This document shows, piece by piece, positions 1 through 64,000 of a stretch of 64,000 nt of DNA. The notes under the pieces are model-generated. The model searched no databases, was not told the DNA's origin, and saw nothing but the letters and a program-made list of their open reading frames with translations. Numbering within the stretch: the first letter of the stretch is position 1; each line of letters starts with the position of its first letter. Origin of the DNA: Cognatundibacterium oligocarboniphilum. GTDB taxonomy: Bacteria > Pseudomonadota > Gammaproteobacteria > Burkholderiales > Burkholderiaceae_D. The stretch covers positions 226,377 through 290,376 of the forward strand of contig NZ_JABXYJ010000006.1 of NCBI RefSeq assembly GCF_013377855.1, read 5' to 3'. Position numbers and translations under genes: made by a program.

Positions 1-327
1 ACACAGATATGCGGAATTCTGGCGTTGCTCCGCGAGTATGTCGCCGAAATTCGGCTTTTGTACCAGAGTGATGTCGGCGGTATCTCTCAGCGCATTTTCC
101 AGCTCAGCGATCACCTGGACAGCTTCTGCCAGCTCGTGATTGGCCTGCTCTTCCAGAATGCGTACCGTGAAATAGCTATGACGCTGCGCTTCAGATAAAG
201 TCTGGTTACGGTCTTCTATCGCTGCCCACCATGCCTGCGCGATCATAGCCAGCACAATCAGGGCAATGCCTCCCGTAAATACAGCCAGTGGCACCTTTCT
301 TTGTTTTTTTGAGCCCTGAATTTCCAT
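1..327 (-). CDS. N-terminal part of a membrane-anchored sensor protein (partial)
   Basis: An open frame of 109 codons starts at an ATG at 327 and runs off the left edge without a stop. After a short basic N-terminus there is one hydrophobic segment (about residues 12-33, rich in A, I, L, V), then a polar helical stretch with alternating E, A, L and R that looks like the start of an extracytoplasmic sensor domain. This layout is common in sensor diguanylate cyclases, histidine kinases and chemoreceptors; the output domain lies outside the window, so the class cannot be given. It points away from rnpB. The 243 bases upstream (328-570) hold no gene that I can support. Confidence 0.6.
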   Translation of the reverse strand, partial: MEIQGSKKQRKVPLAVFTGGIALIVLAMIAQAWWAAIEDRNQTLSEAQRHSYFTVRILEEQANHELAEAVQVIAELENALRDTADITLVQKPNFGDILAEQRQNSAYLC

Positions 328-570
328 GTATCCGGAATCTGCTTAATCTGACCGAAGGTAAGGGAATTGATTTATACATTCGCACGAGTCAGGATGCTGA
401 TATTTCAGCCATCATGCTGTGCGCAGCTCAGTTTAGCATGCGACAGATAAAAAACGGGAAAATGGAAATGATGTGAAAACAACGGCGCGAGTATGCAGCA
501 GGACGTTTTTCGCAATTCAGCGCTGGCAATAATAAATGAATTGCCCGCAGTATGAGGGAACCGGAAAAAT

Positions 571-937
571 AAAGCAGGCCGGTAGGCCGGATTCTGTTAC
601 GGCACGCTGCATTGCTGCAACCCGCTATGACAATCATTCCTCTAGGCGACGAATTGCTCCGTCGCTCAAGCTTTCTACCCGCACGCTCCGCGAGCCACCT
701 CAACGCGTGCCTATTTGAAATTGCTCCGGGTGGAGGTTACCGCGTTTCACCCTTTGTGGTTTAGCACAGGCTTGCGCCCGCTACTCCCCAAAGACTCGTC
801 TCTGTGGCCCTATTCCTCGCCTTATACCTTGCGGCTTTCAGCGTACGGCCGTTAGCCGTCACCCTGCTCTGTGGAGTCCGGACCTTCCTCCCGTCGCTGT
901 GCAAAACACAGCAACCAGCGATTGTCTGGCCTGCTTC
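571..937 (-). ncRNA. rnpB: RNase P RNA, bacterial class A
   Basis: On the minus strand the RNA begins with GAAGCAGGCCAGACAATCGC and ends with AATCCGGCCTACC then GGCCTGCTTT. The first and last ten bases pair (stem P1). Class A hallmarks appear in the right order: a GAGGAAGGTCCGGACTCC block near the 5' end (P4 region), AGAGCAGGGT, the CCACCCGGAGCAA block, and the AGAATCCGGCCTA 3' part that completes P4. Length of about 367 nt fits the family. It is the catalytic RNA of RNase P, which removes 5' leaders from pre-tRNAs. Apparent small ORFs on both strands here are chance. Confidence 0.96.
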
Positions 938-944
938 ATGCGTC

Positions 945-950
945 ATTTTA
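945..950 (-). promoter_or_regulatory. -10 element of the rnpB promoter
   Basis: On the minus strand TAAAAT ends 7 nt before the deduced 5' end of rnpB (937). I see no good -35 hexamer at 16-18 nt upstream, so the assignment rests on the -10 box and its distance to the mature 5' end. Confidence 0.4.
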
Positions 951-1049
951 CCCTAGTCGCCACAGTTTCCGCTGATTCTCTGCAGAAGCGCTGCAAATTC
1001 GGCAAGCTTTCTGGTAGCGTACTGATTTTCTTTTTCCGGTTTACCTATC

Positions 1050-2762
1050 ATGCTGAAGTCACGTTCCGGTGGTCAATTGATTGTGGATGCTTTGGAAGTT
1101 CATGGCGTCGATACCATTTTCGGTGTTCCAGGCGAAAGCTATCTGGCAGTACTGGATGCACTACATGACAGCAGCATCCGTTTCATTATCAACCGCCAGG
1201 AAGGCGGGGCAGCCTTCATGGCCGACGCCTATGGGAAAATGACCGGCCAACCGGGCATCTGCTTTGTGACCCGCGGCCCTGGCGCGACTAACGCATCCAT
1301 CGGCGTGCACACGGCTCACCAGGATTCGACACCGATGATTCTGTTCATCGGACAGGTCGGCAATGATTTTGTGGAACGGGAAGCGTTTCAGGAAATCGAT
1401 TATCGCCGCATGTTCGGGCAGATGGCGAAATGGGTGGCACAGATCGACCGTGCCGACCGGATACCGGAATACATCGCTCATGCTTTTCAGGTCGCCACCA
1501 GCGGTCGCCCGGGTCCGGTCGTGCTGGCATTACCGGAAGATATGCTGGTGCAGCAGGCCATCGTCGCTGACACCCGCCGCTACACACCGGTACAGGCTGC
1601 GCCTTCACCCACCCAGATCACGCAGCTGCGTGCGCTGCTGTCAGCAGCGACACGCCCGGTTTTCCTGCTCGGTGGCAGCGGCTGGGACTGCCATGCCTGC
1701 AAACGCATCGCCGATTTTGCAGAGCGCCACCATATCCCGCTGGCTTGCACCTTCCGCTTTCAGGATCTGGTCGACAATGCGCATCCGAATTATATCGGCG
1801 ATGTCGGCATCGGCATCAACCCCAAACTGGCGCAACGCATTCAGAATGCCGATCTGGTTGTCGCCATCGGCCCGCGTCTTGGCGAAATGACGACCGGTGG
1901 CTACACGTTGCTGGAAGCACCGCTGCCCAAACAAAAACTGATTCATGTTCATAGCGATGCCAGCGAGCTTGGCCGTGTCTATCAGGCCGATCTGATGATC
2001 AACAGCGGTATGAAAGAAATGACACAGGCACTGACAGACATGGCGGCATTCGATACCGGCACAACATGGCAGCATCACGTCAGCGAGGCAAGAGCTGAAC
2101 TGCAGATGTGGCAACAGGAGCCAGCGATTTTTGCAAAAGAAAATGCCCCGCTGAACTTATGGCAGGTCGTGCAAAACATCATGCAGCAAACACCGACGGA
2201 TACCATCATCACCAATGGCGCCGGTAATTACGCCACCTGGGCACACCGTTATTTCCGCTATGGTGGCTTCCGCACCCAGCTGGCGCCGACCTCGGGTGCC
2301 ATGGGTTACAGTGTCCCATCAGGCGTTGCGGCCAAGCTGATTGCACCGGAACGCACAGTCATCACATTTGCCGGTGACGGTGAATACCTCATGAACGGAC
2401 AAGAACTCGCCACCGCTGTGCAGTACAAAGTGGGTGTCATCATCATCGTCTTCAACAACGGCATGTACGGCACCATCCGCATGCATCAGGAAAAAACCTT
2501 TCCTCAGCGGGTATCCGGCACGGAATTGCAAAATCCGGACTTTGCCGCCCTCGCCCGCGCCTTCGGGGCGCACGGTGAAACGGTGGAACAAACAGCAGAT
2601 TTTGCTCCTGCCCTGCAACGAGCGATCGAACACACCAGAACACAGCAACTGCCCGCATTGATTGAATTGCGTTACGATGGAAACCTGATCACGCCCGGAG
2701 CGACACTGAATACTCTGCGTCAGGCAGCACTGGATGCCGGTAAGGAGATCAACGGCACTTGA
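1050..2762 (+). CDS. Thiamine pyrophosphate-dependent enzyme, acetolactate synthase-like large subunit
   Basis: A 570-residue protein with the three-domain layout of TPP enzymes of the acetolactate synthase/benzoylformate decarboxylase family. The N-terminal PYR domain has the catalytic Glu in NRQEGGAAFMADAYG (about residue 51) and the RGPGATNA motif. The central domain follows (about 190-330). The C-terminal PP domain carries the TPP/Mg2+ motif GDGEYLMNGQE...FNNGMYG (about residues 443-475). It should decarboxylate a 2-oxo acid; the substrate cannot be told. No small regulatory subunit gene lies next to it, so it is probably not the biosynthetic ilvB. It is probably co-transcribed with the MFS gene that starts 46 nt after its stop. 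Confidence 0.85.
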   Translation: MLKSRSGGQLIVDALEVHGVDTIFGVPGESYLAVLDALHDSSIRFIINRQEGGAAFMADAYGKMTGQPGICFVTRGPGATNASIGVHTAHQDSTPMILFIGQVGNDFVEREAFQEIDYRRMFGQMAKWVAQIDRADRIPEYIAHAFQVATSGRPGPVVLALPEDMLVQQAIVADTRRYTPVQAAPSPTQITQLRALLSAATRPVFLLGGSGWDCHACKRIADFAERHHIPLACTFRFQDLVDNAHPNYIGDVGIGINPKLAQRIQNADLVVAIGPRLGEMTTGGYTLLEAPLPKQKLIHVHSDASELGRVYQADLMINSGMKEMTQALTDMAAFDTGTTWQHHVSEARAELQMWQQEPAIFAKENAPLNLWQVVQNIMQQTPTDTIITNGAGNYATWAHRYFRYGGFRTQLAPTSGAMGYSVPSGVAAKLIAPERTVITFAGDGEYLMNGQELATAVQYKVGVIIIVFNNGMYGTIRMHQEKTFPQRVSGTELQNPDFAALARAFGAHGETVEQTADFAPALQRAIEHTRTQQLPALIELRYDGNLITPGATLNTLRQAALDAGKEINGT

Positions 2763-2808
2763 TTGCACTCAGCCTGAGCGTAGCCGGACAGTATTTGAAT
2801 GGATCACC

Positions 2809-3993
2809 ATGAGTAAAGTAAGCCTCCCGAAAAGCATCTGGGTTCTCGGATTCGTCAGCATGCTGATGGACATTTCGTCTGAGATGATTCACAGCCTGCT
2901 GCCGATGTTCATGGTCGGGACGCTGGGCATGAGCGTTTTTGCCGTCGGCCTGATCGACGGTATCGCAGAGTCCACGACCTTGCTGGTCAAAGTATTTTCC
3001 GGCGCACTCAGCGACAAGTTAGGAAAACGCAAAGCCCTTGCGGTGTTCGGTTATGGCATGAGTGCATTCACCAAGCCGCTGTTTGCCATCGCTCAGGGCA
3101 TGGACATGCTCCTGACTGCCCGCCTGATGGACCGTATCGGTAAAGGTATTCGTGGCGCACCGCGCGATGCACTGATTGCCGACATCACACCGCCATCGAT
3201 ACGCGGTGAGGCATTCGGTTTGCGGCAATCGCTCGATACCATTGGGGCGGTCGCTGGTCCGTTGCTGGCAAGCGGACTGATGCTACTGTGGGCGAATGAT
3301 TTCCGGCAGATATTCTGGCTGGCCGTGATCCCCGGTCTGGCCGCCATGCTGCTGCTTTTTTTCGGCGTCCACGAACCGGCATCGGTCGCCATCCGCAACC
3401 CGGGCAATCCGGTCAGCCCGCACAATCTGCGCCGCATGGGACGCAGCTACTGGTGGGTGGTGCTCATGGGCAGCATCTTCACGCTGGCACGCTTCAGTGA
3501 AGCCTTTCTGGTGTTGCGCGCGCAGCAACTGGCGATTCCGGTTGCCCTGGTGCCGCTGGTGATGGTTGCCATGAATCTGGTTTATTCTGTATCAGCCTAT
3601 CCGTTTGGAAAACTATCCGACCGCATCTCACACCAGAAATTACTGGCAGCAGGGCTTGCCGTCCTGATCGCTTCTGACCTGATGTTGGGCTACAGCACAC
3701 AGTGGGCCGGCCTGTTAGCTGGCATTGCGTTGTGGGGCGTGCATATGGGTATGACGCAAGGACTGCTCGCCAGCATGGTTGCGGCCAGCGCGCCGCCTGA
3801 TTTGCGGGGAACAGCATTTGGATTTTTTAATCTGGCCAGCGGCGTGGGCTTGTTACTCGCCAGCGTGATCGCCGGTTTGCTGTGGCAGGAATTTGGGGCT
3901 GCTTTTACTTTTTATACGGGTGCCGCGTTTGCGGGACTGAGCTTGCTGGCCCTGCTGCTGTCCTCCGGCTATGGTCTGATTTCCCGTTCCTGA
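2809..3993 (+). CDS. Major facilitator superfamily transporter
   Basis: A 394-residue integral membrane protein with about 12 hydrophobic segments. The MFS signature after TM2 is visible (GALSDKLGKRKALA) and a related motif lies between TM8 and TM9 (GKLSDRISHQKLL). An in-frame ATG exists at no better site upstream; the start at 2809 (sequence MSKVSLPKSIW) leaves a short cytoplasmic N-terminus as is normal for the family, while the longer frame from 2734 would add an implausible tail overlapping the previous gene. The substrate is unknown; linkage to the TPP enzyme suggests export or uptake of an organic acid or related compound, which is inference. Confidence 0.8.
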   Translation: MSKVSLPKSIWVLGFVSMLMDISSEMIHSLLPMFMVGTLGMSVFAVGLIDGIAESTTLLVKVFSGALSDKLGKRKALAVFGYGMSAFTKPLFAIAQGMDMLLTARLMDRIGKGIRGAPRDALIADITPPSIRGEAFGLRQSLDTIGAVAGPLLASGLMLLWANDFRQIFWLAVIPGLAAMLLLFFGVHEPASVAIRNPGNPVSPHNLRRMGRSYWWVVLMGSIFTLARFSEAFLVLRAQQLAIPVALVPLVMVAMNLVYSVSAYPFGKLSDRISHQKLLAAGLAVLIASDLMLGYSTQWAGLLAGIALWGVHMGMTQGLLASMVAASAPPDLRGTAFGFFNLASGVGLLLASVIAGLLWQEFGAAFTFYTGAAFAGLSLLALLLSSGYGLISRS

Positions 3994-4007
3994 GATGGTG
4001 CAGACAC

Positions 4008-4181
4008 TCAGGACTCATCACCTTCTTTAAGACGTCCGGACAGCAGTTTCTGCAAGCGCATTTTGTATTTCCTGCGCTCGGCACGCTGCGGCTGATGACC
4101 ACCGTGTTCTCCTGCCTGACGCTGTCGGGCAGCGAGCGCAAGCGGGTTGCGGGGTTTTGGTAATTTAATCTGAATCTTCAT
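4008..4181 (-). CDS. Small basic protein of unknown function (57 aa)
   Basis: A 57-codon frame with ATG at 4181 preceded by AAAGGAATATAG (a good Shine-Dalgarno) and TGA at 4008-4010. The protein begins MKIQIKLPKPRNPLALAARQ and continues with many R, Q and K residues, ending KLLSGRLKEGDES. From memory, short proteins starting MKI-KLPKPRNP are found across Burkholderiales and carry no assigned function; this should be checked by search. It converges with the MFS gene, with 14 bp between the two stops. It has no signal peptide or membrane segment. Confidence 0.7.
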   Translation of the reverse strand: MKIQIKLPKPRNPLALAARQRQAGEHGGHQPQRAERRKYKMRLQKLLSGRLKEGDES

Positions 4182-4533
4182 CTATATTCCTTTCCGCCAA
4201 ACCGTGCGTCATCCACTCACAGGAAAAACCATTTTCAACCCATGTTACCAACCTGTGCCGGAAACGCTTTAATGACCGCAAGATATCAGAGCAATCACAC
4301 GTTGTTAGCGTTACAAGACAAGATGCATGTTTAGTGTATCGGAGATGATGCCGAGACGGGAAGCGACTTCGTTCCACCAGACAGCCGGCATGTACCAAGT
4401 TTGCGGCCCGGCTTCAGCGATCAGGTGCGGACGATGCAGTCTACACATTCCCCTGCGGATACTGCGTTCACACTGAACCAGCGGATTCTGAAAAAGCGTT
4501 CTGAAAAAATTTGGAAAATAACCAAAATTTAAT
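4182..4533. other. Intergenic stretch without a recognisable gene
   Basis: About 350 bases between the divergent small gene at 4181 and the promoter at 4534. No convincing coding frame, RNA gene or terminator is visible. Near its right end AAATTTGG...CCAAAATTT (4508-4530) forms an imperfect inverted repeat immediately upstream of the -35 box of the leader promoter and could be a regulator site. Confidence 0.4.
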
Positions 4534-4563
4534 TTGACGCAGCACAATAATATTACCTACAAT
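4534..4563 (+). promoter_or_regulatory. Sigma70-like promoter ahead of the porin/NRAMP leader
   Basis: TTGACG at 4534-4539 and TACAAT at 4558-4563 are separated by 18 nt. Each hexamer matches the consensus at five of six positions. It points to the porin gene, which starts 1.15 kb downstream, so the transcript would carry an unusually long 5' leader. An imperfect inverted repeat just upstream could be an operator. Confidence 0.6.
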
Positions 4564-4961
4564 TCGCAGGTCGAAAAAACATGGGGCTTTTATCTTGGAC
4601 AGTTGTAGTAGCTATTCTTTATCGAACCGGGGATCAATCCCTGCCACTGCCGCTTAAGCTCCAGCCGTTCTCTCTGCTGCAGCCGTGACACTGGCTGTAG
4701 TCTTGTCTCTCAGACTTTCTTTGTTCTCCCGTTGATATTGTCGTTCGCCGTATGACGGCCTGATGTTGTCGCTGTACTGTCGTCCTGCTGCCATTCATCT
4801 GAACTGCAGCCGGTCGCGTCATACCGGACTGATACTGCTTTCGCGATCTTGCATCGCGAAGACCGTCCATGCTTCATGGTTTGCCGATCCGTGCCCGTAC
4901 GGATGCCTGCGTATCTGTGGCGGGAAATGTCAACCTCTGCAATCAACAGGAAAGGATCGCC

Positions 4962-5117
4962 ATGCAATCCGGTCGCTTCTTATTCCCGGTTCGCAAAGAC
5001 GTGCATTCCGCTCCCCGAGTGGAGTGCACGCAGCGCCGGCTGGGCCCTGGGTGCCCAGACTGTCTGAACGGTGTTATTGATTGCTCCGTTCCATCCTGTT
5101 TGTTTCATTTTGTTTAG
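4962..5117 (+). CDS. Possible small leader ORF (51 aa)
   Basis: ATG at 4962 follows CAGGAAAGGATCGCC, a strong Shine-Dalgarno at normal spacing. The 51-residue product starts MQSGRFLFPVRKDVHS and ends with a hydrophobic tail (SCLFHFV); it has four Cys residues, two of them as CPDC. The reading frame covers three leader hairpins, so its translation could change leader folding. It ends 16 nt before the next small ORF. No similarity recognised; it may be non-coding. Confidence 0.3.
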   Translation: MQSGRFLFPVRKDVHSAPRVECTQRRLGPGCPDCLNGVIDCSVPSCLFHFV

Positions 5118-5133
5118 CAACGAGGAGATCAGT

Positions 5134-5322
5134 ATGAAAAAACTACCTGTCCGCACACTCCTGGGCCGTTCTGCAGCGCCGTCTTCTTCCGGCGGCTGGA
5201 AATTCGGCTGGCCGGTAACGACCAGACAAACTCAGAACACCGACCGGCGTACGTTTCATCCGGATCAGGAAAAACATGGTTCCGGTGCCTACGGATTGCT
5301 GGTATCGCGTCATGGCTGGTAA
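5134..5322 (+). CDS. Small ORF in the leader (62 aa), function unknown
   Basis: ATG at 5134 preceded by CGAGGAGATCAGT, a near-perfect Shine-Dalgarno. The 62-residue product begins MKKLPVRTLLGRSA, is basic and polar, rich in G, S, R and T, and ends SRHGW; it has no clear membrane segment. It is followed by the 6-bp hairpin at 5349-5363 and a long T-rich tract, so some transcripts might end there. It could be a leader peptide or a small regulatory protein of the porin/NRAMP operon. Nothing in the sequence is recognised. Confidence 0.45.
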   Translation: MKKLPVRTLLGRSAAPSSSGGWKFGWPVTTRQTQNTDRRTFHPDQEKHGSGAYGLLVSRHGW

Positions 5323-5717
5323 GCCGGCATCAGGCATATCAGGTATAGCCGGAACGGTTCCGGACAATTGATGCTTGTTTGTATTTTTGTTTTTTTAAAT
5401 TTTTGCTTTTTCATTTTTTGGAGTCTTTCCGTGGGCAATAGCTCAGATTGTTGTAGTTGTCGATTATCAGAACCCATTTCGTCCATAAGAAAACGTTCTG
5501 CAGCGACCCCGCCGAAGTAAGATCCGTCAAGAATTCTCTTGCCGCCATCCTGCTCCGGTCCGGATGGCGGTAAACCGGCAGTCATCTGCGTGAAGCCGGT
5601 TTCCCACTGAACCTGCAATGTTCTGATACGCATTCCGTATGAGCTGTTTCAGCTTCATCCATGATGCGTATCCGCCTGCGTAAAGCCCGGTTATTTATAT
5701 CAACCCGGAGTTTTACG

Positions 5718-7088
5718 ATGTTCTTCACCAAACACTTTTTTTCTCGCACAACGTGCATTTTTTCTGCAGCTTTACTGAGCCTTAGCCTGAACGGTCACGC
5801 TGCCGAAATCGTGGCAAACCCAGATGCGCGGCCAGCGGACGACGACGGACAAGGCTCGCCGTGGAGCCTGGGCGCCCAGCTCACCTATGTCAACCAGTGG
5901 CATCCGGATTTCCGCGCGCCCTACAGCGGCACCAACAGCATGGACCCGGCAGCGAGAAACACCAATACCACCGACATCACCCTGTTCCTCGGACGCCGCC
6001 TGTGGAAAGGCGCGGAATTCTGGGTCAATCCGGAAATCGATCAGGGTTTCGGTCTCAGCAATACCGTCGGCATGGCCGGCTTTCCCAGCGGCGAAGCCTA
6101 TAAAATCGGTGAGAACCGGCCTTATATACGCTTGCCGCGTGCCTTCATCCGTCATGTGATCGAACTCGATGGCGACAGCAAGGAAACGGCTGCCGGCACG
6201 AACCAATTCGCCAACCGTTACAGCGCCAACAACATCACCATCACGATCGGTCACTTTTCCGTTCCGGATCTATTCGACAACAACAGCTATGCCCACGATG
6301 CGCGTAACGATTTCATGAACTGGTCCATCATCAGCGCGGGAACCTTCGATTACGCAGCCGATTCCTGGGGCTTCACCAACGGTGCTGCTGTCGAATGGAA
6401 CCAGAACGACTGGACGCTGCGCGGCGGTTTTTTTCAGATGTCGGCCGTGCCGAATCAAAAAGTCACCGGCCTGCATCTGGAGCAAAACAGCATCGTCGCC
6501 GAACTGGAACATCGCCATGAATGGAACGGCCATCCCGGTAAAGTCCGCGTACTGGGCTTTGTCAATCGCGCCGATATGGGCGACTACCGTGATGCCGTGC
6601 AACTGGGGCAGCAAACCGGCACGACGCCTGATACCGCTCTGGTGCGCCGTCGTGCAGCCAATCCGGGACTGAGTCTGAATCTGGAGCAGGAAGTGACAAC
6701 GGATATCGGCGTGTTTGCGCGTATCGGCGTCAACGGCGGCAAGAAAGAAGCCTATGAATTCACCGACATCAACCGCTCCGTTTCCGCTGGCTTGTCCATG
6801 GATGGCCGGCGCTGGGGCCGCGAGCAGGATCGCATCGGTCTGGCGGGCGCCGTGAATGCACTCTCTCCACAAGCCAAAGCGTATTTCGCAGCGGGCGGTA
6901 TGGGCGTTCTGGTCGGCGATGGCCAGCTCAACTACGGCAGCGAGCGCATTGTGGAAGTCTGGTATTCCGCCGCGCTCACCAAACAAGTCCGCCTGACTTT
7001 CGATATCCAGCACGTGACCAATCCCGCCTACAACCGCGACCGCGGCCCGTTCCCGGTCTACGGCGTACGGCTGCATGCAGAACTCTGA
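5718..7088 (+). CDS. Carbohydrate-selective porin, OprB family
   Basis: A 456-residue outer-membrane beta-barrel protein. The start at 5718 is chosen because CCCGGAG lies at proper distance and the product then begins with a clean Sec signal peptide (MFFTKHFFSR, a hydrophobic core, then NGHAAE as cleavage region). The mature part alternates short amphipathic strands with Gly/Asn/Asp turns, contains the OprB-like stretches WVNPEIDQGFGLS and IGHFSVPDLFDNN, and ends with an outer-membrane-type final strand (VYGVRLHAEL). It lies 15 bp upstream of the NRAMP gene, in one operon; the pairing suggests the porin brings the substrate across the outer membrane. Confidence 0.85.
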   Translation: MFFTKHFFSRTTCIFSAALLSLSLNGHAAEIVANPDARPADDDGQGSPWSLGAQLTYVNQWHPDFRAPYSGTNSMDPAARNTNTTDITLFLGRRLWKGAEFWVNPEIDQGFGLSNTVGMAGFPSGEAYKIGENRPYIRLPRAFIRHVIELDGDSKETAAGTNQFANRYSANNITITIGHFSVPDLFDNNSYAHDARNDFMNWSIISAGTFDYAADSWGFTNGAAVEWNQNDWTLRGGFFQMSAVPNQKVTGLHLEQNSIVAELEHRHEWNGHPGKVRVLGFVNRADMGDYRDAVQLGQQTGTTPDTALVRRRAANPGLSLNLEQEVTTDIGVFARIGVNGGKKEAYEFTDINRSVSAGLSMDGRRWGREQDRIGLAGAVNALSPQAKAYFAAGGMGVLVGDGQLNYGSERIVEVWYSAALTKQVRLTFDIQHVTNPAYNRDRGPFPVYGVRLHAEL

Positions 7089-7103
7089 TCAGGGAACGCC
7101 AAC

Positions 7104-8747
7104 ATGAAAACCTTACTCAAAGAAACACCATCAAGCGCGACGGCCGTACTCGACGATCAGCACATCGGCCATATTCAGGGTGCGTTCGGTACCATACGCA
7201 TGCATGACACCGGGCCGCGCAAATCGCTGTCGGCGCGGCTGAAAACGCTGCTCGCCATCCTCGGCCCGGGTCTGATCGTGATGGTTGGCGACAACGACGC
7301 CGGCGCTTTCGGCACCTATGCGCAGGCCGGCCAGAATTACGGCTACACGCTACTATGGACCCTGCTGTTGCTGATTCCGGTACTCTACATTAATCAGGAA
7401 ATGGTGGTGCGCCTGGGCGCCGTCACCGGCGTCGGCCATGCGCGGCTGATACTGGAACGCTTCGGTAAATTCTGGGGTGCCTTCAGCGTGATCGATCTGT
7501 TTTTGCTGAATGCGCTGACCATCGTCACCGAATTCATCGGCATCGATTTCGGCTTGCATTACCTCGGTTTGCCGGTGGTGCCGGGTGTGATTTTGTCGGC
7601 CATCCTGATGATGTTTGCAGTCAGTACCGGCAGCTTTCAGCGCTTCGAGCGATTTGCCATGTGTCTGGTCGGCGGCACGCTGATCATGATTCCGATGTAC
7701 TTCATGATTGCGCCGCCCGCTGGTCAGGTGCTGTTCCATACTCTGGTGCCCGGTCTGCCGCAGCAAGGTAAACTGAGCGACATCATGCTGCTGATTATCG
7801 GTATCGTCGGCACCACCGTCGCACCGTGGCAACTGTTCTTCCAGCAAAGCTATGTGATCGACAAACGGATAACGCCGCGCTTCATCCGTTATGAGCGCAT
7901 GGACCTGATGGTCGGCATCGCCGTGGCGATTTTCGGCGGTATCGCCATCATGGCGTGCACCGCGCACACCTTCGCCCAGCATCCGGAATTCGGCAATTTC
8001 AAGGATGTCGGTGCGGTAGCGCAGGGAATGGAAAACTACTTCGGCCGCGTCACCGGCACCATGTTTGCGTTTGCACTGATCGTCTCGTCCATCATCGGCG
8101 CGGCGGCGGTATCACTGTCCACCGCTTATGCACTAGGTGATGTGCTGTCGCTCAGACATTCGCTGCATCGCAAGCCTTCCGACGCCAAAGGTTTTTACGC
8201 CGTGTACTTCGGGCTGATCGTGCTGGCTGCCGCGCTGGTGCTGGCGCCGGGCGTGCCGCTCGGCCTGCTGACTTCGGCCGTGCAAACGCTGGCGGGCGTA
8301 TTGCTGCCGAGCGCATCGGTGTTCCTGCTGTTGCTGTGCAACGATAAGGCGGTGCTGGGGCCGTGGACCAACGGGCGTGGCGTGAATATTTTCACCAGCC
8401 TGATCGTGGCGATACTGGTGATGCTGTCCGTGATTCTGACGCTGTCCGTGGTCTTCCCCGACATCACGGAAGAGCAGATCAAAATGATACTGGCGACCGG
8501 CCTGGTATTTGCACTGCTTGGTACCACCGGCTACTGGAAACGCCGCCCGCATAGCTGGGCGACGATCACCAGAGAAGCGCTGATACCGAAAGAAGAATGG
8601 CGCATGCCGCCGCTGGAAACGCTGGCGCCACTGAAACTGACGCCGGTCAACCGTTTCTGGATGGCGACCCTGCGCGCCTATCTGCTGGTGGCCGCCGGGC
8701 TGGTGCTGTACCGCATCATCCTGATGGCGATTTCCGGCATGCGCTGA
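7104..8747 (+). CDS. NRAMP-family divalent metal transporter, with a non-canonical metal site (Mg2+ type suspected)
   Basis: A 547-residue protein with about 11-12 membrane segments of the NRAMP fold after a roughly 45-residue cytoplasmic N-terminus. In TM1 the usual DPGN motif is replaced by GDNDAGAFG (residues 62-70). In TM6 the MPHN motif with its metal-binding Met is replaced by VAPWQ (A240, P241, W242). Loss of that Met is known from NRAMP-related Mg2+ transporters (NRMTs) as opposed to Mn2+/Fe2+ MntH, so Mg2+ is the likelier substrate. It follows the porin by 15 bp. A 14-bp inverted repeat lies downstream (8801-8830). Confidence 0.8.
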   Translation: MKTLLKETPSSATAVLDDQHIGHIQGAFGTIRMHDTGPRKSLSARLKTLLAILGPGLIVMVGDNDAGAFGTYAQAGQNYGYTLLWTLLLLIPVLYINQEMVVRLGAVTGVGHARLILERFGKFWGAFSVIDLFLLNALTIVTEFIGIDFGLHYLGLPVVPGVILSAILMMFAVSTGSFQRFERFAMCLVGGTLIMIPMYFMIAPPAGQVLFHTLVPGLPQQGKLSDIMLLIIGIVGTTVAPWQLFFQQSYVIDKRITPRFIRYERMDLMVGIAVAIFGGIAIMACTAHTFAQHPEFGNFKDVGAVAQGMENYFGRVTGTMFAFALIVSSIIGAAAVSLSTAYALGDVLSLRHSLHRKPSDAKGFYAVYFGLIVLAAALVLAPGVPLGLLTSAVQTLAGVLLPSASVFLLLLCNDKAVLGPWTNGRGVNIFTSLIVAILVMLSVILTLSVVFPDITEEQIKMILATGLVFALLGTTGYWKRRPHSWATITREALIPKEEWRMPPLETLAPLKLTPVNRFWMATLRAYLLVAAGLVLYRIILMAISGMR

Positions 8748-8800
8748 GCGGCTTTTTCGCAATTTTTCATCGTCACCGCCGCAGTTCATTCTGCCGCCAA

Positions 8801-8830
8801 GCCGAAAATCGCCGCCCGGCGATTTTCGGC
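8801..8830. repeat. Perfect 14-bp inverted repeat between NRAMP gene and response regulator
   Basis: GCCGAAAATCGCCG and its exact complement are separated by only two bases. There is no T-run after it on either strand, so it is a poor intrinsic terminator. TACAAT follows at 8833-8838 and could be the -10 box of the regulator gene at 8907, which would place the repeat over its -35 region, as an operator might be. Confidence 0.5.
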
Positions 8831-8906
8831 ATTACAATTTCGACTCACCGGCGCTGCGTTCTGCGCTCAGACCGATGTGCGATTTTTTACCGGAGCATTC
8901 AGGAAA

Positions 8907-9593
8907 ATGCGCTTTTTAGTTATCGAGGATGATGCCGAAACGGCTCGCTACATCCGTAACGGATTGCAGGAAGCGGGCCACGACGTCACGCGGGTGGCGG
9001 ATGCCGCCGAAGGACGCAGGCAGGCGCTCGACGGTCGCTGGGACCTGATCATACTCGACCGCATGCTGCCGCAGGAGCAGGACGGTTTGCAGATTCTGCG
9101 CCAGATCAGAAGCGCCGGGTTTACCGTTCCGGTACTGATCTTGAGTGCGCTGGCCAGCATAGACGAACGGGTGGCCGGTCTGCGCGAAGGCGGCGACGAT
9201 TATCTGACCAAGCCCTTCGCTTTCGCCGAACTGTACGCCCGCTGCGAGGCCCTGCTGCGCCGCTCGCAACAGCACAGCGGCGAACAGAGCATGGAACTGC
9301 GGGTTGCCGACCTGCGCCTCGATCTGCGCACGCGCAAGGCCGAACGCGCCGGTCAGCCGATTGCGCTGCAACCGCGCGAATTCCGCTTGCTGGAATACCT
9401 GGTGCGGCATCAGGGCCAGGTGGTGACGCGCACCATGCTGCTGGAATCGGTGTGGGATTATCACTTCGATCCGCAAACCAACGTGGTCGATGTGCACATC
9501 AGCCGGCTGCGCAACAAGATAGACAAGAATTTCGATCCGCCGCTGCTGCATACCGAACGCGGCATCGGTTATTCGTTCGGCGTTCATGACTAG
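8907..9593 (+). CDS. OmpR-family response regulator, probably metal-responsive
   Basis: A 228-residue two-domain regulator. The receiver domain (about 1-118) has the acidic pocket E7/D8/D9, the phosphorylated Asp at D51 (LIILDRMLP) and the conserved K102 (YLTKPF). The C-terminal winged-helix domain contains LQPREFRLLEYLVRH and the recognition region NVVDVHISRLRNKID. The ATG at 8907 (preceded by CGGAG and AGGA) fits the family better than an in-frame ATG 30 bp upstream. It forms a pair with the kinase 58 bp downstream and is flanked by a metal importer and a metal efflux system, like CusR/CzcR/QseB-type regulators. Confidence 0.85.
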   Translation: MRFLVIEDDAETARYIRNGLQEAGHDVTRVADAAEGRRQALDGRWDLIILDRMLPQEQDGLQILRQIRSAGFTVPVLILSALASIDERVAGLREGGDDYLTKPFAFAELYARCEALLRRSQQHSGEQSMELRVADLRLDLRTRKAERAGQPIALQPREFRLLEYLVRHQGQVVTRTMLLESVWDYHFDPQTNVVDVHISRLRNKIDKNFDPPLLHTERGIGYSFGVHD

Positions 9594-9651
9594 ATTATGA
9601 AATGCGTTCTGGGCGCTATCCTCCCTTGCCCCTGTTTTTTTGGTCGATGAT

Positions 9652-11010
9652 ATGAATTCCCGCATCTGGCAATCTTCCGCTTTTCGTTTGTCGCTGATCT
9701 GCGGCGCCATGGTGATCATTTCGGTCGCCACGCTGTCCACGGCGTTTTATCTGCGCACGGTCGGCGTGCTGGAACGCAATGCCGATGAAAAAATCACGCA
9801 GATTTCCGAGCGCCTGCTGACGGTTGCCGAAAATGGATCACTCGATCAGGTTAAGCAAAAAATCCATCTGGCGCTGAGCGACGGTATTGATTCCGATACT
9901 GAAATTTATTTTCTCGGCGACCCGAACGGCCGCCAGCTGGCCGGCAATCTGAACCAGATCACGCATCTTTACCCACTCGGAAAAATCGTCGATGAAAAAG
10001 TTATCCGGGATGGCCGTCTTTCCCAGGGCAGGTTACTGATACAGCGCACCCAGTCCGGTAACTATCTGGTGGTCGGACGCGACATGAGCGATCTGCGCGA
10101 AATCAACCTGCTGATCTGGCGCGCAATCGGCGTCGGCAGCCTGCTGGCGATCATGCTGTCAATCGGCGGTACGGTGTTTTTCCGTTCGCAGATCGAGAAA
10201 AAAATCTGGGCGATCCGCCACGCTGCGCAGGCGATTGAAACCGGCAATCTGCGCAGCCGTATCGAAATTACCAGCGATGGCGATGAATTCACGCGCCTCA
10301 GCGCCGACCTGAACCGCATGCTGGACCGGATAGAACACCTCATGGATGGCATACGCCATGTATCGAACAATATCGCCCATAACATCCGCACACCGCTCGG
10401 ACGCATCCGTGCACATCTCGAAGAAAACCTGCGCGCCGGTTCTGATCCGGTGCAAATGCGGGCGGTGTGCGAATCCGCCATTGCCGAAATCGACGGGCTG
10501 ATCTCCCTGCTCGGCAAACTGATGCAACTGGCGGAAGCCGAATCGGAAATGCGGCGCCAGCATTTTCAATCCATATCGCTGAATGCGCTGCTGGCCGATA
10601 TATCCGAACTCTACGAGCCGGTAGCGGAGGAATTCGGTATGCAGCTAAACCTCGAAACGGATGAACCTGCGACGATTTCTGGTGACTACGAGTTATTGTC
10701 CTGCGCGCTGGCCAACCTGCTTGATAACACCATCAAATACGCCGGTGCAGCCGCCTGCATACGCATACGCCTGCATCGTACGGCCACTGCGACGCGCATC
10801 GAAGTCAGCGATAACGGCCCCGGCATTCCTGAACAGGAAAGACAAAAAGTCCTGCAGCGCTTTTACCGGCTGCACAGCGACCAGCCCGGGCACGGCCTCG
10901 GTTTATCGATGGTCAACGCCATCATCCGCCTGCACGGCGGCCAGCTGAACCTGGAAGACGCGGGTCCCGGTCTGTGCGTGAGCATGACGATACCGCTCGG
11001 CGGCCGCTAA
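9652..11010 (+). CDS. Sensor histidine kinase, partner of the upstream response regulator
   Basis: A 452-residue membrane kinase: TM1 (about 12-35), a periplasmic sensor region of about 125 residues, TM2 (about 160-180), HAMP (about 182-235), a dimerisation/phospho-acceptor domain and an HATPase domain. The H-box is NNIAHNIRTPLGRIR with phospho-acceptor H243; most relatives have an acidic residue right after the His (HDLRTP), here Asn. The N-box (LANLLDNTIKYA), G1 (VSDNGPGIPE) and G2 (GHGLGLSMV) are intact. No strong ribosome binding site precedes the ATG; a TTG 12 bp upstream is an alternative. The periplasmic part shows no obvious His/Met metal-binding cluster. Confidence 0.85.
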   Translation: MNSRIWQSSAFRLSLICGAMVIISVATLSTAFYLRTVGVLERNADEKITQISERLLTVAENGSLDQVKQKIHLALSDGIDSDTEIYFLGDPNGRQLAGNLNQITHLYPLGKIVDEKVIRDGRLSQGRLLIQRTQSGNYLVVGRDMSDLREINLLIWRAIGVGSLLAIMLSIGGTVFFRSQIEKKIWAIRHAAQAIETGNLRSRIEITSDGDEFTRLSADLNRMLDRIEHLMDGIRHVSNNIAHNIRTPLGRIRAHLEENLRAGSDPVQMRAVCESAIAEIDGLISLLGKLMQLAEAESEMRRQHFQSISLNALLADISELYEPVAEEFGMQLNLETDEPATISGDYELLSCALANLLDNTIKYAGAAACIRIRLHRTATATRIEVSDNGPGIPEQERQKVLQRFYRLHSDQPGHGLGLSMVNAIIRLHGGQLNLEDAGPGLCVSMTIPLGGR

Positions 11011-11060
11011 TCTCTCCCTTCCGTCCGGTTTGTTCTGCATCATTTTTTACCGGAACATGA

Positions 11061-11122
11061 CGTGATCATTACGAAATAGTAATGATCACGCTGTGCTCTG
11101 AACCCCCGCCGCTAGTTACAAT
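11061..11122 (+). promoter_or_regulatory. Palindromic operator and promoter of the RND efflux operon
   Basis: CGTGATCATTAC (11061-11072), a 6-nt spacer GAAATA, and its exact complement GTAATGATCACG (11079-11090) form a perfect 12-bp inverted repeat. TACAAT at 11117-11122 is a good -10 box, but 17 nt upstream of it there is no -35 consensus (TGCTCT). A palindrome directly upstream of a promoter with a poor -35 is the usual layout for a response-regulator-activated metal efflux operon. The regulator encoded 1.5 kb upstream is the natural candidate to bind it. Confidence 0.6.
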
Positions 11123-11206
11123 AGTGACTGTCGGTATAACCGGCCGGCTATGCCATTGCCCGCATTACTTTGCATGGAAAAATTCGCTAATCTCCAGAGT
11201 GTCAAC

Positions 11207-12388
11207 ATGTTAAACAAGAAAAAAGAACTGTATGTCGCGGTCGCAGTCGGCCTGATTGCTCTCGGCGGCGCTGCCGTTTTCGCCTCCCAGTCGTCTTCCG
11301 GCGATAATGCCGCCAAAGACAAAAAACCGCCGGCATCGCTCACCAGCGTGACGATCTCCGATCAGCAAGCCACGCATATCGAAGTCGTGCCGGTGAAAAC
11401 CTATGATTTCGTCGAACAGAATGAAGCCGTCGGCTATATCGATTTCAACCAGGATGCCACGGTGCAGGTGTTCACACCGTATCAGGGTCGCATCCGTCAG
11501 GTATTCGTCAAGGCTGGCGATGATGTGCGTAAAGGCCAGGCCTTGTTTTCCGTGGACAGCCCTGACCTGGTAACGGCCGAATCGACGCTGATTTCCACCG
11601 CCGGACTCACGAAACTGACCACAGCGGCATTGGAGCGCGCAAAGAAAATGCTGGAAACCCAGACCGCTGCGCAGAAAGATGTCGATCAGGCGACTGCCGA
11701 TCAGCAAACGGCTGACGCCAATTTTCGTGCCGCGCGCGATGCCGTCCGTATCTTCGGCAAGAGCGATGCGGATATCGACCGACTGCTGCAAACGCGCAAG
11801 GTGGATGGCGAGCTGACGGTAAACAGTCCGCTCACTGGCAAGGTAACGGCGCGTAATGCAGCGCCGGGCTTGCTGACTCAACCCGGCAATGCACCGGCGC
11901 CTGTTACGGTTTCCGACCTGTCCACCGTCTGGATGGTCGCCAGTGTCTCCGAGACCGATCTGCCTCGCATGAAAATGGGCCAGTCCGTCAGCGTGGCGGT
12001 GATGGCCTATCCGGGGAAAATTTTTCAGGGAAAGGTGAATAACATCGGCATCGCCATCGATCCGGCCACGCACCGCGTCGGCGTGCGTTCCGAAATCAAG
12101 GATCCTGAACATCTGCTGCATCCGCAAATGCTGGCGACTTACCGCATCCGCGTGGCCGATCCGGTGCAATCCGCCGCCGCGCCGCTGAATGCGCTGGTCC
12201 GCGAAGGGGATGGCACCATGACTGCGTACGTCACCAAGGATGGCCGCACTTTCACCCGCCGTGCCGTGCAGACCGGACTGGAGCAGGAAGGCAACCGGCA
12301 GATTCTGTCCGGCCTGCAGCCCGGCGAAAAAATCGCTGCGGACGGCGCTATTTTCCTGAGCAATATGCTCTCCCTGCAATCCCGCTGA
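11207..12388 (+). CDS. RND efflux periplasmic adaptor (membrane fusion protein), CzcB/CusB-like
   Basis: A 393-residue adaptor. The ATG at 11207 gives a basic start (MLNKKKELY) and one N-terminal hydrophobic segment (to about residue 25) as membrane anchor or signal. Then come a barrel-sandwich/lipoyl half (GRIRQVFVKAGDDVRKGQ), a long alpha-hairpin rich in A, Q, T and D (about 120-180), the second lipoyl half (LTVNSPLTGKVTAR) and a beta-barrel domain (TVWMVASVSETDLPRM). It should link the inner-membrane RND pump to the outer-membrane channel. No His- or Met-rich metal-binding N-terminal extension is seen. The pump gene follows 28 bp downstream. Confidence 0.88.
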   Translation: MLNKKKELYVAVAVGLIALGGAAVFASQSSSGDNAAKDKKPPASLTSVTISDQQATHIEVVPVKTYDFVEQNEAVGYIDFNQDATVQVFTPYQGRIRQVFVKAGDDVRKGQALFSVDSPDLVTAESTLISTAGLTKLTTAALERAKKMLETQTAAQKDVDQATADQQTADANFRAARDAVRIFGKSDADIDRLLQTRKVDGELTVNSPLTGKVTARNAAPGLLTQPGNAPAPVTVSDLSTVWMVASVSETDLPRMKMGQSVSVAVMAYPGKIFQGKVNNIGIAIDPATHRVGVRSEIKDPEHLLHPQMLATYRIRVADPVQSAAAPLNALVREGDGTMTAYVTKDGRTFTRRAVQTGLEQEGNRQILSGLQPGEKIAADGAIFLSNMLSLQSR

Positions 12389-12416
12389 TACGCGGTTTTA
12401 CTGAAAGAGATTGATC

Positions 12417-15400
12417 GTGCTCAGAAGTCTGATTACCTTTGCGCTGTCGCGCCGCCCCATTATTCTGCTCGGCCTGCTGGTGTTTTTCGTCGCCGGCCTG
12501 ATTGCCTATTCCAGACTGAATATCGAAGCCTATCCGAATCCTGCGCCGGTGATTCTGGAAATCACCGCCCAGTCGCCGGGCCAGTCAGCAGAAGAAATGG
12601 AGCGTTTATATACCCGCCCGATGGAAATCGGCCTGGCCACCACGCCGGGCGTCGATAACATCCGCTCAACCTCGTTCTACGGCTTGTCTTTCGTCCGTGT
12701 GACATTCAAATACGGCGTCGATTACTACTTCGCCTATACGCAGGCGGCGCTCAGTCTGCAGCAGAATGTCAGCCTGCCCAACAATGTGCAGCCGCAGATT
12801 CAGGCGTCCAGCCTGGTCGGCGAAATTCTGCGCTATCAACTGGTTGGTGACAGCCACACGACGCTGACCGATCTGCGCGCCGCACAGGACTGGGTGTTGA
12901 CGAAACGCCTGCTGACCGTGCCTGGCGTGCAGCAGGTGATTACCTGGGGCGGCACGACCAGGGAATACGAAGTCGAGGCGAATCTGAAAAAACTGGAAGG
13001 CTACAACATCACGCTGCCGCAATTGATTGCAGCGGTCGGGAATGCCAATTCCAATGTCGGCGGGCGCACCGTCAATATCGGCCAGCAATCGGTGAATATC
13101 CGCGGCGTCGGCCTGCTGAAGGATACGCAGGATATCGGCAACATCGTGCTGTCGCAATCGAACGGTACGCCGGTGCTGGTGAAGGATGTCGCCGAAGTGA
13201 AAATCGGCGCTGTACCGCGTCTCGGCAAAGCCGGGCGCGACGATCAGAACGATGTGGTGACCGGCATTGTGGTGATGAACCGCACGCTGCAAACCAATGA
13301 AGTGATCGGCCGTCTCAAATCGGAAGTGGAAAAAATCAATGCCAGCGGCATCCTGCCGCCCGGCATCAAAATGGTACCGTTCTACGACCGCTCCACGCTC
13401 GTGAACGTCACTACGCATACCGTGCTGCATAACCTGCTGTTCGGTTGTGCGCTGGTGTTTCTGATACAGTGGATTTTCCTCGGCGATCTGCGCAGCGCCG
13501 TCATTGTCAGCGCGAACATTCCGATTGCGCTGTTCTTCAGCATCATCATCCTGGTGCTGCTGGGCGACTCCGCCAACCTGCTCTCGGTCGGTGCGGTGGA
13601 CTTCGGCATCATTGTCGATTCTGCGGTGATTCTGGTGGAAAACGTGTTCCGCAACTTCCAGAAAACCCGGCACGAACAGGAGGAAATACTGGAGCTGCAG
13701 GATGAAGGCATTCTGCATCACCACGTCAACAGCAAGTCCAAAAAACCGTGGAGCCACCGCATGCGCCTGCTGTTCCTGAGCGCCGTGCAGGTTGACCGCG
13801 CCGTGCTGTTTTCATCGGCGATCACCGTGGCGGCGTTCATTCCGCTGTTCACCATGCAGGGTGTCGAAGGACAGATTTTTAATCCCATGGCGCGTACCTA
13901 TGCCTACGCGCTGACCGGCGCCCTGCTGGCGACCTTTACCGTCACGCCGGTGCTGGCTTCGCTGCTGCTGCCGCGTCATATCAAGGAAACGGAAACCTTC
14001 GTCGTCCATGCCATCCGCCGTCTGTATTCGCCAGTGCTGCGCTGGGCGCTGGAAAACCGCCGTCTGACAGTGATGTTCGGCTTTGGCTTCCTGCTGCTGG
14101 CCGGCTTGCTGGTGCCGCGCATCGGCACCGAATTCCTGCCTGCGCTGGAAGAAGGCAATCTGTGGATACGCGCCACCATGCCGGCGACTATTTCGCTGGA
14201 ATCCGGCATGGATAAAGTGAACCGGATGCGCCAGATTCTCAACAAGCATAAGGAAGTACTGACGGTGGTATCGCAACACGGCCGCCCGGATGACGGCAGC
14301 GATGCGTCCGGCTTCTACAATGCCGAACTGTTTGTACCGCTGAAGCCTTTCGACGAATGGCAGAGCGGGTATACCAAGGATATGCTGGTGAGCGATCTGC
14401 AAAAGGAATTCAGTGCCGAATTCCCCGGCATCGAATTCAACTTCTCGCAGTATATTCAGGACAATATCGAAGAAGGTTTGTCGGGCGTGAAAGGCGCCAA
14501 CTCGGTGAAGATCATCGGCCCCGACCTGAAAGTACTGGAAAAACTGGCCGATCAGGTGCTGCATGAAATGAATCAGGTCAAGGGCGTGGAAGACCTCGGC
14601 GTATTCCGCGTGCTCGGCCAGCCTAACTTCAACATCGTGGTGGATCGCGCCAAAGCAGCCCGCTACGGACTGAATGCCGGCGACATCAACAACGTGGTGC
14701 AGGCGGCTGCAGGCGGTTCACAGGCCACGGCCCTGCAGGAAAACGACCGCCAGTTCGGTGTCACCGTCCGCCTGCGCCAACAAGACAGATCCAGTCTCGA
14801 TGCGATTCGCCATATCAAGGTGGGCTATGCCACCGCGAGTGGAGCGACGGCGTATATTCCGCTCAGCGAGCTGGCCAGCATTTCGCTCGATACCGGCGCT
14901 TCGTACATTTTCCATGAAAGGAATGAACGCTTCATTCCGGTGAAATTCAGCGTGCGTGGCCGCGATCTCGGCAGCACCATTCAGGAAGCGCAGCGCCGCG
15001 TGACGGAACACGTAATTCTGCCGAACGGCTATCACATCGACTGGGCCGGTGAATTTGAAGAAATGCAGCAAGCCAAGCAGCGTCTGGTGGTGGTGCTACC
15101 GATCGCCATCTTCGCTATCCTGATCCTGCTTTACACCCTGTTCAATTCACTGCGCGACAGTTTGCTGACGCTGGCGGCGATTCCATTCTCGATTGCCGGC
15201 GGCATCATTGCGCTGTATCTCTCCGGGCTGCATCTGAGCGTATCGGCGGCGATCGGTTTCGTATCGCTGTTCGGCGTATCGGTGATGAACGGTATTCTGG
15301 TGATCACCTATTTCAATCATCTGATCGTGGAAGGTAAAGCACCGCTGGAAGCCATGCGCGAAGCCGCCGAACAAAGGATGCGCCCGATGCTGATGACCGC

Positions 15401-15614
15401 GTTTTCCGCCTGCATAGGCTTGCTGCCTGCCGCGATTTCGACCGGCATCGGCAGCCAGGTGCAGCGCCCGTTGGCGGTGGTCGTGGTGGGCGGTATGCTG
15501 CTCGGCCCTATCATGCTGCTGGTGGTTGCACCGGCTTTGCAAGTCATGGTGATGGGCTGGTCCCGTAAAGAATCTGAAATGACTTTCCGTAATGCCGATC
15601 AGACAGGTAAATAA
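12417..15614 (+). CDS. Heavy-metal efflux RND transporter, CzcA/CusA family
   Basis: A 1,065-residue inner-membrane proton-driven pump with two repeats, each of six TM segments and a large periplasmic loop. TM4 carries D395-F-G-I-I-V-D401-S-A-V-I-L-V-E408-N, with the same acidic spacing as D402/D408/E415 of CzcA, which supports the heavy-metal (HME) class over drug pumps. Ser402 replaces the Gly common in Zn/Co/Cd exporters, so the metal is uncertain. A polar insertion with HHH follows TM4 (about residues 420-450). The GTG at 12417 is chosen because AGAGA lies 7 nt upstream; a TTG at 12411 is possible. Confidence 0.88.
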   Translation: MLRSLITFALSRRPIILLGLLVFFVAGLIAYSRLNIEAYPNPAPVILEITAQSPGQSAEEMERLYTRPMEIGLATTPGVDNIRSTSFYGLSFVRVTFKYGVDYYFAYTQAALSLQQNVSLPNNVQPQIQASSLVGEILRYQLVGDSHTTLTDLRAAQDWVLTKRLLTVPGVQQVITWGGTTREYEVEANLKKLEGYNITLPQLIAAVGNANSNVGGRTVNIGQQSVNIRGVGLLKDTQDIGNIVLSQSNGTPVLVKDVAEVKIGAVPRLGKAGRDDQNDVVTGIVVMNRTLQTNEVIGRLKSEVEKINASGILPPGIKMVPFYDRSTLVNVTTHTVLHNLLFGCALVFLIQWIFLGDLRSAVIVSANIPIALFFSIIILVLLGDSANLLSVGAVDFGIIVDSAVILVENVFRNFQKTRHEQEEILELQDEGILHHHVNSKSKKPWSHRMRLLFLSAVQVDRAVLFSSAITVAAFIPLFTMQGVEGQIFNPMARTYAYALTGALLATFTVTPVLASLLLPRHIKETETFVVHAIRRLYSPVLRWALENRRLTVMFGFGFLLLAGLLVPRIGTEFLPALEEGNLWIRATMPATISLESGMDKVNRMRQILNKHKEVLTVVSQHGRPDDGSDASGFYNAELFVPLKPFDEWQSGYTKDMLVSDLQKEFSAEFPGIEFNFSQYIQDNIEEGLSGVKGANSVKIIGPDLKVLEKLADQVLHEMNQVKGVEDLGVFRVLGQPNFNIVVDRAKAARYGLNAGDINNVVQAAAGGSQATALQENDRQFGVTVRLRQQDRSSLDAIRHIKVGYATASGATAYIPLSELASISLDTGASYIFHERNERFIPVKFSVRGRDLGSTIQEAQRRVTEHVILPNGYHIDWAGEFEEMQQAKQRLVVVLPIAIFAILILLYTLFNSLRDSLLTLAAIPFSIAGGIIALYLSGLHLSVSAAIGFVSLFGVSVMNGILVITYFNHLIVEGKAPLEAMREAAEQRMRPMLMTAFSACIGLLPAAISTGIGSQVQRPLAVVVVGGMLLGPIMLLVVAPALQVMVMGWSRKESEMTFRNADQTGK

Positions 15615-15615
15615 G

Positions 15616-17115
15616 ATGAAGTCTATTTTTTATACAATGCCCTCCAAGGCTGCGTTGCCGGCGCTGCTGGCAGCGCTGCTCGGCGGCTGCGCCGTCGGCC
15701 CCGACTTTCAACGCCCGGCAACACCACAAACCAGCAGCTACACGACGCGCGCTGTCACGCAGACCGGTGAAGCCGGTTCGGCAGAGGCTCCGCAGCAACA
15801 ACTGATTGCCAGCAAAACCATCGACGCGCAATGGTGGACCGCATTCGGTTCAGAAACGATCAACCAACTGGTGGCCGCCGCCTTCAGCCATAACCCCGGC
15901 ATAGACGGCGCGCGCGCCGCATTGCGTCAGGCCAGGGAAACCGCCGAAGCGCAGCGCAGCAGCTATTTCCCGACCTTGCAAGCCAGCTATTCGCCGAGCA
16001 AGCAAAGGAATGCTGTCGGCACGATATCGCCGACGCTGACCACCGGCGACCCGGTGTATACCCTGCACACCGCCCAGCTGAACATCAGTTTTGTACCCGA
16101 CGTGTTCGGTCTGAACCGGCGCACGGTGGAGTCGCTCACGGCACAGCAAGAAGTGCAGCAATTCCAGCTGGAAGCCACCTATCTGACGCTGGCCTCGAAC
16201 GTGGTCAGCAATGCGATTCAACTGGCGCTGGTGCGTGCGCAGATTCAGGCCAATCAGGAGATCATCCGCGCTGCTGAAAGCGCGCTGGAAGGCACGCGTC
16301 GTCAGGCGGCCGCCGGCTTTGCCAGCGCGCTCGATATCGCCGCGCAGGAAACCGCGCTGGCGCAGGCGAAACTGGCCCTGCCGCCGCTGCAGAAGCAGCT
16401 CGATCAGACGCGCGATCTGCTGGCCGTATTGACCGGTGTAACGCCGGCTGAAATGCAGCCGCTGCAGATCGATCTGGCAGATCTGAAGCTGCCGGCGGAA
16501 CTGCCGGTCAGCCTGCCATCGCAGCTGATAGAACAACGTCCCGATATCCGCGCAGCGGAAGCCAGCGTACATGCCGCCAGCGCTCAGGTCGGCGTGGCGC
16601 TGGCCAATCGGCTGCCGCAGTTTTCGCTGAGTGCAACCGACGGCGGCACCGCCACCGTTTTCAGCAGCATGTTCGCTTCCGGTAACCAGTTCTGGTCGGT
16701 CACCGGCAACGCGACGCAAACGCTGTTCGATTTCGGCAATCTGAAACACAAGCAGAATGCCGCCGAAGCCGCGCTGGATCAGGCCGCAGCCCAGTACAAA
16801 ACCACCGTACTGAGCGCCTTCCAGAACGTCGCCGATACGCTGTATGCACTCGATGCCGACAGCAAGGCCGTCAGCGTGGCCGCCTCGGCCGAAAGCATCG
16901 CCGCCAAAAACCTGAAGCTGACGCGCGAACAATTCCGGCTCGGCGCCATTCCCATCGCACCGGTGTTAATCGCAGAACAGGCATGGCAGCAATCACGCCT
17001 CAGCCTGCTGCAAAATCAGGCCGCGCGCTACAGCGACAGCGTCGCCCTGTTCCAGGCACTGGGCGGCGGATGGTGGAACCGGCCTGAGCTGGCAAATGCG
17101 GATCCGCGCAAATAA
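15616..17115 (+). CDS. Outer-membrane efflux channel lipoprotein, NodT/CusC family
   Basis: A 499-residue TolC-like channel. It starts one base after the RND gene stop. A signal peptide ends in the lipobox LLGGCAVGPDF (Cys25), typical for NodT-family lipoproteins, followed by the usual QRPATPQ linker. Two outer-membrane-factor repeats follow, with long A/Q-rich helices (EAQRSSYFPTLQASYS; IEQRPDIRAAEASVHAAS). It completes a three-part CBA efflux system with the two genes upstream and should form the exit duct. The operon ends at a strong terminator 33 nt downstream. Confidence 0.9.
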   Translation: MKSIFYTMPSKAALPALLAALLGGCAVGPDFQRPATPQTSSYTTRAVTQTGEAGSAEAPQQQLIASKTIDAQWWTAFGSETINQLVAAAFSHNPGIDGARAALRQARETAEAQRSSYFPTLQASYSPSKQRNAVGTISPTLTTGDPVYTLHTAQLNISFVPDVFGLNRRTVESLTAQQEVQQFQLEATYLTLASNVVSNAIQLALVRAQIQANQEIIRAAESALEGTRRQAAAGFASALDIAAQETALAQAKLALPPLQKQLDQTRDLLAVLTGVTPAEMQPLQIDLADLKLPAELPVSLPSQLIEQRPDIRAAEASVHAASAQVGVALANRLPQFSLSATDGGTATVFSSMFASGNQFWSVTGNATQTLFDFGNLKHKQNAAEAALDQAAAQYKTTVLSAFQNVADTLYALDADSKAVSVAASAESIAAKNLKLTREQFRLGAIPIAPVLIAEQAWQQSRLSLLQNQAARYSDSVALFQALGGGWWNRPELANADPRK

Positions 17116-17147
17116 TAGCCTTGTCTATTTCTGACATCTGCAGAAAA

Positions 17148-17177
17148 ACAAAAAGCCGCATTCAGGCGGCTTTTTGT
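17148..17177. terminator. Bidirectional intrinsic terminator
   Basis: ACAAAAAGCCGC and GCGGCTTTTTGT flank the 6-base loop ATTCAG. Runs of A and T on both sides let it end both the RND operon (plus) and the enoyl-CoA hydratase transcript (minus). Confidence 0.9.
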
Positions 17178-17249
17178 TTTCACGGCAAATATGCAGCTTG
17201 CAGGGCGTGTTTTCCGGACAGACAGGGATGCAATGCCAATCTTGTAGAC

Positions 17250-18026
17250 TCAGTGAAACTGGCTGAAATCCGGTTTGCGTTTCTGGAAAAATGCCATAAA
17301 CGCCTCTTTCGCTTCCGGGGCATTCAGCATGACGGAAAAATGCTGATTTTCTTCCAGCATTTTATCGCTGACCGCGGCAGGCCGGTTAGCCTTCATCAGA
17401 CGCTTGGTGACACGGATAGAAGCGGCGGGTAAAGTCACCAGCTTGGTAGCAACCTGCTGGGCATACGGCAGCAATTCATCGAGCGGTAGCACCTTGTTGA
17501 CGAAGCCCATGTCGTAGGCTTCCTGCGCACTGAAGGCTTCACCCAGCATCAGTTTCTCAGCAGCGCGCTGGTAGCCGACGATCTGCTGGAAAATCATGCT
17601 GGAGGCGAATTCCGGACACAGTCCAAGTTGCGTGAACGGCATCGACAATCTGGCGTTATCCGCCAGATAGATCAGATCGCAGTGCATCAGCAGCGTGGTG
17701 CCGATACCGACCGCCGCGCCGGACACAGCGGCAATCACCGGTTTTTCGGCTTCATTCAGGGCGCGCATGAACTGGTATACCGGAGGCACCGCGTCGGGAT
17801 TCGCCAGTCCGCCGGCATTTTTCATAAAGTCTTCCAGATCGTTACCGGCTGTAAAAATTTCCGGCTTCCCGGTCAGCAGAATCGCTCGTACGGCCGTGTC
17901 GTTTTCAGCAGCACGCAGTGCATCGGCCATCGCCTGGTACATCGCCTGGGTAATCGCGTTTTTCTTTTCCGGACGATTGAAGCTGATCGTCAGAATGCCG
18001 TTTTCTTTGTGAGTCAGAATATCCAT
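17250..18026 (-). CDS. Enoyl-CoA hydratase/isomerase family protein
   Basis: A 258-residue crotonase-fold protein. Visible family marks are NRPEKKNAITQAMY at the start, the CoA/oxyanion segments FTAGNDLEDF (about residues 60-70) and AVSGAAVGIGTTLLMHCD (about 100-118), and the MPFTQLGLCPEFASS segment. In true hydratases two Glu residues are catalytic; here the second position is close to P-E-F. It hydrates or isomerises enoyl-CoA in fatty-acid breakdown. The start at 18026 gives the usual MDILTH... N-terminus. It follows the alpha/beta hydrolase gene by 14 bp and is probably co-transcribed with it. Confidence 0.85.
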   Translation of the reverse strand: MDILTHKENGILTISFNRPEKKNAITQAMYQAMADALRAAENDTAVRAILLTGKPEIFTAGNDLEDFMKNAGGLANPDAVPPVYQFMRALNEAEKPVIAAVSGAAVGIGTTLLMHCDLIYLADNARLSMPFTQLGLCPEFASSMIFQQIVGYQRAAEKLMLGEAFSAQEAYDMGFVNKVLPLDELLPYAQQVATKLVTLPAASIRVTKRLMKANRPAAVSDKMLEENQHFSVMLNAPEAKEAFMAFFQKRKPDFSQFH

Positions 18027-18040
18027 GATGTTGTTGTCTC

Positions 18041-18925
18041 TTATTGTGAGATTGAAGCCTGTGCCGGGGTGGCCGACAGCCATTGTAAAGCCTGTTGCCA
18101 GAGGCTGTCGCGGAACTCGCTGCGGAAAAAGCCGAAGTGCCCTATCCGTTCAGCATCGACATCCTGCGGCCGGATATAACGTCGTTCGACGCGAGCATGG
18201 CGGAAATAATCGTGCAGGCTGTCGATATTTTTCCGTCCCATCATCTCGTCGTCAGTAAAGCTCATGCACAGCACCGGAGCTCGCATCTGATGATGATAGG
18301 TTTGCATTGCCTGGCCTGACTGATCGACGAAATAACGGTGATCGCGGCACCAGCGCGCCCACTGATAAATCACGCCCTTCGGCAGGTTACCGACCTTACG
18401 CAGCTTCTTTCCGGGGAAATAACCGCAAATCGATGTGTAAAACGGTACCAGAAAATACCATAAAAGCCAGACGTGACGCTTGAGTTGCGGTGCGTTATCA
18501 CGCCAGTAGCCGGTACCGCAACCGATCGTCAGCAGGCCGTCGATCAGGTGATTATCCGGCGTCAGGCCTGCCAGCTGGCCGCCCAGCGAATGACCGACCA
18601 CCAGCAACGGTACATCCGGTTGCCAGGCTCGTGCAGCCAGCAATGCAGCGTTGTAGTCGAGTTCGGCCCAGTCATTCAGTGTCGCGTTAAATCCACGCAG
18701 GGATTGCTGATATTCGGCAGGGAGCGACTCGCCCATACCACGGTAATCGAAACTCAGTACCGCCATGCCGTGTTCGCACAGGAATTGCGCAAACGGGGCA
18801 TAGAATTGCTGCTTGACGCCCATTGCCGCCGGAATCAGCACCACGGCGGTTGCCGCTGTTGCAGGGGTATATCGTTTAGCGGTCAGTATTTTCTGATCTG
18901 TCGTCAGAATCTGTATGGTCTCCAT
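18041..18925 (-). CDS. Alpha/beta hydrolase
   Basis: A 294-residue alpha/beta hydrolase. The nucleophile elbow is VVGHSLGGQLAG (Ser at about residue 111), the oxyanion/early strand region is AVVLIPAAMGVKQQFY, and FDYRGMGES is the typical loop after strand 4. A late FTDDEMMG (Asp) and GHFGFF (His) supply the rest of the triad. AGGAGG lies 4 nt before the ATG. The substrate is not evident; related proteins are annotated as lipases or thioesterases. It lies between the thiolase terminator and the enoyl-CoA hydratase gene. Confidence 0.8.
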   Translation of the reverse strand: METIQILTTDQKILTAKRYTPATAATAVVLIPAAMGVKQQFYAPFAQFLCEHGMAVLSFDYRGMGESLPAEYQQSLRGFNATLNDWAELDYNAALLAARAWQPDVPLLVVGHSLGGQLAGLTPDNHLIDGLLTIGCGTGYWRDNAPQLKRHVWLLWYFLVPFYTSICGYFPGKKLRKVGNLPKGVIYQWARWCRDHRYFVDQSGQAMQTYHHQMRAPVLCMSFTDDEMMGRKNIDSLHDYFRHARVERRYIRPQDVDAERIGHFGFFRSEFRDSLWQQALQWLSATPAQASISQ

Positions 18926-18935
18926 CTCGCCTCCT

Positions 18936-18970
18936 AAAAAAAACCGCACAAATCAGATTTGTGCGGTTTT
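18936..18970 (-). terminator. Intrinsic terminator after the thiolase gene
   Basis: A perfect 14-bp stem (AAAACCGCACAAAT with its complement) around the loop CAG, followed on the minus strand by eight T. It ends the fadB-like/thiolase transcript right before the ribosome binding site of the hydrolase gene. Confidence 0.9.
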
Positions 18971-19011
18971 GCCGGATACCTGCTGAATATCGGTTGAACC
19001 TGATTAATTAA

Positions 19012-20208
19012 TCAGCAGCGTTCGAAGATACCTGCTGCGCCCATACCGGTACCCACACACATCGTGACCATACCGTATTTCAGGTTGTTACGATGCAGTG
19101 CGTGAATCGTGGTTGCAGAACGGATCGCACCGGTTGCTCCCAGTGGATGGCCGAGTGCAATCGCACCGCCCATCGGATTCACTTTGGCCGGATCGAGACC
19201 GAGGTCCTGCACCACTGCCAGCGATTGTGCTGCAAACGCTTCATTCAGCTCGAACCAGTCGATCTGATCTTGTGTAATGCCAGCGGCACGGCAGGCAGCC
19301 GGAATCGCTTCTTTCGGGCCGATACCCATGATTTCCGGTGGTACGCCACGCACTGCAAAGGATGCGAAACGTGCCAGCGGTGTCAGGTTGAACTGCTTCA
19401 GGATTTTTTCGCTGACGATCAGCAGTGCGCCGGCGCCGTCAGAAGTCTGGGAGCTGTTACCCGCAGTAACGCTGCCTTTGGCGGCGAATACCGGCTTCAG
19501 TTTTGCCAGACCTTCCAGCGTGGTGTCAGGACGCGCGCCTTCATCGCGTGTCACGGTACGGGTTTTCAGTTCGATTTCGCCGGTTGCCAGATTCGGCACA
19601 CGGTCGATAATATCGACAGAAGTTGTCTCTGCATCGAAGTAGCCAGCGTTCTGAGCAGCGATAGCACGCTGGTGAGACTGCAGCGCAAATGCATCCTGCG
19701 CTTCACGCGACACTTTCCATTGCTGTGCGACTTTTTCTGCAGTCAGACCCATGCCGTATGCCATGCCGACGTTTTCATCTTTCAGAATCGCCATGTTCAT
19801 CGATGGATTATTGCCCATCATCGGCACCATGGACATCGATTCAACACCCGCAGCAATCATCACGTCAGCTTGACCAACACGGATACGGTCAGCAGCCATC
19901 GCGACCGCGGTGATGCCGGAAGCACAGTAACGGTTGATTGTCACGCCACCGATGGTGTTCGGCAGGCCGGCCAGCAATACGCCCATCCGCGCCAGATTCA
20001 GGCCCTGTGCACCTTCCGGGAAGGAGCAGCCGACAATCGCGTCTTCTACCAGTTTCGGATCCAGGTTAGGCACTTGTGCCATTGCCGATTGCAATACGCG
20101 CACCAGCAGATCGTCCGGACGGGTGTTACGGAACATACCGCGGCCAGATTTACCGATCGGGGTACGGGTAGCAGAGACGATGTATGCGTCTTGAAGTTGT
20201 TTAGTCAT
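19012..20208 (-). CDS. fadA: Acetyl-CoA C-acyltransferase (3-ketoacyl-CoA thiolase)
   Basis: A 398-residue thiolase. The acylated nucleophile is Cys95 in NRYCASGIT; the catalytic His lies in GHPLGATGA (about residue 354); the second Cys (C384) is in MCVGTGMGAAG. It cleaves 3-ketoacyl-CoA to acetyl-CoA and a shortened acyl-CoA, the last step of beta-oxidation. ATCGGAGTACATAAC precedes the ATG. It starts 14 bp after the stop of the bifunctional FadB-like gene, so the two form the classic pair. Confidence 0.93.
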   Translation of the reverse strand: MTKQLQDAYIVSATRTPIGKSGRGMFRNTRPDDLLVRVLQSAMAQVPNLDPKLVEDAIVGCSFPEGAQGLNLARMGVLLAGLPNTIGGVTINRYCASGITAVAMAADRIRVGQADVMIAAGVESMSMVPMMGNNPSMNMAILKDENVGMAYGMGLTAEKVAQQWKVSREAQDAFALQSHQRAIAAQNAGYFDAETTSVDIIDRVPNLATGEIELKTRTVTRDEGARPDTTLEGLAKLKPVFAAKGSVTAGNSSQTSDGAGALLIVSEKILKQFNLTPLARFASFAVRGVPPEIMGIGPKEAIPAACRAAGITQDQIDWFELNEAFAAQSLAVVQDLGLDPAKVNPMGGAIALGHPLGATGAIRSATTIHALHRNNLKYGMVTMCVGTGMGAAGIFERC

Positions 20209-20222
20209 GTTATGTACTCCGA

Positions 20223-22610
20223 TTAGTTACGTACTGGTTTGCCAGTTTGCATCATGCCCATGATACGTTCCTGTGTTTTTGGATGATTCAGCAATTCCAT
20301 AAACGCCTTACGTTCCATGTCGAGCAACCATTGTTCGCTGACCAGGCTGCCATTGTCGATGTCGCCACCGCAAACGACCTCTGCAATCATCTTGCCAAGC
20401 TTATAATCATGCGCAGAGATAAAGCCGCCGTCGCGCATATTGATCAGTTGTGCGGCGATGGTAGCAATGCCGTGACGGCCAGTGACCGGCACCAGTTTCT
20501 TCATCGGCGCGCGATAACCGGCGTCGAACATGGCACGTGCTTCGACCTTCGCCACATGCAGCAGCTCATAAGGGTTAAACACAATCACATCGCTGTCGGA
20601 CAGGTAACCCATTTTCTTCGCTTCCAGCGCCGATTTGGATACCGCTGCTGTCGCTGCATTGGTGAAATAGTTTTTCAGGAATTGCAGCAAGTCGGTGCCT
20701 TTGGCATCCGCTGCCGCACGTACTGCTGCTTCTTTCAGACCACCGCCACCAGGAACCAGACCGACACCGACTTCGACCAGACCGATATAAGATTCGATCG
20801 ATGCCACGCGTTTTGCAGCATGCATCATCAATTCACAACCGCCGCCCAGCGCCAGACCGGAAACCGCTGCCACCACCGGAATGTTGGCGTACTTCAATGC
20901 CTGATGGGCATTTTGCAGACGGGAGATCGCAGGCTCAATCGCCTTGATACCGCCGGACATGAACAACGGCAGCATCGCCTGCAAGTCGGCACCGGCAGAG
21001 AAGGCGCCACCATCGGCTGCGTCGGCACTCCAGATCACCAGACCTTTGAAGTTTTTCTCAGCCTCGGCAATCGCTTTTTCCATACCTTCGATGACGCCTG
21101 GGCCAATCACATGCATCTTGGTTTTCATCGAAAGGATCAGTACGTCGTCATTCTGGTGCCAGATACGGACGGAATCATCTTCGAAGAAAGTCGTGCCGGC
21201 ATTCGCACCGGTCGCAGCGCCGGTACCGAGTACCGGTGCGCGGAATGCCTGACGGTCATACACAGCCAGTTTGGAACGCGGTACATAAGTGCTACTTGCT
21301 GGCGACCAGGAACCTTCAGAGCTATGCACGCCAGTACGGCCGTCGAATACCCAGGCTGGCAGAGGTGCGTTGCACAGCGCCTTGCCGGCATCGATATCTT
21401 CCTTGACCCAGCCAGCTACTTCCTGCCAGCCGGATGCCTGCCATGTTTCGAACGGGCCGACATTCCAGCCGAAACCCCAGCGCATTGCAAAGTCGATGTC
21501 GCGAGCATTGTCAGCAATCGTTGCGCCGTGTACAGCGATGTAGTGGAAAGCATCACGGAAAATCGCCCACAGGAACTGCGCCTGTACATTGGTCGATTCA
21601 CGCAAAGTTTTCATTTTCTTGACCGGATCTTTTTCTTTCAGCATGCGGGCAACAACGTCGTCTGCTTTCGCGCCGCCAGTCACGTACTGTGCTGTCGCGA
21701 AGTCCAGACGCTGAATATCTTTACCCACTTTTTTGTAGAAGCCAGCACCGGTTTTGGAACCGAGCGCACCGGCAGCCACCAGCTTGGCCAGCACTTCCGG
21801 TGTTTTGTAGACCTCGAAGAAAGGATCATCTGCCAGATTATCCTGCATGGTCTTGATCACATGACCCATGGTATCCAGACCAACCACGTCAGCAGTACGG
21901 AAAGTACCGGACGATGCACGACCCAGCTTTTTGCCTGTCAGATCATCGACGACGTCGACAGTCAGACCAAATTTTTCTGCTTCATAAATCGTTGCCAGCA
22001 TACCGAAAATGCCCACGCGGTTTGCGATGAAGTTCGGTGTGTCTTTGGCACGGACGACGCCTTTACCCAACGTGGTTGTCAGGAAACCTTCGAGCTGGTC
22101 GATGATTTCGGCACGGGTAGACACAGTAGGAATCAGTTCCACCAGATGCATATAGCGTGGTGGGTTGAAGAAGTGCACGCCGCAGAAACGTGCTTTCAGT
22201 TCAGTATCAAAGCCTTCGGACAAAGCAGTGATCGACAGACCGGATGTGTTCGATGCAAAGATCGCGTTTGGCGCGATGTGTGGTGCGACCTTTTTGTACA
22301 GGTCGTGTTTCCAGTCCATGCGTTCAGCGATCGCTTCAATGATCAGATCGCAACCGGCGAGTACGTCGAGGTTGTCTTCGTAGTTGGCGACTTCGATCAG
22401 GGCGGCATCGTCTTTGTTGCCCAGCGGTGCCGGATTGAGTTTCTTCAGGTTTTCAATCGCACGCAGCACGATACCGTTTTTCGGGCCCTCTTTGGCGGGC
22501 AGGTCAAACAGAACGACGGGCACTTTGGCATTCACGCAATGTGCGGCGATCTGCGCACCCATCACGCCAGCGCCGAGAACAGCGACTTTTTTAACGATGA
22601 AATTGGTCAT
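20223..22610 (-). CDS. Bifunctional 3-hydroxyacyl-CoA dehydrogenase/enoyl-CoA hydratase, dehydrogenase-first type
   Basis: A 795-residue protein with the NAD-binding 3-hydroxyacyl-CoA dehydrogenase part first (Rossmann motif VLGAGVMGAQIA, residues 9-20; C-terminal dehydrogenase domain at about 190-300) and the enoyl-CoA hydratase part last (AGADLQAM, then SGLALGGGCELMMHA at about 610). E. coli FadB has the opposite order; this order is found in many betaproteobacteria and in B. subtilis FadN. It carries out the hydration and oxidation steps of beta-oxidation. A 7-bp palindrome (22612-22627) overlaps the region just upstream of its ATG. A 789-codon stop-free antisense frame covers it and is considered accidental. 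Confidence 0.92.
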   Translation of the reverse strand: MTNFIVKKVAVLGAGVMGAQIAAHCVNAKVPVVLFDLPAKEGPKNGIVLRAIENLKKLNPAPLGNKDDAALIEVANYEDNLDVLAGCDLIIEAIAERMDWKHDLYKKVAPHIAPNAIFASNTSGLSITALSEGFDTELKARFCGVHFFNPPRYMHLVELIPTVSTRAEIIDQLEGFLTTTLGKGVVRAKDTPNFIANRVGIFGMLATIYEAEKFGLTVDVVDDLTGKKLGRASSGTFRTADVVGLDTMGHVIKTMQDNLADDPFFEVYKTPEVLAKLVAAGALGSKTGAGFYKKVGKDIQRLDFATAQYVTGGAKADDVVARMLKEKDPVKKMKTLRESTNVQAQFLWAIFRDAFHYIAVHGATIADNARDIDFAMRWGFGWNVGPFETWQASGWQEVAGWVKEDIDAGKALCNAPLPAWVFDGRTGVHSSEGSWSPASSTYVPRSKLAVYDRQAFRAPVLGTGAATGANAGTTFFEDDSVRIWHQNDDVLILSMKTKMHVIGPGVIEGMEKAIAEAEKNFKGLVIWSADAADGGAFSAGADLQAMLPLFMSGGIKAIEPAISRLQNAHQALKYANIPVVAAVSGLALGGGCELMMHAAKRVASIESYIGLVEVGVGLVPGGGGLKEAAVRAAADAKGTDLLQFLKNYFTNAATAAVSKSALEAKKMGYLSDSDVIVFNPYELLHVAKVEARAMFDAGYRAPMKKLVPVTGRHGIATIAAQLINMRDGGFISAHDYKLGKMIAEVVCGGDIDNGSLVSEQWLLDMERKAFMELLNHPKTQERIMGMMQTGKPVRN

Positions 22611-22611
22611 T

Positions 22612-22627
22612 TTTAACCTCGGTTAAA
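22612..22627. promoter_or_regulatory. Palindrome at the ribosome binding site of the FadB-like gene
   Basis: TTTAACC, two bases, GGTTAAA: a perfect 7-bp inverted repeat that includes the GAGGTT ribosome binding site on the minus strand. It might be a regulator site or an RNA hairpin controlling translation; nothing else supports either. Confidence 0.3.
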
Positions 22628-22821
22628 TTCGTAAAACAACGAAAAGCAAATTATCTTTGGACTCCCGCTTTCTTCCGCTGAATGCAAGAAAACGGAATGC
22701 GGTGACGACCCGGTGCTGCCGGCACCATTCTGCTACGCAAGAACTTCAATCTGATGACATCGGTTCCGTGCCGTCACCCTGATTCTGCGCCCCTCCCTCA
22801 CAGGAAGAGCGCCTGCCAACT

Positions 22822-24612
22822 TCAGAACAAATCTGCTTCGAGCGACAACAGGTTGGCAGAGCCGGAACGTGCCTGGCGGATCAGCATGGCTGTTTCAGGA
22901 TACAAACGGGCGAAATAGAAACGGATAGTTGCCAGCTTTGCCTTGTAGAAAGTGTCGCCGGAGGCTTCTTTTTCCAGTGCGATTTTTGCCATCTGGGCGA
23001 AGAAGTAGCTGTACACCATGTGGCCGACCACGCGCAGGTAAGGAACAGCGGCAGCCCCGACTTCATCCGGATTCTGGAAGGCTTTCATGCCGATTTCCAT
23101 TGTGAGTTTGGTGACCTTGTCGCCCAATTCTGCCAGCGGCGTCACGAATTCAGCCATTGCTTCGTTCGTGCCGTTCGCCTCGACAAACGCCTGTACTTTA
23201 GCGCCGAATTTACGCAGCTTGGCGCCGTTGTCCATCAGGATCTTACGACCCAGCAAATCGAGCGACTGTACGGTGTTGGTGCCTTCGTAGATCATGTTGA
23301 TGCGGGCGTCGCGCACATATTGTTCCATACCCCATTCAGCGATGAAACCGTGGCCGCCATACACTTGCAGGCACTCGGAAGTCGCTGTCCATGCGTTGTC
23401 GGTGATGAAGGCTTTGATGACCGGCGTCAGCAACGCGACTTCATCGGCACAGTCTTTACGAATTTCTTCGTCAGGATGATTCAGTTCTTTGTCGAGCAGC
23501 AACGCAACGTAAGAGCAGAATGCGCGCGCACCTTCCGCATAGGCTTTCGCGGTCAGCAACATACGGCGCACGTCAGCGTGCACAATGATCGGGTCAGCTG
23601 GTTTGTCCAGCGCTTTCGGGCCGGACAGGCTGCGCATCTGGATGCGATCTTTCGCATACACCAGCGCGTTCTGGTAAGCGACTTCAGTCAGACCCAGACC
23701 TTGCATGCCAACGCCCAGTCGTGCTGCATTCATGAACACGAACATCGCGTTCAGCCCTTTGTGCGGACCGCCGATCAGCCAGCCGGTTGCGCCGTCCAGA
23801 TTCATCTGGCAGGTGGAGTTGGCGTGGATACCCATTTTTTCTTCGATCGCACCGCAGAAAATCGGGTTGCGCGCACCATTGGAGCCATCGGCGTTCGGCA
23901 GGAATTTCGGTACGATAAACAGGGAAATGCCTTTCGAGCCTTCCGGTGCGCCTGGCAGACGTGCCAGCACCAGATGGACGATGTTTTTGGACATATCGTG
24001 TTCGCCAGCAGAGATGAAAATCTTGGCGCCGGTAATTTTGTAGGTGCCATCTGCCTGTGGTTCTGCTTTGGAACGCAGCAGACCCAGATCGGTACCGCAG
24101 TGTGGTTCGGTCAGGCACATGGTGCCGGTCCATTCTCCGGAAATCAGTTTAGGCAGGTACAGCGCTTTCTGTTCTGCTGTGCCGTGTTCATGGATACACT
24201 CGTAAGCGCCGTGCGACAGACCTGGATACATGGACCATGCCTGATTCGCCGAATTCAGCATTTCGTAGAAAGAATTGTTGACGACCAGTGGCAAGCCCTG
24301 ACCACCGTATTCCGGGTCGCAGGACAATGCCGGCCAGCCAGCAGTAATGTACTGCTCATAGGCTTCTTTAAAGCCTTTTGGCGTGGTGACAGTGTGAGTT
24401 GCTTTGTCGTGATGACAGCCTTCGCGATCACCGGAATGATTCAGCGGGAACAGCACTTCAGATGTGAATTTGCCGCCTTCTTCCAAAATCTGGTTGATGA
24501 TGTCAGCATCGACTTCAGCGTGCGCTGGCAGCTGTTTGAGCTCGGACTCCACATTCAATAATTCGTGCAACACAAACTGCATATCACGCAATGGAGCGAT
24601 ATATTGACCCAT
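22822..24612 (-). CDS. Acyl-CoA dehydrogenase (long form with C-terminal extension)
   Basis: A 596-residue flavoprotein of the acyl-CoA dehydrogenase family, longer than the usual 380-400 residues because of a C-terminal domain seen in DmdC/AidB-like and many betaproteobacterial enzymes. Visible parts: GEWTGTMCLTEPHCGTDLG (FAD/substrate region at about 160-180), ISAGEHDMSKN, and MIYEGTNTVQSLDLLGRK near residue 440, where such enzymes carry an active-site Glu. It introduces the first double bond of acyl-CoA. CAGGAGAAAATT precedes the ATG. It lies 105 bp downstream of a TetR gene, and 211 bp separate it from the FadB-like gene. Confidence 0.9.
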   Translation of the reverse strand: MGQYIAPLRDMQFVLHELLNVESELKQLPAHAEVDADIINQILEEGGKFTSEVLFPLNHSGDREGCHHDKATHTVTTPKGFKEAYEQYITAGWPALSCDPEYGGQGLPLVVNNSFYEMLNSANQAWSMYPGLSHGAYECIHEHGTAEQKALYLPKLISGEWTGTMCLTEPHCGTDLGLLRSKAEPQADGTYKITGAKIFISAGEHDMSKNIVHLVLARLPGAPEGSKGISLFIVPKFLPNADGSNGARNPIFCGAIEEKMGIHANSTCQMNLDGATGWLIGGPHKGLNAMFVFMNAARLGVGMQGLGLTEVAYQNALVYAKDRIQMRSLSGPKALDKPADPIIVHADVRRMLLTAKAYAEGARAFCSYVALLLDKELNHPDEEIRKDCADEVALLTPVIKAFITDNAWTATSECLQVYGGHGFIAEWGMEQYVRDARINMIYEGTNTVQSLDLLGRKILMDNGAKLRKFGAKVQAFVEANGTNEAMAEFVTPLAELGDKVTKLTMEIGMKAFQNPDEVGAAAVPYLRVVGHMVYSYFFAQMAKIALEKEASGDTFYKAKLATIRFYFARLYPETAMLIRQARSGSANLLSLEADLF

Positions 24613-24717
24613 AATTTTCTCCTGACGGCAAAGTTGGAACTGTAGATTGAAAGACTAAAAAATTTTTATACTGCTTGACTGGATAAAACCTGATGCACTG
24701 TGCTGCGCCCGCCCCTG

Positions 24718-25341
24718 TCAGACGGATGCGGCGACCGGTGCGTAATATTCGATCATTCGCTCAAAGCCGGCCTGGGCTCTATCCACACTGCCCGGCTTAC
24801 GCAGGAATCTGGCATCGTGGTGCAAGGCGAGTATCAGGCCGTACATTTCATACACAATCTGGTCGGGATCAACATCGGCACGCAAATGCCCCAGCTGTAT
24901 CGCCTGAGTGGCCGCCCGGTGCAGGGCGCCCTGCCACGCGCGCACCATGCCGACCAGCTCATCGCGGATCGGGCCGGGGCGGTCGTCGTATTCCGCCGCA
25001 CCACTGATATAAATGCAGCCGGACGCAATTTCCACCGTCACGCGCTTGATCCACAACGCATACATCGATTGCAAACGCGGCAGGCCGCGCTCTTCTTTCA
25101 TGCTCGGGTAGAACACTTCCTGTTCGAAGTGATGGTGATACAGTTTCAGCACTTCGATCTGCAAATCCTCGCGTGAGCCAAAATGGGCAAACACGCCGGA
25201 TTTACTCATGTTCATCTTGTCGGCCAGCAGGCCGATCGTCAGACCTTCGATACCATCCCGGCTGGCGGCGTCGAGCGCTACATCCAGAATGGCAGCACGG
25301 GTCAATTCTCCCTTACGCATGAATTTCGATGTCATATTCAT
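24718..25341 (-). CDS. TetR/AcrR-family transcriptional regulator, probably of the beta-oxidation genes
   Basis: About 207 residues. The N-terminal helix-turn-helix is clear (TRAAILDVALDAASRDG, then IGLLADKMNMSKSGVFAHFGSREDL). The C-terminal helical domain would bind a ligand, plausibly an acyl-CoA, judging only from the neighbours. Starts at 25341 (MNMTSKF) or 25335 are equally good; an in-frame ATG at 25389 gives an unlikely His/Gln-rich tail. It reads in the same direction as the acyl-CoA dehydrogenase gene and may be co-transcribed with it. Confidence 0.85.
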   Translation of the reverse strand: MNMTSKFMRKGELTRAAILDVALDAASRDGIEGLTIGLLADKMNMSKSGVFAHFGSREDLQIEVLKLYHHHFEQEVFYPSMKEERGLPRLQSMYALWIKRVTVEIASGCIYISGAAEYDDRPGPIRDELVGMVRAWQGALHRAATQAIQLGHLRADVDPDQIVYEMYGLILALHHDARFLRKPGSVDRAQAGFERMIEYYAPVAASV

Positions 25342-25476
25342 ATTGTGTTGTTTATGTTGAAATATTTCACTATCACACTCATGATGCAAATCAGTGAATT
25401 AATCGAACGCTCGTACTATTATGCACAGCGCATGAAAAGTCAAACCGGAATCCGCCTTTAGAGGAGAGTATCTATT

Positions 25477-25578
25477 ATGTTTCCTCCTCAGGCACGGCAT
25501 TCCGGTCTGCACCTGAATTTCCCGGCACGACGGCACGTGACAGTTTGCCGCCTGGTTACTGGTCTTGATATTGAATAA
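25477..25578 (-). other. Possible small ORF or RNA hairpin region (plus-strand reading, weak)
   Basis: In the 286-bp gap between the TetR and Hsp15 genes, the plus strand has AGAGGAGAG nine bases before an ATG at 25477 that opens a 33-codon frame ending at 25578. The GAGGAG is complementary to CTCCTC twenty bases on, so it could be masked in a hairpin. No similarity is recognised. On the minus strand this segment is simply the 3' side of the Hsp15 gene. Confidence 0.15.
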
Positions 25579-25627
25579 GCGTCTCCTGTGTGATTGTGCC
25601 GCACAAGCATCTGCTGCGGGCAGCACG

Positions 25628-26005
25628 TCAGCCCCTCGCCAGATCGATTTGCCGGCGATCACGCTTGGTCGGGCGCCCCTGCATGGCTGCTGCAGGTTCA
25701 CGGAAATATTTTCTGTCTTCTGCTGCCTGAGTCCGTTTTGCCAGACTGTCAGGCGTTTCCTGGTACATGGTCTGCGCCACAGCAGCCGGACCACGCATGT
25801 CAAGAATGCGTAACACCCTGATCTGCCATTGCTGCTCTCCCTGCTGCACTTCAATCAGATCACCGGCTTTGACGTTGTGCGCCGGTTTCACGCGCTGACC
25901 ATTCTGCTGCACCCGTCCCAGTTCGACAGCATGGGTGGCGAGACTGCGGGTTTTGAAAAAACGGGCAGCCCAAAGCCATTTATCAATACGGGTGGTATCG
26001 CTCAT
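25628..26005 (-). CDS. hslR: S4-domain RNA-binding heat-shock protein Hsp15
   Basis: A 125-residue basic protein. Residues 4-65 form an S4 RNA-binding domain (RIDKWLWAARFFKTRSLATHAVELGRVQQNG...VKAGDLI is the typical course, given here as separate parts RIDKWLWAARFF and KAGDLIEV). The tail is rich in K and R (RPTKRDRRQIDLARG). Hsp15 binds free 50S subunits that carry a stalled nascent chain. The start at 26005 (MSDTTRIDKW) is favoured over an ATG 15 bp upstream. It is transcribed divergently from the second TetR gene. Confidence 0.88.
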   Translation of the reverse strand: MSDTTRIDKWLWAARFFKTRSLATHAVELGRVQQNGQRVKPAHNVKAGDLIEVQQGEQQWQIRVLRILDMRGPAAVAQTMYQETPDSLAKRTQAAEDRKYFREPAAAMQGRPTKRDRRQIDLARG

Positions 26006-26195
26006 GTATTTCTCATTCATATTGCGGGAAAACGGTTGCCGGCGGCACGCCGCATCAGACTGCAGATCGCCTGATCAGGATTATTCCGTACGTCCATTCT
26101 ATTTTGATGCAATGTATTGCAGCCCGCAGGCAAATACAAGGCATTTATGCTACGAAAGCGGGATCTGCACCGGACATCCCATGTTGCGGCGCGCA

Positions 26196-26223
26196 TAGAC
26201 AGTTTTACGAACGATCGTACAAT
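26196..26223 (+). promoter_or_regulatory. Promoter of the second TetR gene with a candidate autorepressor operator
   Basis: TAGACA (26196-26201) and TACAAT (26218-26223) with 16 nt between them make a fair sigma70 promoter. TACGAACGATCGTA (26206-26219) is a 14-bp near-palindrome with 12 of 14 positions symmetric, lying between the two boxes and touching the -10. A site there would block RNA polymerase, as is normal for TetR autorepression. Confidence 0.55.
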
Positions 26224-26268
26224 TCAGTCAAGTAAGTTGCCGCATACGCGCGGAGCGGAGAACCGGTC

Positions 26269-26898
26269 ATGAGTTCAGTGGAAGATCTAAACGGAAGAAA
26301 GCGCGCGATCCTGATTGCGGCAGAGAAATGCTTCGCCGCGCAGAGCTACGAAGGCGTGTCGATCCGCGATATTGCACACGAAGCAGCGGTGCCGATCGCG
26401 CTGGTCGGCTATTATTTCGGCGCTAAAAATGCGCTGTACCATGCGATTTTTGAATACCACAGCAGTTATCTGGGCAACCGCCTGAACCAACTACGGGATG
26501 CGCGGCGGCGGCATACCGGCGGAAATATGCTCGATGCCGTCATCGCCGCGTTTGTGCTGCCCACGCTGGAGCTGAATCAGCATCCCGAGGGCCAGTATTT
26601 CTGCCGTGTGGTGATGCGCGGCGCGATTGACCAGCACGAAGCCAGCGAGCGCGTGGCCAGAGATTTTTACGAGCCGATGGCGCGGGAATGCATTGCGGCA
26701 TTACGCGACGCTCTGCCGCATGCCAGCAACGACAGCATCCGCTGGAGCTATCAGTTTATGTTGGGCGCCTTGCTCCATCACGTGGTCGATACCCGCCTGT
26801 CGCATCTGGATGAACACGAAGCCCCGTTGCAGCACGCCACTCCGTACCTGCTACGCTTCATCAGTTACGGCATCCGCGCTGCCACAACAGAACAATAA
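26269..26898 (+). CDS. TetR/AcrR-family transcriptional regulator
   Basis: A 209-residue regulator. The DNA-binding domain shows RKRAILIAAEKCFAAQSYEG and IRDIAHEAAVPIALVGYYFGAKNALY. The C-terminal part is the ligand/dimer domain and includes NQHPEGQYFCRVVMRG. The ATG at 26269 has GCGGAGAACC upstream. It probably represses itself through the palindrome in its promoter. It is divergent from hslR and convergent with the DUF429 gene; the regulated target is not evident in the window. Confidence 0.85.
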   Translation: MSSVEDLNGRKRAILIAAEKCFAAQSYEGVSIRDIAHEAAVPIALVGYYFGAKNALYHAIFEYHSSYLGNRLNQLRDARRRHTGGNMLDAVIAAFVLPTLELNQHPEGQYFCRVVMRGAIDQHEASERVARDFYEPMARECIAALRDALPHASNDSIRWSYQFMLGALLHHVVDTRLSHLDEHEAPLQHATPYLLRFISYGIRAATTEQ

Positions 26899-27056
26899 AC
26901 CGCTTTAATCCGGATAATCCTGCCTATACGAAGTGAATACAGCACTACACTCGTCAGCGACAAAGCAATGTCTCTGTGTCAGCAGGATCAATTCAATATA
27001 CTCCCCCTGATTTTTAATAAAAACGTCCTGTCGTCCTGGAATTTACTGGAGATTAC

Positions 27057-27079
27057 AATATACTCCCCTGGAGTATATT
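27057..27079. repeat. Perfect 10-bp inverted repeat with an extra half-site upstream
   Basis: AATATACTCC, three bases, GGAGTATATT. A second exact copy of the half AATATACTCC lies at 26995-27004. They sit in the 284-bp gap between the convergent TetR and DUF429 genes. The repeat is too AT-rich and lacks a T-run, so it is not a normal terminator. It looks like a binding site, but no start codon is nearby. Confidence 0.55.
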
Positions 27080-27182
27080 TCATTACTCAGGTGATCTCAC
27101 TTCTGATGTGGCAACCGGCAGTTGCAAGAGGTATCTGCACGGAACAAGCAGGGTGCAGGTGATCTACCCGACATCGGTCTCT

Positions 27183-28001
27183 TCAGACGGGTATCAGCAC
27201 ATCGCAGCCTGCAATCCAGCCTTCGAGCGGGTCAAACAGCGGCATGCCAAACTGCTGCTCCCGGCGCTGCCACGACCATGCAGCGAGCATCTGGCACAAC
27301 ACAGCATCGAGCAAATCGGCGCTGCCATCTTCGATCAGCGACTCCCTGACGGCAGAGCAGTTGACGCGGATACGCCAGGGCGTCGCACCGGCTTCCAGCG
27401 CAGCGACGATCTGCCTCCGGGCATCGCGTCTGGCAATGGTGTGCTTGGCAGGGTCATCGCTTTTGTAAGAATTTTTTGTCACACTGCGCGCCACCATGCC
27501 GGGATAAGCCTCGACAGCAATGCGCTGCGGATCGCCGGTCACCATCCCCGGAATGCTGACGCCAGCCTGCAGCAACCGGGGCGCACCGGCATGCAGCATG
27601 TAAGCAACCGGCGGATTGACCCATTTCATCGAAGGCGATGATCCGGCAGGCCGGTCGGTCTGGCGATGGGCAAATTTCTGCCCGGCAGGACGGGCATCGC
27701 AAAACGCCTTGCACTGCGCCCGCAGTTCGGCACGCGGCACAGTCTGCAGATGCCGCATCAGCTCCGCCCATTGCAAAGGCCACGCCAGAGTCTGCACCAG
27801 TTCACGCGGTAGCGAAAACGGCAGGTCAAAACCGGCCAGCCACGGGCCATCCTGCTGCAGCCATTGTTCAAAACTGCCGAAATCCGTCAACCGATACAAT
27901 TCCTGTACCTGCAAAACCTCTTGTTTCCAGATGCCGCTGGCAATCGTGATGGCTTTCCTGCGCGACGGTGCCGATGTGAAATCTACGCCAAACAGCTTCA
28001 T
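27183..28001 (-). CDS. DUF429 family protein
   Basis: A 272-residue protein beginning MKLFGVDFTSAPSRRKA, a GVDF/S-type first strand as in RNase H-like folds, followed by LAGFDLPFSLPREL with a second acidic residue; this pattern fits DUF429. No function is known for the family in bacteria. Its ATG overlaps the TGA of the clsB-like gene by four bases (ATGA), so the two are translationally coupled and belong to the nudB-EEP-clsB operon. Confidence 0.7.
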   Translation of the reverse strand: MKLFGVDFTSAPSRRKAITIASGIWKQEVLQVQELYRLTDFGSFEQWLQQDGPWLAGFDLPFSLPRELVQTLAWPLQWAELMRHLQTVPRAELRAQCKAFCDARPAGQKFAHRQTDRPAGSSPSMKWVNPPVAYMLHAGAPRLLQAGVSIPGMVTGDPQRIAVEAYPGMVARSVTKNSYKSDDPAKHTIARRDARRQIVAALEAGATPWRIRVNCSAVRESLIEDGSADLLDAVLCQMLAAWSWQRREQQFGMPLFDPLEGWIAGCDVLIPV

Positions 28002-29161
28002 CCGTAATTCCCCAGCGTCGCAATCCGCATCACACCGCGGTACAGCAGGTAGGCCAGTCCATACCAGGCGCGCTGATACCAGGGATGATGCTGATAAGCG
28101 GCAATATCCACCTCGACGCCATCGGCAATCCCCTGCTCCAGCTCGGCAGTCAGCAAACGGTTAAACTGCGGATCGCGGATCACGATATTGGCTTCGTGGT
28201 TCACAAACAGACTCAGGCCGTCAAAATTGCTGGAACCGACTGTTGCCCAGTCGTCATCAATCACCGCCACTTTGGCATGCAGCTGGGTTTTGCGGTATTC
28301 AATAATCCGCACTCCCTTGCTCAGCAGTTTCGGGTAATAGGAATGGGCGACCGCATCCTGCAGCGCAAACTGTTCGACCCCGATCAGCAAAATCACCTCC
28401 ACCCCGCGGCCAGCTGCTGAAATCAGGGCACGGCGAAACTTACGACCCGGTGCAAAATACGGCGTGACCAGAACCGCGCGCCGGTGCGCATTGCCCAGTG
28501 CGTGCAGATAAGCCTTCTGTATCGTTGCCCGGTTGCGCAGATTGTCCCGCACGACCAGCGCTGCCCGGCTGCGCGGTGTGCTGGCAACCCGGGCATCCGC
28601 CCGCAGATCGCGCATCAGATCGATGCGGGAACGCAGCTTCAGACTACCGATGCGCAACCATTGCGCCTCGGCTTCCAGATGAATATGGGTCACCAGCGGA
28701 CCATGAATCCGGACCGCAAAATCCCAACGCGGAAAAGGTAATGCCTGTTTTTTTCCGTCATCCGACACATAATCGCCAATGATATTGAGTCCGCCCAGCA
28801 ATGCAGATTGCTGATCGGTGACGCAGATTTTGCGGTGCGTGCGGGCCAGCCCGCGCCGGAACCAGGGATTGAAACAACGGCATTCCACGCCATGCGCAAT
28901 CAACTGCCACATCAGCTTCACTGCCAGATCGCGGCCGCTGCCCAGCCAGTCAATCACCACCCTGACCACCACCCCGCGCCGCGCCGCGCCGATCAAGGCA
29001 TCACGGATTTGCGCAGCAACGGCATCATCCGAAAAAATATAGGTTTCCAGATACACTTCATGCCGGGCATGACTGATCGCTGCCAGCAATGCCGAAAAAT
29101 ACTCGCCGCCGCAGTGCAGTAAATGTACCTGATTGCCGTCGATGTATTCAATTTTCCGCAT
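27998..29161 (-). CDS. clsB: Cardiolipin synthase B-like phospholipase D family protein
   Basis: A 387-residue protein with two HKD motifs: H109-x-K111-x4-D116 in ARTHRKICVTDQQ and a second in QLHAKVAVIDDDWATVGSSN (about residue 290). That pair is the catalytic centre of PLD-type phosphatidyltransferases. Length and the absence of N-terminal membrane segments fit ClsB (YbhO) rather than ClsA. It lies 3 bp after an EEP-family gene, as ybhO follows ybhP in E. coli. Its product should make cardiolipin, in E. coli from phosphatidylethanolamine and phosphatidylglycerol. Confidence 0.85.
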   Translation of the reverse strand: MRKIEYIDGNQVHLLHCGGEYFSALLAAISHARHEVYLETYIFSDDAVAAQIRDALIGAARRGVVVRVVIDWLGSGRDLAVKLMWQLIAHGVECRCFNPWFRRGLARTHRKICVTDQQSALLGGLNIIGDYVSDDGKKQALPFPRWDFAVRIHGPLVTHIHLEAEAQWLRIGSLKLRSRIDLMRDLRADARVASTPRSRAALVVRDNLRNRATIQKAYLHALGNAHRRAVLVTPYFAPGRKFRRALISAAGRGVEVILLIGVEQFALQDAVAHSYYPKLLSKGVRIIEYRKTQLHAKVAVIDDDWATVGSSNFDGLSLFVNHEANIVIRDPQFNRLLTAELEQGIADGVEVDIAAYQHHPWYQRAWYGLAYLLYRGVMRIATLGNYG

Positions 29162-29164
29162 GAT

Positions 29165-29971
29165 TTAACGCTCTGCCTGCAGCTCCAGATGCGCCCAGAG
29201 GGGGACATGATCCGATAAATCCTTCCACGGCGCACCGTTCATCACATGAGCCTGACGTACATCAAAACCACGGACATAGACCCGGTCAAGGCATAGCCAG
29301 GGAAATCCGGCGGGAAAGGTGCGGGCATGCAGATTCTGCGACCGGCGGAACAGATGCCCCAGCCCGCTGCGCGACAGACGGGAAACATCATGCGGGGCGC
29401 GATCGTCAAACGCCTCAACCACGCCCAACTGCTCATACAGCGCGGCGCTCAGGCGTTGATTCCAGTCATTGAAATCACCGGCAATGATCAAAGGCGCGTC
29501 CGCCGGCGTATCGCGGCGTATCGTCTCGATCAGCGCCTGAATCTGACGCCGCCTGCTGGCAGCAAACAAGCCCAGATGAATCACGAAACAATGCAATTCA
29601 TGAGCGCCGGTATGCACCACGGCATGCAGGATACCGCGCTGTTCATAAGCATGATCGGAAACATCGTGATTGGCATATGCCGCAATTGGAAAACGGCTCA
29701 GCAGGGCATTGCCATGATGCCCATGCTGATACACCGCATTCATGCCGTATGCCGCATGATGCGATTCTCCTGCCAGAAACTCATGCTGCGCTTCCTGCGG
29801 CCAATGCGCATGGCGCCGGGCATGATGATCGTGTTGTCCCTGCACTTCCTGCAGAAAAATCAGATCGGCATTCAGCGCGGAAATCGCCTCTTTAATCCGG
29901 TGTATGCGTGCCTGCCGCCCGAAGACGCTGACACCTTTGTGGATGTTGTAAGTCGCAATACTGAGTTTCAT
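29165..29971 (-). CDS. Endonuclease/exonuclease/phosphatase family protein, YbhP-like
   Basis: A 268-residue EEP-fold enzyme. It starts KLSIATYNIHKGV (first strand with the conserved Asn), then LIFLQEVQGQ (metal-binding Glu), FVIHLGL, IAGDFNDWN and a C-terminal SDHVPLWAHL (catalytic Asp-His). The start at 29971 is preferred because the frame then begins directly at the first strand; an upstream in-frame ATG would add a tail overlapping nudB. It is paired with clsB as in the E. coli ybhPO locus. The substrate is unknown. Confidence 0.83.
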   Translation of the reverse strand: MKLSIATYNIHKGVSVFGRQARIHRIKEAISALNADLIFLQEVQGQHDHHARRHAHWPQEAQHEFLAGESHHAAYGMNAVYQHGHHGNALLSRFPIAAYANHDVSDHAYEQRGILHAVVHTGAHELHCFVIHLGLFAASRRRQIQALIETIRRDTPADAPLIIAGDFNDWNQRLSAALYEQLGVVEAFDDRAPHDVSRLSRSGLGHLFRRSQNLHARTFPAGFPWLCLDRVYVRGFDVRQAHVMNGAPWKDLSDHVPLWAHLELQAER

Positions 29972-29978
29972 CGCAGGT

Positions 29979-30425
29979 TCAGGCAGGAATAAAATCAGGC
30001 AACAATAAGATGGCTTCTGCATTCGACGCAGAGAAACAGCGGTCCGCCGCCTCTTGCCACGGCAGCCACTGGTATTGCAGATGCTCTCTGGGTGCCAGCG
30101 TCACCGGCTGTCGCACTGGCAGGCACAATCCGAATACATGCTCCGTATTATGCGTCACACCCGGCGCATAACGGTGGCGCCAGACCGGATAAATCTCATA
30201 CACATTCGACAATTGCCAGTCAGTCAGCGCATACTGCGCAGCGTCAATCCCGGTCTCTTCCCTGACTTCGCGCAGAGCAGTGGTTCGCAAAGGCTCATCC
30301 ACTGTATCTCTGGAGCCGGTCACGGATTGCCAGAAGCCGGGCCGGTCGGCACGCTCCATCAACAGGACCTCTTTTTCCGGAGTGTAAATAACGACCAGTA
30401 CCGATTCTGGAATTTTAAAATTCAT
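29979..30425 (-). CDS. nudB: NUDIX hydrolase, dihydroneopterin triphosphate pyrophosphatase
   Basis: A 148-residue NUDIX protein. The Nudix box is GSRDTVDEP...REVREETGI (residues 37-60), holding the metal-binding Glu pair E56/E57. N-terminal KIPESVLVVIYTPEKEVLLMERAD matches NudB (given here as the parts KIPESVLVVIY and VLLMERADRPGFWQSVTG). NudB removes pyrophosphate from dihydroneopterin triphosphate in folate synthesis. The gene stop lies 7 bp before the EEP gene start. In many relatives it sits directly after aspS; here 2.1 kb intervene. Confidence 0.85.
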   Translation of the reverse strand: MNFKIPESVLVVIYTPEKEVLLMERADRPGFWQSVTGSRDTVDEPLRTTALREVREETGIDAAQYALTDWQLSNVYEIYPVWRHRYAPGVTHNTEHVFGLCLPVRQPVTLAPREHLQYQWLPWQEAADRCFSASNAEAILLLPDFIPA

Positions 30426-30521
30426 GTCATACAAAAATGCGGAAGGAAACGGTCTTCATTATCGCACCTTTACACACTTTTTCTTCGCAGCACAGGATGC
30501 TGACGGTTTCTGACGATCCAC

Positions 30522-30549
30522 AAAAAAACCTCAGCAAGCTGAGGTTTTT
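30522..30549 (-). terminator. Intrinsic terminator after the Cache-domain gene
   Basis: AAACCTCAG, CAAG, CTGAGGTTT, with seven T following on the minus strand. It separates the Cache-protein gene from nudB, which therefore needs its own promoter at about 30430-30520. Confidence 0.85.
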
Positions 30550-30688
30550 GACCCTTGCAGGTGCAGCACAAATACTGCCAATGCTGTCAGTCGCGTTCTT
30601 CAGCGACAACAGGCAATTGTGACTGCCTGCCGCGTGTGGCGACCTTTTTTCAATTACTCGTCCGCATGATCCGGCCAGATGGCGGCAT

Positions 30689-31168
30689 TTATTTGCCGGA
30701 ATACGCACCAACGCAAATCATGCTGTCACCGGCACCCCGTTCGCAATAGGATTTTTTCAGCTCGTAACTCTGCGTTGCCGGATTATTGAACTTGTAAGGG
30801 CCGTACCAGCCCTTTGACGAAGCCTTGACCATGTCAATCATGCCTTTAATGAAAGGATTGCCATCGACGTCTTTCATCCCGATCAGATTTTTACCAACCA
30901 TCTTCGGGTTGGCGCCCTGCGCCAGGCAATTCCCTTCAAAATCATAAACAAATACGTACAGGTCTTTCTCCTTAAACGCACCATCAGGATGCTCGGTAAA
31001 GGCCTTATAGGCTTTTTCAGCCCCGGCTGATTTCACCAGCGCGACACCGTCTTTCACCATTTTCTGCGCATCGGCTTCGCTGCCATGTTCGGCAGCAAAC
31101 ACCGGAGCGGACAACAGAACTGCTGCGCCAGTCAGGCTGGCAGCAAGATAGACAGAACTCAGCTTCAT
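30689..31168 (-). CDS. Secreted Cache-domain protein
   Basis: A 159-residue protein with a Sec signal peptide (MKLSSVYLAASLTGAAVLL then APVFAAEHG). The mature part has the single-Cache course: a long helix (ADAQKMVKDGVALVKS), then DLYVFVYDFEGNCLAQGANP, LIGMKDVDGNPFIKGMID, GWYGPYKFNNP and a C-terminal strand. Free-standing Cache proteins of this kind are periplasmic and may pass a small ligand to a receptor or transporter; the partner is not seen here. AAGGAGTTTCT before the ATG fixes the start. A terminator follows it. Confidence 0.8.
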   Translation of the reverse strand: MKLSSVYLAASLTGAAVLLSAPVFAAEHGSEADAQKMVKDGVALVKSAGAEKAYKAFTEHPDGAFKEKDLYVFVYDFEGNCLAQGANPKMVGKNLIGMKDVDGNPFIKGMIDMVKASSKGWYGPYKFNNPATQSYELKKSYCERGAGDSMICVGAYSGK

Positions 31169-31441
31169 AGAAACTCCTTGCAATGCACTTGCCGAACAAT
31201 TCGGGAGTGAGTCTTCTTTATAGCATGTCTGTGACGCCAAATTTCGTTACTGTCGGGAATTGACAATACTTAACTTAATGCAGCGCAATAACTTATTCTG
31301 AGGCACGCCGGATGAGACTGGTGTCACACAAGCAAAGCACCATGCATCAATACGACAAGCGCATCGATGCGCCGTACCGGAAAATGACCACGGCTGACAG
31401 ATCAGTTTGTCAGCCATAGCGAAATCCACATTTCTCTGGCC

Positions 31442-32245
31442 TTATTTCACCGGCACTGCAGGCGGCAATTCCTTGCTCTGCAATTGCTGTACCTGAGACA
31501 CCAGTTTGTTATGCGCATCGAGGAAAGCCGCCACAATGACTTTCGCTTCATTGGTGTTGCTCCAGCCAGCACCAAAGCCACCGGCACCTGCGCCAAAGCT
31601 GAGTCCACCCATTCCCAGATCGGTCGATTTAGCGGCACCGGTCGATGCGGCGATCTGTTCTGTGGTTTCGTTATCGGTCAGCAGCAAAGCCACCTGCGCT
31701 TCTTTGAAACTGACTTTCTCAGCGTAACCAGTAAAATTTTTGAGGAAAGGAATCATCCCCATGATGGCGCTGATTCCGCCGCCGGCATGGTTTTCTGAAA
31801 ACGTCAGGCTCGGCGTCATGGTGTATTGTGCTTCATAGCCCTGGCCTTTATGCACGGTGGTATTTTTGCGGAGTATGCCCTGCTCCTGCAAATTCTGCTC
31901 CTGAATCACGGCCTTCAGGCCCGAAGCGCGGTCAACCACGCGGAAGCAACCGCTCTGCTGCGCGAGCAGGCGGATCAGCGGTACCGGCGAGGTCGGCAGA
32001 TTGTAGGAGCTCTGCATGGTGTAGCCATTCGGATTTTCAACCAGCGCCAGCGTGGCGACCGGTGCGCTGCAACGGGTCAGGGATTTGTTTGCCCCCTTCG
32101 CCCCTGCCGGGCCGGCTGAGCCTGTGACCTCAGAGGAGCCTTGTCCGAGTTCGGTTTTCTTTTCACCGCATGCAGTGAATGTCAGCGCAGCCATCATCAA
32201 TGCCAGTACGCCGGTCGGGCGAGAATATCTCAAACAAAATGTCAT
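31442..32245 (-). CDS. CsgG/HfaB-like lipoprotein
   Basis: A 267-residue lipoprotein. The signal peptide ends in the lipobox LTFTACGEKK, followed by a G/S/A-rich linker. The body resembles the CsgG/HfaB/LpoB fold: PLIRLLAQQSGCFRVVDRASGLKA and ILRKN, then VAFLDAHNKLVSQVQ at the end, and a Gly-rich segment (GGLSFGAGAGGFGAG). CsgG forms the curli secretion channel, but no csgE, csgF or csgA is near, so the real role may be different. Start chosen at 32245; an ATG 12 bp upstream is possible. Confidence 0.65.
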   Translation of the reverse strand: MTFCLRYSRPTGVLALMMAALTFTACGEKKTELGQGSSEVTGSAGPAGAKGANKSLTRCSAPVATLALVENPNGYTMQSSYNLPTSPVPLIRLLAQQSGCFRVVDRASGLKAVIQEQNLQEQGILRKNTTVHKGQGYEAQYTMTPSLTFSENHAGGGISAIMGMIPFLKNFTGYAEKVSFKEAQVALLLTDNETTEQIAASTGAAKSTDLGMGGLSFGAGAGGFGAGWSNTNEAKVIVAAFLDAHNKLVSQVQQLQSKELPPAVPVK

Positions 32246-32551
32246 AATCAGATTCAAAAGTCAGAAAACCGGAAAATTTACACCAGTTATCGATGAATGT
32301 AATTAATTTAATATGTAAAAAATGTAACTATATTGCTGGGCTGCACATACAACCCTGCTTCGTACTCTCAGGGCATTCTGCTGCGAATATTTTTTTTGAT
32401 GCCACACGCGATGCAACAGCATTCATCATTAACTTGCCAGCCGATGTGGCGGCAATCTTCACATTTGAATAAAAATGAATAAAAAAGCGCGGAAACAGAT
32501 CCGCGCTTTTTTGGAAATACCCGTCAATGTTGCACCGGGCTGTCAGCAGAA
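32246..32551 (-). other. Intergenic region between aspS and the CsgG-like gene
   Basis: About 300 bases. It holds the aspS terminator (32481-32512) and, in its AT-rich left part (32270-32330), probably the promoter of the CsgG-like gene. No coding frame is supported. Confidence 0.5.
32481..32512 (-). terminator. Intrinsic terminator after aspS
   Basis: AAAAAAGCGCGGA and TCCGCGCTTTTTT around the 6-nt loop AACAGA; six T follow the stem on the minus strand. Confidence 0.9.
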
Positions 32552-34357
32552 TCAGGCTTTGATCGCCGGCTCCGTGGCACGCAAACGGATATGCAGTTCA
32601 CGCAATTGCTTCTCGTCCACCGCTGATGGCGCCTGGGTCAGCAAGCACTGCGCGCGCTGGGTTTTCGGGAAGGCAATCACGTCACGGATGGATTCCGCAC
32701 CCGTCATCATGGTCACGATACGATCCAGACCAAACGCCAGGCCGCCGTGTGGTGGCGCACCGTATTGCAGCGCATCCAGCAGGAAGCCGAACTTCAGACG
32801 CTGCTCGTCCGGGCCGATCTTCAGTGCATCAAATACCTTTGCCTGCACGTCAGCACGATGGATACGGACTGAGCCACCGCCCAGTTCCCAGCCGTTCAGC
32901 ACCATGTCGTAAGCTTTCGCCACGCACTTGCCCGGATCGGTTGCCATGTAATCTTCATGACCATCCTTCGGAGAGGTAAACGGATGATGGGTTGCTGTCC
33001 AGCGATCGTTTTCCTCATCGTATTCAAACATTGGAAAATCGATCACCCACAATGGTTTCCATACGTCGTCAAACAAGCCATTCGCCTTGCCGAATTCGCT
33101 GTGGCCGATCTTCACGCGCAACGCGCCGATCGCATCGTTGACGACTTTTGCCTTGTCCGCGCCGAAGAAAATCAGGTCTCCGTCTTTCGCGCCAGTACGC
33201 TCCAGAATCTGCGTCAGTGCCGCATCGTGGATGTTTTTGACGATCGGAGATTGCAAACCGTCGCGACCTTTTGCCAGCTCATTGACCTTAATGTACGCCA
33301 GACCTTTAGCGCCGTAAATCGCGACAAACTGGGTGTAGGCGTCGATCTCGGAGCGCGGCATGTTCGCGCCGCCCGGCACCAGCAGACCCACCACGCGGCC
33401 ATTGTGCATATTGGCAGCACCGGAGAACACTTTGAAATCGACATCTTTCATCACGTCGGTCAATTCGGTGAATTTCAGCTTGACGCGCATATCCGGTTTG
33501 TCGGAACCATACAGGCCCATGGCTTCAGCAAACTCCATGACCGGAAATGGATTCGGCAGATCAATATCCAGCGTGTTCTTGAACACCAGACGGATCATGC
33601 CTTCGAACATATCACGGATTTCCTGCTCGGACATGAAAGAGGTTTCGCAGTCGATCTGGGTAAATTCAGGCTGACGATCCGCACGCAGGTCTTCGTCACG
33701 GAAGCACTTGGTGATCTGGTAGTAGCGATCGAAGTTGGCCACCATCAGCAACTGTTTGAACAATTGCGGAGACTGCGGCAACGCGAAGAATTCGCCAGCG
33801 TTCACACGCGATGGCACCAGGTAGTCGCGCGCGCCTTCCGGAGTTGATTTGGTCAGCATCGGTGTTTCGATATCGATGAAACCATTCGCATCGAGGAACT
33901 TACGCACTTCCATCGCAACCTTATAGCGCAAGCGCAGGTTGTTCTGCATCTGTGGGCGACGCAGATCCAGCACGCGGTGCGTCAGACGGGTGGTTTCAGA
34001 CAGGTTATCATCATCGAGCTGGAATGGTGGCGTAACAGACGCATTCAGGATTTCAACCTGATGCGCCAGCACTTCGATTTTGCCGGATTTCAGGTTAGCG
34101 TTACCTGTACCTTCAGGACGTGCACGTACCAGGCCGGTAATCCGCAGACAAAATTCGTTACGCACAGTTTCAGCGGCCTTGAACACATCTGCGCGGTCAG
34201 GGTCACATACCACCTGCACCAGACCTTCCCGGTCGCGCAGATCGATAAAAATCACGCCGCCGTGATCGCGACGACGATGCACCCAGCCGCACAGGCTGAC
34301 GGTTTTGCCGAGTAATTCCTCAGTAGTGAGGCCGCAGTAATGGGTACGCATGGACAT
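32552..34357 (-). CDS. aspS: Aspartyl-tRNA synthetase
   Basis: A 601-residue class II synthetase of bacterial length. The N-terminal OB-fold anticodon domain begins [15 protein letters not shown] and has [21 protein letters not shown] (parts [20 protein letters not shown]). Motif 2 is near [20 protein letters not shown], followed by the bacterial insertion domain (GAD), and motif 3 is [11 protein letters not shown] near the C-terminus. It charges tRNA-Asp. AGGTAAGA precedes the ATG. It belongs to the fmdB-DUF502-aspS block. Confidence 0.97.
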
Positions 34358-34424
34358 AATTTCTTACCTGTCTGTATTCAAAATTAAAAATGAGTCAGCC
34401 GGCAGCTTTTGGCTGCGTGGCTGT

Positions 34425-35036
34425 TTATTTCTTGTCGGTGGGGAGATGTTCGGGAGCCACCACGCCCATGGAGACGATATATTTCAGTGCCGCATCGACA
34501 CTCATATCCAGTTCAATGGCGTCTTTTTTCGGCACCATCAGGAAAAAACCGGACGTCGGGTTCGGCGTTGTCGGTACATAAACACTCACATAGTCACCCT
34601 GCAGGTGATTCACAACATCGCCACCCGGCACGCCGGTCAGGAAACCGATCGACCATGAGCCCTGGCGCGGATACTCGATCAGCACGGCCTTGCGAAATGC
34701 ATTGCCGGATGACGAGAACAAGGTATCCGATACCTGTTTCACACTCGAATAAATCGAATTCACAATCGGGATGCGGTTCAGCAGACCTTCCCATGCTTTC
34801 ACCACATAATTGCCAACGAAATTTCTGGTCAGCAAACCTGTGACAAAAATAATCAGCACAGTCAGCACGGCGCCCAAACCCGGCACCCGGAAACCGAACA
34901 CCGCTTCCGGCCGCCATTGCTCAGGAAGCAGCAGCAGGGACTGATCCATGGTGCTGATGATGGCGTGCAGAACCCAGAACGTGATCGCCAGCGGAACCAG
35001 GATCAGCAGGCCGGTAATAAAATATTTTCTCAGCAT
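34425..35036 (-). CDS. DUF502 family membrane protein
   Basis: A 203-residue protein with two hydrophobic segments (about residues 3-28 and 48-72), then RIPIVNSIYSSVKQVSDTLFS, a phrase typical of DUF502, and GDYVSVYVPTTPNPTSGFF. The function is unknown. It lies between fmdB and aspS as in most Burkholderiales, which suggests conserved co-expression; 39 bp separate it from fmdB and 67 bp from aspS. Confidence 0.87.
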   Translation of the reverse strand: MLRKYFITGLLILVPLAITFWVLHAIISTMDQSLLLLPEQWRPEAVFGFRVPGLGAVLTVLIIFVTGLLTRNFVGNYVVKAWEGLLNRIPIVNSIYSSVKQVSDTLFSSSGNAFRKAVLIEYPRQGSWSIGFLTGVPGGDVVNHLQGDYVSVYVPTTPNPTSGFFLMVPKKDAIELDMSVDAALKYIVSMGVVAPEHLPTDKK

Positions 35037-35075
35037 GGTCAGTGAAAAACGTGAAGACGACTGGTTAAGGGAAAA

Positions 35076-35369
35076 TCAGGCAGAGGCTGTTTCGCCCGCC
35101 GCCGGAGCCGGTGCTGCGGTTTCCGTCGCAGCAGTACCGGCATCCTGCGCCGCAGCAGGCGCTGACGTGCCGGCAGCGCCGCCCGAACCGCCACGGAAAT
35201 CGGTGACATACCAGCCAGAACCTTTAAGTTGGAAACCGGCTGCAGTAACCTGTTTTTTAAACGCAGCCTTACCGCACGCAGGACAATCATTCAGCGGCGC
35301 GTCGGAAATTTTTTGCAGGACATCTTTTGCAAAACCACATTCTTCACAACGATAAGCGTAAATCGGCAT
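35076..35369 (-). CDS. FmdB-family zinc-ribbon protein
   Basis: A 97-residue protein beginning MPIYAYRCEECGFAKDV with a second pair CPACGK, so four Cys form a zinc ribbon. GFQLKGSGWYVTDFRG is the conserved FmdB segment. The C-terminal 35 residues are low-complexity A, P, T and G. The role is unknown; the name comes from a putative regulator of methylotroph amidase genes. Confidence 0.88.
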   Translation of the reverse strand: MPIYAYRCEECGFAKDVLQKISDAPLNDCPACGKAAFKKQVTAAGFQLKGSGWYVTDFRGGSGGAAGTSAPAAAQDAGTAATETAAPAPAAGETASA

Positions 35370-35448
35370 ACTCTTGCCCCAAAAAACTGATAAAACCCTG
35401 AATTATAAAGGTTTTCAGCAAGAATTTGCGCATTGCGTCAAGAAGAGC

Positions 35449-36873
35449 TCAGATTGCCGCCTTACCCTGTGATACCTGAGGCAATAATGAACCCAATACC
35501 ATGCCGACCATACTCATGAGCACCCCTACCAGCTGAGGTGGCCAGAATCCTTCCGGCGCAGTGATTTCCAGCGCTACCCAGCAGCCGATACCCAGAAGAA
35601 TCGAAACCAGCCCACCCTGCGCAGTGGCAGGTTTCCAGTACAAGCCGAACGCCAGTGGAACAAAGGCCGCCACCAGCGTGACCTTATAGGCATTTTCTAC
35701 CATTTTGTAAATGCTGGATTCGGTATTCATGGCAAACAGGGTCACTACTGCCGTAAATGCCAGCACGACAATGCGCATCATCAGCAGGAATTGCTTATCG
35801 TTCTGTCTGGGGAAAAACGGCTTCAGGATGTTTTCGGAAAATGTGACGGAAGGCGCCAGCAAAGTCGCACTGGCACAGCTTTTAATCGCCGACAACAACG
35901 CACCGAAAAACATTACCTGCGCCAGCATCGGCACTTTGGTCATGATCAGGGTCGGCAGAATCAGTTGCGAATCCTTATCGATCAGACTGGCGACCATGCC
36001 GGGATCAATCAGTGTTGCCGAATACGCCAGAAACATGGGAATAAACGCAAAGCAAAAATACAGAACACCGCCCAGAATCGAGGCGCGGCCGGCGATCGCT
36101 TCATTTTTTGAAGAGGCGACCCGCTGAAAAACGTCCTGCTGAGGGATGGACCCCAGCATCATCGTGATCCAGGCGGCAAAAAACCATAGTGTCTCCCGGG
36201 CTGTCGGCGCGGGCCAGAATTCAAATTTGCCTGCGCTTGCCGCATGTTCGATCACCATGCCGGCGCCGCCGACCATGCCCGACACTTCCCAACCGATATA
36301 CATCATACCCACCACAATAATGATCATCTGCAGGAAATCAGTGATCGCCACTGACCACATACCACCCATCAGGGTGTAGATGAGCACGCTGGCAGCACCA
36401 ATCATCATGCCGGTATTCATCGTGATGTAGCCGCCGGAGACGACATTAAACACCAGTCCAAGCGCCTTGATCTGGGCTGCAACCCAGCCCAGATAGGAAA
36501 TCACGATGCACAGGGTGACCAGAATTTCGACGATGCGACCAAATTTGTTGCGATAATAATCACCAATGGTCAGCAAATTCATCCGGTACAAAGGTTTGGC
36601 GAAAAACAGCCCCACCATGACCAGGCACAGTGACGACCCGAAAGGATCAGCCACCACCCCCCTGAGTCCTTCTTTGACAAAAGTTGAGGAAATTCCGAGT
36701 ACCGCTTCTGAGCCGAACCAAGTGGCAAACACCGTCGCCGTCACGACATACATCGGCAATGAGCGTCCTGCAACGGCGAAATCCCTGGAGTTACTGACAT
36801 AGCGGGCTGCATACAAGCCGATACCTACAGAAATAACCCAATACAGAATAACGAACCAGATAAGTGTATTCAT
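35449..36873 (-). CDS. Sodium:solute symporter (SSS family)
   Basis: A 474-residue protein with about 13 membrane segments. Family marks: FAVAGRSLPMYVVTATVFATWFGSEAVLG early (parts VAGRSLPMYV and ATWFGSEAVLG), QMIIIVVGM, and SSIPQQDVFQRVASSKNEAIAGRAS-like region (seen as SIPQQDVFQRV), which is well conserved in Na+/solute carriers. The solute cannot be told. A promoter-plus-hairpin arrangement lies just upstream (36909-36941). Confidence 0.85.
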   Translation of the reverse strand: MNTLIWFVILYWVISVGIGLYAARYVSNSRDFAVAGRSLPMYVVTATVFATWFGSEAVLGISSTFVKEGLRGVVADPFGSSLCLVMVGLFFAKPLYRMNLLTIGDYYRNKFGRIVEILVTLCIVISYLGWVAAQIKALGLVFNVVSGGYITMNTGMMIGAASVLIYTLMGGMWSVAITDFLQMIIIVVGMMYIGWEVSGMVGGAGMVIEHAASAGKFEFWPAPTARETLWFFAAWITMMLGSIPQQDVFQRVASSKNEAIAGRASILGGVLYFCFAFIPMFLAYSATLIDPGMVASLIDKDSQLILPTLIMTKVPMLAQVMFFGALLSAIKSCASATLLAPSVTFSENILKPFFPRQNDKQFLLMMRIVVLAFTAVVTLFAMNTESSIYKMVENAYKVTLVAAFVPLAFGLYWKPATAQGGLVSILLGIGCWVALEITAPEGFWPPQLVGVLMSMVGMVLGSLLPQVSQGKAAI

Positions 36874-36908
36874 GAAGATGCTTGTACAAGGATGTCAATC
36901 ATGTCAAT

Positions 36909-36941
36909 AAAAAAACCCGCTAATTTTCTGCGGGCATTATA
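36909..36941 (-). promoter_or_regulatory. -10 box followed by a hairpin and T-run at the 5' end of the symporter mRNA
   Basis: On the minus strand TATAAT (36941-36936) is followed at once by GCCCGC, a 9-nt loop and GCGGG, then seven T (36915-36909), 36 nt before the symporter ATG. If transcription starts from this box, the hairpin is at the very 5' end of the mRNA. If transcription comes from further upstream, it could act as an attenuator. Confidence 0.4.
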
Positions 36942-37203
36942 TAGACAATCTACCGTGAATATGCACCGTTCAGATAGAGAAATCCATCGGAAAAAGCGGT
37001 TTCACAGTGATTTTAGCTATCCGGCAATCCCGATGCAGGCGTCGAGCCGGATGACGTTCCAAGAGGTCCGTGTCATCACTGCGTCATTCAGTCCGATTAT
37101 GATTTGCGACAGACATGTGAGCGTCTCCCGGATGAAAAATCCTTTTAAGCAGCCTGCGGGCTGCTTTTTTTTCGGAAAACCGCCATGCAATCATGGTAAA
37201 AAA
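36942..37203. other. Intergenic region between the symporter and LysR genes, with a plus-strand terminator
   Basis: No supported gene. AAGCAGCC-TGCG-GGCTGCTT at 37147-37166 followed by eight T (37165-37172) is an intrinsic terminator that works on the plus strand, but no plus-strand gene precedes it. Upstream symmetry such as GATGAAAAATCC/GGATGAC is weak. A small plus-strand RNA ending at 37172 is possible. Confidence 0.35.
37147..37172 (+). terminator. Intrinsic terminator without an obvious upstream gene
   Basis: An 8-bp GC-rich stem and eight T on the plus strand. On the minus strand, after the LysR stop at 37204, the same stem is followed only by TTAAAAGG, so it is weaker for LysR. Confidence 0.6.
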
Positions 37204-38133
37204 TCAGACATTCTGCTGCCAGATATCCTGTTCCGGATGTGGAAAACGGGCAGCGATAAAGTCAACGAAGCTGCGCACTTTCGCAGAAAGCTGGCGCCGG
37301 CTCGGATATACCATGGAAATAGATACCGTGCCGAAGCAATGTCCAGGAAACAGACGAATCAGCCGTCCCTGCTCAATATCATCCCCCTGCTGAAATGAAG
37401 TGCGCAATACCAGCCCCATTCCAGCCAGAGCGCAGACACGCAGCACATCGGCATTATTCGATATCAGACTGCTTTGTATCGGGATCTGGCGCATGGCAGA
37501 CGGATCCTGACAGCGCTCGCGCACAAGCCAGTGATCACGCAAAAATTCATAACTGAAATTCAGACAACGGTGCTGAGTTATATCGTCCGGCGTCGCCGGG
37601 GTACCATATTTTTCCAGATAGGCCGGAGCAGCGCAGACCAGCACTTCAGATGTCGCCAGCTTGCGTGAAATCATATTGGCATCGACTTTTTGCAGATTCA
37701 GAAAAAAGCCGACATCGATCCCCTCCTCCACCAGATCAATATGGCGATCTGTGATTTTGATATCCAGAACCACATCCGGAAACTCCCTGGCAAATTCAGG
37801 CAGCAGCGGCGCCAGCTGCGCTTTGCCAAAATGCGGCACGGAATACAGTCGCAGCGTCCCGCCCGGCTTTCTGGACGCATACGAGGCAATTGCTTCGGCA
37901 TCATCAATGTCAGCCAGAATCTGGCGTACCCGTTCCAGATACACATGCCCGGTTTCCGTCAGTGACAAGCGCCGCGTTGAGCGGTTCAGTAACCGGGTTC
38001 CCAGATGATTTTCAAGGTCTGCAATATAGCGCGTCACTACCGCATTCGACATTTCCAGCGCCTGGCCCGCACGGGCAAAACTACCGAGTTCGACCACTTT
38101 TGAAAAAAGCCGCATTGATTGCAATCTGTCCAT
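37204..38133 (-). CDS. LysR-family transcriptional regulator
   Basis: A 309-residue regulator: helix-turn-helix in residues 1-60 (MDRLQSMRLFSKVVELGSFA..., with AGQALEMSNAVVTRYIADLE and LNRSTRRLSLTETG), then a periplasmic-binding-like effector domain (GTLRLYSVPHFGKAQLAPLLPEF and so on). AAAGGACTTGAAA precedes the ATG at 38133. It resembles the large group close to DsdC/TrpI-like 'one-gene' regulators with the RLLNRSTRR phrase. It is divergent from the DUF4148 gene, 262 bp away; no target is evident. Confidence 0.88.
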   Translation of the reverse strand: MDRLQSMRLFSKVVELGSFARAGQALEMSNAVVTRYIADLENHLGTRLLNRSTRRLSLTETGHVYLERVRQILADIDDAEAIASYASRKPGGTLRLYSVPHFGKAQLAPLLPEFAREFPDVVLDIKITDRHIDLVEEGIDVGFFLNLQKVDANMISRKLATSEVLVCAAPAYLEKYGTPATPDDITQHRCLNFSYEFLRDHWLVRERCQDPSAMRQIPIQSSLISNNADVLRVCALAGMGLVLRTSFQQGDDIEQGRLIRLFPGHCFGTVSISMVYPSRRQLSAKVRSFVDFIAARFPHPEQDIWQQNV

Positions 38134-38395
38134 TTTCAAGTCCTTTATTATTCCCGATTCAGCAATAGCATATTCTCAATAAGCTACTTTATTGCTTAAA
38201 TAGGAAAGCCTACACTGCTTTCATCGGTTTAAGGCGACGTCTGACTGGATGAAGCCCGGATACACCGAACTGCCGCAAATTCTGCAACGACGTTGTTGCA
38301 GTCATTATCGGAAGTGCGCACCACTTCTCATAATGATTGAAAACGGCGCCTGCATGGCAGTCTCTATAGATAGATTCATACAGACAGGAATTATC

Positions 38396-38686
38396 ATGAC
38401 ACTCAAAAAAATCATACTGGCATCCACCCTGATCGCTTTTGGCAGCAACGCTGCAATTGCTGCCGAAACATCGGCTTCCGCGGCTAAAACCCGTGCGGAA
38501 GTCATTGCAGAACTGGTACAGGCACGCGCTGATGGTGAAGAAATTGGTAGCGAAAGCTTCATCTGGTATCCGGCGCAAAAAGCTGCCCGCGCCAAAGCCA
38601 ATGAAGAAGTCCGGCTGACCGCAGCAAAAGCTGGTGCGGACAATAAAGTAACTGTAGTGAATATGCAGAAAACTCAGCAGAACTGA
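38396..38686 (+). CDS. DUF4148 family secreted small protein
   Basis: A 96-residue protein with a signal peptide (MTLKKIILASTLIAFGSNAA, cleavage near IAAET). The mature part is highly charged and has RAEVIAELVQARADGE and a short YPAQKAARA segment, the pattern of DUF4148 proteins, which are common and often multi-copy in Burkholderiales; function unknown. ACAGGAATTATC precedes the ATG. It ends at a strong terminator. Confidence 0.8.
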   Translation: MTLKKIILASTLIAFGSNAAIAAETSASAAKTRAEVIAELVQARADGEEIGSESFIWYPAQKAARAKANEEVRLTAAKAGADNKVTVVNMQKTQQN

Positions 38687-38708
38687 TCTCTGCCAATAGC
38701 TTCACCAA

Positions 38709-38744
38709 TACAAAAAGCGCATCCACCGTGGGTGCGCTTTTTGT
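38709..38744 (+). terminator. Intrinsic terminator after the DUF4148 gene
   Basis: TACAAAAAGCGCATCCA and TGGGTGCGCTTTTTGTA pair with one G-U; loop CCG or so. T-run on both strands, so it may also serve minus transcripts of the LprI-like gene region. Confidence 0.85.
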
Positions 38745-38840
38745 ATTTCAGAAGGACAGACTCACATCTGCCCCTCTCAGTAATTGTGTTTAGTTCTAAA
38801 TATTGCCACTTCAGACGTCGATTCTACATTACAACTAAAA

Positions 38841-39275
38841 TTAATCTTGTATTTGAGGATTAGGTAATACGGGTGGAGTAGAGTCAAAATAAGTAAGATA
38901 ACTCTTCCATACTTCGTAAATGCGTTCATCGTATAAACGTATTGTACATTCGGCAGATTCTCGATAGCGGGCGCTTCCATTTTGGCGACTGTAAATGTAG
39001 CCACAATGTTTACTTACGTATGTTTCCCAAATTTTCTGTGTTTCAATTAGCTCATCATCGTTACCATAATCTTTCTTTTCCTGTATTTTTGCAGTGGATA
39101 GATATTTTTGAAGTTTTTCCGCTTTTTTTCCGATTTGAGCAGATAAGCAATTTGTATCTTCTATAGTGTTTTTGGAATTTGGACACAGTAAATTACTTTG
39201 AGTTGCTAATGCGATACTGCTTGAAAAAGTAAAATATACAACAGCTATGAGTTTTGAGAATTTCAAGTTTTTCAT
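38841..39275 (-). CDS. LprI/DUF1311-like secreted protein in AT-rich DNA
   Basis: A 144-residue protein with signal peptide (MKNLKFSKLIAVVYF then SSIALATQS). The mature part has five Cys and the DUF1311/LprI pattern (EDTNCLSAQIGK, later QKIWETYVSKHCGY and YRESAECTIRLYDERI). Such proteins are often called lysozyme inhibitors, but most are uncharacterised. The gene and its flanks are much richer in A and T than the rest of the window, with codons such as AAA, ATT and TTT. No good Shine-Dalgarno is visible. It was probably acquired from a low-GC donor. Confidence 0.65.
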   Translation of the reverse strand: MKNLKFSKLIAVVYFTFSSSIALATQSNLLCPNSKNTIEDTNCLSAQIGKKAEKLQKYLSTAKIQEKKDYGNDDELIETQKIWETYVSKHCGYIYSRQNGSARYRESAECTIRLYDERIYEVWKSYLTYFDSTPPVLPNPQIQD

Positions 39276-39553
39276 TTTTAAATAGAAATATTTGTTTAAA
39301 AATTTTATTAAATCCAAGCTTATCTTTAACGCATAGCAGCTTCTTTCTGATGCTGTACCGGCTGACATATCAGGCCAGACTGGCACACATGCACAGCATT
39401 ATTGCCGCTTATGGCTGGTATCAGTCCTATTCAAAGGAACCGCTACCGATCGACCGACTTGGTGCCCGCTTTTAAGCGTTTTCAGACCGCCTGACGACAT
39501 CGCCATGCACAATTTTTTGATGCGATCTGTCTGTTATATCGAAGGAAAACAGA

Positions 39554-39883
39554 ATGCAATTTACTGAAATTTTAGCCACCCTGCCTGCCATCGATCATAT
39601 TGCTGCGCTGGAATTATCGAACAATGCAGGGCTTGTCGCTCGTTTGGAAAACAAGCCAGGCACCGCAGGTAGTGTGCGCGTCTATCATGCACTGACACAG
39701 GAATTTGGCAAGATTCATGCTGCAGCGGCGACCAAGGGGCTGGCATTGTATGCGGAACATACGGCGGATGCCAAAACATTCCCGGGCAAGCATCCGAATA
39801 TCGACCGCCTGCTGGCATTGAGCACCAGCACATCAGCGAATGCGGATAGTCAATCATTGACCGTCAGACTGATTACACGATAG
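39554..39883 (+). CDS. DUF2322-like protein
   Basis: A 109-residue protein preceded by CGAAGGAAAACAGA. It has LPAIDHIAALELSNNAG, ARLENKPGTAGSVRVYHAL and GKHPNIDRLLAL, which I match from memory to DUF2322; no function is known. It has no signal peptide or membrane segment. A stand-alone gene between the AT-rich LprI-like gene and the DUF885 peptidase gene. Confidence 0.6.
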   Translation: MQFTEILATLPAIDHIAALELSNNAGLVARLENKPGTAGSVRVYHALTQEFGKIHAAAATKGLALYAEHTADAKTFPGKHPNIDRLLALSTSTSANADSQSLTVRLITR

Positions 39884-40066
39884 CTCTGCAGTATAGCAAT
39901 TCAGCGTAGATATCTGACAACTCTGGCAGAGTTGCGCCGAGTGTTTCCATATCATTTTTTTCGCCTCATGTTGATAATTCAGCGCTTCAAAACAGAAAAA
40001 TATTCTCTGCGCACGACCAGAATCATTTCCCCTGTTTTGCCGCCAGACCTGCCTATTCCGACAGCA

Positions 40067-41287
40067 TCAGAGCAGCATCATCGATGCACTTTTCGGGTAC
40101 CTCAACAGATCAGTCAGCACCTGCCAGCGTAAATCCTGATTTGTTTTTCCTGCGCGTTTTTCTATATAAGCCTGCACGACATCCTGACCAAGGTTGTAGT
40201 TGATCACATACGAGCGCAGATGTTCGATAAAACGCAGACGCTGTGCCGAACGGTCGGCATCAGACAGGTTATATTTCATCAACATAGCAATCGCTGCATC
40301 ACGCCCTATATCGCCATCGAGATATTGCTTTGCCACCATATTGCCGGCATAAGACAGCTTTTGCAGCACCGCCTGTATCTGATAATAGCGGTCGGCTTTG
40401 GCAGGATCAATGTCGGCCAGCGGGAACAGGACTTCCTTTTCAAACTGCATGCGCTCTGCATGTGGGAATGCGACCTCAATACCATAATTGGCGCTGCCCT
40501 CAGCCAGAAATGACATCGGTGAATACAGTGGATAAATCGCATATTCAATCCAGCCTTTTTCTTTGACCAACCCGTTCTCGATGAGCACATTAAAAACATG
40601 GTGACCGGGATAAGCTTCATGACTCGCGAGGTCGATTGCCCGGCTGATGAACATCGGGAAATCCGTGTTGACTTCGATCAGGCTGTGGCTGTTGCCTTTG
40701 TACCAGTTATATGCACTCCAGACTTTATTGCTGACATAGGCGACCTGAAAACTTTCATTCTCAGGTAAGGTGATATAGCGCCGGGTGCGGCGACGGGCTT
40801 CATTGATGGCGGCGGTGAAAACAGCGTCGAGCTTATCGCGTGGAATTTCAAAAGCTTTGTTGTAGATCGACAGGCTTGCATTCAGATCGCTGTCTCGCAT
40901 TTCTGCAGGCAACAGATTTGCCAGTTCAGCGAGCGTGATGTCGAGATCAGCCGGTGTCACAACAGGCGACACGGCGTCATATAAAGCCAGTGACTCCTCA
41001 TCAAACGGTAAGCGATGTCCGGCCAAGTGTGCAATGAAAGTGCGGGCAGCTTGCAGCTGTTTGATTAAAAAAACCTGTCGCTCTGCCTGCTCTGCCGGAG
41101 GTTGCGTCAGATGTTCTGCCTGCTGCACCAGAACATTGGCGATATCCTGCAATTCCGGCAACGGCAACAACTGCGCCTCGTCCTGCCAGGCCGCGGGGCC
41201 GATATAGGCGTCCACATAATCAGGGTCATGCTTTCCGACGGCCAGCACCAGACGGACATACGCTTCCGCAATCTCATTCAACCCCAT
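40067..41287 (-). CDS. DUF885-type metallopeptidase-like protein
   Basis: A 406-residue soluble protein. A zinc-binding motif SHEAYPGHHVFN (about residue 235) is the HExxxGH form found in the DUF885 family, and EGSANYGIE about 45 residues later supplies a third ligand Glu. There is no signal peptide, so it is probably cytoplasmic. The ATG at 41287 follows AAAGGTGAAT; a GTG two codons earlier is the alternative. Substrate unknown. Confidence 0.7.
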   Translation of the reverse strand: MGLNEIAEAYVRLVLAVGKHDPDYVDAYIGPAAWQDEAQLLPLPELQDIANVLVQQAEHLTQPPAEQAERQVFLIKQLQAARTFIAHLAGHRLPFDEESLALYDAVSPVVTPADLDITLAELANLLPAEMRDSDLNASLSIYNKAFEIPRDKLDAVFTAAINEARRRTRRYITLPENESFQVAYVSNKVWSAYNWYKGNSHSLIEVNTDFPMFISRAIDLASHEAYPGHHVFNVLIENGLVKEKGWIEYAIYPLYSPMSFLAEGSANYGIEVAFPHAERMQFEKEVLFPLADIDPAKADRYYQIQAVLQKLSYAGNMVAKQYLDGDIGRDAAIAMLMKYNLSDADRSAQRLRFIEHLRSYVINYNLGQDVVQAYIEKRAGKTNQDLRWQVLTDLLRYPKSASMMLL

Positions 41288-41411
41288 ATTCACCTTTCAT
41301 CTTCACAAAACTTGAGCACCGACGCATGTTTGCAAAATAACGCAATCCGGCGTCTAATGTGCATCAATATATCATGCTGTTTTAATAATTATCTTTATAT
41401 TGAGGGAGCAA

Positions 41412-41720
41412 ATGGCTGATGGTCTGATCGCAGGTCGCATATACGGCTATGCGGAAGAGCGCAGCGGTAGTGCCGGCTCCGTGTATGTGACGTGCAAAGT
41501 CAAAGCAGTGACCGATCACGGTGAGACCGTGATTTGCAATGTCATTGCCTTTAACGATCTTGTCAGGAATAGGCTGCTGACATTAACGGATGGCGATAGC
41601 GTCGCGCTGTCCGGTGCGCTGACACCGAAAGTCTGGACGGATAAACAGGGAAAAGTGCGACCCGCGCTCGATATGCTGGCACATGTTATTTTGCATCAGA
41701 TGCGTTCAGGGGAAGAGTAA
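41412..41720 (+). CDS. SSB-like OB-fold protein
   Basis: A 102-residue protein resembling the short single-stranded DNA-binding-like proteins of Burkholderiales: MADGLIAGRIYGYAEER, SVYVTCKVKAVT, CNVIAFND and VALSGALTPKVWTDKQGK (the last strand of an OB fold). It lacks the Gly/Pro-rich C-terminal tail with the DDIPF tip of true SSB. GAGGGAG before the ATG sets the start at 41412. It may bind ssDNA in a minor role. A terminator follows. Confidence 0.72.
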   Translation: MADGLIAGRIYGYAEERSGSAGSVYVTCKVKAVTDHGETVICNVIAFNDLVRNRLLTLTDGDSVALSGALTPKVWTDKQGKVRPALDMLAHVILHQMRSGEE

Positions 41721-41742
41721 ATCTGCATCTGTCCAATAACTG

Positions 41743-41778
41743 AAAAAAAACCTGCAGTATTATCGCTGCAGGTTTTTT
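41743..41778. terminator. Bidirectional intrinsic terminator
   Basis: AAAAAACCTGCAG and CTGCAGGTTTTTT around TATTATCG; A-run left, T-run right. It ends both the SSB-like gene and kup. Confidence 0.9.
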
Positions 41779-41816
41779 CCGTTCGGATATCGCTGAATAA
41801 AATGACAAGGCAATGC

Positions 41817-43694
41817 TCAGATCTCGACCTGAGAGCCCACCTCAATCACACGGTTCGGTGGAATCTGATAATAATCTGCCGCATCGCTGGCGTTGCGTGA
41901 CATCGCCACAAACAGCATTTCGCGCCAGAAAGCCATGCCACTGCCAGGACGGGAGATAATCGTCTGCCGCGAGATAAAGTAGGAAGTTTCCATCGGTTCA
42001 AACTTCAGCCCTTGCGTAGCACATTGTTCCAACACTTTCGGAATGTCCGGCTCATCCTTGAAACCATAGTTCACATCAATCTGATAGCACTGATGGCTGA
42101 GGTCGGTGATCTTGATCCGGTCTGCCATAGGAACCCAGGGAATTTCTTTGTTATGTAAAGTCAGAAATACCACACGGTCATGGATGATTTTGTTGTGCGA
42201 CAGATTATGCAACAAGGCGTGCGGCACCCCATCAGCTTCGCCGCGCAGGAAGATCGCGGTTCCGGCAACCCGGATTGGCAGTGAAATAAACAGGGAAGAC
42301 AGGAAATCCTCCAATGGAATTGCGTGTTTTTTGAGATTTTCAAAGACCAGCTCACGTCCGCGTTTCCAGGTCACCATAACGGTGAACATCGTGATGCCCA
42401 GTACCAGCGGGAACCAGCCGCCATGGATAATTTTAAGGACGTTGGCGGAAAAGAACGCAAAATCAATCGTCAGAAAAAACCCCGTTGCTGCAAAACACAG
42501 CAAAGGATTCAGCTTCCAGCCATAGCGGATGACAAAGAAAGTCAGCAGCGACGTCACCAACATCGTACCAGTCACAGCAATACCGTAAGCAGAGGCCAGA
42601 TTCGAGGAGGAACTGAATCCGACCACGGCTGCAATCACCACCGCCAATTGCAGCCAGTTGACAGCCGGAATATAAATCTGGCCGATCTCATTGGATGAGG
42701 TATGCACGATATTCATACGTGGTAACAGCCCGAGCGATATTGCCTGTTTTGTCATTGAGAACGTGCCGGAAATCGTTGCCTGGGAAGCGATCACCGTCGC
42801 AATGGCGGACAGCACCACCAGCGGGTATACGCTCCATGCACCCAGTTGCTGATAAAACGGATTGCTGACGGCAGCGGGGTTGGTCAGCAGCAATGCCCCC
42901 TGCCCCAGATAATTCAGACCCAAAGCGGGAAATACAATCATGAACCAGGCAACGCGGATCGGCTTGCTACCAAAATGCCCCATGTCTGCATACAATGCCT
43001 CTGCCCCTGTGAAAGCAAGCACCACTGCGCCAAGCGCAAGAAAAGCCAGCCAGCGGTATTCCATCAGAAAATGTACCGCATGCCAGGGATTAAGCGCCCC
43101 GAGAATCACCGGTGAACGAATGATGTTATACAAACCCATTGCAGCCAATGTGAAAAACCAGATCAGCATGATGGGGCCGAACCATTTACCGATGCCGGCA
43201 GTCCCTTTTGACTGCACGGAATACAGGCCAATCAGCACAACCAGTGTGATCGGCACGACATAGGGATTGAATGCGGGAGTCGCAACTTCCAGGCCTTCGA
43301 TGGCAGAAAGCACGGAAATAGCCGGCGTAATCACGCCATCTCCATAAAACAAGGCGGCACCGAATAAACCGAGTATCAACAAAAGAAATTGCCACCGGGA
43401 AGATTTGCCGACGGATTCCAGTGCCAGTGCCGTCAACGCCATGATCCCGCCCTCGCCGCGGTTATCTGCCCGCAGTATCAGGGTCACGTACTTGACGGCA
43501 ACGATGATGAACAGCCCCCATAAAATCAGGGAAACGACACCAAAAATATTCGCCTCAGTTAGCGGAAGCCCGTGTTCCGCGGAAAAAACCTCTTTCATGG
43601 TATAGAGAGGACTGGTACCTATGTCGCCATACACGATACCGATGGCAGCCAGCGTCAGCCCGATCAGGCTGCTTTTTGTATGTTGATTAGCCAA
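41817..43694 (-). CDS. kup: Kup (Trk-D) potassium uptake protein
   Basis: A 625-residue K+/H+ symporter with about 12 membrane segments and a C-terminal cytoplasmic part. Family marks near the N-terminus: GIVYGDIGTSPLYTMKEVF and, later, ALTGAEALYADMGHFG-like region (seen as FTGAEALYADMGHFG). The only reasonable start is a TTG at 43694 (product MANQHTKSS); AGAG is the nearest Shine-Dalgarno. It imports K+ at low pH or osmotic stress in E. coli. The 367 bp upstream (43695-44061) are AT-rich and shared with the next, divergent gene. Confidence 0.93.
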   Translation of the reverse strand: MANQHTKSSLIGLTLAAIGIVYGDIGTSPLYTMKEVFSAEHGLPLTEANIFGVVSLILWGLFIIVAVKYVTLILRADNRGEGGIMALTALALESVGKSSRWQFLLLILGLFGAALFYGDGVITPAISVLSAIEGLEVATPAFNPYVVPITLVVLIGLYSVQSKGTAGIGKWFGPIMLIWFFTLAAMGLYNIIRSPVILGALNPWHAVHFLMEYRWLAFLALGAVVLAFTGAEALYADMGHFGSKPIRVAWFMIVFPALGLNYLGQGALLLTNPAAVSNPFYQQLGAWSVYPLVVLSAIATVIASQATISGTFSMTKQAISLGLLPRMNIVHTSSNEIGQIYIPAVNWLQLAVVIAAVVGFSSSSNLASAYGIAVTGTMLVTSLLTFFVIRYGWKLNPLLCFAATGFFLTIDFAFFSANVLKIIHGGWFPLVLGITMFTVMVTWKRGRELVFENLKKHAIPLEDFLSSLFISLPIRVAGTAIFLRGEADGVPHALLHNLSHNKIIHDRVVFLTLHNKEIPWVPMADRIKITDLSHQCYQIDVNYGFKDEPDIPKVLEQCATQGLKFEPMETSYFISRQTIISRPGSGMAFWREMLFVAMSRNASDAADYYQIPPNRVIEVGSQVEI

Positions 43695-44061
43695 TTTTTT
43701 GCTCTGTAATTATTGGTGCATTGCACAATAGGTGAAGTGCCTGAATTTTTCAAGGACGATTTACGATTATCCCGAGGTGTGAACTTTGCGCAACAGGAGA
43801 TTGCATTTATCTCTTCTTTGCCCATGATTTCAACACAGAAGCCTGACAAATTCAAAGAAAACTGGTGGCAGTTGCAGATTGCTTGCAATTCAGCGTTAAA
43901 TTGCTCAACATAAGATCGCAGGCAGGTTGTGGAGCCCTCAGAAGACCTTTCTGAAGGGTTGACAGAAAACATACTTCTGCGCGTTACCAGATCCGGTACA
44001 GCTTGATGTGAGCGGTTTTTCGTCAATCTTCAAATCAGGTTTGGCCTTACATTTTATCGAT
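43695..44061. other. Divergent intergenic region between kup and a binding-protein-like gene
   Basis: AT-rich, no supported gene. TTGACA at 43960-43965 is a perfect -35 hexamer on the plus strand, but no clear -10 follows at 16-18 nt. CCCTCAGAA...TTCTGAAGGG (43933-43957) is an imperfect inverted repeat just before it. Confidence 0.35.
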
Positions 44062-44814
44062 ATGCGATTTTTCCGTTCGCGGGTTCAATACCTTTGTTAT
44101 TTCATTGCGACGCTGCTTTGCAGCTTGCCGTACTTCAGTGCGCGGGCAGAAGAATTCATCATACAGGTAACATCAATTCCACCTTACGTACTGGATGGTC
44201 CGCGCCAAGGTATTGCCTGCGACCTGATCGCGCAGGCACTGGCAACACAGGGTATACAGACCAAATTTGTACGTTCCAATAACAAGCGGATGGAAATCGA
44301 TGTCCGGAGCGGCAATGCTGATGCGGGTTTTGCGGGGATACCTGCCGGAACATCCAACGTCTTTTTTTCTGATCCGGTATTGGAATTTGAAAATGTCGCC
44401 GTCACGCTCAGCGATCAGCACTTGTCGTTGCGAACACTGTCTAATCTGGCAGATAAGCGGGTCATCGCTTTCCGGAATGCGCCCAGCATTCTGGGATCCG
44501 AATTCGCTGCAGTGATTAAAACAAGTTCGTTTTATTTTGAAGCCAGTGAACAGCATTCTCAAATTCCTATGCTCGACGCCGGACGCGGCGACGTCATCGT
44601 GCTGGATAAGCGGACTTTCCTGTACTTCGCCATCCTGCAATATGGCGAGCAAAAGACAAGAGAACGCTATCAGATTCATAGCCTGTTCCGCCCTGTTCCA
44701 AGAGTACTCGCCTTTCATCGGAAAGAGCAGCGTGACCTGTTCAACAAAGGCTTAAGAACCATCCGGGAAAATGGCGCCTATGCAATGATCCTGCGCAGTT
44801 ACCTGCGGGATTAG
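44062..44814 (+). CDS. Periplasmic solute-binding-like protein (family 3 type)
   Basis: A 250-residue protein with a signal peptide (MRFFRSRVQYLCYFIATLL, cleavage near FSARAEE). The mature domain follows the amino-acid binding-protein course: VTSIPPYVLDGPRQGIACDLIAQAL (parts SIPPYVLDGP and GIACDLIAQAL), RSGNADAGFAGI, FSDPVLEFENVAV, and a C-terminal RENGAYAMILRSYL helix. No permease or ATPase gene is next to it, so it may act alone, for example in sensing. A GTG 54 bp upstream is an alternative start. Confidence 0.7.
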   Translation: MRFFRSRVQYLCYFIATLLCSLPYFSARAEEFIIQVTSIPPYVLDGPRQGIACDLIAQALATQGIQTKFVRSNNKRMEIDVRSGNADAGFAGIPAGTSNVFFSDPVLEFENVAVTLSDQHLSLRTLSNLADKRVIAFRNAPSILGSEFAAVIKTSSFYFEASEQHSQIPMLDAGRGDVIVLDKRTFLYFAILQYGEQKTRERYQIHSLFRPVPRVLAFHRKEQRDLFNKGLRTIRENGAYAMILRSYLRD

Positions 44815-44967
44815 TCCGTTTATTAACAACATTCCGACGCGACAAAGTAACGGCTCCACTTACGACCAGATCCCTTGTCAGGTATGAATACTTGCGCTAC
44901 ATTCGGACTATCCATTTGTAACACTCTGTTGCAAATCGCGGTTTTCTCTCATCAAAAATCAAACCTT

Positions 44968-46116
44968 ATGTCCGGATTACCGCCCACGCTCAAAAAAATT
45001 CTTATCACGGAGAAGACAGGACTGACCAAACTGGCAACCGCATGGCGCGCTTTAGAGCAAAAAGTGAGTCACGCCCTGCCTTTTCAGACTTACGACTGGA
45101 ATCTGTGCTGGTGGAAAATCTTTAACGATAATTCTCTGTTGCACCGGAACCTGCCAGTAATTGCAGCTATTTTCAATGGCAACGAACTGGTCGCCGTCAT
45201 GCCTTTGACCAATAGTCACATCGGCTTTCAGAGAATATTTTTATATCGCTATGTGCGCCCCTTCGGCGCAGACCCGAATCTGACCGAGCTGCGTATTCCA
45301 TTAGCGCTACCCGGTTACGAGCAGGTGATACTCGGTATGTGGGAAGAACTGGCACGACATGAAATGTTTGGCCTGACCGAATTTCAGATCATCCATCAGT
45401 CGCATCAGGTAAAACTGTTTTTACTCAATAATCACGCACTGCATCCGCTGACAGAGCGCAACATCCCGAATTACATCCTGCATTTAAATAGTGACTGGCC
45501 TTCATTTAAGAGCCAGCTCAAACGCAACATCAAGGAGTCATTAAGGAGATGTTACAACTCGTTGAAGCGTGATTCGCTGCAGATGGAGTTCGTCGTTTTT
45601 CAGGGGCGGGAGCAGGTACAGAGACATCTGCCTGCTTTTTATGCCCTGCATCGTCACCGCGCTGCTGCTGCCAATACGGTGGAACACCCTGATTACTTTT
45701 CCAATCCCAGGCACCAGGCATTTCTCTCGCTGTTGCTGGACTCTCCCTTTGCCAGCCGGATGTATCTGTTTTGTCTGAAGCTGAATCAGAACATCGTTGC
45801 ACTCCGCCTTGGTTTCCGGATGAATGACGAACTCTATCTGTATTACTCCGGTTACGATCTGGCCTACGCCCGGTACAGCGTCATGACAACTGTCCTGGCA
45901 GAAACCATACAATGGGCGTTTCAACAGGACATACGCCGGATCAATCTCTCCGTGGGTGAAGATATTTCAAAAACCCGCTGGAATCCTGAGGTCATTCAGT
46001 ACACCGAATACCAATGTGTGCGCAACTCATGGTGGCGGCGTTATACAGGTGAACAGATTTTCCATCTTCGTCAGATCAAAAAAAATCTGCGCCCTCAGCT
46101 AAGATCTGTGAAATAG
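44968..46116 (+). CDS. CelD/FemAB-like acyltransferase (GNAT fold, Acetyltransf_6 type)
   Basis: A 382-residue cytoplasmic protein. It has the course of BcsL/CelD-type acetyltransferases: a first part with TAWRALEQKVSHALPFQTYDWN, WKIF, then KSQLKRNIKESLRRCYNSLKRD (basic helix), YALHRHRAAAANTVEHPDYFSNP and, in the second GNAT half, LRLGFRMNDELYLYYSGYD and INLSVGEDISKTRWN. These enzymes act on cell-envelope or polysaccharide precursors. The start is uncertain: ATG at 44968 gives a sensible N-terminus, 44884 a longer hydrophobic one. It stands between two binding-protein-like genes in the same direction. Confidence 0.65.
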   Translation: MSGLPPTLKKILITEKTGLTKLATAWRALEQKVSHALPFQTYDWNLCWWKIFNDNSLLHRNLPVIAAIFNGNELVAVMPLTNSHIGFQRIFLYRYVRPFGADPNLTELRIPLALPGYEQVILGMWEELARHEMFGLTEFQIIHQSHQVKLFLLNNHALHPLTERNIPNYILHLNSDWPSFKSQLKRNIKESLRRCYNSLKRDSLQMEFVVFQGREQVQRHLPAFYALHRHRAAAANTVEHPDYFSNPRHQAFLSLLLDSPFASRMYLFCLKLNQNIVALRLGFRMNDELYLYYSGYDLAYARYSVMTTVLAETIQWAFQQDIRRINLSVGEDISKTRWNPEVIQYTEYQCVRNSWWRRYTGEQIFHLRQIKKNLRPQLRSVK

Positions 46117-46268
46117 GTATTTTTTTCTGAAAGCAAAACCCCATTAGCGGCGTAACATAAAAATAACCTGGCAGATGAAATCTAAATCAAGTAAATTGAT
46201 TCATACGGCAAATGTGTATGCAAGTGTTAAACCGGTTGATCTTTTTTCAAAGGGTACCGTTCTCCACC

Positions 46269-47087
46269 ATGATCAGATCCAGCTTCCTGAGACTATCCCG
46301 GATATGCCTGTTTCCGTGTTCGGCATTCCTGTTGTGCTGGCTGACCTCCATCTCCATTCATGCGCAAGAACTCCAGATTTATACCGAAGACTGGCCGCCG
46401 GTCAGCTTTGGTCAGGGAATGCATGCAGAGGGACTCGCCGTTGATATCGTTCAGGCGATACAAGCAAAGATAGGCAGCCATCACCCGATTCAGGTTGTTC
46501 CCTGGGCGCGCGGTTACAAAGCCGTACTGGAAGAACCCAACGTGCTGCTCTTTACAGTCGGGCGCTCCGAAGAACGTGAAAAACTGATGATCTTGCTCGG
46601 TCCGGTCGCCGTTTCGAGCACAGCGCTGTATACCCGCAAAGGCAATGCCGCCTACCTGCAAAGCCTGGGGGATGACTTACAAAAGATGAAGGTCGGCGCC
46701 TACCGCTCCAGTATTTTTGCAGACACGGCACAAAAGAGAGGATTTTATAATCTCGAGCTGGCTGCAAATCCGCACATTATCGCCAATATGCTGATGGCAA
46801 AACGTTTTGATCTCTGGGTTGAAGGCAGTCTGGTAGTGCCTTCCATCATGAAGGAAACCGGGCATGCACCGGATGACGTCGAAAAGGTCAAAGTGCTGGA
46901 CAGCCTGGAGCTGTATCTGGCGTTCTCCACCCAGACAGCCCAGACGACAGTCAGACTCTGGGAAAATGCGCTGCGGGCGATCAAAAAAGATGGCAGCTTC
47001 GCCCGCATTTATCAGAAATGGCTTCCGAACGAAACTGCGCCACTGCAAGTCATCCGCCTTGATCCACCTGCCACCTCCATACGCTGA
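46269..47087 (+). CDS. Periplasmic solute-binding-like protein (family 3 type)
   Basis: A 272-residue protein with a signal peptide (MIRSSFLRLSRIC, hydrophobic core, then SIHAQELQ). The mature part has IYTEDWPPVSFGQG, GLAVDIVQAIQAK, VGRSEEREKLM and a C-terminal AIKKDGSFARIYQKWL helix, the full course of the family. As with the gene at 44062, no permease or ATPase is near. Closely similar proteins are often annotated as ABC amino-acid binding proteins. An in-frame upstream ATG (46212) is possible but would disturb the signal peptide. Confidence 0.72.
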   Translation: MIRSSFLRLSRICLFPCSAFLLCWLTSISIHAQELQIYTEDWPPVSFGQGMHAEGLAVDIVQAIQAKIGSHHPIQVVPWARGYKAVLEEPNVLLFTVGRSEEREKLMILLGPVAVSSTALYTRKGNAAYLQSLGDDLQKMKVGAYRSSIFADTAQKRGFYNLELAANPHIIANMLMAKRFDLWVEGSLVVPSIMKETGHAPDDVEKVKVLDSLELYLAFSTQTAQTTVRLWENALRAIKKDGSFARIYQKWLPNETAPLQVIRLDPPATSIR

Positions 47088-47110
47088 CAGGTTCATTTCC
47101 AGAACAAAAG

Positions 47111-48469
47111 TTATAGTACGCGATAGGCGAGCCGGTCGAGCCGGATCGTGCTGAGCCGGGCCAGTAACCGTCGTACCTGCTCCGGATAATCCCCGATCTC
47201 CTGAATTTCCCGATAATGCAGAATCGTCTTTGTGTGCTGACGGATACTGGATAATTCGGCACTCCACTGCTGCTGTAATTCCAGCGCAGGATCGCGAATC
47301 AGCAAGGCATTTTCAAGATCCAGCCGGAAAGCGCGTGGATTCAGGTTATTACCGGTCATCAGCGCATACCGCTGATCTGCCCAGATGCCCTTGAGGTGAT
47401 AAGTATTCTCGCCTTCGCACCACAGATGTACTCCCAGCTGCTCCCTGACGATATCGGCCTGATGTACTTTCACGAAACGCCGCAGATTCATTTCATATAA
47501 ATAGGGTAAAGCGGAAATGACTTTGAACGGCTGCGCCGGATCAATAAAAAAATCATTCGCCGTTTTATCGCCAACGATGATATCAACCCGCACACCACGC
47601 TTTAAGGCACGATTGATCTCTCTGGTAACTGCCAGCGGAAAATTAAAATAAGGAGTACAGATCGTGATCTGATGCCGGCTGACTGCAAACAGTTGGCAAA
47701 TCACCCTGTTCAGAGGATTATTCTTTCCAACACCCACCAGTGGAGTCACGCTGAGGCCAGACTGAGATTCAGAATAGCCTGCATCAAACTGATATCTCGC
47801 TTTTTTCAGCTGAGCCCGGAACTCCCGGATTTCATGGCGTAAGTTGCCGGTTGGCGAAATATCCGGCTTATCCAGACGATGCACAGCCGAAGCCGACAGC
47901 AAATGCCGGCGAATGAAATTCACCATCGTAGTCGCGAGCATGGCATTATCAATCAACAGGTAACGATCATGCCGGTATTTATCCTGCTGATGCAGATACA
48001 CATTATTAATGCTGGCACCGCTATATATCACCGTATCATCAATGACAAAACCCTTCAGATGTAGCACGCCAAATAATTCTCTGGTCTGCACCGGAACGCC
48101 ATAGACAGGAATTTGTTCCGCCTGCAAGCGACTGAGCTCCTGATACCAGGCTGCGTTGCCTGCGACCTTGCCCGGTACACGCGCCTCTCCGATCAGCCCC
48201 CGCTGCGCCCGGTGCCAGTCAACCAGCACCACGATATCGATGGCAGGCCGCCGTGCTTTGGCCGCATACAAAGCCGCCATTACCTGTGCGCCGGCTTCGT
48301 CATTCTGCAAATACAAACTGCACAGATAAATCCGGTGTCTGGCCTGGGCAATCGCATTCATCAGCGCCTGCCGGTACTCGGCCGCACTCAGTAAAGTTCT
48401 GACCTGTTCAGCCTGTAGCGGAATACCCGGTATTTGCTCAAGCGGAGAAAGATGTCGGATCAAACGCAT
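47111..48469 (-). CDS. pssA: CDP-diacylglycerol-serine O-phosphatidyltransferase, E. coli (PLD) type
   Basis: A 452-residue protein, the same length as E. coli PssA (451). Two HKD motifs: H137-x-K139-x4-D144 in GVLHLKGFVIDDTV and a second in NTYHLKGIWADQRYALMTG. Many stretches match E. coli PssA as I remember it: VLVDWHRAQRGLIG, YSGASINNVYLHQQDKYRHDRY (parts GASINNVYLHQ, DKYRHDRY), ICTPYFN, IIVGDKTANDFFI, GNNLNPRAFRLDLENA. It makes phosphatidylserine, the precursor of phosphatidylethanolamine. Peripheral membrane enzyme. Many betaproteobacteria use the unrelated type I Pss, so its presence here is noteworthy. Confidence 0.92.
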   Translation of the reverse strand: MRLIRHLSPLEQIPGIPLQAEQVRTLLSAAEYRQALMNAIAQARHRIYLCSLYLQNDEAGAQVMAALYAAKARRPAIDIVVLVDWHRAQRGLIGEARVPGKVAGNAAWYQELSRLQAEQIPVYGVPVQTRELFGVLHLKGFVIDDTVIYSGASINNVYLHQQDKYRHDRYLLIDNAMLATTMVNFIRRHLLSASAVHRLDKPDISPTGNLRHEIREFRAQLKKARYQFDAGYSESQSGLSVTPLVGVGKNNPLNRVICQLFAVSRHQITICTPYFNFPLAVTREINRALKRGVRVDIIVGDKTANDFFIDPAQPFKVISALPYLYEMNLRRFVKVHQADIVREQLGVHLWCEGENTYHLKGIWADQRYALMTGNNLNPRAFRLDLENALLIRDPALELQQQWSAELSSIRQHTKTILHYREIQEIGDYPEQVRRLLARLSTIRLDRLAYRVL

Positions 48470-48559
48470 AGAAAGTCAGTTATTGAAAGGCGATGTCGAT
48501 ATCAAGGATGCAGGATACCCAGTCTGGGTCGGAAAATTTTAAAAAAACTGTACAGAAAA

Positions 48560-49177
48560 CTATTCATTAGCCAGACGCCGCCATATCTGCCAGCATTCTT
48601 TGCCAGCAAACACCGGTATGGAGTCTGCCACCGCAGCCTCAGCGATTAATTCAAAATACGGTGCCATCAGGGCCTGCCAGTCAGCCGGGTGCACCGTGAA
48701 CGGCGGACCTTTCTGATCAGCGCCTGGTGCATCATCCAGATAAATAAATCCTGCCAGCAATCCTCCGGCTGGCAGCAGATCCGCCCAGCGACGGGTAATT
48801 TCCGGTCTGCGCGAAGGTGGTAAAGCACAAAAAAATGCGCGTTCATAAATCAGATCCAGCGGCATCTGAGGTTGGTATGTGAAAAAATCCGCCTCTTGTA
48901 CATGATGTCCCCATGCACCGATCGTGGCACGTGCGCTTTGCACCGCAGCCGCAGAAAAATCAATCGCCACCACAGGCCATTCTGCCTGCGCCAGAAACGC
49001 CGCTTCATATCCATTACCGCAGCCGGGAATCAGCGTGGATAACGGACGCGCTGATTGCGCAACAAATTCCTGCAAGGCAGCAGGTACATCCCCCTTATCC
49101 CAGGGTGTAAAGTCCTTGCGAAAGCGCTCATTCCAGAATTCCGGATGGGTAGGATCGCGGTGTATAAAATCAGCCAT
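48560..49177 (-). CDS. TPMT-family SAM-dependent methyltransferase
   Basis: A 205-residue class I methyltransferase. It begins FWNERFRKDFTPWDKGDVP and has the SAM motif STLIPGCGNGYEAAFLA, then VVAIDFSAAAVQSAR (acidic residue for the ribose) and DLIYERAFFCALPP. This is the thiopurine S-methyltransferase family. The natural substrate is not known. It is the last gene of the ubi block, 19 bp after the ubiB stop. Confidence 0.8.
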   Translation of the reverse strand: MADFIHRDPTHPEFWNERFRKDFTPWDKGDVPAALQEFVAQSARPLSTLIPGCGNGYEAAFLAQAEWPVVAIDFSAAAVQSARATIGAWGHHVQEADFFTYQPQMPLDLIYERAFFCALPPSRRPEITRRWADLLPAGGLLAGFIYLDDAPGADQKGPPFTVHPADWQALMAPYFELIAEAAVADSIPVFAGKECWQIWRRLANE

Positions 49178-49196
49178 GCTGCCTGCCCTTTCCTGC

Positions 49197-50762
49197 TTAA
49201 TCTATCCAGTAAAAATGCAGCAGCAGTTGCGCAGCAAGAATACCGGCGCACAATCCACCGCCAAAATACACGATCACCCGCAGGAGATTATTGGTGCTGC
49301 GCTGCTCAGCCAGCAACGCTGCCAGCATCTCCTGCTGCGGGTTGCCATCGCCAGCGCGCAGCAGAGCCTGATGCGCCAGCCTCGGTAGTTGTGGAAATAT
49401 ATGGCTGTATCGCGGCGCTTCCGTTTTCAGTTTATCGATCAGGCCACGCCAGCCGACCTGCTCGCTCATCCAGCGTTCCAGATAAGGTTTAGCGGTTTTC
49501 CATAAGTCGAGTTCAGGATCGAGCTGACGTCCCAATCCTTCAATATTCAACAAGGTCTTTTGCAGCAGCACCAGTTGCGGCTGCACTTCCACATTAAAGC
49601 GGCGTGAGGTCTGGAACAAACGCAACAGCACCTGCCCAAATGAGATATCTTTCAGCGGCCGGTCAAAGATCGGTTCACAGCACGCCCGGACCGCAGCCTC
49701 CAGTTCATCGACCCGGGTCTCTTTCGGCGCCCAGCCGGATTCAATATGTGCTTCGGCCACTCGCTTATAATCCCGCTGGAAAAATGCCAGAAAATTCTGC
49801 GACAGATAGTCCTTGTCGAAATCATTGAGTGTGCCGACGATACCGAAATCCAGCGCGATATAACGGCCAAAGGATGCCGGATCGGTCGAGACCAGAATGT
49901 TCCCCGGATGCATATCGGCATGAAAAAAACCGTCCCGGAAAATCTGGGTGAAAAATATTGTGACGCCATCGCGTGACAGTTTGGACAAATCCACACCTGC
50001 CTCCCGCAACTGATCGATCTGCGAAACCGGAATTCCTTTCATGCGCTCCATCACGATCACAGAAGCGGAGCAATAATCCCAATGCATTTCCGGTACCAGC
50101 AATAAATCCGAATCATGGAAATTGCGACGCAACTGGCTGGCATTCGCCGCCTCGCGCATCAGATCAAGTTCATCGTGCAGATACTTATCAAATTCGGCCA
50201 CGACTTCGCGCGCCTTGAGACGCTTGCCATCGGCCCATAGCGTTTCCAGCCACCCTGCTGCAATCTGCATCAGCGCAACATCTTTATCGATAGTTTCTTT
50301 CATCCCGGGGCGCAAGACTTTCACCGCCACTTCCCGTCCATCTTTCAGCGTGGCAAAGTGCACTTGTGCGATCGACGCGGAAGCCACCGGTATCCTTTCA
50401 AAATCCGCAAACAACTGATCAGGATGCGCACCCAGCGATTTCTGAATCTGGGCAATTGCCAGATCAGGATCAAACGACGGAACCCGATCCTGCAACTTCG
50501 CCAGTTCATCGGCAATGTCTGCCGGCATCAGATCGCGTCTGGTGGACAGCACCTGACCCAGTTTCACAAAGATAGGACCAAGATCTTCCAGTGCCTTGCG
50601 CAACCGTTCTCCGCGCGGTGCGGATAGGTCACGCCAGAATAGTACGGTCTCCAGCCATCGGGCAATACGCGGAACCTGAAAACCGGAAATGACGATTTCA
50701 TCAATACCATAGCGCAGGGTGACACGGATAATTTTCAATAAACGCAAAAATTTCAAAATCAT
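49197..50762 (-). CDS. ubiB: Ubiquinone biosynthesis atypical kinase UbiB
   Basis: A 521-residue ABC1/ADCK-type protein. KxGQ motif: [16 protein letters not shown] (about residue 70); Ala-rich nucleotide loop: [16 protein letters not shown]; later [11 protein letters not shown] and ALDFGIVG supply the catalytic/metal Asn and Asp. Two hydrophobic segments end the protein, as in E. coli UbiB. It is needed for aerobic ubiquinone synthesis. Its ATG overlaps the TGA of ubiJ by four bases. Confidence 0.95.
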
Positions 50763-51340
50763 GAACGTACCTTTTGTTGTTTTTCTATTTTCTCCATGCG
50801 TTTGAGCAGTCGCTCTACGTCATCGCGTGTTTTGTTGACTCCTGCTGCAAATTCCTGCACCTCAGCAGGACGCACCAGCAGAGGATTTTCATCCAGAAAA
50901 TACTCCGCCAGATTTTCCTGTAATTGCTGATGTGCCTGTTGTACATAGGTTATGGCTGAACGGACGCCGTCCACCATGCGCACAGCCGCGATATCACCGA
51001 CGATGCGGCTCAGATCGGCCTCAGCCTCCCATCGCAATTGCTGGCTCAGCGTTGAAATCGTGTTGGCGAAATCTGCATCACCGTCAATCCGCACATAAGA
51101 AAATGCCTGTTCACGACGTTGCAAAATCAAGGGAATATCTGCTGGCCGGATACGAATCGTCACATTTGCCGGTGCGGATGCCTCTGCGTTGCTCAGCAGA
51201 CCATCTACGCTAACCAGCAAGCGGATCTGGATGATTTCAGCATCAATACAGGCGATTTCTCCGGCATGCGGAAGCAGTAGTTTCCTGGCCCAGGATTCCT
51301 GCGCAAGCAAATGATTAATAAAAGGAGCAATTGAAATCAT
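50759..51340 (-). CDS. ubiJ: Ubiquinone biosynthesis accessory factor UbiJ (SCP2 domain)
   Basis: A 193-residue protein with an N-terminal SCP2-type lipid-binding domain ([20 protein letters not shown] early, then [16 protein letters not shown] and [14 protein letters not shown]) and a C-terminal helical part with [19 protein letters not shown], typical of UbiJ. It organises the Ubi complex. It is overlapped by ubiB and lies in the usual position of ubiJ between ubiE/Tim44 and ubiB. The ATG at 51340 fits the family better than an in-frame start 60 bp upstream. Confidence 0.88.
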
Positions 51341-51449
51341 AGGAATAAATAAAAGGCGGCAACCGATGAGCTGATGATGCAGAAATGACGTACACCACAA
51401 GAAGAGCGCCTTGACGTAACGGTTACCGGCAACACGCCCACCTCAAATG

Positions 51450-51479
51450 AAAAACCGCCCGGCAATATAGCGGACGGTC
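51450..51479 (-). terminator. Probable terminator between the Tim44-like gene and ubiJ
   Basis: ACCGTCCG/CGGGCGGT on the minus strand (8 bp with one G-U pair), then TTTTT. It would partly split the ubi block into two transcripts. Confidence 0.5.
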
Positions 51480-51549
51480 TCCAGTTTAACAGTTTATCTG
51501 CGGAGTCAAGCGATGCCCGGCATCCGGCTTGACCCAGATAAAGACAGCA

Positions 51550-52470
51550 TCACATTTGCTGAATGCCTGCCAGTACCCATCCGCCCTGGCCATTGACCGG
51601 TTTGGACAAATTCCAGACTTCGTTGAACGCTTCTGCCGGTGCATTCTGCGCCTCTTTGATCATGCCGGTAAATTTAACGCTTGCCAGATGGTCAGGCCCC
51701 ACGGTTTCAATACCCAGCAATTCAGCGTCTATCGAAACGACGTCTGTCACATTCGGAGCCGGACCGCGCTCCTGGATTTCCAGTTTTAATTCTGCGTACA
51801 TTTCCGGGGTAGTGAATTCGCGCAGATCATTAATGTCTGCCTTATCCCATGCAGCTTGCAAGCGGATGAAATAGGTTTTGGCATTCCGCAAAAAGCCGGG
51901 AACGTCAAAATCTGCCGGAATCCCCCAGGTGGTCGCCGGCGCCGCTGCGCTGCTCTGGAAAGACTGCGGCTCCAGACGGGCGCCAATTTCAGGCGTTGCC
52001 TGAACTGTGCCGCCGGCATAAGCAGGTTGTGCAAATGCAGACGGGGTATCGCCTGCAGTTTTATTGCCACGGAACAGGCGGATGATAAACATGATCGCAA
52101 AAGCGATCAGCGCAAATGTCAGCAATGAGCCCAGCATGCTGGCAGCAGCGCCACCCAGGCCAAAATGAGACAATGCTGCACCCAGCAAGGCGCCGCCAAT
52201 CAATCCACCAACCACACCCTTCCATGGGCTGGCTGGCTTAGCAGCCACCGGTGCCGGAACAGGTGTCGGCTGCACAGCTGGCTGTGGCGCAGCTGCCGGA
52301 CGTGCCTGATTCGTATTATTGCTGCCGGAAGGCTGTGTGGCCTGGCGCGACACATTGGCAGACTGACGACCAACCGAGCCACCGCCACCCAGACGCTTCG
52401 CATCAGCATCATGCATAGTCATGCTCAGCGTGCTTGCCAGCATGATCACCGCGATCAGAAATTTTTTCAT
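51550..52470 (-). CDS. Tim44-like domain protein, exported
   Basis: A 306-residue protein. A signal peptide (MKKFLIAVIMLASTLSMTM, ADAKRLG) is followed by a G/S/Q/P-rich linker with repeated A and P, two hydrophobic segments (about 95-135, VGGLIGGALLGAALSHFG and the following LLTFALIAFAIMFII), and a C-terminal Tim44-like domain (AAWDKADINDLREFTTPEMY; VSIDAELLGIE). The role in bacteria is unknown. It is always found next to ubiE in related species and lies 28 bp after it here. Confidence 0.85.
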   Translation of the reverse strand: MKKFLIAVIMLASTLSMTMHDADAKRLGGGGSVGRQSANVSRQATQPSGSNNTNQARPAAAPQPAVQPTPVPAPVAAKPASPWKGVVGGLIGGALLGAALSHFGLGGAAASMLGSLLTFALIAFAIMFIIRLFRGNKTAGDTPSAFAQPAYAGGTVQATPEIGARLEPQSFQSSAAAPATTWGIPADFDVPGFLRNAKTYFIRLQAAWDKADINDLREFTTPEMYAELKLEIQERGPAPNVTDVVSIDAELLGIETVGPDHLASVKFTGMIKEAQNAPAEAFNEVWNLSKPVNGQGGWVLAGIQQM

Positions 52471-52498
52471 TTCTACTCCTTGTTGCTTTATCGGCAAA

Positions 52499-53233
52499 TT
52501 AAAGTTTAATACCTGTGTGCAAGGCTGCTACGCCTGCGGTCAGATTGAAATACTGTACATTTTCCAGCCCTGCCGTCTGCAGCATGCCTTTCAGGGTTTC
52601 CTGATCGGGATGCATGCGGATCGATTCCGCCAGATAGCGGTAACTGTCGGCATCACCGGCAATCTTCTGTCCCATCCATGGCAAGACTTTGAACGAGTAA
52701 ACATCGTATGGCTTCTGTAATATTTCCGGCACTTTGGAAAATTCCAATACCAGCAACTTGCCGCCAGGTTTCAGCACCCGCTGCATTTCGGCCAGCGCCT
52801 GATCCTTGTGCGTCATGTTGCGCAAACCGAAGGCGACCGTCACACGATCAAAGTAATTGTCCGGGAATGGCAATTTCTCTGCATCACAAAGTAAAGTGGG
52901 GGTGATCAGGCCTTTATTCAAGAGCCGGTCCCTGCCAACCCGCAACATGGATTCATTGATATCGGTATGCCAGACTTCCCCGGTTTTACCGGCCTGTTTC
53001 ACAAATTCCTTGGTCAGATCACCGGTTCCCCCCGCAATATCGAGCACCTTGAAACCAGGCCGGACACCTGCCTGCGCGATTGTGAAGACCTTCCAAAGCC
53101 GGTGCAATCCGGCGGACATCACGTCATTCATAATGTCGTACTTGGCAGCCACTGAGTGAAACACTTCAGCAACTTTATGAACTTTCTGGTCTTCTTCGAC
53201 AGTGGTGTAACCGAAATGGGTAGTATTGCTCAT
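52499..53233 (-). CDS. ubiE: Ubiquinone/menaquinone C-methyltransferase
   Basis: A 244-residue class I methyltransferase. Starts [21 protein letters not shown] (first 20 given only in part: [13 protein letters not shown]), [17 protein letters not shown], then the SAM motif [15 protein letters not shown] and the [13 protein letters not shown] and VLEFSKVP segments that are typical of UbiE. It C-methylates the benzoquinol ring. A promoter (GTGTCA, 17 nt, TATAAT, 53261-53289) lies just upstream. Confidence 0.96.
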
Positions 53234-53260
53234 GATCTCAAGGCTCCTGTGGGAAGCCGC

Positions 53261-53289
53261 ATTATAGGGGATGTGTCTTTAACTGACAC
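53261..53289 (-). promoter_or_regulatory. Promoter of the ubiE operon
   Basis: On the minus strand TATAAT (53266-53261) is preceded at 17 nt by GTGTCA (53289-53284), a three-of-six match to the -35 consensus. The leader to the ubiE ATG would be about 20 nt. Confidence 0.5.
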
Positions 53290-53436
53290 CTGCTCAGGAA
53301 CAAATCCGGAGAAAAATCTGATGCCGTTCACCAGATACCAACGCTATCCGGGAGGCTCAAAAAAATGAGGCTGGGAAAAGGTGAACGAAGAAAATGCAAA
53401 GCAAGGCAAAAAGATCACCCTGAAGCGTTGCAAAAT

Positions 53437-53910
53437 TTACTCGCCGCGTTGCGGCAGAGCAATACTCCTGATCTGAAAGCGCCCGTCATCGTTAAACAAC
53501 CAGGTTTCGGAGGCGTCCAGCTTGCCGCCGCGTAGCAATTTTGCCTGCGGGACAGGAAACGGTGCGCTGTTGCGCAGACTGGCAAGTGCTGTCTTTTCAG
53601 CAAACTGATCCTTGTTGCTTCTGAGAATTTCCGCTTTAATCAGCCGGCCATCAGCATCAATGGCATATCGGAGCACAATCACTGCGCGCAATAGTGCTTG
53701 CGGCTGCTCGGCGTAAACTTGCTGCTGATGCAATGCGGTGATCTGGCGGGCAATATCGCGTTTGTAGGCATCGATACTGGATGCACTGGAAACTGCGGGG
53801 GAAGCCGGACGGACGGCATTTGCCGGAGGAGCTGGCTGCCGGTCGATGCTGACCGTACTGCAGGCAGTCAGCAACACTGCCGCAATGAACATCCCTGAAC
53901 GTTGATACAT
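53437..53910 (-). CDS. Lipoprotein with a TonB-type C-terminal domain
   Basis: A 157-residue lipoprotein: signal peptide ending LLTACSTVS (lipobox), a short linker, then a domain with YAIDADGRLIKAEILRSN and FAEKTALASLRNSAPFPVP, which matches TonB C-terminal/energy-transducer-like domains. It has no transmembrane anchor of real TonB. Function unknown. It lies between DUF971 and ubiE, where many relatives have no gene. GGCGAGG precedes the ATG. Confidence 0.72.
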   Translation of the reverse strand: MYQRSGMFIAAVLLTACSTVSIDRQPAPPANAVRPASPAVSSASSIDAYKRDIARQITALHQQQVYAEQPQALLRAVIVLRYAIDADGRLIKAEILRSNKDQFAEKTALASLRNSAPFPVPQAKLLRGGKLDASETWLFNDDGRFQIRSIALPQRGE

Positions 53911-54043
53911 AGCGCCTCGCCTGATTGTCTATTGCACTAGGGTTCAGCTTACTTCAGCCAGAGTGAGGCATCATTTTTTTATCGTAAGCAAACGTAAAAA
54001 CTGTCTCCGTCAATTTTGCGGTGATAGTCTTACCCCCTGGCCA

Positions 54044-54463
54044 TCAATGATGATGGCCGCAGGTGCCTCCGGACTTAACGGCCATCGGTGCATCGCGACC
54101 GCTGTCGCCGGGATAACCGGCTGCCTGTAATCGGCCCAGATAATCCTGCCATAGCTCCGACTGATTTTCACCGAGCCAGTACAGATATTCCCAGGTAAAA
54201 ATACCCGAACTGTGCTGATCGTCGAAGATCGGCTTGATCGCATAATTGCCGACAGGCTCGATACCGCTCAAACCAACGGCGCGTTTTCCGGTCTGCAGCA
54301 CCTCCTGGCCAGAACCATGACCACGGACTTCGGCAGAAGGGGAATACACCCGCAGCAATTCAAACGGCAATGAAAACGCCTTGCCATCGTCAAAACTGAT
54401 GTCCAGTACACGCGACTGGGTACGGGCATTCAATGCCACGGGTTGAGGTTTCGCATTACTCAT
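54044..54463 (-). CDS. DUF971 family protein
   Basis: A 139-residue protein with SRVLDISFDDGKAFSLPFELLRVYSPSAEVRGHG (parts LDISFDDGKAF, LPFELLRVYSPSAE) and GNYAIKPIFDDQHSSGIFTWEYLY (parts NYAIKPIFDD, SSGIFTWEYL), the DUF971/gamma-butyrobetaine-hydroxylase N-terminal-like domain. It ends GGTCGHHH, a possible metal-binding tail. The function is unknown. Its ATG overlaps the HIT gene stop by four bases. Confidence 0.85.
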   Translation of the reverse strand: MSNAKPQPVALNARTQSRVLDISFDDGKAFSLPFELLRVYSPSAEVRGHGSGQEVLQTGKRAVGLSGIEPVGNYAIKPIFDDQHSSGIFTWEYLYWLGENQSELWQDYLGRLQAAGYPGDSGRDAPMAVKSGGTCGHHH

Positions 54464-54894
54464 AACAAATCCGTCAGACTGGAAGAAATCGTTTCACGCA
54501 GTCGTGGCAGTAATGTCCTGCGTGCCTGTAACCCGGCTGCATCCACATTATCCGTCCGGGCTGCAGCCCAGACCGGATGCGGGAAATGCGCGTCGCTGAC
54601 ATAGCGTGGAATCACATGCCAGTGCAGATGCGGCACCATATTGCCGAAACTGGCGAGATTGATTTTGTGTGGCTGCAACACTTCCCGCTGTGCAGTTTCC
54701 ACCTGCCAGACAACCTGCATCAGGATAGCCTTGTCCGCATCACTTAAATCTGTCATCTCTTTTACATGCGCATTCCAGATTACCCGGCAAAATCCCGGAT
54801 AATCCGGATCATCGACCAAAACCACACGCCACTGCGGGGAAGCGATGATGACGTCGCCAAGGTTAGCGACACACAGCTCACATGGCAGACTCAT
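54460..54894 (-). CDS. HIT-family hydrolase
   Basis: A 144-residue protein with the HIT motif [10 protein letters not shown] (histidine triad variant H-x-H-x-H). It begins [16 protein letters not shown] proteins hydrolyse nucleoside phosphoramidates or dinucleotides. It overlaps the FAD-oxidoreductase gene stop (54891-54894) and the DUF971 gene by four bases each, so all three are translationally coupled. Confidence 0.87.
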
Positions 54895-57800
54895 ACCAGT
54901 ACCCGTTCAATACCGCCCTGATTGGCTTTGGCGACATATTCCGGCAGCCAGTTTTCACCCAGTAAATGACGCGCCATTTCAATCACGATGTAATCGGCTG
55001 TCGTATCGCTGTCTTCATTATAACGTGACAATCCCTGCAGACAGGACGGGCATGAGGTGAGGATTTTGACATCACCGGTAAAGCCGTCGGCACGTAGCTT
55101 GTCAGCACTCTTCTTCATCTCGATTTCTTTCCGGAAGCGCACCTGGGTGGAAATATCTGGGCGGCTGACCGCCAGCGTACCGGATTCACCGCAGCAACGT
55201 TCGTTTTTCTCGATTTTCTGCTGATCATTGACACCGGTAATCAGCGCATTCACCGTTTTCAGCGGGTCCTGGATTTTCATCGGTGTATGGCAAGGATCGT
55301 GGTACATGTAACGGGTTCCTGTCACGCCTTCCAGTTTCACATTTTTTTCCATCAGATATTCATGGATATCGATGATGCGGCAACCAGGGAAAATCTTATC
55401 GAATTCATAGGTCGCCAGCTGATCGTAACAGGTACCGCAGGACACCACGACGGTTTTGATATCCAGATAATTGAGCGTATTGGCGACGCGATGGAACAGC
55501 ACACGGTTATCGGTCATCATTTTTTCGGCTTTGTCGTACTGCCCGTTGCCGCGCTGAGGGTAGCCGCAGCACAGATAGCCGGGCGGCAGCACGGTCTGCA
55601 CGCCGACATGCCACAGCATCGCTTGCGTCGCCAGCCCAACCTGAGAGAACAGACGTTCGGAACCGCAACCGGGGAAGTAGAACACCGCTTCGGTATCGGC
55701 AGTCGTGGCTTGCGGATTACGAATAATCGGGACGATCTTGTCATCCTCGATATCGAGCAGCGCGCGCGCAGTTTTCTTCGGCAGATTACCCGGCATCTTC
55801 TTGTTGATGAAGTGGATCACCTGCTCTTTGACCGGCGCCTTGCCGACCGTCGCCGGCGGCGCTTTGGTCTGTTTTTTCGCAAATTTTTTCAGGATGTCGT
55901 TACCGAGTCGCTGGGCTTTGTAACCCCAGCCGATCATCACCTGGCGTGTCGCGTTAATCGTCGCCGGATCGGTCGCATTCAGGAAGAACATGGATGCCGC
56001 CGTGCCGGGGTTGAATTTCTTCTGCCCCATCTTGCGCAGCAGATTGCGCATATTCATCGACACATCACCGAAGTCGATATCGACCGGGCAAGGATTCACG
56101 CATTTATGGCATACCGTGCAGTGATCAGCGACATCGGAAAATTCATCCCAGTGCTTGATCGACACGCCGCGACGGGTCTGCTCTTCATACAGGAAAGCCT
56201 CGACCAGTAGCGAGGTCGCGAGAATTTTATTGCGCGGCGAATACAGCAGATTGGCACGCGGCACATGGGTTGCACACACCGGTTTGCACTTACCGCAGCG
56301 TAGACAATCCTTGACGCTGTTGGCAATCGCGCCGATATCGCTTTGCTGCATGATCAGCGATTCATGCCCCATCAGGCCAAACGATGGCGTATAGGCATTG
56401 CGCAGATCGGCGGCGAATTCCGGCAGGTTCAGCAGCTTACCTTTATTGAAGCGCCCTTCGGGATCAATGCGCTGCTTGTACGAACGGAAATCCCTGATTT
56501 CATCTTCGGTCAGAAACTCCAGCTTGGTTATGCCGATGCCGTGTTCACCGGAGATCACGCCGTTCAGCGAACGCGCCAGCACCATGATGCGGGCGACTGC
56601 ATGATGCGCGACCTGCAGCATCGCGTAATCGTCGGAATTCACCGGCAGATTGGTATGCACATTGCCATCGCCTGCATGCATGTGCAGAGCGACGAATACG
56701 CGGCTACGCAACACTTTTTTATGCAATGCAACACATTCATCGAGAATCAGCCGGAATGCTGAACCACTGAATATCTGGCGTAAAGGTGCGCGCAATTCGG
56801 CTTTCCAAGAAACCCGCACAGTCCGGTCCTGCACGATGGAAAACAGCGTGACATCCGATTGCGACTGCAGGCGTGCAGACAACGTCTCAGTCATCCGCTC
56901 CAGGCCGAGCGCCTGCAAATCCGGCAGGGCATCGCTCAGACGGGCATCCAGATGCGTCAGCAGATATGTCCAGCGTGCGCGGGTTTGCTGCAACAGGGTT
57001 TCTGTCTGATTCACGCGGTCTTCCAGCAATTCTGCGGCAGAAATATCGTCCCCGTCCGCATCTTCGCTTTTTCCCAAAGGCAGATTGCCGCTTGCAAAAA
57101 AAGTCATCAGCTGATCGAGCAACGCCAGCTTGTTCTTTATCGATAATTCGATGTTGATACGCTCGATGCCATCGGTGTATTCGCCCATCCGGTTAAGCGG
57201 AATCACCACGTCTTCGTTGATTTTGAACGCATTCGTATGTTTGGAAATGGCGGCGGTTTTCGCACGATCGAGCCAGAATTTTTTGCGCGCTTCCGGGCTG
57301 ACGGCGACGAAACCTTCACCAACCCGGGTATTGGCGATCCGTATGACTTCCGATGCCGCCTGCGCCACCGCGTTGTCATCGTCGCCGACGATGTCACCGA
57401 ACAGGGCCATCTTCGGCAGTACACCACGTTTCGATTTGGTGGTGTAGCCGACAGCACGCAGGTAGCGCTCATCCAGATGTTCCAGGCCCGCGAGAATAGC
57501 GCCGCCTTTTTTTGTCTCAGCGTCGAGATAATCCTTGATCTCGACGATGCTTGGAATCGCATCACGCGCCTGACCGAAAAATTCCAGGCAAACGGTGCGG
57601 GCGTATTTCGGCATCTTGTGCAGGATCCAGCGTGCCGAAGTAATCAGGCCATCGCAGCCTTCTTTCTGCACGCCTGGCAAACCGGCCAGGAATTTATCGG
57701 TGACGTCCTTGCCCAATCCTTCCTTGCGGAAAACTCGTCCTTTGATATCAAGCTGCTCGGTCTTAAACGGTTTTTTCTCGCCGGGATGGGTCCATTCGAG

Positions 57801-58868
57801 TCTGAATTTGGCAACTTCGACATCATGAATCTTGCCGAGATTATGCTCAAGGCGGGTGACTTCCAGCCAGTCGCCGTTCGGATCAACCATTTTCCACGAT
57901 GCCAGGTTGTCGAGCGCAGTGCCCCACAGGACGGCTTTTTTACCGCCCGCATTCATCGCAACATTGCCGCCGACACAGGAAGCTTCGGCCGAGGTCGGAT
58001 CAACCGCAAACACAAAACCGGCTTTTTCGGCCGCATCGGAAACCCGTTTGGTCACCACACCGGCGCCGGAATAAATCGTCGCGTAATCGCGCTCCACGCC
58101 CGGCAGGCGGGTCATTTCGACTTCGCCCAGGGTTTCCAGTTTTTCGGTATTGATCACGGCCGACAAAGGTGTCAATGGAATCGCACCGCCGGTGTAGCCG
58201 GTGCCACCGCCGCGCGGGATGATGGTCAGGCCGAGTTCGATACAGGTTTTTACCAGCCCCGCCATTTCATCTTCGGTGTCCGGCGTCAATACGACGAACG
58301 GATATTCGACGCGCCAGTCGGTCGCATCAGTGACGTGCGAGACGCGGGACAGGCCGTCAAATTTGATATTGTCTTTGGCGGTATAGCGCGCCAGCAGCTT
58401 GCTGGCTTTTTTGCGCAGATCATAGGTTGCACGGAATTCCCTGGAAAAATCAGAAACCGCCTGACGCGCCGCCTGCACCAGCGTTTCCACGCTGTTGCTG
58501 CGTTCGGCATCGTCGTCATTCTGCGTGTTCAGACGGCGTTTTTCAACTTCCGCCAGACGGTGATTCAGGGCGTCGATCAGATCCTGACGACGCTTCGGAT
58601 TATCGAGCATGTCGTCCTGCAAATACGGATTGCGGCGCACCACCCAGATATCGCCCAGGACTTCATACAGCATGCGGGCAGAACGACCAGTCTGGCGTTT
58701 GCCGCGCAGCTGGTCGAGCAGCTTCCAGGCGTCTTCACCCAGCAAACGGATCACAATCTCGCGGTCGGAAAAAGAGGTGTAGTTATAAGGAATTTCCCGG
58801 ACACGGGTTGGCGCAGCGCCGGCTGGCGAATCTGCATGTAATGCGGCTATCTGGACTGGAGCGTTCAT
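54891..58868 (-). CDS. Large fused FAD-linked oxidase/Fe-S/CCG oxidoreductase with DUF3683 domain
   Basis: A 1,325-residue cytoplasmic protein. Residues about 24-110 match the DUF3683 domain. An FAD-binding (PCMH-type) domain follows with [16 protein letters not shown] at about 218-232, then an FAD-oxidase C-terminal domain with [13 protein letters not shown] and GEHGIGITK. Two 4Fe-4S motifs lie at about 853 and 918 ([23 protein letters not shown]). Two CCG domains end the protein ([17 protein letters not shown] at about 1067-1110; [17 protein letters not shown] at about 1190-1250). It combines GlcD- and GlcF-like parts in one chain, and probably oxidises a 2-hydroxy acid such as lactate or glycolate, passing electrons to a quinone. 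Substrate uncertain. Confidence 0.88.
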
Positions 58869-59415
58869 CAGAGGGTGGTTAGACGGATTTTTAAAGGTTC
58901 ATTCTAGCTTATTGCGCTGCACCACGCGGCAACAGCCTTGAAGTTTGTACGGCAATACATGGCACTTCTTGCAATTTCCCAAACAGAATTTGGTGAAAAT
59001 CGCATTTTTTTTCGAAAACCGGCTTATCTTTACAAGATTACACCAACTGACACCGAAGAAACACTCTGCAGATATGTTGGCTTTTTTTAACAGGATTGAT
59101 GAATCTTCATACGCGAAACCAGCTTAGAACAAAATAGAAAAAAGATGAGTCAAAATTTGGGAGGACTCTAGGCGCTCAGGACAGGCGCTTCCAGCAGTTT
59201 CGGCATTGATTACTCTCATCTGCTTACTGAACGGGACTACCATCTGCTGATGTCGGCACGGCTGACAGAGACTATACAGATACTGGCGCTGCCGTCGGAC
59301 TGGATGTACTTTTTGCAGAAAAATCCAGCGTTCTGCCCGGATGGATGAATCAGTTGACGGTATTTCTGTTCCGTTTTTTACCCCGACACTGGCAAAGCAA
59401 GATCGGCGGCAAAGC
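58869..59415. other. Intergenic region; possible protein-gene remnant at 59199-59348
   Basis: About 550 bases. The right-hand promoter side of the oxidoreductase gene (TAGAAT on minus at 58901-58906) is the only likely signal near 58869. In the plus strand 59199-59348 encodes a protein-like frame (FGIDYSHLLTERDYHLLMSARL and then ALPSDWMYFLQKNP) with no start codon in frame before a stop; it may be a gene remnant, but no family is recognised. An upstream short AT-rich ORF (58945) is probably chance. Confidence 0.3.
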
Positions 59416-59465
59416 CATTCAGTGTGAAAAAAAGCGCCCGCAGGCGCTTTTTTTCACACTGAATG
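59416..59465. terminator. Exceptionally long perfect hairpin terminator
   Basis: A 23-bp perfect stem: CATTCAGTGTGAAAAAAAGC plus GCC, loop CGCA, and its complement. The inner part GCGCC-CGCA-GGCGC with A7 and T7 is the terminator; the outer CATTCAGTGTG arm extends it. It ends the HAD phosphatase gene on the minus strand and could work on plus as well. Confidence 0.85.
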
Positions 59466-59473
59466 CGCTGTTA

Positions 59474-60760
59474 TCAGCCCAGCAGCGTCGGTGCTGTTTT
59501 ACCGTATTTCAGTGTCGTTTCCACCGGCAGCCAGTTACCTGTCGATTCCTGGCGCCCTTGCAGCACAAAACGTGGATGCGGGTTCTGGATAGCCTCGGCA
59601 GCAGCTTTGGACAATTCGCCGATCTTGCCTTTCTTCAGACGGTTCACAATCAGACCAACTTCGGTTTCCTTGAAATCGCGCAGCATGTCATAGTCACCGT
59701 CGCTGTCACCGGCGACAAATACCGGACCATAACCTTTTTTCGCGACCAACTCCTTGCGGATAACTTCAGATTTTCCCGGGCCCCAGTTCAGCGGCCAGTT
59801 TTTGCGGTAAGCATTTTTAAACTTTTCACCATCCTGTTCCAGACGCAGGCCCAGCACGTTTTCGCGCTTGACGTGATAACCATATTTAGGGTTGGTGGCG
59901 AATACAGCAACTACGTCTTCCAGTGAAGCCGTGCTGACATACACATCAAAACCATTGTTGCGGAAGGTGTCCATCAGTGTCGCAATTTCAGTGCACAGGC
60001 GAATGCCGTGGAAGTGCGCGGTCGTGATCACACCAGCCTTGCCCGGTAAGCCGGCTGGGCTGGTGTATTTGGTTTTGGTCAGTCCCATGCCCAGATTGGC
60101 ATCGTTGGATGCTTCCGCGAGCTGGCTGACTTCACTGACCGTCATGTTAGCGAAGAAGTAAATCACCCATGGATAACCCACATTCACGCCATGTGTGTCG
60201 TTGACCGCTTCGTACAGGAAATACAGCTTGGCACGGAAATCCTGAAACTGCTCGGTTGCAGTGATTTCTTCCAGGCTGCGACTGCCGGCGAGTCCTTTGT
60301 AATTGGCGTGCAGGAATGCATAGTCGCTATCCAGATCAGCACAGATACTTTCCAGATCAACAACTTTGCCTGTCGAATTTTTGTAGTCGGGTGCAAAATT
60401 TCCTGCAGGTACATTCTGACGGATAATCGCTGAAAATTCAGCGGGTGTCAGTTTGAACGCCAGCTGGTTGATCTGATACATCAGCAAAGCTTCTTCGCAG
60501 TCATTCATGATGCTGGTGTTATCCCAGTCGAAGACGGCATAAGGACGGCGCTTGGCGTTATAAGACTTGCTGGCTTGTCCGTGGCGGGCAATCAGTTCTG
60601 CCACCAGTTGACGGTTACGCGGTGACCACTTGGCGGCATCCAGCATCACAGCCGGCGCTGCAGCAGGCTTGGCGAGCGCTGGCAATGCCAGTGCGCTGCC
60701 GGCTGCGGTGACAAGCATTCCCTGAAGAAATCCACGGCGTGGGGTATTGTTTTTTTGCAT
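59474..60760 (-). CDS. Tat-exported HAD-superfamily phosphatase, phosphorylcholine phosphatase-like
   Basis: A 428-residue protein. The N-terminus MQKNNTPRRGFLQGMLV, followed by a hydrophobic core and ALALPALA, is a twin-arginine signal. Motif I is VFDWDNTSIMND, motif II the STAS of VYVSTASLED, and motif III is AGDSDGDYDM. This DxDNT, SxA and GDSxxD set fits the bacterial phosphorylcholine phosphatase (PchP) group; substrate not proved. AGAGGA seven bases before the ATG at 60760 fixes the start; a longer form from 60838 would hide the RR motif. Confidence 0.68.
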   Translation of the reverse strand: MQKNNTPRRGFLQGMLVTAAGSALALPALAKPAAAPAVMLDAAKWSPRNRQLVAELIARHGQASKSYNAKRRPYAVFDWDNTSIMNDCEEALLMYQINQLAFKLTPAEFSAIIRQNVPAGNFAPDYKNSTGKVVDLESICADLDSDYAFLHANYKGLAGSRSLEEITATEQFQDFRAKLYFLYEAVNDTHGVNVGYPWVIYFFANMTVSEVSQLAEASNDANLGMGLTKTKYTSPAGLPGKAGVITTAHFHGIRLCTEIATLMDTFRNNGFDVYVSTASLEDVVAVFATNPKYGYHVKRENVLGLRLEQDGEKFKNAYRKNWPLNWGPGKSEVIRKELVAKKGYGPVFVAGDSDGDYDMLRDFKETEVGLIVNRLKKGKIGELSKAAAEAIQNPHPRFVLQGRQESTGNWLPVETTLKYGKTAPTLLG

Positions 60761-61019
60761 TTTCATATCCTCTGCTGGCGAAAAATCAATGCCGGGAGAT
60801 GGTGTGCAGTCTGCCGGCATTACCTGTTTTTTCTGCATTTAACCGGATTGAGCGGATTGAGGCATCTCACCGGCAATACCTGGGGAGGCGCCACTGACGC
60901 AGGTTAAAGCAGCTTCCGGCGGAGTATAAAGAGCAATTGCTACAGGATGACGACAACATTGTGCCGTGATAACCGCCACAGGTCGGTGCGCAGGCAACCA
61001 ACGCGTAGTTTCCCGGAGA

Positions 61020-61511
61020 TCAGGCCAGCCATTCGGCAATCCGGTGCCAGAAGCCATCCGGTAGCTTCAGTAACAACAGACTGATGGTCAGATAGCGCAG
61101 GAATTTTCCCACTGCCATGTAATACACGCTGTGCCAGAACGGCAGCTTCAGCCAGCCAGCCAGTGTGCAGATCGGATCGCCGATGACTGGCAGCCACGAC
61201 AGCAGCATGGTTTTGGCGCCGAAGCGCTCCAGCCAGTGAAACCAGAAAGTGCGGCGTTCGCGCTGAAATGCGCGCTGTGCCGCGTAACCCATCAGATAAT
61301 CAACCACGCCACCCAACGTGTTGCCAATGGTCGCCACCACCAGCACCGGCCAGAACAGATGAGGGTTTGCTTTGATGACAGCAAATACGGCAGGCTCAGA
61401 GCCCATCGGTATCAGCGTGGCAGAGATAAAACTGATCAGGAAAACGGACGTCAGGCCAATTTCCGGCACTGCCAGTACGCTCAGCAGCCAATGCACTCCG
61501 GCTTCTATCAT
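61020..61511 (-). CDS. YqaA-family (SNARE-associated/DedA-like) membrane protein
   Basis: A 163-residue membrane protein with four or five hydrophobic segments. SATLIPMGSEP and GNTLGGVVDYLMG are conserved in the YqaA branch of the DedA-related family. The role is unknown (DedA proteins act in lipid transport). It is transcribed away from ilvA, 93 bp between the two starts. Confidence 0.85.
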   Translation of the reverse strand: MIEAGVHWLLSVLAVPEIGLTSVFLISFISATLIPMGSEPAVFAVIKANPHLFWPVLVVATIGNTLGGVVDYLMGYAAQRAFQRERRTFWFHWLERFGAKTMLLSWLPVIGDPICTLAGWLKLPFWHSVYYMAVGKFLRYLTISLLLLKLPDGFWHRIAEWLA

Positions 61512-61604
61512 GGGTGTTCAGGGTCGAAAGAAAGGGCATCCATTATAATAGGGTGGCTTTTGCGTCACGGCGTTATCCTATTTTTTAACCAACTTCCGAA
61601 GCTT

Positions 61605-63140
61605 ATGAGCACCGATTATCTGAAAAAAATCCTGACCGCGCGCGTCTATGATGTCGCATTTGAAACACCGCTGGAACATGCCTCCAGCCTGTCGGCACGG
61701 ATGGATAATCGAATTATGTTCAAACGCGAAGACATGCAGAGTGTCTTCAGTTTCAAGATTCGGGGTGCTTATAACAAGATCGCCCATCTGTCGCCGGCAC
61801 AGCTCAAACGCGGCGTGATCTGCGCTTCGGCTGGCAACCATGCGCAGGGCGTGGCCCTCAGTGCGCGCCGGGTCGGCTGCAAAGCCGTGATCGTGATGCC
61901 AACCACCACGCCACCGGTCAAAATTGATGCCGTCAGAGCGCATGGCGGCGAGCACGTGGAAATCGTGCTGCACGGCGAATCCTATTCCGACGCCGCAGGA
62001 TATGCGAGCGAGCTGGAGAAAAAACGCAAACTGACTTTCGTGCATCCGTTTGACGATCCTGACGTCATTGCCGGACAAGGCACGGTCGGCATGGAAATCC
62101 TGCGCCAGCATTCCGCTCCGATCCACGCTATTTTTGTCGCGATTGGCGGCGGCGGCCTGATTTCCGGCGTTGCGGCTTATGTCAAAGCGATCCGCCCGGA
62201 AATCAGGATCATCGGCGTCCAGACCACGGATTCCGATGCGATGGCGCGCAGCCTGAAAGCGGGGAAACGTGTAGCGCTTGCCGATGTCGGCTTGTTTTCC
62301 GACGGGACTGCGGTCAAGCTGGTCGGCGAAGAAACCTTCCGCCTGACCAAAATGTATGTCGATGAAATCATCACCGTCGATACCGATGCCGTATGCGCAG
62401 CGATCAAGGATGTGTTCCAGGATACCCGCAGCATCCTGGAGCCGGCAGGCGCACTCGCGGTAGCCGGTTGTAAAGCCTATATCGAACGGGCCAAAGCAGA
62501 TAAAAAACCGTTGAAAAACGAAACCCTGATGACCATCGCCTGCGGTGCCAACATGAATTTTGACCGCCTGCGCTTTGTGGCAGAACGTGCCGAAGTCGGT
62601 GAGGCTCGCGAAGCCGTGTTTGCCGTCACTATTCCCGAAGAACGCGGCAGCTTCCGCCGTTTCTGCGAACTGGTGGGTGCGCGTAATGTGACGGAATTTA
62701 ACTATCGCATCAGTGATGAAAAGTCAGCCCATATTTTTGTCGGTATTCAGGTACATGACCGGACTGAATCCGGAAAAATTGCCAAAAATTTTGAGAAGCA
62801 TGGTTTTCCGACCCTGGATCTGACGCATGACGAGCTGGCCAAACTACATATCCGTCATCTGGTTGGCGGCAAAAGTGCATTGGCAGAAAATGAATTGCTG
62901 TATCGCTTTGAGTTTCCGGAACGTCCGGGCGCGCTGATGCGCTTCTTAAACAGCATGGCGCCGAACTGGAATATCAGTCTGTTCCACTATCGTAATCACG
63001 GCGCTGATTACGGCAGAACTTTAGTCGGTTTACAGGTTCCAAAGAAAGAAATGAAAGCATTCCGCGAGTTTTTATCCACTCTTGGTTACCGCTACTGGGA
63101 CGAAAGTAAAAACCCTGTTTATCAATTATTTTTAGGCTGA
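61605..63140 (+). CDS. ilvA: Threonine ammonia-lyase, biosynthetic
   Basis: A 511-residue PLP enzyme. Lys51 in SFKIRGAYN binds PLP; ASAGNHAQGVALSA and IFVAIGGGGLISGVAAY are the phosphate-binding and catalytic-loop segments. The C-terminal 170 residues hold two ACT-like domains (AVFAVTIPEERGSFRRFCEL and RFEFPERPGALMRFLNSM), as in isoleucine-regulated enzymes. It deaminates threonine to 2-oxobutyrate for isoleucine. The ATG at 61605 is chosen; a longer open frame upstream would overlap the YqaA gene. Confidence 0.95.
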   Translation: MSTDYLKKILTARVYDVAFETPLEHASSLSARMDNRIMFKREDMQSVFSFKIRGAYNKIAHLSPAQLKRGVICASAGNHAQGVALSARRVGCKAVIVMPTTTPPVKIDAVRAHGGEHVEIVLHGESYSDAAGYASELEKKRKLTFVHPFDDPDVIAGQGTVGMEILRQHSAPIHAIFVAIGGGGLISGVAAYVKAIRPEIRIIGVQTTDSDAMARSLKAGKRVALADVGLFSDGTAVKLVGEETFRLTKMYVDEIITVDTDAVCAAIKDVFQDTRSILEPAGALAVAGCKAYIERAKADKKPLKNETLMTIACGANMNFDRLRFVAERAEVGEAREAVFAVTIPEERGSFRRFCELVGARNVTEFNYRISDEKSAHIFVGIQVHDRTESGKIAKNFEKHGFPTLDLTHDELAKLHIRHLVGGKSALAENELLYRFEFPERPGALMRFLNSMAPNWNISLFHYRNHGADYGRTLVGLQVPKKEMKAFREFLSTLGYRYWDESKNPVYQLFLG

Positions 63141-63155
63141 TCAGCTTTTTGAGCA

Positions 63156-64000
63156 ATGACCGATCCCGTTTCCAGCAATACGCCTGAGCAATCCCTGCTC
63201 GGAAAAAACGCTGCTTATAAAGCAGAATACGATCCTTCTCTGCTGTTTCCGATTTCCCGTCAGGGCAAGCGTACGGAGATCGGCATTGTGTCCGCTCTGC
63301 CCTTTTTTGGCATGGATATCTGGAATGCTTACGAAATATCGTGGCTGAACCTGCGCGGCAAACCACAGGTGGCGATTGCCAGCATACTGGTTCCGGCGGA
63401 TTCACTGAACATCATCGAGTCCAAGTCGTTCAAACTGTATCTGAACTCTTTCAATCAGACCCGGTTAGACGACACCGGGGCTTTACTCCGCCTGCTGCAG
63501 CAAGACCTGTCTGCTGCTGCCGGAGCCCCTGTTCAGGTGAGCCTGACGGTGCCGGATCAGTTCGGCCAGCTGCAGATGCAAGAACTGTCTGGCACACTGC
63601 TTGACCGGTTGGACATTGAGGTAGACTCCTACGCGCCTGATCCGGGATTACTGCATGCAGACCATACTGCGGCGCCGATAGAGGAAACGCTGGTATCGCA
63701 TCTGCTGAAATCGAATTGTCTGGTCACAGGGCAGCCAGACTGGGGCAGCGTGCAGATTCACTATGTCGGCGCTCAGATCGACCAGGAAGGATTGCTGCGC
63801 TACCTGATCGGCTTCCGGAATCATAATGAATTTCACGAGCAATGCGTCGAACGGATTTTTGTCGACATCATGCGTCAGTGCAAGCCGCAGAAGTTGTCCG
63901 TTTATGCGCGCTATACGCGCCGCGGCGGTCTGGATATCAATCCGTGGCGCAGTAATTTCTCCACCGCCCGGCAACCATCCAATGCGCGGAATGCCCGTCA
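63156..64000 (+). CDS. queF: NADPH-dependent 7-cyano-7-deazaguanine reductase (3' end cut)
   Basis: 281 codons to the window edge. It is the long, bimodular QueF of proteobacteria: [16 protein letters not shown] (QueF motif) and [16 protein letters not shown] with the catalytic C188; [15 protein letters not shown] is near the C-terminus. From E. coli QueF only the last few residues should be missing. It reduces preQ0 to preQ1 in queuosine synthesis. It starts 15 bp after ilvA, so the two are probably co-transcribed. Confidence 0.95.

Follow-up and report, generated by a model that had tools for sequence, protein, structure and literature searches.

Control of Mg2+ importer genes by their mRNA leaders is known from enteric bacteria (mgtL, corL) and from bacteria carrying the M-box. 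The corL upstream open reading frame (uORF) in the corA 5' region starts with UUG, contains a single proline in its conserved N-terminal part and lies inside stem A of a leader in which stems A/B are set against stems C/D; termination is Rho-dependent, corL expression is inverse to that of corA, and translation of the E. coli uORF matters (PMC11552253, in the part available to us). The same part describes the mgtL leader of mgtA in E. coli and Salmonella as uORF-coupled, with mutually exclusive helices. In Salmonella, the mgtCBR operon is preceded by tandem leaders, mgtM and mgtP, that sense ATP and proline (available part of PMC3641672), and Asp at residue 2 of a uORF destabilizes ribosomes and is important in mgtQ (available part of PMC8092293). 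The M-box (ykoK) is one element common to CorA, MgtA, MgtE and NrmT genes (PMC4072509), and in M. tuberculosis it works with a uORF and Rho (PMC12810186), both according to the accessible portions of these papers. For Burkholderiales, no such leader was found by title or opening of the abstract in the open literature searched, a search with subscription papers mostly outside it.

We analyzed a window of 64,000 nt from Cognatundibacterium oligocarboniphilum. An earlier note had proposed that a long leader with small ORFs controls a Mg2+ or other divalent-metal operon. The proposal stood in its general form, as one element of the leader precedes Mg2+ genes in many genomes, but the uORFs and hairpins concerned, apart from one small ORF, are other ones than those named. 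This element, E1 (4570–4704, about 135 nt), is in our judgment probably a CorL-type leader that acts in cis on Mg2+-uptake genes and is coupled to translation, and it probably represents a widespread switch matching magnesium import to need. Compared with the known CorL leader, the tandem arrangement and the target genes are new; the category is not.

All features of the leader and its operon lie on the plus strand. The first large gene encodes an OprB-family porin (5718–7088; PF04966, 177.9 bits) with its ATG at 5718–5720, so that the gap of 1.15 kb between promoter and porin, running to 5717, was confirmed. The promoter at 4534–4563 (-35 TTGACG, 18-nt spacing, -10 TACAAT) matches the consensus at 10/12 positions. 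Alone this match is no evidence, because two promoter-like sites were found in 3500–8500 and 3.1 were expected in shuffles. Its assignment was upheld by the relatives, in which a TTGAC/-10-like pair stands directly 5' of the homologous element in 32/40 clusters versus 1.8 expected after shuffling. From the promoter we infer an RNA start near 4570, about 25 nt 5' of the E1 uORF. E1 itself consists of an SD-like strand GGGGCUU (4583–4589), a uORF with UUG start (4595–4657; MDSCSSYSLSNRGSIPATAA, then stop), whose start and first codons are conserved in the family, and a 10-bp hairpin of about -15 kcal/mol (hairpin 2, helix B; 4676–4701). The SD-like strand forms the 5' side of helix A and pairs at 7/7 positions with AAGCUCC (4656–4662) at the uORF stop codon. 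Throughout the family the plan is the same: an SD, a uORF of 9–26 codons (UUG, GUG or AUG; M-D-S-[C/Y/H/S]-S...) and a hairpin, directly after the promoter.

Members of the E1 family were found blind to neighboring genes. In a blastn comparison of the window leader with 98 genomes, the first ~140 nt of the leader were matched in three congeners, two copies being upstream of mgtC; three short matches (G032, G015, G067) were left out. Model R1, built from four sequences, matched 4/43 genomes of the genus, which were those used to build it, and revealed a second, divergent copy in G022. Across the order it matched 4/349 genomes: beyond the window, one was true (G098) and two, in G175 and G201, looked like chance and were rejected as family members. 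A pattern scan of genome contigs yielded 32 stretches, and by eye 17 were judged true (Undibacterium, Collimonas, Glaciimonas, Herbaspirillum). Because the scan required TTGGACAGTT, part of this block's conservation in A4 and R2 follows from the search itself; starts with GUG and AUG were contributed by the model searches. Model R2, with 18 sequences, matched 44/294 genomes of the family in 9/44 genera at E<=0.01, three of these matches (G419, G015, G034) being outside the loci examined, and 21/349 genomes of the order. Within the order, the sequence-only model R3 matched 53/379 genomes (28/152 genera; E<=0.05), some by chance, the other order matches at E ~0.01–0.05 lying mostly outside the loci examined; across the phylum it matched 7/398 genomes at E<=0.02. 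In the window's own genome, an ABC transporter is preceded by a second E1 copy (C30:385237, E 1e-4). In G077, two R3 matches of equal score lie on opposite strands 3.8 kb apart (C308:67768 and 71563), with an mgtA match after the first.

The model searches gave 105 kept loci. Excluded before the set of 77 loci was fixed were L153 (a short MDS uORF before ribosomal-protein genes), L154 (no leader), L161 and L166 (no leader at the match), L155 (the same place as L145) and a match in G161 without locus number (later L221). Of 35 loci found later, 28 entered the analysis of 40 dissimilar clusters. Left out were L203, L215, L221, L222, L223 and L225, in which no Mg2+ gene was found, a choice that follows gene context, and L226, whose start had been placed wrongly; it begins with GTG-GAA (M-E-S).

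An SD-like motif was present 9–14 nt 5' of the uORF start in 72/77 loci. The starts were UUG in 52, GUG in 23 and AUG in 2 loci; counts for the start and codon 2 are partly built in, because the leader filter accepted starts of UUG, GUG or AUG only and required GA at codon 2 in all but one case, and every locus entered passed it. Stops were UAA (39), UAG (33) and UGA (5). Among the 40 clusters, Asp2 was kept in 39, Ser3 in 37 and Ser5 in 33. One MgtA leader reads M-E-S instead of M-D-S. Ser5 is encoded by both AGU and UCN codons, with Ser in 25/29 clusters against 13.9 by column shuffles, the p-value of which is too small because the clusters share ancestry. The uORF pN/pS was 1.10 over 198 close pairs and 1.05 from codon 8 onward, and shifted frames gave 0.82–1.14. 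Since the values resemble those of shifted frames, the peptide past its first residues looks free of visible selection, and much of the constraint would act on the RNA. The motif G-W-x-x-[ST]-P was rejected as an arrest motif, as it is missing in many families and pN/pS is about 1. With regard to Rho-dependent termination, a mild pyrimidine excess (C+T 0.60–0.63) was seen at +60 to +120 past the stop.

RNA pairing was tested by comparing segments inside one element with segments swapped between elements (5000 permutations). The end of the uORF (-21 to +9 of the stop) paired with its own hairpin region at -19.5 kcal/mol versus -16.5 kcal/mol when swapped (z -6.1, 0/5000; 40 clusters). The SD region, too, paired better with the post-stop segment of its own element than with swapped ones (z -5.4, 0/5000; 40 clusters), and hairpin 2 itself gave z -3.0 (11/5000) in a run with 29 clusters. 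The bases after the SD showed a short, weaker pairing with the start region (z -2.4, 77/5000). As controls, pairing of the uORF end with a far downstream segment (z +0.6) and of an upstream segment with the start (z +1.6) was null in the 40 clusters. Dinucleotide shuffles of the uORF end gave a moderate signal (z averaged -1.45 with a median of -0.90, and 13/29 lay below -1). Pairing of the uORF start with the hairpin was likewise null (z +1.5 and +1.6) and was dropped as a general alternative. Thus the SD/post-stop and uORF-end/hairpin pairings exceed swapped ones, which points to an attenuator geometry; across the family, the results agree with one stem enclosing the uORF (A), another following it (B) and a third, competing pairing (C). 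Helix A (7 bp) and hairpin 2 (10 bp) are both clear in the window, but the competing uORF-end pairing was unsupported there (rank 47/56 versus swapped segments). A weak alternative partner for 4674–4683 exists at 4602–4611 (10 positions, at least three G-U); it reaches -9.4 versus -22.5 kcal/mol for helix A plus hairpin 2, and the family test gave no support for it.

These data bear on whether the uORF matters at all. In a pure metal-sensing riboswitch, the RNA would bind Mg2+ or another ion and switch the same helices, with the uORF being incidental. Strong nucleotide-level constraint and pairing, together with a uORF pN/pS near 1, agree with such a device, and the importer classes are the same as those of the M-box (PMC4072509, as far as its available part goes). 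Nevertheless we regard it as rather unlikely. As the earlier note had said of known riboswitches, none matched: Rfam covariance models, M-box included, found nothing at the gathering score in the window leader and nothing at E<=0.05 in 20 related loci, so that E1 differs from the M-box in this respect and a known riboswitch was rejected as its identity. Conservation is tightest at the start codon, codons 2–6 and the SD, and not in a core of several helices. Ser5 persists across two codon boxes, and starts vary between UUG, GUG and AUG. That translation of the corL uORF matters in E. coli (PMC11552253, available part) also argues against an incidental role.

Next, the genes around E1 were evaluated. 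Matches to Mg2+ genes (MgtC, MgtC C-domain, MgtA, MgtE, Nramp) lay downstream on the same strand within 3.5 kb in 59/77 loci and upstream, on either strand, in 0/77, a contrast that is somewhat flattering because the references came partly from the same loci and the stretches were short (upstream mostly 1.5–2 kb, some downstream ones also short). The classes were MgtC (27), stand-alone MgtC C-terminal domain (28), MgtA (10), Nramp (5) and MgtE (2), some loci having several; adding OprB and the 62-aa family described below raised the count to 67/77. The loci found later had Mg2+ genes downstream in 25/35 and upstream in 0/35. Six weak MgtA matches of 57–77 bits (L167, L188, L197, L200, L210, L216) fall on an ORF of ~210 aa and, by the lengths seen in three of them, do not represent a full ATPase; without these six, the counts are 58/77 and 20/35. 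The MgtA in L126 scored 1628 bits (cut-off 975). Families checked with Pfam or NCBIfam were MgtA, MgtC, MgtE, Nramp, CorA, OprB, RND, ABC, NicO, MscS, TonB receptor and NAGPA.

Some arrangements recurred. The ~210-aa ORF, weakly like the MgtA N-terminus, follows the 9-codon uORFs MDSCSNTNA, MDSCCNLTA, MDSCCRPNA and MDSCSNLNA in L167, L188, L197 and L200, with a DnaJ-like gene after it in these four, and a uORF also precedes it in L210 and L216. Stand-alone MgtC_SapB C-terminal domain proteins sit between the leader and the ORF of the 62-aa family or after mgtC (L095–L107 group, L126, L129, L131, L132, L100). Leader copies precede genes for an ABC permease (BPD_transp_1) and ATPase (AAA_assoc_C) in L144, L145, L146, L150 (the C30:385237 copy of the window's genome), L151, L152 and L213, and a transglutaminase-like gene adjoins in L144; the substrate of this transporter is perhaps Mg2+-related. 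In L009 (G022), the leader occurs twice at 4302–4867, in divergent copies: a TonB receptor follows one, and an ORF of the 62-aa family and a NAGPA gene follow the other. In E. coli, the DUF2233 gene yigE adjoins corA. NAGPA and DUF2233 are presumably the same family.

Among the downstream genes, those for the ABC transporter, NicO, a CusA/CzcA RND protein, TonB receptor, MscS and NAGPA have no known Mg2+ role. The leader might answer another signal, such as another divalent metal, amino-acid or tRNA supply or the state of the ribosome, and its link to Mg2+ would be indirect. The NicO, RND and TonB receptor targets are compatible with this, as are codons 3–6 of the uORF, which are dominated by rare-looking Ser codons (AGU, UCU) plus Cys and Tyr codons; the Salmonella mgtCBR leaders, too, respond to ATP and proline (PMC3641672, available part). 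However, the commonest targets are MgtA, MgtC, MgtE, NRMT-type Nramp and CorA, and Mg2+ is their common signal. We therefore give such a signal a lower chance than the riboswitch, and a small one overall.

The CorL-type reading also draws on a comparison with corA leaders. The phylum scan found a leader with the uORF MDSHSRYLSDF before CorA, outside the order. Among relatives of this genome, R3 matched 17/27 genomes at E<=0.3. Of 27 loci, 22 were looked at (L249 to L253 were left out); 15 contained MDSHSRY or MDSYSRY uORFs, and CorA followed in 15/15 of these and in 0/7 of the others, with the CorA reference taken from one of the 15. The corA leader of E. coli K-12 has an annotated uORF, ysgD (LDTPSRYWLTILSSRINS, then stop), with a UUG start and an SD context like that of some relatives. 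By its position and start, ysgD would be corL, the UUG uORF before corA; the name ysgD was not seen in the available part of PMC11552253. The start signature is common to E1, ysgD and the 15 CorA-linked leaders, so the best reading of E1 is that of a leader of the CorL type that has spread to other Mg2+ genes; since its start region matches the uORF of the E. coli corA leader, the suggestion of an undescribed kind of regulator had to be given up. R3 did not pick up the E. coli corA region, so that common descent of E1 and corL is likely rather than proven.

E1 resembles corL in the UUG start, Asp2, the similar SD context, the hairpin after the stop and the Mg2+ transporter gene downstream, and its CorA-linked relatives share S-R-Y (MDTPSRY in E. 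coli, MDSHSRY in the relatives). Unlike corL, it precedes NRMT/porin, MgtC, MgtA and MgtE genes in Burkholderiales, the uORF is mostly MDS[C/Y]S, and in the window it stands in tandem with a second leader, E2, with a small protein between them. With mgtL it would share the uORF coupling and, across the family, exclusive helices, whereas mgtL needs prolines and acidic residues and E1 has one Asp and one Pro. Asp at residue 2 recalls mgtQ and the tandem arrangement recalls mgtM/mgtP, but the uORF sequences of mgtM, mgtP and mgtQ, as published, are unrelated to that of E1, and mgtM and mgtP have signals of their own. One element common to several importer families is a trait of both E1 and the M-box.

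A working model for the CorL-type leader can be proposed. Supported by the comparison are helix A, in which the SD strand would pair with the segment past the uORF stop and enclose the uORF, helix B, the hairpin after the stop, and helix C, in which, across the family, the uORF end would pair instead with the arm or loop of the hairpin. The remaining steps are modelled on enteric corL and mgtL. At high Mg2+, efficient translation of the uORF would keep the A plus B form, and transcription would end upstream of the operon, with Rho as the probable agent. When Mg2+ is low, elongation over the first codons of the M-Asp-Ser uORF would fail or slow, helix C would form, and the porin and the NRMT-like importer would be made. 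In the window this control would be doubled, with E1, the small protein and then the divergent E2 before the porin.

The second gene of the operon, behind the porin, encodes an Nramp-family transporter (7104–8747; PF01566), a probable Mg2+ importer by its sequence. Its nearest PDB sequence was EleNRMT (7qia, 170 bits; next, 67). The NRMT motif consists of DxxG in helix 1, TxxA/T in helix 6 and Trp replacing the first His of helix 6b (PMC8806188, available part). The window protein has TTVAPW in helix 6, as in EleNRMT, and DAGA in helix 1 where EleNRMT has DAGG. It scored 118.9 against the MntH model (cut-off 430) and 68.3 against the general model NF037982 (cut-off 50). This NRMT-like protein likely transports Mg2+.

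Two small ORFs with strong SD sequences had been pointed out in the gap. One of them, at 5134–5322, was borne out: it has a good SD and encodes a conserved protein of 62 aa with a W-x-F-G-W motif (FGW protein). The other, presumably the ORF starting with ATG at 4962, lies in an unconserved stretch. An ORF with ATG at 4581 was rejected as a leader peptide, as its frame is broken in a congener. The conserved uORFs, with UUG start at 4595–4657 and GUG start at 5431–5520, had not been mentioned. A motif search found FGW relatives in 25/77 loci, and pN/pS in this family was 0.40 over 85 pairs. This indicates purifying selection and thus a real protein. The 62-aa protein had no Pfam or NCBIfam match, and tblastn in 60 relatives (E<=0.1) gave 12 matches, the sole strong one being the window's own. 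FGW proteins of 60–75 aa sit between the leader and mgtA, OprB/Nramp or NicO genes (the window, L101, L126, L108 and others). Directly after the FGW ORF, short ORFs of ~50–60 residues that look like single-pass membrane proteins were seen in L126, L133, L101 and L096; in L126 and L133 such an ORF precedes mgtA. Small MgtA regulators exist in enterics, and these short ORFs are reminiscent of them.

E2 (5420–5573) was matched by blastn in three other genomes. It comprises an SD (GGAG, 5420–5423), a uORF with GUG start (5431–5520; MGNSSDCCSCRLSEPISSIRKRSAATPPK, then stop) that begins M-G-N-S-S-D-C-C-S-C-R, and a 12-bp hairpin (5539–5573). At this position, three Herbaspirillum-group genomes have shorter uORFs, each ending in a stop: MGTNSDCCSCWKSLLML in G592, MDTGPDCCSCRQSRPML in G546 and MGTSSDCCCGRRSLLTR in G634. 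In these three, CAGCAAG after the stop matches, by eye, CUUGCUG in the hairpin arm. E2 is absent from the R2 and R3 matches in the window's genome; thus the kinship of E1 and E2 is a judgment by eye. With E1 and then E2 before the porin, the window has tandem leaders, as does Salmonella mgtCBR.

In the gap, conservation was limited to E1 (4570–4704), the ORF at 5134–5322 (at the protein level) and two blocks inside 5419–5573 (E2). No blastn match was found for 4711–5130 at E<=1e-3 among the loci collected by then, own-genome copies excluded. The number of hairpins, taken earlier as a signal, was near chance: six perfect stems of at least 8 bp (G-U allowed) were counted versus 3.57 +/- 1.75 in 200 dinucleotide shuffles, 22 of which reached six. 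The stem at 5000–5030, singled out as the strongest, has 14 bp including G-U and was equalled in 2/200 shuffles; it falls in the stretch without relatives and was ruled out as the key structure. Conservation in relatives, the check suggested for these features, was thus found for E1, the 5134 ORF and E2 and not for this hairpin. A reading without regulation, in which the hairpins and ORFs of a commonplace long leader are due to chance, would suit the stem count and the mostly unconserved 1.15 kb but is very improbable. It is contradicted already by E1, whose conservation in many genomes extends to the promoter, pairing and gene context, and by E2, conserved in three others.

We put at about even the broader view that one old leader module, with corL as perhaps its sole described member, stands before all the main classes of Mg2+ importer in bacteria (CorA, MgtA, MgtE, NRMT), before mgtC and before genes for outer-membrane porins, in Burkholderiales as well as in some other orders, senses Mg2+ by way of early elongation on M-Asp-Ser and predicts so far unrecognized parts of Mg2+ uptake. 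If so, the predicted parts would be the FGW small protein, porins of the OprB family and, in Undibacterium, the ABC transporter that has the second copy in this genome. A leader common to unrelated importer families would give Burkholderiales a Mg2+ regulon, corL would become part of a wider family, and a comparison of many natural variants would allow a test of what corL-type uORFs sense. Apart from the leader region, a bacterial class A RNase P RNA was found at 567–937 on the minus strand, the sole match of the window at an Rfam gathering score.
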